A stretch of DNA of 9,870 bases from NCBI GenBank assembly GCA_024278555.1, contig JAJRSX010000048.1, forward strand, positions 1 to 9,870, given 5' to 3'. This stretch comes from a bacterium. Its GTDB lineage: Bacteria > CG2-30-53-67 > CG2-30-70-394. The notes below the pieces were generated by a model, which searched no databases, was not told the origin of the DNA, and saw nothing but the letters and a program-made list of their open reading frames with translations. The position numbers and the translations under genes are program-made. Below are positions 1-9,870 of the stretch, in pieces (within the stretch, counting starts at the first letter, position 1; the number at the start of each line of letters is the position of its first letter).

Positions 1-1
1 G

Positions 2-598
2 GCCCACCCCGTGGACCTCTTCTACTTCGGCACCCTCGCCTGCCGTGCACCCACGAGCCGGGCGGCGATCCTCGCCGGGGCCGCGGCCACCCCGGGGCGG
101 CGATTTCTCGACGTCAACCTTCGCCCCGACTGTTGGGAGATCGACCAGGTGCGCGCCTGCCTGCACCACGCCACGGTGGTCAAACTCAATGACGAGGAGA
201 TCGCCACCCTGGCGCCGCTGCTCGGCCTGCCGGACGGTGAGGCGGCGGCGGTGGAGGCGCTGCGCGACCGCTTCGCCCTGGAGGCGGTGATCCTCACGCG
301 CGGCGGCCAGGGCGCCGCCTGGTACGGCGCCGACGGCTGGCACCGGTGTGCCACCCCGGCGGTGGAGGTGGTCGACACGGTGGGCGCCGGCGACGCCTTC
401 GCCGCGGTGAGCGCCCTCGGCCTGCTCCGGGGCTGGCCCCCCGACCTCTGCCTGGGGCGCGCCGCCGAGCTTGCCGCCGCGGTCTGCACCCAACGCGGCG
501 CCTGCCCGGAAGCGGCGGAGTTCTACACACCGTTTTGCGAGGCGTGGGGGGTGGGGGGATCGCTCCGCTCGCCGGAAAATAGGGATGTGGGGAAATAG
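2..598 (+). CDS. PfkB-family sugar kinase, probable fructokinase (3' part only)
   Basis: This is the C-terminal part (about 198 codons) of a ribokinase/PfkB-family kinase, cut by the window edge. The frame is open to base 2, so the GTG at 11 is probably an internal valine. The family transfers phosphate from ATP to a sugar. The fragment shows the KLNDEE segment, the ILTRGGQGAAW strand, and the family signature DTVGAGDAFAA, whose GAGD aspartate is the expected catalytic base. Fructokinase is inferred from the sucrose-phosphate synthase gene 121 bp downstream on the same strand, because fructokinase genes accompany sucrose synthesis genes in several methylotrophs and would recycle fructose from sucrose breakdown. 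The fold should end near the FCEAW residues. The last residues, ending DVGK, are encoded by an octamer repeat array that also supplies the TAG stop, so the tail looks acquired. Ribokinase or another PfkB sugar kinase remains possible. Confidence 0.85.
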   Translation, partial: AHPVDLFYFGTLACRAPTSRAAILAGAAATPGRRFLDVNLRPDCWEIDQVRACLHHATVVKLNDEEIATLAPLLGLPDGEAAAVEALRDRFALEAVILTRGGQGAAWYGADGWHRCATPAVEVVDTVGAGDAFAAVSALGLLRGWPPDLCLGRAAELAAAVCTQRGACPEAAEFYTPFCEAWGVGGSLRSPENRDVGK

Positions 599-628
599 GG
601 GTGTAGAGGAGGTCGGCCCTCCGGTCCG
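577..628 (+). repeat. Composite element copy A: tandem octamers plus 3-nt-loop hairpin
   Basis: Four octamers run in register: AAATAGGG (577-584), ATGTGGGG (585-592), AAATAGGG (593-600) and GTGTAGAG (601-608). A five-base spacer GAGGT (609-613) follows, then a hairpin with arms CGGCCC (614-619) and GGTCCG (623-628) around the loop TCC; five of six positions pair. The sugar kinase stop codon TAG (596-598) lies inside the third octamer. The element reads in the same direction as the kinase gene, so in the mRNA the array comes first and the hairpin follows the stop. No T-run follows the hairpin, so it is not a standard intrinsic terminator. Copies B and C have the same architecture. Confidence 0.75.
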
Positions 629-653
629 GATGAGATGACCATGGTAGGCACTT

Positions 654-681
654 AAAAAAAGTTCCGCCGGCCGAAGGCCGC
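654..681 (-). terminator. Terminator-like hairpin and T-run on the minus strand (weak)
   Basis: The copy B hairpin (681-667) is followed on the minus strand by six bases (CGGAAC) and then seven T (660-654). The hairpin plus U-tract resembles an intrinsic terminator for leftward transcription. The six-base gap between stem and T-run is longer than usual, and no leftward gene ends here. If it works, it would stop antisense transcripts coming through sps. On the plus strand the same bases are the only A-rich stretch in this gap. I see no convincing -35/-10 pair for sps, so cotranscription with the kinase gene is likely. Confidence 0.3.
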
Positions 682-718
682 CCCCACCCTATCTCCCTAC
701 ATCCCTATCTCCCTATCC
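667..718 (-). repeat. Composite element copy B: tandem octamers plus hairpin, abutting the sps start codon
   Basis: Read on the minus strand, four octamers are GGATAGGG (718-711), AGATAGGG (710-703), ATGTAGGG (702-695) and AGATAGGG (694-687). Spacer TGGGG (686-682) follows, then arms GCGGCC (681-676) and GGCCGG (672-667) around the loop TTC, with five of six pairs. The copy is inverted relative to copy A, and the two hairpins face each other across 38 bp. The array ends one base before the ATG at 720. Its minus strand has five GGG runs separated by 3-5 nt followed by a GGGG run, a classic G-quadruplex-forming pattern, here on the template strand of sps. Confidence 0.75.
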
Positions 719-719
719 C

Positions 720-2921
720 ATGGCCATGTCCCGCGAGACCAACCTCTACATCCTCCTCCTCTCCCTCCACGGGCTGATCCGCGGACGGGAGCCGGAGCTC
801 GGCCGCGACGCGGACACCGGCGGCCAGATCACCTACGTGCTCGACCTTGCCCTCGCCCTCGCCCGCCACCCGCGCGTCGCGCGGGTCGACCTGGTGACCC
901 GGCAGATCTTCGACCCGGCGGTGGGGCCCGACTACGCCGAGGAGGTTGAGGCGCTCGGGGTGGAGGGGGCGCGGATCGTGCGCATCCCCTTTGGCCCGCG
1001 CCGCTACCTGCGCAAGGAGCTCCTCTGGCCCCACCTCGACCAGCTCACCGACCGCCTGGTGGGCTACCTGCGGCGTCAGGGCCACATGCCCCACGTCGTC
1101 CACTCCCACTACGCCGACGCCGGCTATGTCGGGCGCGAGCTCTCCAGATTCCTCGGCACCCCCCTGGTCCACACCGGCCACTCCCTCGGCCGCGCCAAGC
1201 GCCAGCGGCTGCTGGACTCGGGGATGAGCCGCGAGCGGATCCAGCGCCTCTACCGCATCGACCGGCGGATCGAGGCGGAGGAGCGGGTCCTGGAGCACGC
1301 CTCATTCGTGGTCTGCTCCACCCGCCAGGAGGCGGAGATCCAGTGGGGTGCCTACGAGAACGCCTACCACACCCGCCTGGTGGTCGACCCGCCGGGGGTG
1401 GACCTCTCCCGCTTCTCGCCGCCCCGCCGCGGTGCTCCACGGCCGCCAATCCAGGGGGAGCTCGACCGCTTCTTCCGCTCCCCCCACCGCCCCCTCATCC
1501 TGGCGCTGGCCCGCCCCGACCCACGCAAGAACCTGCGCCGCCTGATCGAGGCGTACGGCACCTCGCCGCTCCTGCGCGAGCACGCCAACCTGGCGGTGGT
1601 GGCCGGCAACCGCGACGACCTCACCGAGGCGGAGGAGGAGCTGCGGCAGGAGGTCACCGCACTGCTCGTCGAGATCGACCGCCACGACCTCTACGGCGAG
1701 GTGGCGATCCCCAAGCACCACACCCCGGCGGACGTCCCCGACCTCTACCGCCTCGCCGCCAAGCGGCACGGCTGCTTCGTCAACCCGGCCCTCACCGAGC
1801 CCTTCGGCCTCACCCTCCTGGAGGCGGCGGCGAGCGGCCTCCCGATCGTCGCCACCGACGACGGGGGGCCGCGCGACATCATCGCCAACTGCCGCAACGG
1901 GCTCCTCATCGACGCCCTCAACCCGGCGGAGATCGCCGAGACGATCGCCGGACTCCTCTGGGATCGGCGCCAGTGGCGTAGCTTCGCCCGCGCGGGGCTG
2001 ACCGGCGTACGGCGCCACTACACCTGGGAGGCGCACGTGAACCGCTACATCAAAGAGGTCGATGCTACCCTCGGGCGACTCCACCCGAAGGGGCTGCCGC
2101 GCCACCGCTCCGAGTCGGCGCGGAGGCGGCTGTTGCGCCTCGACCGGATGCTCGTCTGCGACATCGACAACACCCTGGTGGGCGACCGCGACGCACTCGC
2201 CCACCTCCTCGCCCTGCTGCGCGAGCACCACGACCACCTCGGCTTCGCGGTCGCCACCGGCCGCTCCTACGACCTCACCCTCAAAGTCCTGGAGGAGGAG
2301 GGGATCCCGCGGCCCGACGTCCTCATCACCTCGGTGGGAACCGGGATCCACGAGGGGCCGAACCTGGAGCCCGCCTCCGGTTGGCAGGCGCACCTCCGCT
2401 ACCGGTGGAACCGCGAGGGGGTGATCGCCGCCCTCGACGGCGTCCCCGGCCTCACCCTTCAGGGCGAGGAGGGGCAACGCGCCTTCAAGGTGAGCTACTA
2501 CACCGACGGCAGCCAGGTGGTCGCGGACGGCGAGGAGGGCGACCCCGCCTTTGTCGGCGGCGAGATCATCAAGGAGGAGGTACGCCGCCGCCTGCGCGTC
2601 GCCGGGCTGCGCTTCAACGCCATCTTCTCCCACGGCCAGTACCTCGACATCCTCCCGGTACGCGCCAGCAAGGGGAAGGCGATCCGCTACCTCGCGGACA
2701 AGTGGGAGCTGCCCCTGAACCACGTCCTCGTTGCCGGCGACTCGGGCAACGACGAGGAGATGCTCCGCGGCGACACCCTCGCGGTGGTGGTGGGCAACCA
2801 CAGCGCCGAGCTGGAGCCCCTACGGGGTGAGCCGCGCATCTACTTCGCCGAGGCGGGCTACGCCGGCGGCATCCTCGAAGGGATCCACCACTACCGCTTT
2901 TTGGAGGGCAGTAAGAAATAG
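720..2921 (+). CDS. sps: Bifunctional sucrose-phosphate synthase / sucrose-phosphate phosphatase
   Basis: This 733-residue cytosolic enzyme should join a nucleotide-glucose (UDP- or ADP-glucose) to fructose 6-phosphate and then remove the phosphate to give sucrose. Residues 8 to about 455 are a GT4 glycosyltransferase of the sucrose-phosphate synthase type. Visible are the opening LSLHGLIRG, ELGRDADTGGQ (27-36), HTGHSLGR (from 151), the donor-site residues R265 and K270, and the EX7E motif E360 to E368. Residues from about 475 are a HAD-IIB phosphatase with all motifs: DIDNT (D481, D483), ATGRS (512-516), SKGK with K651, and GDSGNDEE (D674, D678). Plant and Synechocystis synthases have degenerate phosphatase domains. 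The intact motifs here predict a bifunctional protein like that of Synechococcus elongatus. The start may be the ATG at 720 or 726. Neither has a visible Shine-Dalgarno, because pyrimidine octamers fill the upstream 30 bases. Donor preference cannot be read from the sequence. Confidence 0.95.
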   Translation: MAMSRETNLYILLLSLHGLIRGREPELGRDADTGGQITYVLDLALALARHPRVARVDLVTRQIFDPAVGPDYAEEVEALGVEGARIVRIPFGPRRYLRKELLWPHLDQLTDRLVGYLRRQGHMPHVVHSHYADAGYVGRELSRFLGTPLVHTGHSLGRAKRQRLLDSGMSRERIQRLYRIDRRIEAEERVLEHASFVVCSTRQEAEIQWGAYENAYHTRLVVDPPGVDLSRFSPPRRGAPRPPIQGELDRFFRSPHRPLILALARPDPRKNLRRLIEAYGTSPLLREHANLAVVAGNRDDLTEAEEELRQEVTALLVEIDRHDLYGEVAIPKHHTPADVPDLYRLAAKRHGCFVNPALTEPFGLTLLEAAASGLPIVATDDGGPRDIIANCRNGLLIDALNPAEIAETIAGLLWDRRQWRSFARAGLTGVRRHYTWEAHVNRYIKEVDATLGRLHPKGLPRHRSESARRRLLRLDRMLVCDIDNTLVGDRDALAHLLALLREHHDHLGFAVATGRSYDLTLKVLEEEGIPRPDVLITSVGTGIHEGPNLEPASGWQAHLRYRWNREGVIAALDGVPGLTLQGEEGQRAFKVSYYTDGSQVVADGEEGDPAFVGGEIIKEEVRRRLRVAGLRFNAIFSHGQYLDILPVRASKGKAIRYLADKWELPLNHVLVAGDSGNDEEMLRGDTLAVVVGNHSAELEPLRGEPRIYFAEAGYAGGILEGIHHYRFLEGSKK

Positions 2922-2923
2922 CA

Positions 2924-2950
2924 GGAGGGTGCATGGGTCCGCCGCCCTCC
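2924..2950 (+). other. Stem-loop just after the sps stop codon
   Basis: Arms GGAGGG (2924-2929) and CCCTCC (2945-2950) can pair around a 15-base loop starting three bases after the TAG stop (2919-2921). A long C-rich run follows instead of a T-run, so it is not a standard intrinsic terminator. It could protect the 3' end or act as a weak roadblock between the convergent genes. Confidence 0.3.
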
Positions 2951-2972
2951 CCCTCCCCTCGTCACAACCGCC

Positions 2973-3016
2973 CAGCCCAAAGGGCTGACCTCCCCTACTT
3001 CCCTCCCTCCCTATCC
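2973..3016 (-). repeat. Composite element copy C: tandem octamers plus perfect 3-nt-loop hairpin
   Basis: Read on the minus strand, three octamers are GGATAGGG (3016-3009), AGGGAGGG (3008-3001) and AAGTAGGG (3000-2993). Spacer GAGGT (2992-2988), identical to that of copy A, follows. Then come arms CAGCCC (2987-2982) and GGGCTG (2978-2973) around the loop TTT, with all six pairs formed. The stop codon of the acyl-CoA synthetase (TAG, 2997-2995) lies in the last octamer, and the element runs in the sense direction of that gene. G runs separated by 1, 1, 3 or 5 nt make a strong G-quadruplex candidate in the mRNA 3' end. No T-run follows. Confidence 0.75.
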
Positions 3017-4809
3017 CCCGCCTCCTCGTACAGCCCCTCGAAGAGGTCGCGGTAGCGGTCGTAGACGATGGCGCGACGCACCTTCAGGGTCGGGGTGAGC
3101 TCACCGGCGTCGATGGAGAGGAGCTCGGAGCGCACCGCGAACCGCTTGACCTGCTGGTAGCGCGCGAGATCGGCAAGCTGCTGATCGATCCTCCGCCGGA
3201 GCAGATCGAGGATCCGCGGGTGGCGACAGATCGCCTCGTCCCCCTCGACCTCCAGCCCCTTGAGCTTGACGTAGGAGCGGAGCTGCTCCATCTCCGGGAC
3301 GATGAGGGCGGTGAGGTAGTTGTGGCCGTCGCCGTAGACCACCGCCTGCTCGATGAAGCGATCCAACGCCAGCCGCCCCTCGATCTCCTGCGGGGCGATG
3401 TTCTTGCCGCCGCTGGTGACGATGAGGTCCTTCTTCCGGTCGGTGATCACCAGGGCACCGGCCTCGTCGAGGTGGCCGATGTCGCCGGTGGCGAGCCAGC
3501 CCTCCCCGTCGACCACCGCGGCGGTCGCCTCCGGGTTCTTGTAGTAGCCCTGCATCACCGCGGGAGAGCGGGTGAAGATCTCCCCGTCCTCCGCGATCCG
3601 CACCTCCACCCCGGGCAGCGGCGGCCCGACCGTGCCGATGCGGTTGTCCTCCAGCCGGTTCACCGCGATCACCGGTGACGCCTCGGTAAGGCCGTACCCC
3701 TCCAGGACCGGGATCCCGGCGGCGTTGAAGAAGCGGCCGATGGTGGGGTTGAGGGGCGCGCCGCCGGAGATCGCCAGGCGCAGGCGCCCCCCCACCCGCT
3801 CGCGCAGCTTCTCCATCACCAGGTGCTCGACGATCCGGTAGCTCACCTCCAGGTGGCGCGGCAACGGCGTGTGGGTGAGGTGCATGTCGAGCACCCGGTG
3901 GGCCACCTGCATGCCGCCGGCAAAGATCGCCCGCCGGACCGGGTTCGACTGCTGCACCGCCTCCCAGATGCGCGCGTAGATCTTCTCGTAGAGGCGCGGC
4001 ACCGACACCATGATCGTCGGTCGCGCCACCACCAGGTCCTCGCCGACGGTATAGACCGAGCGGGCGTAGGCGATGGTGGCGCCGGCATAGAGCATGAGGA
4101 AGAAGCCGACGGTCCGTTCGAGCACGTGCGACAGGGGCAGGAAGGAGAGGCAGACGTCGGTGTCAAAGACCGGGATCGCCGCCAACCCCGCCTCGACGTT
4201 GGCGAGGAAGTTGCGGTGGGTGAGGACCACCCCCTTGGGCTCACCGGTGGTCCCGGAGGTGTAGATGATCGACGCCGCGTCGTCGGGGCCACGGCCGGCG
4301 GCGGCGGCGCACCGCTCCACGTCCGGCAGGTGCTGGTGGTGGAGGGGATCCTCCAGCCACGCCAGGGGACGGGCGAAGGGGGGGGCATCGTCGGGGAGGT
4401 CGAAGCAGACGGCGCGGGTCAGGGCCGGCAGGTCGTCGAAGAGCTCCGCCACCTTGGCGAGTTGCTCCCCGGTGGAGCAGATACAGAGCGATGCCTCGGC
4501 GTGGCCGAGGATGAAGCGCGCCTGCTCCACGGTGGCGTTCGGATAGAGGGGGACGGTGACCGCCCCGGCCGACAGGATCGCCAGATCCGCCAACGCCCAC
4601 TCCGGCCGGTTCTCCGACAGGAGCGCCACCCGATCCCCGGGCCGCACCCCGTGGGCGGCGAGCCCCGCCGCCACCGCCGCGACCCGCCCGGCGAGATCTC
4701 CCCAGGAGATCGGCAGGTACCGGTCGCCCTCCCGATACCGGAGACAGTCTTGCTCTCCCAGGTGGCTCGCCCGGCAGAAGAACATCTGGGGAATGGTGGT
4801 GTAGCGCAT
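2995..4809 (-). CDS. Long-chain fatty acid-CoA ligase (AMP-forming, FAA1 type)
   Basis: This complete 604-residue member of the ANL adenylating superfamily, close to the COG1022 long-chain acyl-CoA synthetases, activates fatty acids with ATP to an acyl-AMP and then forms the CoA thioester. It usually works at the inner face of the membrane for beta-oxidation or lipid recycling. Visible are the P-loop YTSGTTGEPKG (183-193), LPLSHVLER (224-232), the adenine-binding EGYGLTEASP (370-379), TGD (441-443), the hinge region DRKKDLIVTSGGKNIAP (457-473), and a C-terminal lysine (K576 in LTPTLKVRR) in the place of the catalytic lysine. The ATG at 4809 has a weak AAAGAG upstream. The gene stands alone, convergent with sps and 268 bp from coaBC. 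Its last codons (EGGK, stop TAG) are encoded by octamer repeat copy C. Chain length preference cannot be told. Confidence 0.93.
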   Translation of the reverse strand: MRYTTIPQMFFCRASHLGEQDCLRYREGDRYLPISWGDLAGRVAAVAAGLAAHGVRPGDRVALLSENRPEWALADLAILSAGAVTVPLYPNATVEQARFILGHAEASLCICSTGEQLAKVAELFDDLPALTRAVCFDLPDDAPPFARPLAWLEDPLHHQHLPDVERCAAAAGRGPDDAASIIYTSGTTGEPKGVVLTHRNFLANVEAGLAAIPVFDTDVCLSFLPLSHVLERTVGFFLMLYAGATIAYARSVYTVGEDLVVARPTIMVSVPRLYEKIYARIWEAVQQSNPVRRAIFAGGMQVAHRVLDMHLTHTPLPRHLEVSYRIVEHLVMEKLRERVGGRLRLAISGGAPLNPTIGRFFNAAGIPVLEGYGLTEASPVIAVNRLEDNRIGTVGPPLPGVEVRIAEDGEIFTRSPAVMQGYYKNPEATAAVVDGEGWLATGDIGHLDEAGALVITDRKKDLIVTSGGKNIAPQEIEGRLALDRFIEQAVVYGDGHNYLTALIVPEMEQLRSYVKLKGLEVEGDEAICRHPRILDLLRRRIDQQLADLARYQQVKRFAVRSELLSIDAGELTPTLKVRRAIVYDRYRDLFEGLYEEAGDREGGK

Positions 4810-4855
4810 AGGCTCTTTGTCGGCGGAGAGGGAGGGGGGAACGAGCGATCCACCT

Positions 4856-4885
4856 TTTGTAAGCGTAACCGGGGCCCGGAGACAA
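4856..4885 (-). promoter_or_regulatory. Possible sigma-70 promoter of the acyl-CoA synthetase gene (weak)
   Basis: On the minus strand TTGTCT (4885-4880) and TACAAA (4861-4856) are separated by 18 nt, about 45 nt upstream of the ATG. Each hexamer matches the consensus at four of six positions. The -35 hexamer lies inside a palindrome (4881-4895), which would suit an operator. This is a suggestion from pattern only. Confidence 0.25.
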
Positions 4886-4923
4886 CATGGTTGTCGCCGG
4901 CGACGACCGGAGAGGAGGCCTCC
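4869..4923. promoter_or_regulatory. Cluster of perfect palindromes upstream of the acyl-CoA synthetase
   Basis: Four perfect palindromes lie within 55 bp. They are CCGGG-G-CCCGG (4869-4879), GACAAC-ATG-GTTGTC (4881-4895), GTCGCCGGCGAC (4893-4904, overlapping the previous one) and GGAGGCCTCC (4914-4923). Two adjoining inverted repeats over a candidate promoter are typical of repressor operators. Fatty acid genes are often controlled by TetR-family (FadR/PsrA-like) regulators, but no regulator gene is in the window and I recognise no known operator. High GC makes short palindromes common, so only the 12-bp one and the GACAAC pair carry weight. Confidence 0.4.
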
Positions 4924-4944
4924 GTTTGGAAGACGATGGGCCCG

Positions 4945-4968
4945 CGCGGAGACGCGAAGACGCAGAGA
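4945..4968 (+). repeat. Second octamer array (CGCGGAGA type)
   Basis: Three octamers run in register: CGCGGAGA (4945-4952), CGCGAAGA (4953-4960) and CGCAGAGA (4961-4968). A related purine-rich stretch beginning TTTCACCGCCGAG lies at 5001-5026, and an interrupted palindrome GCCTT-G-AAGGC sits between them (4988-4998). I recall similar 'GCAGAGACGC' period-8 sequences as dispersed intergenic repeats in many proteobacterial genomes. The array lies between the coaBC stop and the acyl-CoA synthetase gene and has the same period as the TAGGG arrays but a different unit. Confidence 0.6.
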
Positions 4969-5077
4969 GGGTCAGCGGAAATAACCAGCCTTGAAGGCCA
5001 TTTCACCGCCGAGCGACGGCGAGGCGCACCGAATCTCTCGGAAGATCGCCGCCCGCACCGAAAACCGGCACGCCGCT

Positions 5078-6316
5078 TCACGCCAGCAGGCGGGCGGCGT
5101 GGAGGAGGATCTGGCGGGCGAGGGTGCGCTTGTCGGTACGCGGCAGTTCCCAGCGGCCGCCGTCGCCGTCGAGGAGGGTGGCGGCGTTGTCGGGGGAGGC
5201 GAAGCCGATCCCCGGCGCCGTGATGTCATTGGCCACCACCAGGTCCATCCCCTTGCGCCGGAGCTTGGCCAGGGCGTGGGCCTCGATGTCGCCGCTCTCG
5301 GCGGCGAAGCCGACAAAGAGCTGGCCCGGCCGGCGCTCGGCGGCGAGGGTGGCGAGGAGGTCCGGGGTCGCCTCCACCGTCAGGGCGGCCGGGAGCTCTC
5401 CCTTGGGGCACTTGCCGGGGAGCGGCGCGGGGAAGCGGAGATCACCCACCGCCGCGGCCATCACCAACAGGTCGCAATCGGCGAGGTGGGAGCGCAGGGC
5501 GGCGAGCATCTCCTCGGCGGAGACCACCGGGATCGCCTCGACCCCCGCCGGCACCGCGACCTCGGTGGGGCCGTGGACGAGGGTGACCTCGGCGCCGAGG
5601 GCCCGTCCCGCCTCGGCGATGGCGAAGCCCATCCGGCCGGTGGAGGGGTTGGAGAGGAAGCGAACCGCGTCGAGGTGCTCGCGGGTGGCGCCGGCGGAGA
5701 CCAGCAGCCGGCGGCCGGCGAGGGGGCGGTCGCCGAGGTGCTCCACCACCGCGTCGACGATCCGCGCCGGCTCCGCCAGCCGCCCCTCGCCCACCTCCCC
5801 ACACGCCATCGCCCCCCGCTCGGGGGGGACGAGGTGGTGGCCGTCGCCCTCCAAAATCGCCACGTTGCGCCGGGTCGCCGGGTGGTCCCACATACGCGGG
5901 TTCATCGCCGGGGCGATGAGCAGCCGGGCCGGCGCGGCGAGGAGCAGGGCACAGACGGTGTTGTCGGCGACCCCGTGGGCGAGCTTGGCGAGGGTGTTGG
6001 CGGTCGCCGGGCAGACGATGACCACCTCCGCCTCGCGGCCGCCGGCGACGTGGGGGATCTCCCCCTCGGCGGGCGGCGCCGTATCGGTGATCACCGGCAC
6101 GCCGGTGAGGGAGGCGAAGGTGAGCGGGGTGACGAAGCGGGTCGCCGCCTCGGTCATCGCGACCCGCACCACCGCCCCCTCCTCCTGCAGCGCGCGGAGG
6201 ACGAGGACCGCCTTGTAGGCGGCGATCGAGCCGGTCACCGCGAGGAGACAGCGGACACCGGCGAGCCGCCCGCGGTCGGCAGATGGCTTGCCGTTCTGGT
6301 GCGCCCCGCCGCTCAT
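5078..6316 (-). CDS. coaBC: Phosphopantothenoylcysteine synthetase/decarboxylase CoaBC (Dfp)
   Basis: This is the bifunctional enzyme (412 residues from the ATG) that condenses 4'-phosphopantothenate with cysteine using CTP and decarboxylates the product with FMN, in coenzyme A synthesis. The N-terminal CoaC half shows TGSIAAYK, the active-site histidine in IPHVAGG (H89), PAMNPRMW (136-143) and the catalytic cysteine in GAMACGEVGEGR (C172). The CoaB half shows SAGATRE, SNPSTGRMG (222-230), AAAVGDLRF, TPDLLATL and KLRRKGMDLVVAND. Several CoaB positions differ from the common forms (SAGGT, NRSSGKMG, AAAVADYR), but the motifs are recognisable. The reading frame could also start at a TTG two codons earlier (6322). 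Neither start has a good Shine-Dalgarno, so I chose the ATG. The gene is the last of the priA-to-coaBC run, 57 bp after rpoZ. No clear terminator follows. Confidence 0.95.
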   Translation of the reverse strand: MSGGAHQNGKPSADRGRLAGVRCLLAVTGSIAAYKAVLVLRALQEEGAVVRVAMTEAATRFVTPLTFASLTGVPVITDTAPPAEGEIPHVAGGREAEVVIVCPATANTLAKLAHGVADNTVCALLLAAPARLLIAPAMNPRMWDHPATRRNVAILEGDGHHLVPPERGAMACGEVGEGRLAEPARIVDAVVEHLGDRPLAGRRLLVSAGATREHLDAVRFLSNPSTGRMGFAIAEAGRALGAEVTLVHGPTEVAVPAGVEAIPVVSAEEMLAALRSHLADCDLLVMAAAVGDLRFPAPLPGKCPKGELPAALTVEATPDLLATLAAERRPGQLFVGFAAESGDIEAHALAKLRRKGMDLVVANDITAPGIGFASPDNAATLLDGDGGRWELPRTDKRTLARQILLHAARLLA

Positions 6317-6373
6317 CTGCAATGGCCAAGGTGGAAGGGCGACCCACGCCGTGTGGCGACGACCTCCGCCGCC

Positions 6374-6778
6374 CTACTTCTCTTCAGGCTTCTTCTCCTC
6401 GGGCTTCGCAGCCGACCCGGCAGCCTCTTCCTTCTTCGGCTCCGCCCGCATCACCGCGTTGAGGAAGCCGGTAAAGCCGCCCAGATCCTCAGCCTTCTGC
6501 TCGCCTCCCTCTACCTCGACCCGCTCGTACGGCGCCGGGATCTCGCCGGCGGCGCGCTGCGCCTCCACCTCCGCCCACTCCTCGTCGGTGTAGGCACGGA
6601 GCTTACCCACGAGCATCTCTTCCAGAGCCTGGCTGGTGGGCTTCTTGTAGTCACTGGGGACGAGGCAGGGAACGCCCCCCTGGAGCTCTCGCGCCCGCTG
6701 CACCACCACGTGGCAGAGGCGGTAAAGGTTATCGTCGATCCCCTGCTCAACGATCTTCAGCGGTTCCAGGATGGCCAT
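6374..6778 (-). CDS. rpoZ: RNA polymerase omega subunit, divergent
   Basis: This 134-residue protein matches omega in its middle part: DDNLYRLCHVVVQRARELQGG followed by SDYKKPTSQALEEMLVGKL corresponds to the family's NRFELV..AA.RARQL...G and KP..AL.EI..GK blocks. Omega binds beta-prime, helps assemble RNA polymerase and, in many bacteria, forms one ppGpp site. The N-terminus lacks the MARVTVEDCL signature of most proteobacterial omegas, which contributes to that ppGpp site in E. coli. The C-terminus is extended by a Lys/Glu-rich tail with a repeated PEEK. The ATG is well supported by an AAGGAG seven bases upstream. Position directly after gmk is the common bacterial arrangement and strengthens the call. 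An unrelated small protein is unlikely given sequence plus synteny. Confidence 0.85.
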   Translation of the reverse strand: MAILEPLKIVEQGIDDNLYRLCHVVVQRARELQGGVPCLVPSDYKKPTSQALEEMLVGKLRAYTDEEWAEVEAQRAAGEIPAPYERVEVEGGEQKAEDLGGFTGFLNAVMRAEPKKEEAAGSAAKPEEKKPEEK

Positions 6779-6785
6779 GCGTTGT

Positions 6786-6791
6786 CTCCTT
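6786..6791 (-). promoter_or_regulatory. Ribosome binding site of rpoZ
   Basis: AAGGAG on the minus strand lies seven bases before the rpoZ ATG (6778). It is the best Shine-Dalgarno in the window and fixes the start. It comes just after the GC-rich hairpin at 6795-6810. Confidence 0.85.
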
Positions 6792-6794
6792 GGA

Positions 6795-6810
6795 CCGGCC
6801 CGCGGGCCGG
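6795..6810 (-). other. Perfect 16-bp palindrome/hairpin before the rpoZ ribosome binding site
   Basis: CCGGCCCGCGGGCCGG is a perfect palindrome that folds as a six-bp GC stem with a four-base CGCG loop. It sits between the gmk stop and the rpoZ Shine-Dalgarno, three bases from the latter. No T-run follows. It could act as an mRNA processing or stability element, or affect rpoZ translation. Confidence 0.5.
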
Positions 6811-6813
6811 GGG

Positions 6814-6829
6814 TGGGGTCTACACCCCA
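6814..6829 (-). other. Hairpin holding the gmk stop codon in its loop
   Basis: Arms TGGGGT and ACCCCA (six pairs) enclose a four-base loop (GTAG on the minus strand) that contains the gmk TAG stop. With the next hairpin (6795-6810), it forms two tandem stems in the short gmk-rpoZ junction. Confidence 0.45.
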
Positions 6830-7488
6830 AAGGTTTCACGAATCAGAACGCGGCGTCCGTCGGTGGGACGGGCCTGGACCTCCAGGTCACGGGCGGCGTA
6901 GTCCACCGTCCGGCCGGCGCGGACGCGCAAGATACCCTCCAGCGTCGTCTTTGCAAACTCCAGGTCACCATTCACGACCCAGTAATCGAAGGCGTCACAG
7001 GCGGCGATCTCGCGCACCGCGTTGTTCAGGCGACGGGCGATCACCTCCGGCGCGTCCTGAGCGCGACCGCGCAGGCGCTGCTCCAGGACCTCCATCGACG
7101 GCGGCAGGACAAAGATGGTGGTGGGCGCCAAGGCGGCGTCGCGCCGCAGGCTCTCCGCCCCCTGAATATCCACGTCCACCACCACGTCCTGACCGGCGGC
7201 GAGGGGCGTGGCGACGCTCTGCCGGGCGGTGCCGTAGAGGTTGCCGTGGACCTCCGCCCACTCGAGAAATTCGCCCGCCTCGCGCATCCGGTGGAAGGTC
7301 GCCTCGTCGACAAAGTGGTACTCGCGACCATCCACCTCCCCCGGACGCGGTGCCCGGGTGGTGTGGGAGAGGGTGTAGACGAGGTTCGGAAGGCGCTCCA
7401 CGAGGTGGTTACAGAGGGTCGTCTTGCCCGCCCCCGAAGGGGCGGAGACCACCGCCAGGATGCCGTTGCGGCTCGGATCGCTACTCAA
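6820..7488 (-). CDS. gmk: Guanylate kinase
   Basis: This complete 222-residue cytosolic enzyme phosphorylates GMP to GDP with ATP. Visible are the P-loop SGAGKTT (18-24), the GMP-binding SHTTRAPRPGEVDGREYHF (41-59), EFLEWAEVHGNLYGT (73-87), VDVDIQGA (104-111) and the lid segment RLRGRAQDAPEVIARRL (137-153). Length fits the family (about 205-225). The start appears to be TTG at 7488, whose first bases overlap the yicC stop (8-bp overlap). No ATG lies before the P-loop, and later GTG codons would remove the first strand. A weak AGGTG lies eight bases upstream. The overlap suggests translational coupling to yicC. Gmk next to rpoZ and yicC is a widespread arrangement. Confidence 0.97.
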   Translation of the reverse strand: MSSDPSRNGILAVVSAPSGAGKTTLCNHLVERLPNLVYTLSHTTRAPRPGEVDGREYHFVDEATFHRMREAGEFLEWAEVHGNLYGTARQSVATPLAAGQDVVVDVDIQGAESLRRDAALAPTTIFVLPPSMEVLEQRLRGRAQDAPEVIARRLNNAVREIAACDAFDYWVVNGDLEFAKTTLEGILRVRAGRTVDYAARDLEVQARPTDGRRVLIRETFGV

Positions 7489-8347
7489 GGTTCTGCACCT
7501 GCTCGCGGAGCTGATCGATGGTCTCCTTCAGGCTCACCACCCGCTCGGTGATCGACAGCCTTCCGGACTTCGAGCCGATGGTGTTGGTCTCGCGCACCAT
7601 CTCCTGACAGAGAAAGTCGAGGCGCCGCCCCACCGGCCCGTCCGCCTCCAGGGCCGCGGTAAAGGTCGACAGGTGGGCGCGCAGGCGGGTCACCTCTTCC
7701 TGGATGTCGGCGCGCATGGCGAGCAGCGCCACCTCCTGCTCCAGGCGACCCGGCTCCACCTCGACGCCGAGCTCCGCCACCCGACCGCGCACCCGCTCCA
7801 TGAGCTCCTCGCGCACCCCCTCCGCCTCCCCCTCCACCTCCGCCACCAGGGTGGACAGGGTGGCGAGGCGGCGGCGGAGGTCGGCGACGAGCTGCGCCCC
7901 CTCCCGCCGGCGGGCCGCGTCCCACTCCTGGACGGCGTCCTCGAGCGCGGGCTCAAGATCGACCCAGATAGCTTCATCGTCAGTGGGTTCCGGTTGAACC
8001 GCAAAGAACTCCCGGAACCCCATGAGGAGGGCGAGGTCGATCTCCCCTTCAACGCCGGTGGCCTCCTTCACCATCCGCAAGGCGCCCGCCGCCTCCTGCA
8101 ACCCCTCGGTGTCGACACGGAGCTGACCGCCCTGCTCGACCGATGATCGTTTGACGAAGACCTCCACCCGACCGCGCCGCAGGGTGCGCCGCACCATCCC
8201 CTTGACCCGCTCCTCCAGCCCCATGAGGTCGCGCGGCAGGCGGCACACCACCTCACCGTGACGGTGGTTCACCGAGCGCACCTCCACCTGCACCGCGCCA
8301 CGCCCGGCTCCACCACCGCGTCCGAATCCCGTCATGCTACACACCAT
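7481..8347 (-). CDS. yicC: YicC family protein (putative endoribonuclease)
   Basis: This protein of 288 residues (E. coli YicC has 287) has the YicC-like N-terminal domain beginning MVCSMTGFGRG, close to the family's M-RSMTGFAR, and the C-terminal DUF1732 region with GRRLDFLCQEMVRETNTIGSKS and the ending ETIDQLREQVQNLE. E. coli YicC has been reported as an RNase involved in turnover of the small RNA RyhB, and the family was earlier called stress-induced. Substrates here are unknown. An in-frame ATG at 8431 would give 316 residues, but it would overlap priA and add a tail the family lacks. The ATG at 8347 has GGGAG six bases upstream and matches the family start. The gene lies between priA and gmk. 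Confidence 0.93.
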   Translation of the reverse strand: MVCSMTGFGRGGGAGRGAVQVEVRSVNHRHGEVVCRLPRDLMGLEERVKGMVRRTLRRGRVEVFVKRSSVEQGGQLRVDTEGLQEAAGALRMVKEATGVEGEIDLALLMGFREFFAVQPEPTDDEAIWVDLEPALEDAVQEWDAARRREGAQLVADLRRRLATLSTLVAEVEGEAEGVREELMERVRGRVAELGVEVEPGRLEQEVALLAMRADIQEEVTRLRAHLSTFTAALEADGPVGRRLDFLCQEMVRETNTIGSKSGRLSITERVVSLKETIDQLREQVQNLE

Positions 8348-8353
8348 CGAGAT

Positions 8354-8358
8354 CTCCC
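8354..8358 (-). promoter_or_regulatory. Ribosome binding site deciding the yicC start
   Basis: GGGAG on the minus strand lies six bases before the ATG at 8347. This supports that start over the upstream in-frame ATG at 8431 inside priA. Confidence 0.7.
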
Positions 8359-8391
8359 GCCCCTCGCCGCCGGGGACGGTAAAGAGGGGCG
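8358..8391 (-). promoter_or_regulatory. Eight-bp stem-loop in the priA-yicC gap touching the yicC ribosome binding site
   Basis: Read on the minus strand, CGCCCCTC (8391-8384) pairs perfectly with GAGGGGCG (8365-8358) around an 18-base loop. The 3' arm ends in the first base of the GGGAG ribosome binding site. The structure fills most of the 58-bp gap. It could modulate yicC translation or mark an mRNA processing site. No T-run is present, so it is not an intrinsic terminator. Confidence 0.45.
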
Positions 8392-8405
8392 CCGGAGGCG
8401 TCAAC

Positions 8406-9869
8406 TTACGCCACCTGCTGCGGATCGACATCGATCTTCAGACGCACGGCCCGCGGCGGCTGGACGAGGTCGGTGTAGCGGAAGCGGCGCACGGCGGCGT
8501 GGAGCGGCGGGCGGGGGCCGGAGAGCAAGAGGTGGTGGCGGTAGCGGTCGTTGACCCGGGCGACCATGGCCGGGGTCGGGCCGAGGGTCCGGACCCCCTC
8601 CTGGCCGCGCCACCACGCCGCCACGGTGTCGAGGTAGGCGCGCACCGCCCCATCCTGTCGCCCCTCGGCAACCAGGAGGACGAGGTGGCCGAAGGGGGGG
8701 AGGCCGAATGCCTCGCGACCGGCGAGTTCAGTGACCGCGAAGCGATCATAGTCGTGGGCGGCAACCGCCTGCAGGACCGGACTCTCCGGCTGGAAGGTCT
8801 GCACGATCACCTCCCCCGGCCCTTCGCGACCACAGCGACCGGCGACCTGGGAGAGGAGCTGAAAACACCGCTCGGCGGCGCGGAAGTCGGGGACCATCAG
8901 CGCCAGGTCGGCCAGCAGCACCCCCACCAGGGTGACCCGGCCGAGGTGGTGGCCCTTGGTGACGATCTGGGTGCCGAGGAGGATGTCCGCCTCGCCCGCG
9001 TGCATCCGCCCGAGGAGCCGCTGGTGGGCCCCGGCGCCGGCGGTGGTATCGCGGTCCATGCGCACGATCCGCGCCTCCGGGAAGAGGTGGTGGAGCCGCT
9101 CCTCCACCTTCTGAGTACCGACCCCGGCGAGCTGGAGGGCGGTCTTGCCGCAGGCGGGACAGGCGATCGACGGGGTGGCGCGATAGCCGCACAGGTGGCA
9201 GCGGCCCATGCCGTCAAGCCGGTGGTAGGTGAGGGTTGTGGCGCAGTGGGGGCAACCGATCGCCTCACCGCAGGCGGCGCACTGGACCGCCCGGGCGTAG
9301 CCCCGCCGGTTGAGGAAGATGAGCGTCTGCTCGCCGCGCTCGAGGCGCGCGCCGATGGCGGTGAGGAGGCGGGAGGAGAAGAGGCCGCGCAGGGGAGCCC
9401 TGCGCATGTCCACCAGGTGGACCGGCGGCAGGGGCTGGCCGGTGGCGCGATGCGCCAGCCGCAGGTGGCGGTAACGGCCGGTGGTGGCGTGGTGAAGGCT
9501 CTCCATCGACGGGGTGGCACTGCCCAGGACCACCAGGGCGCCCGCCTGGCCGCCACGCACGACGGCGAGGTCGCGGCCGTGGTAACGGGGCTGCTCCTCC
9601 TGCTTGTACGACGGGTCGTGCTCCTCATCCACCACGATGAGCCCGAGCCGCTCCAGGGGCGCGAAGATCGCCGAGCGGGTCCCCACCACCACCGGCCGCT
9701 CGCCGTCCCTGATCGCCCGCCACTGGGCGCGGCGGGCGCCGGCGGCGAGGCCGCTGTGCTGGATCGCCACCTGTCCCCCGAACCGCTCGGCGAAGGCGGC
9801 GGCGACCTGCGGGGTGAGGCCGATCTCCGGGACGAGCACCAGGACCTGCCCCCCCGCCGCCACCACCCC
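8406..9869 (-). CDS. priA: Primosomal replication restart helicase PriA (5' end outside the window)
   Basis: This is the C-terminal part (487 codons) of the 3'-to-5' superfamily 2 helicase that reloads the replisome at stalled forks. The frame is open to the window edge, so the GTG at 9866 is internal. Visible in order are LVLVPEIGLTPQ (motif Ia), GTRSAIFAP, the Walker B box DEEH (coding bases 9629-9618) with DPSYKQEEQPRYHGRD, LGSATPSMES (motif III), eight zinc-binding cysteines in four CxxC-like pairs (about 9284-9146), GTQIVTKGHH, PDFRAAERCFQLLSQVAGRCGR (motifs V-VI), and the C-terminal domain around FGLPPFGHL. Motif VI usually reads VAGRAGR; a cysteine replaces the alanine here. The missing N-terminal part should hold the 3' DNA-binding and winged-helix domains and the Walker A lysine. 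The gene ends 58 bp before yicC. Confidence 0.96.
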   Translation of the reverse strand, partial: GVVAAGGQVLVLVPEIGLTPQVAAAFAERFGGQVAIQHSGLAAGARRAQWRAIRDGERPVVVGTRSAIFAPLERLGLIVVDEEHDPSYKQEEQPRYHGRDLAVVRGGQAGALVVLGSATPSMESLHHATTGRYRHLRLAHRATGQPLPPVHLVDMRRAPLRGLFSSRLLTAIGARLERGEQTLIFLNRRGYARAVQCAACGEAIGCPHCATTLTYHRLDGMGRCHLCGYRATPSIACPACGKTALQLAGVGTQKVEERLHHLFPEARIVRMDRDTTAGAGAHQRLLGRMHAGEADILLGTQIVTKGHHLGRVTLVGVLLADLALMVPDFRAAERCFQLLSQVAGRCGREGPGEVIVQTFQPESPVLQAVAAHDYDRFAVTELAGREAFGLPPFGHLVLLVAEGRQDGAVRAYLDTVAAWWRGQEGVRTLGPTPAMVARVNDRYRHHLLLSGPRPPLHAAVRRFRYTDLVQPPRAVRLKIDVDPQQVA

Positions 9870-9870
9870 C

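Follow-up and report, generated by a model that had tools for sequence, protein, structure and literature searches.

The sucrose gene of the DNA stretch analysed here (9,870 nucleotides; referred to as the window) is bordered by a non-coding foldback repeat that is lineage-specific, high in copy number and about 130-250 bp in length. The element is laid out around a 91-bp core, in which two inverted GC hairpins are joined by a conserved linker, and this core is flanked by inverted arms made up of G-tract octamers or heptamers. We consider it probable that the repeat is a lineage-specific, non-autonomous, REPIN-like element with arms of the same class as the G-rich intergenic repeats of Xanthomonas and Nostoc. 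As a bacterial intergenic repeat it is of an ordinary class, and what is unusual is the combination: two separately described classes, REP doublets and G-rich intergenic tandem repeats, are joined in one element, of which about 100 copies and one relative are at hand for comparison.

Two elements in the window

The window carries, in this order, the genes for a PfkB-family kinase, a fused sucrose-phosphate synthase/phosphatase, an AMP-binding enzyme, a DFP/flavoprotein (coaBC-like), an Rpb6-family protein (rpoZ-like), guanylate kinase, a YicC-like protein and PriA. The initial annotation had described three copies of one composite (octamer array, fixed 5-nt spacer, hairpin) at 577-628, 718-667 and 3016-2973. 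These features are present where they had been placed, although the array given as NNNTAGGG3-4 is only approximate in the first and third copies, both of which contain degenerate units. At 577-628, TAGGG units are found at 580-584 and 596-600, with degenerate units between and after them, and these are followed by the foot and by CGGCCC-TCC-GGTCCG; the minus strand at 3016-2973 holds two perfect TAGGG units along with degenerate ones, the foot GAGGT and CAGCCC-TTT-GGGCTG. What had been read as three copies resolves into a single foldback element at 577-719, to which the first two contribute inverted halves, and the remnant of a second element at about 2926-3016 (Table 1). The 142 nt from 577 to 718 fold as a whole with -66 kcal/mol (z -4.5), a stability attained by 0 of 200 shuffles, whereas the single hairpin regions of the window, when folded alone, were not more stable than their shuffles. 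Since this region folds as a unit and its pieces do not, the first two supposed copies are the two arms and the two hairpins of one element.

Both elements reach into the reading frames of neighbouring genes. The PfkB-family kinase ORF (11-598) terminates at the TAG at 596-598 in the left arm, the start codon of the sucrose gene at 720 directly abuts the right arm of the first element, and the AMP-binding enzyme gene terminates at the TAG at 2995-2997 in the arm of the remnant. In the genome of a member of the same genus, the latter enzyme ends in GLYEEEPA*, as compared to GLYEEAGDREGGK* in the window, where the stop lies inside the array. Judged from these two sequences, the native stop codon of the enzyme has been replaced in the window, or the reverse change has taken place in the relative. 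The kinase-sucrose gene segment (window 1-3020) has no match beside the syntenic genes of the same-genus genome.

Table 1. Features of the two foldback elements in the window and of the gene between them.
Feature	Position	Strand	Basis
Outer motif GATCGCTCCGCTCGCCGG, a variant of GGCTCGCTNCGCTCGCGG; outer left end of the element	559..576	+	Sequence; consensus outer end of other copies
Left G-rich arm, degenerate octamer array	577..608	+	Sequence
91-position core of the repeat family, 67 bits	604..692	-	Covariance model
Core hairpin 2, CGGACC-GGA-GGGCCG on the minus strand, GNA triloop, 5/6 pairs	614..628	-	Sequence and alignment
Linker joining the two hairpins, diverged in the window copy	629..666	-	Alignments
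Core hairpin 1, GCGGCC-TTC-GGCCGG, TNC triloop	667..682	-	Sequence; triloop and stem-class analysis
Right arm, four perfect TAGGG octamers on the minus strand	686..719	-	Array pattern counts
Fused sucrose-phosphate synthase/phosphatase gene	720..2921	+	Pfam S6PP and GT-B domains
Degenerate core of the second element, left half lost, 25.8 bits, E 0.03	2926..2997	+	Covariance model
Hairpin 2 of the remnant, CAGCCC-AAA-GGGCTG	2973..2987	+	Sequence
Arm of the remnant, octamers on the minus strand	2994..3016	-	Sequence

Copy number and definition of the family

Three-unit arrays of the TAGGG octamer occur 33 times in the 3.06-Mb genome to which the window belongs (the own genome), as compared to 0 for a reversed control pattern, and two-unit arrays occur 68 times as compared to 4; the arrays are thus no product of chance. 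At these sites, inverted array pairs surround a common asymmetric core. We built a covariance model from 19 of these cores and accepted matches at E<=0.01. The model finds 113 core matches in the own genome, some of which are halves of split copies, and 24 in the single genome from the same genus; these counts carry the bias of a model whose training set consists mostly of array-selected copies of the own genome and which therefore favours such copies. No match was obtained in six genomes of the same class. The array and core counts, set against their controls, rule out a chance similarity among GC-rich borders. A dispersed REP-like or non-autonomous element had been suggested as a possibility in the initial annotation, which had named a scarcity of further copies as the finding that would speak against it; the abundance of cores in the own genome, along with those of the relative, supports a dispersed, REP-like and probably non-autonomous element.

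The strict three-unit octamer array is absent from the same-genus genome, the cores of which possess a linker variant of their own and other G-rich arms. By reading the own-genome copies, we found octamers in only about 30 of them, while the rest carry heptamers (RTGRGGG, TTAGGGG, CAGGGAC, GTAGAAA) around the same core. Since one core is common to copies with differing arms, the family is to be defined by the core and not by the variable arms; the octamer array, previously taken as a defining part, gives way to heptamer or other arms in most core copies. A search of the window against Rfam at gathering thresholds matched no described RNA family, and an exact 30-mer of the core found no match in genome_contigs or viral_contigs, from which records of the own genome are possibly excluded.

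A subfamily of cores, noted in four sequences, has a (TTCTACTT)n-type array inside the linker (in one of them at its positions 3984-4077). Another palindromic repeat, likewise dispersed and of the form GATCCGGGGCCTCCGGCACCGGCCGGCCCTTCGGGCCGGGATCGGGGGTACAACCCCC, stops at the start of the left foot of the core (own genome C68:20418, C171:9553, C110:12753 and C191:2418), and several own-genome cores (C173, C38, C94) have next to them a repeat with GTCCGACAGACTCCTAGG or the complement of it.

Covariation in the core hairpins

The case for the fold of the element rests on covariation, not on energy. Pairing in hairpin 2 was scored on a sequence-only alignment of 62 cores; it is kept in 91% of the cells, and double changes are present in 30 cells, as compared to 8.8 after shuffling. 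The covariation score of this hairpin (0.199 versus 0.117 when shuffled) was reached by 0 of 500 shuffles, and slid partners scored lower. Mostly, this covariation is one G-C/A-U alternation, and it may therefore reflect few events. Hairpin 1 exists in two stem classes, GCCGGCC/GGCCGGC and TGGCCGC/GCGGCCA, which differ at several paired positions; its stem was placed by pairing, so that its pairing percentage constitutes no independent evidence. The double changes in hairpin 2 and the two classes of hairpin 1 are in line with the earlier idea that the stems are kept by compensatory change.

The hairpins are 6-7 bp long and stand on feet of the sequence GGGGNNGGW; the fixed 5-nt spacer noted previously is real, but it belongs to this conserved foot of each hairpin. 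Triloops of the TNC type were found in 41 of 54 and those of the GNA type in 41 of 53 triloop hairpins, with all four bases occurring in the middle position. GNA triloops are very stable in DNA. A small alignment of cores gave no good structure with RNAalifold, since the two classes of hairpin 1 are misaligned in it. The outer GCGAGCGNAGCGAGC motif, considered as a further hairpin, is unstable by nearest-neighbour DNA parameters and was therefore not called one.

Gain or loss of copies

At the priA-yicC junction, the same-genus genome contains an element, while the window reads GGCGTAAGTTGACG and has none there. Conversely, two C68 sites and one C123 site carry an element in the own genome, and the same-genus genome has only a short spacer without a core at these positions; at several other orthologous junctions, both genomes possess the element. 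Orthologous junctions hence differ in the presence of the element, a difference that, at the level of sequence comparison, shows that copies have been gained or lost; presence or absence does not tell which of the two occurred, nor how. On C173, an element is nested in the linker of a second one, and both halves of the outer copy are kept. No clear target-site duplication was seen at the priA-yicC junction and three other junctions, where sequence turnover is high, and precise excision was not seen among the orthologous junctions, most of which have turned over too much to offer clean ends.

If the element is indeed REPIN-like, it would spread as a non-autonomous REP doublet via hairpins in single-stranded DNA, presumably with the help of some enzyme, and its arms would change in length and type by slippage.

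Placement between stop and start codons

Genes were called with a simple codon-usage model. Among the 66 elements with both flanking genes called, 60 lie between co-directional genes, five between convergent and one between divergent genes (p 4e-8 against a base rate of 60% that was assumed, not measured). At 42 of the 60 co-directional junctions, the core as drawn is on the strand opposite to that of the genes (p 0.003). Of 77 upstream genes, 46 have a stop codon supplied by an arm-type unit (TAGGG or TGAGG), as compared to 15 of 77 control stops. On the downstream side, the species-specific outer motif GCGAGCGNAGCGAGC, which occurs 51 times in the own genome, is followed by an ATG within 0-7 nt at 29 of these occurrences; among 192 other genomes, only two contain the motif, with a single match each. 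Recognisable starts after the outer motif include the protein N-termini MERTLSIIKP, MPTDYYETLGV and MPILPILTYPD, which from these residues we take to be those of ndk, dnaJ and def. The repeats take over stop codons and abut start codons of such conserved genes, and they therefore provide a test bed for how operons tolerate insertions of this kind. Insertion at a stop/start junction would be tolerated because, whichever strand is read, the 5' arm has stop codons and would end reading early. Stops in all three reading frames are present in 21 of 166 arms, a modest enrichment over the 3.4% seen in shuffles.

This placement also suits a device that acts at the level of the RNA. In an mRNA, the element would form a long intercistronic stem, which might serve mRNA stability, processing or the bridging of translation and would be kept by selection rather than by spreading. 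The predominance of co-directional junctions is consistent with such a function, as are the arm stop codon upstream and the outer motif with its C-run directly before the ATG downstream. So is the rarity of Shine-Dalgarno-like motifs before ATGs close to the element (4 of about 35, by our own count of the nearer starts, versus 17 of 42 controls, p 0.005). However, the lineage-specific high copy number, the presence or absence of the element at orthologous junctions and the copy within a copy fit spreading, and both REPs and G-rich repeats are placed alike without a proven function (PMC3733652, PMC4692102). We therefore regard an RNA-level device as unlikely. A specific version of it, in which the stop codons of the 5' arm, the long stem and the outer GCGAGCGNAGCGAGC-C(n) before the start codon would let ribosomes stop and restart, is a candidate to which we give even less credence; if it were true, dozens of genes would be initiated without a Shine-Dalgarno sequence.

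The RNA 3'-end signal considered in the initial annotation is disfavoured in the form of an intrinsic terminator. That the repeats act as bidirectional intrinsic terminators at gene borders is hardly credible despite the GC hairpins at gene ends, since a terminator scan of the window found none, a T-rich tail follows only 1 of 68 and 0 of 72 hairpins, and the elements favour co-directional rather than convergent junctions.

The arms and their relation to known repeats

Similarity is greater between the two arms of a single element than between arms taken from different elements (23.9 versus 19.8, sd 0.74; 0 of 5000 permutations), and the element thus displays the terminal inverted repeats of a MITE, as its arms are inverted and their similarity exceeds that of permutations. 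The FB (foldback) elements of Drosophila are eukaryotic elements with inverted arms of short tandem direct repeats in variable number. The likeness is architectural only: FB elements are much longer and lack a REP-like core.

With REPINs and REP doublets (Bertels and Rainey, 2011, PMC3116915; Di Nocera et al., 2013, PMC3733652), the element shares its high copy number, extragenic location and two inverted hairpin units with a conserved spacer, and likewise the heterodimer stems, the position at co-directional gene borders and termini that give TAG stops to flanking ORFs. It thus agrees with REPs and REPINs in being a high-copy extragenic palindrome (20-40 nt in the definition) arranged in inverted doublets with a spacer. 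Unlike REPINs, it possesses the GGGGNNGGW feet, arms of tandem repeats, the outer motif and mostly TNC/GNA triloops. Most described REPs belong to one of two super-families, which bear a GTAG or a CGTC tag. Within the 10 nt that precede the hairpin, GTAG is found in 1 of 60 cases for hairpin 1 and 5 of 60 for hairpin 2, and the CGTC tag accompanies 1 of 60 and 0 of 60 hairpins. Given the lack of these tags and of a linked RAYT, membership among the REPs fails; the element is built and placed like a REP doublet, yet it is not filed as a REP.

The G-rich heptamer repeats of Xanthomonas and Nostoc (GGGAATC or GGGNATC / GGGGA(C/T)T, 7 nt) are located between aligned ORFs, close to the stop codon when on the sense strand and close to the start codon when on the antisense strand, and many of them form inverted pairs (Rehm et al., 2015, PMC4692102). 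The placement of our element is the same, with the stop codon on the sense and the start codon on the antisense side of co-directional ORFs; its units differ, being TAGGGANN (8 nt) and TGRGGGR and others (7 nt). This match in placement, which extends to details (PMC4692102), raises the alternative that the repeats are nothing but G-quadruplex-forming tandem arrays of this class, and that the hairpins arise merely from two facing arrays. A G-quadruplex motif (as a sequence motif) is present in 99 of 166 arms versus 42 when shuffled. In named genomes, moreover, a C-tract array lies downstream of 14 of 64 TAGGGANN arrays and upstream of 1 of 64 (in cyanobacteria and alphaproteobacteria), so that foldbacks of a G-arm followed by a C-arm recur in other phyla. 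As the sole account this is insufficient and in our view very unlikely, since the 91-bp core, the conserved linker and the covarying hairpins are common to copies with quite different arms, and core copies exist whose arms share no unit type. For the Xanthomonas and Nostoc repeats, we found no description of a conserved REP-like core such as the one enclosed by the inverted arms here (PMC4692102), and a small literature search did not find G-rich arms combined with such a core. The intrastrand triplex motif TM-ECO, made of G/C tracts and common in the intergenic regions of bacteria (Holder et al., 2015, PMC4666352), has a C-stem first and then two G-stems with loops of 3-6 nt, in contrast to the order of G-arm, core and C-arm in the element.

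Octamer arrays are common in named genomes, and those that we read sit in different surroundings. Cyanobacterial TAGGGANN arrays lie beside CAATACTTCTCG in three sequences, with a matching CGAGAAGTATTG following in two of them, which suggests a different foldback element with octamer arms.

Y1 genes and mobilisation

The own genome possesses four Y1 (PF01797) genes and the same-genus genome five; none of these nine genes has a core match beside it. Those flanks of own-genome Y1 genes that were read carry other terminal repeats (GGGGTCAGGTCTT...). A linked RAYT was rejected as the mobiliser, as no RAYT is found beside any copy of the element. Since some TnpA-REP enzymes tolerate changes of the tag, one of the nine Y1 enzymes may mobilise the REPIN-like element in trans. 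The element offers a test bed for what moves REP-like repeats that have no linked RAYT. The own-genome Y1 genes that were read have terminal repeats of the GGGGTCAGGTCTTG type at their borders; at own-genome C193:3373, a core copy is disrupted by a repeat resembling these (GGTCAGACTTGCAAGTTTGCAA...).
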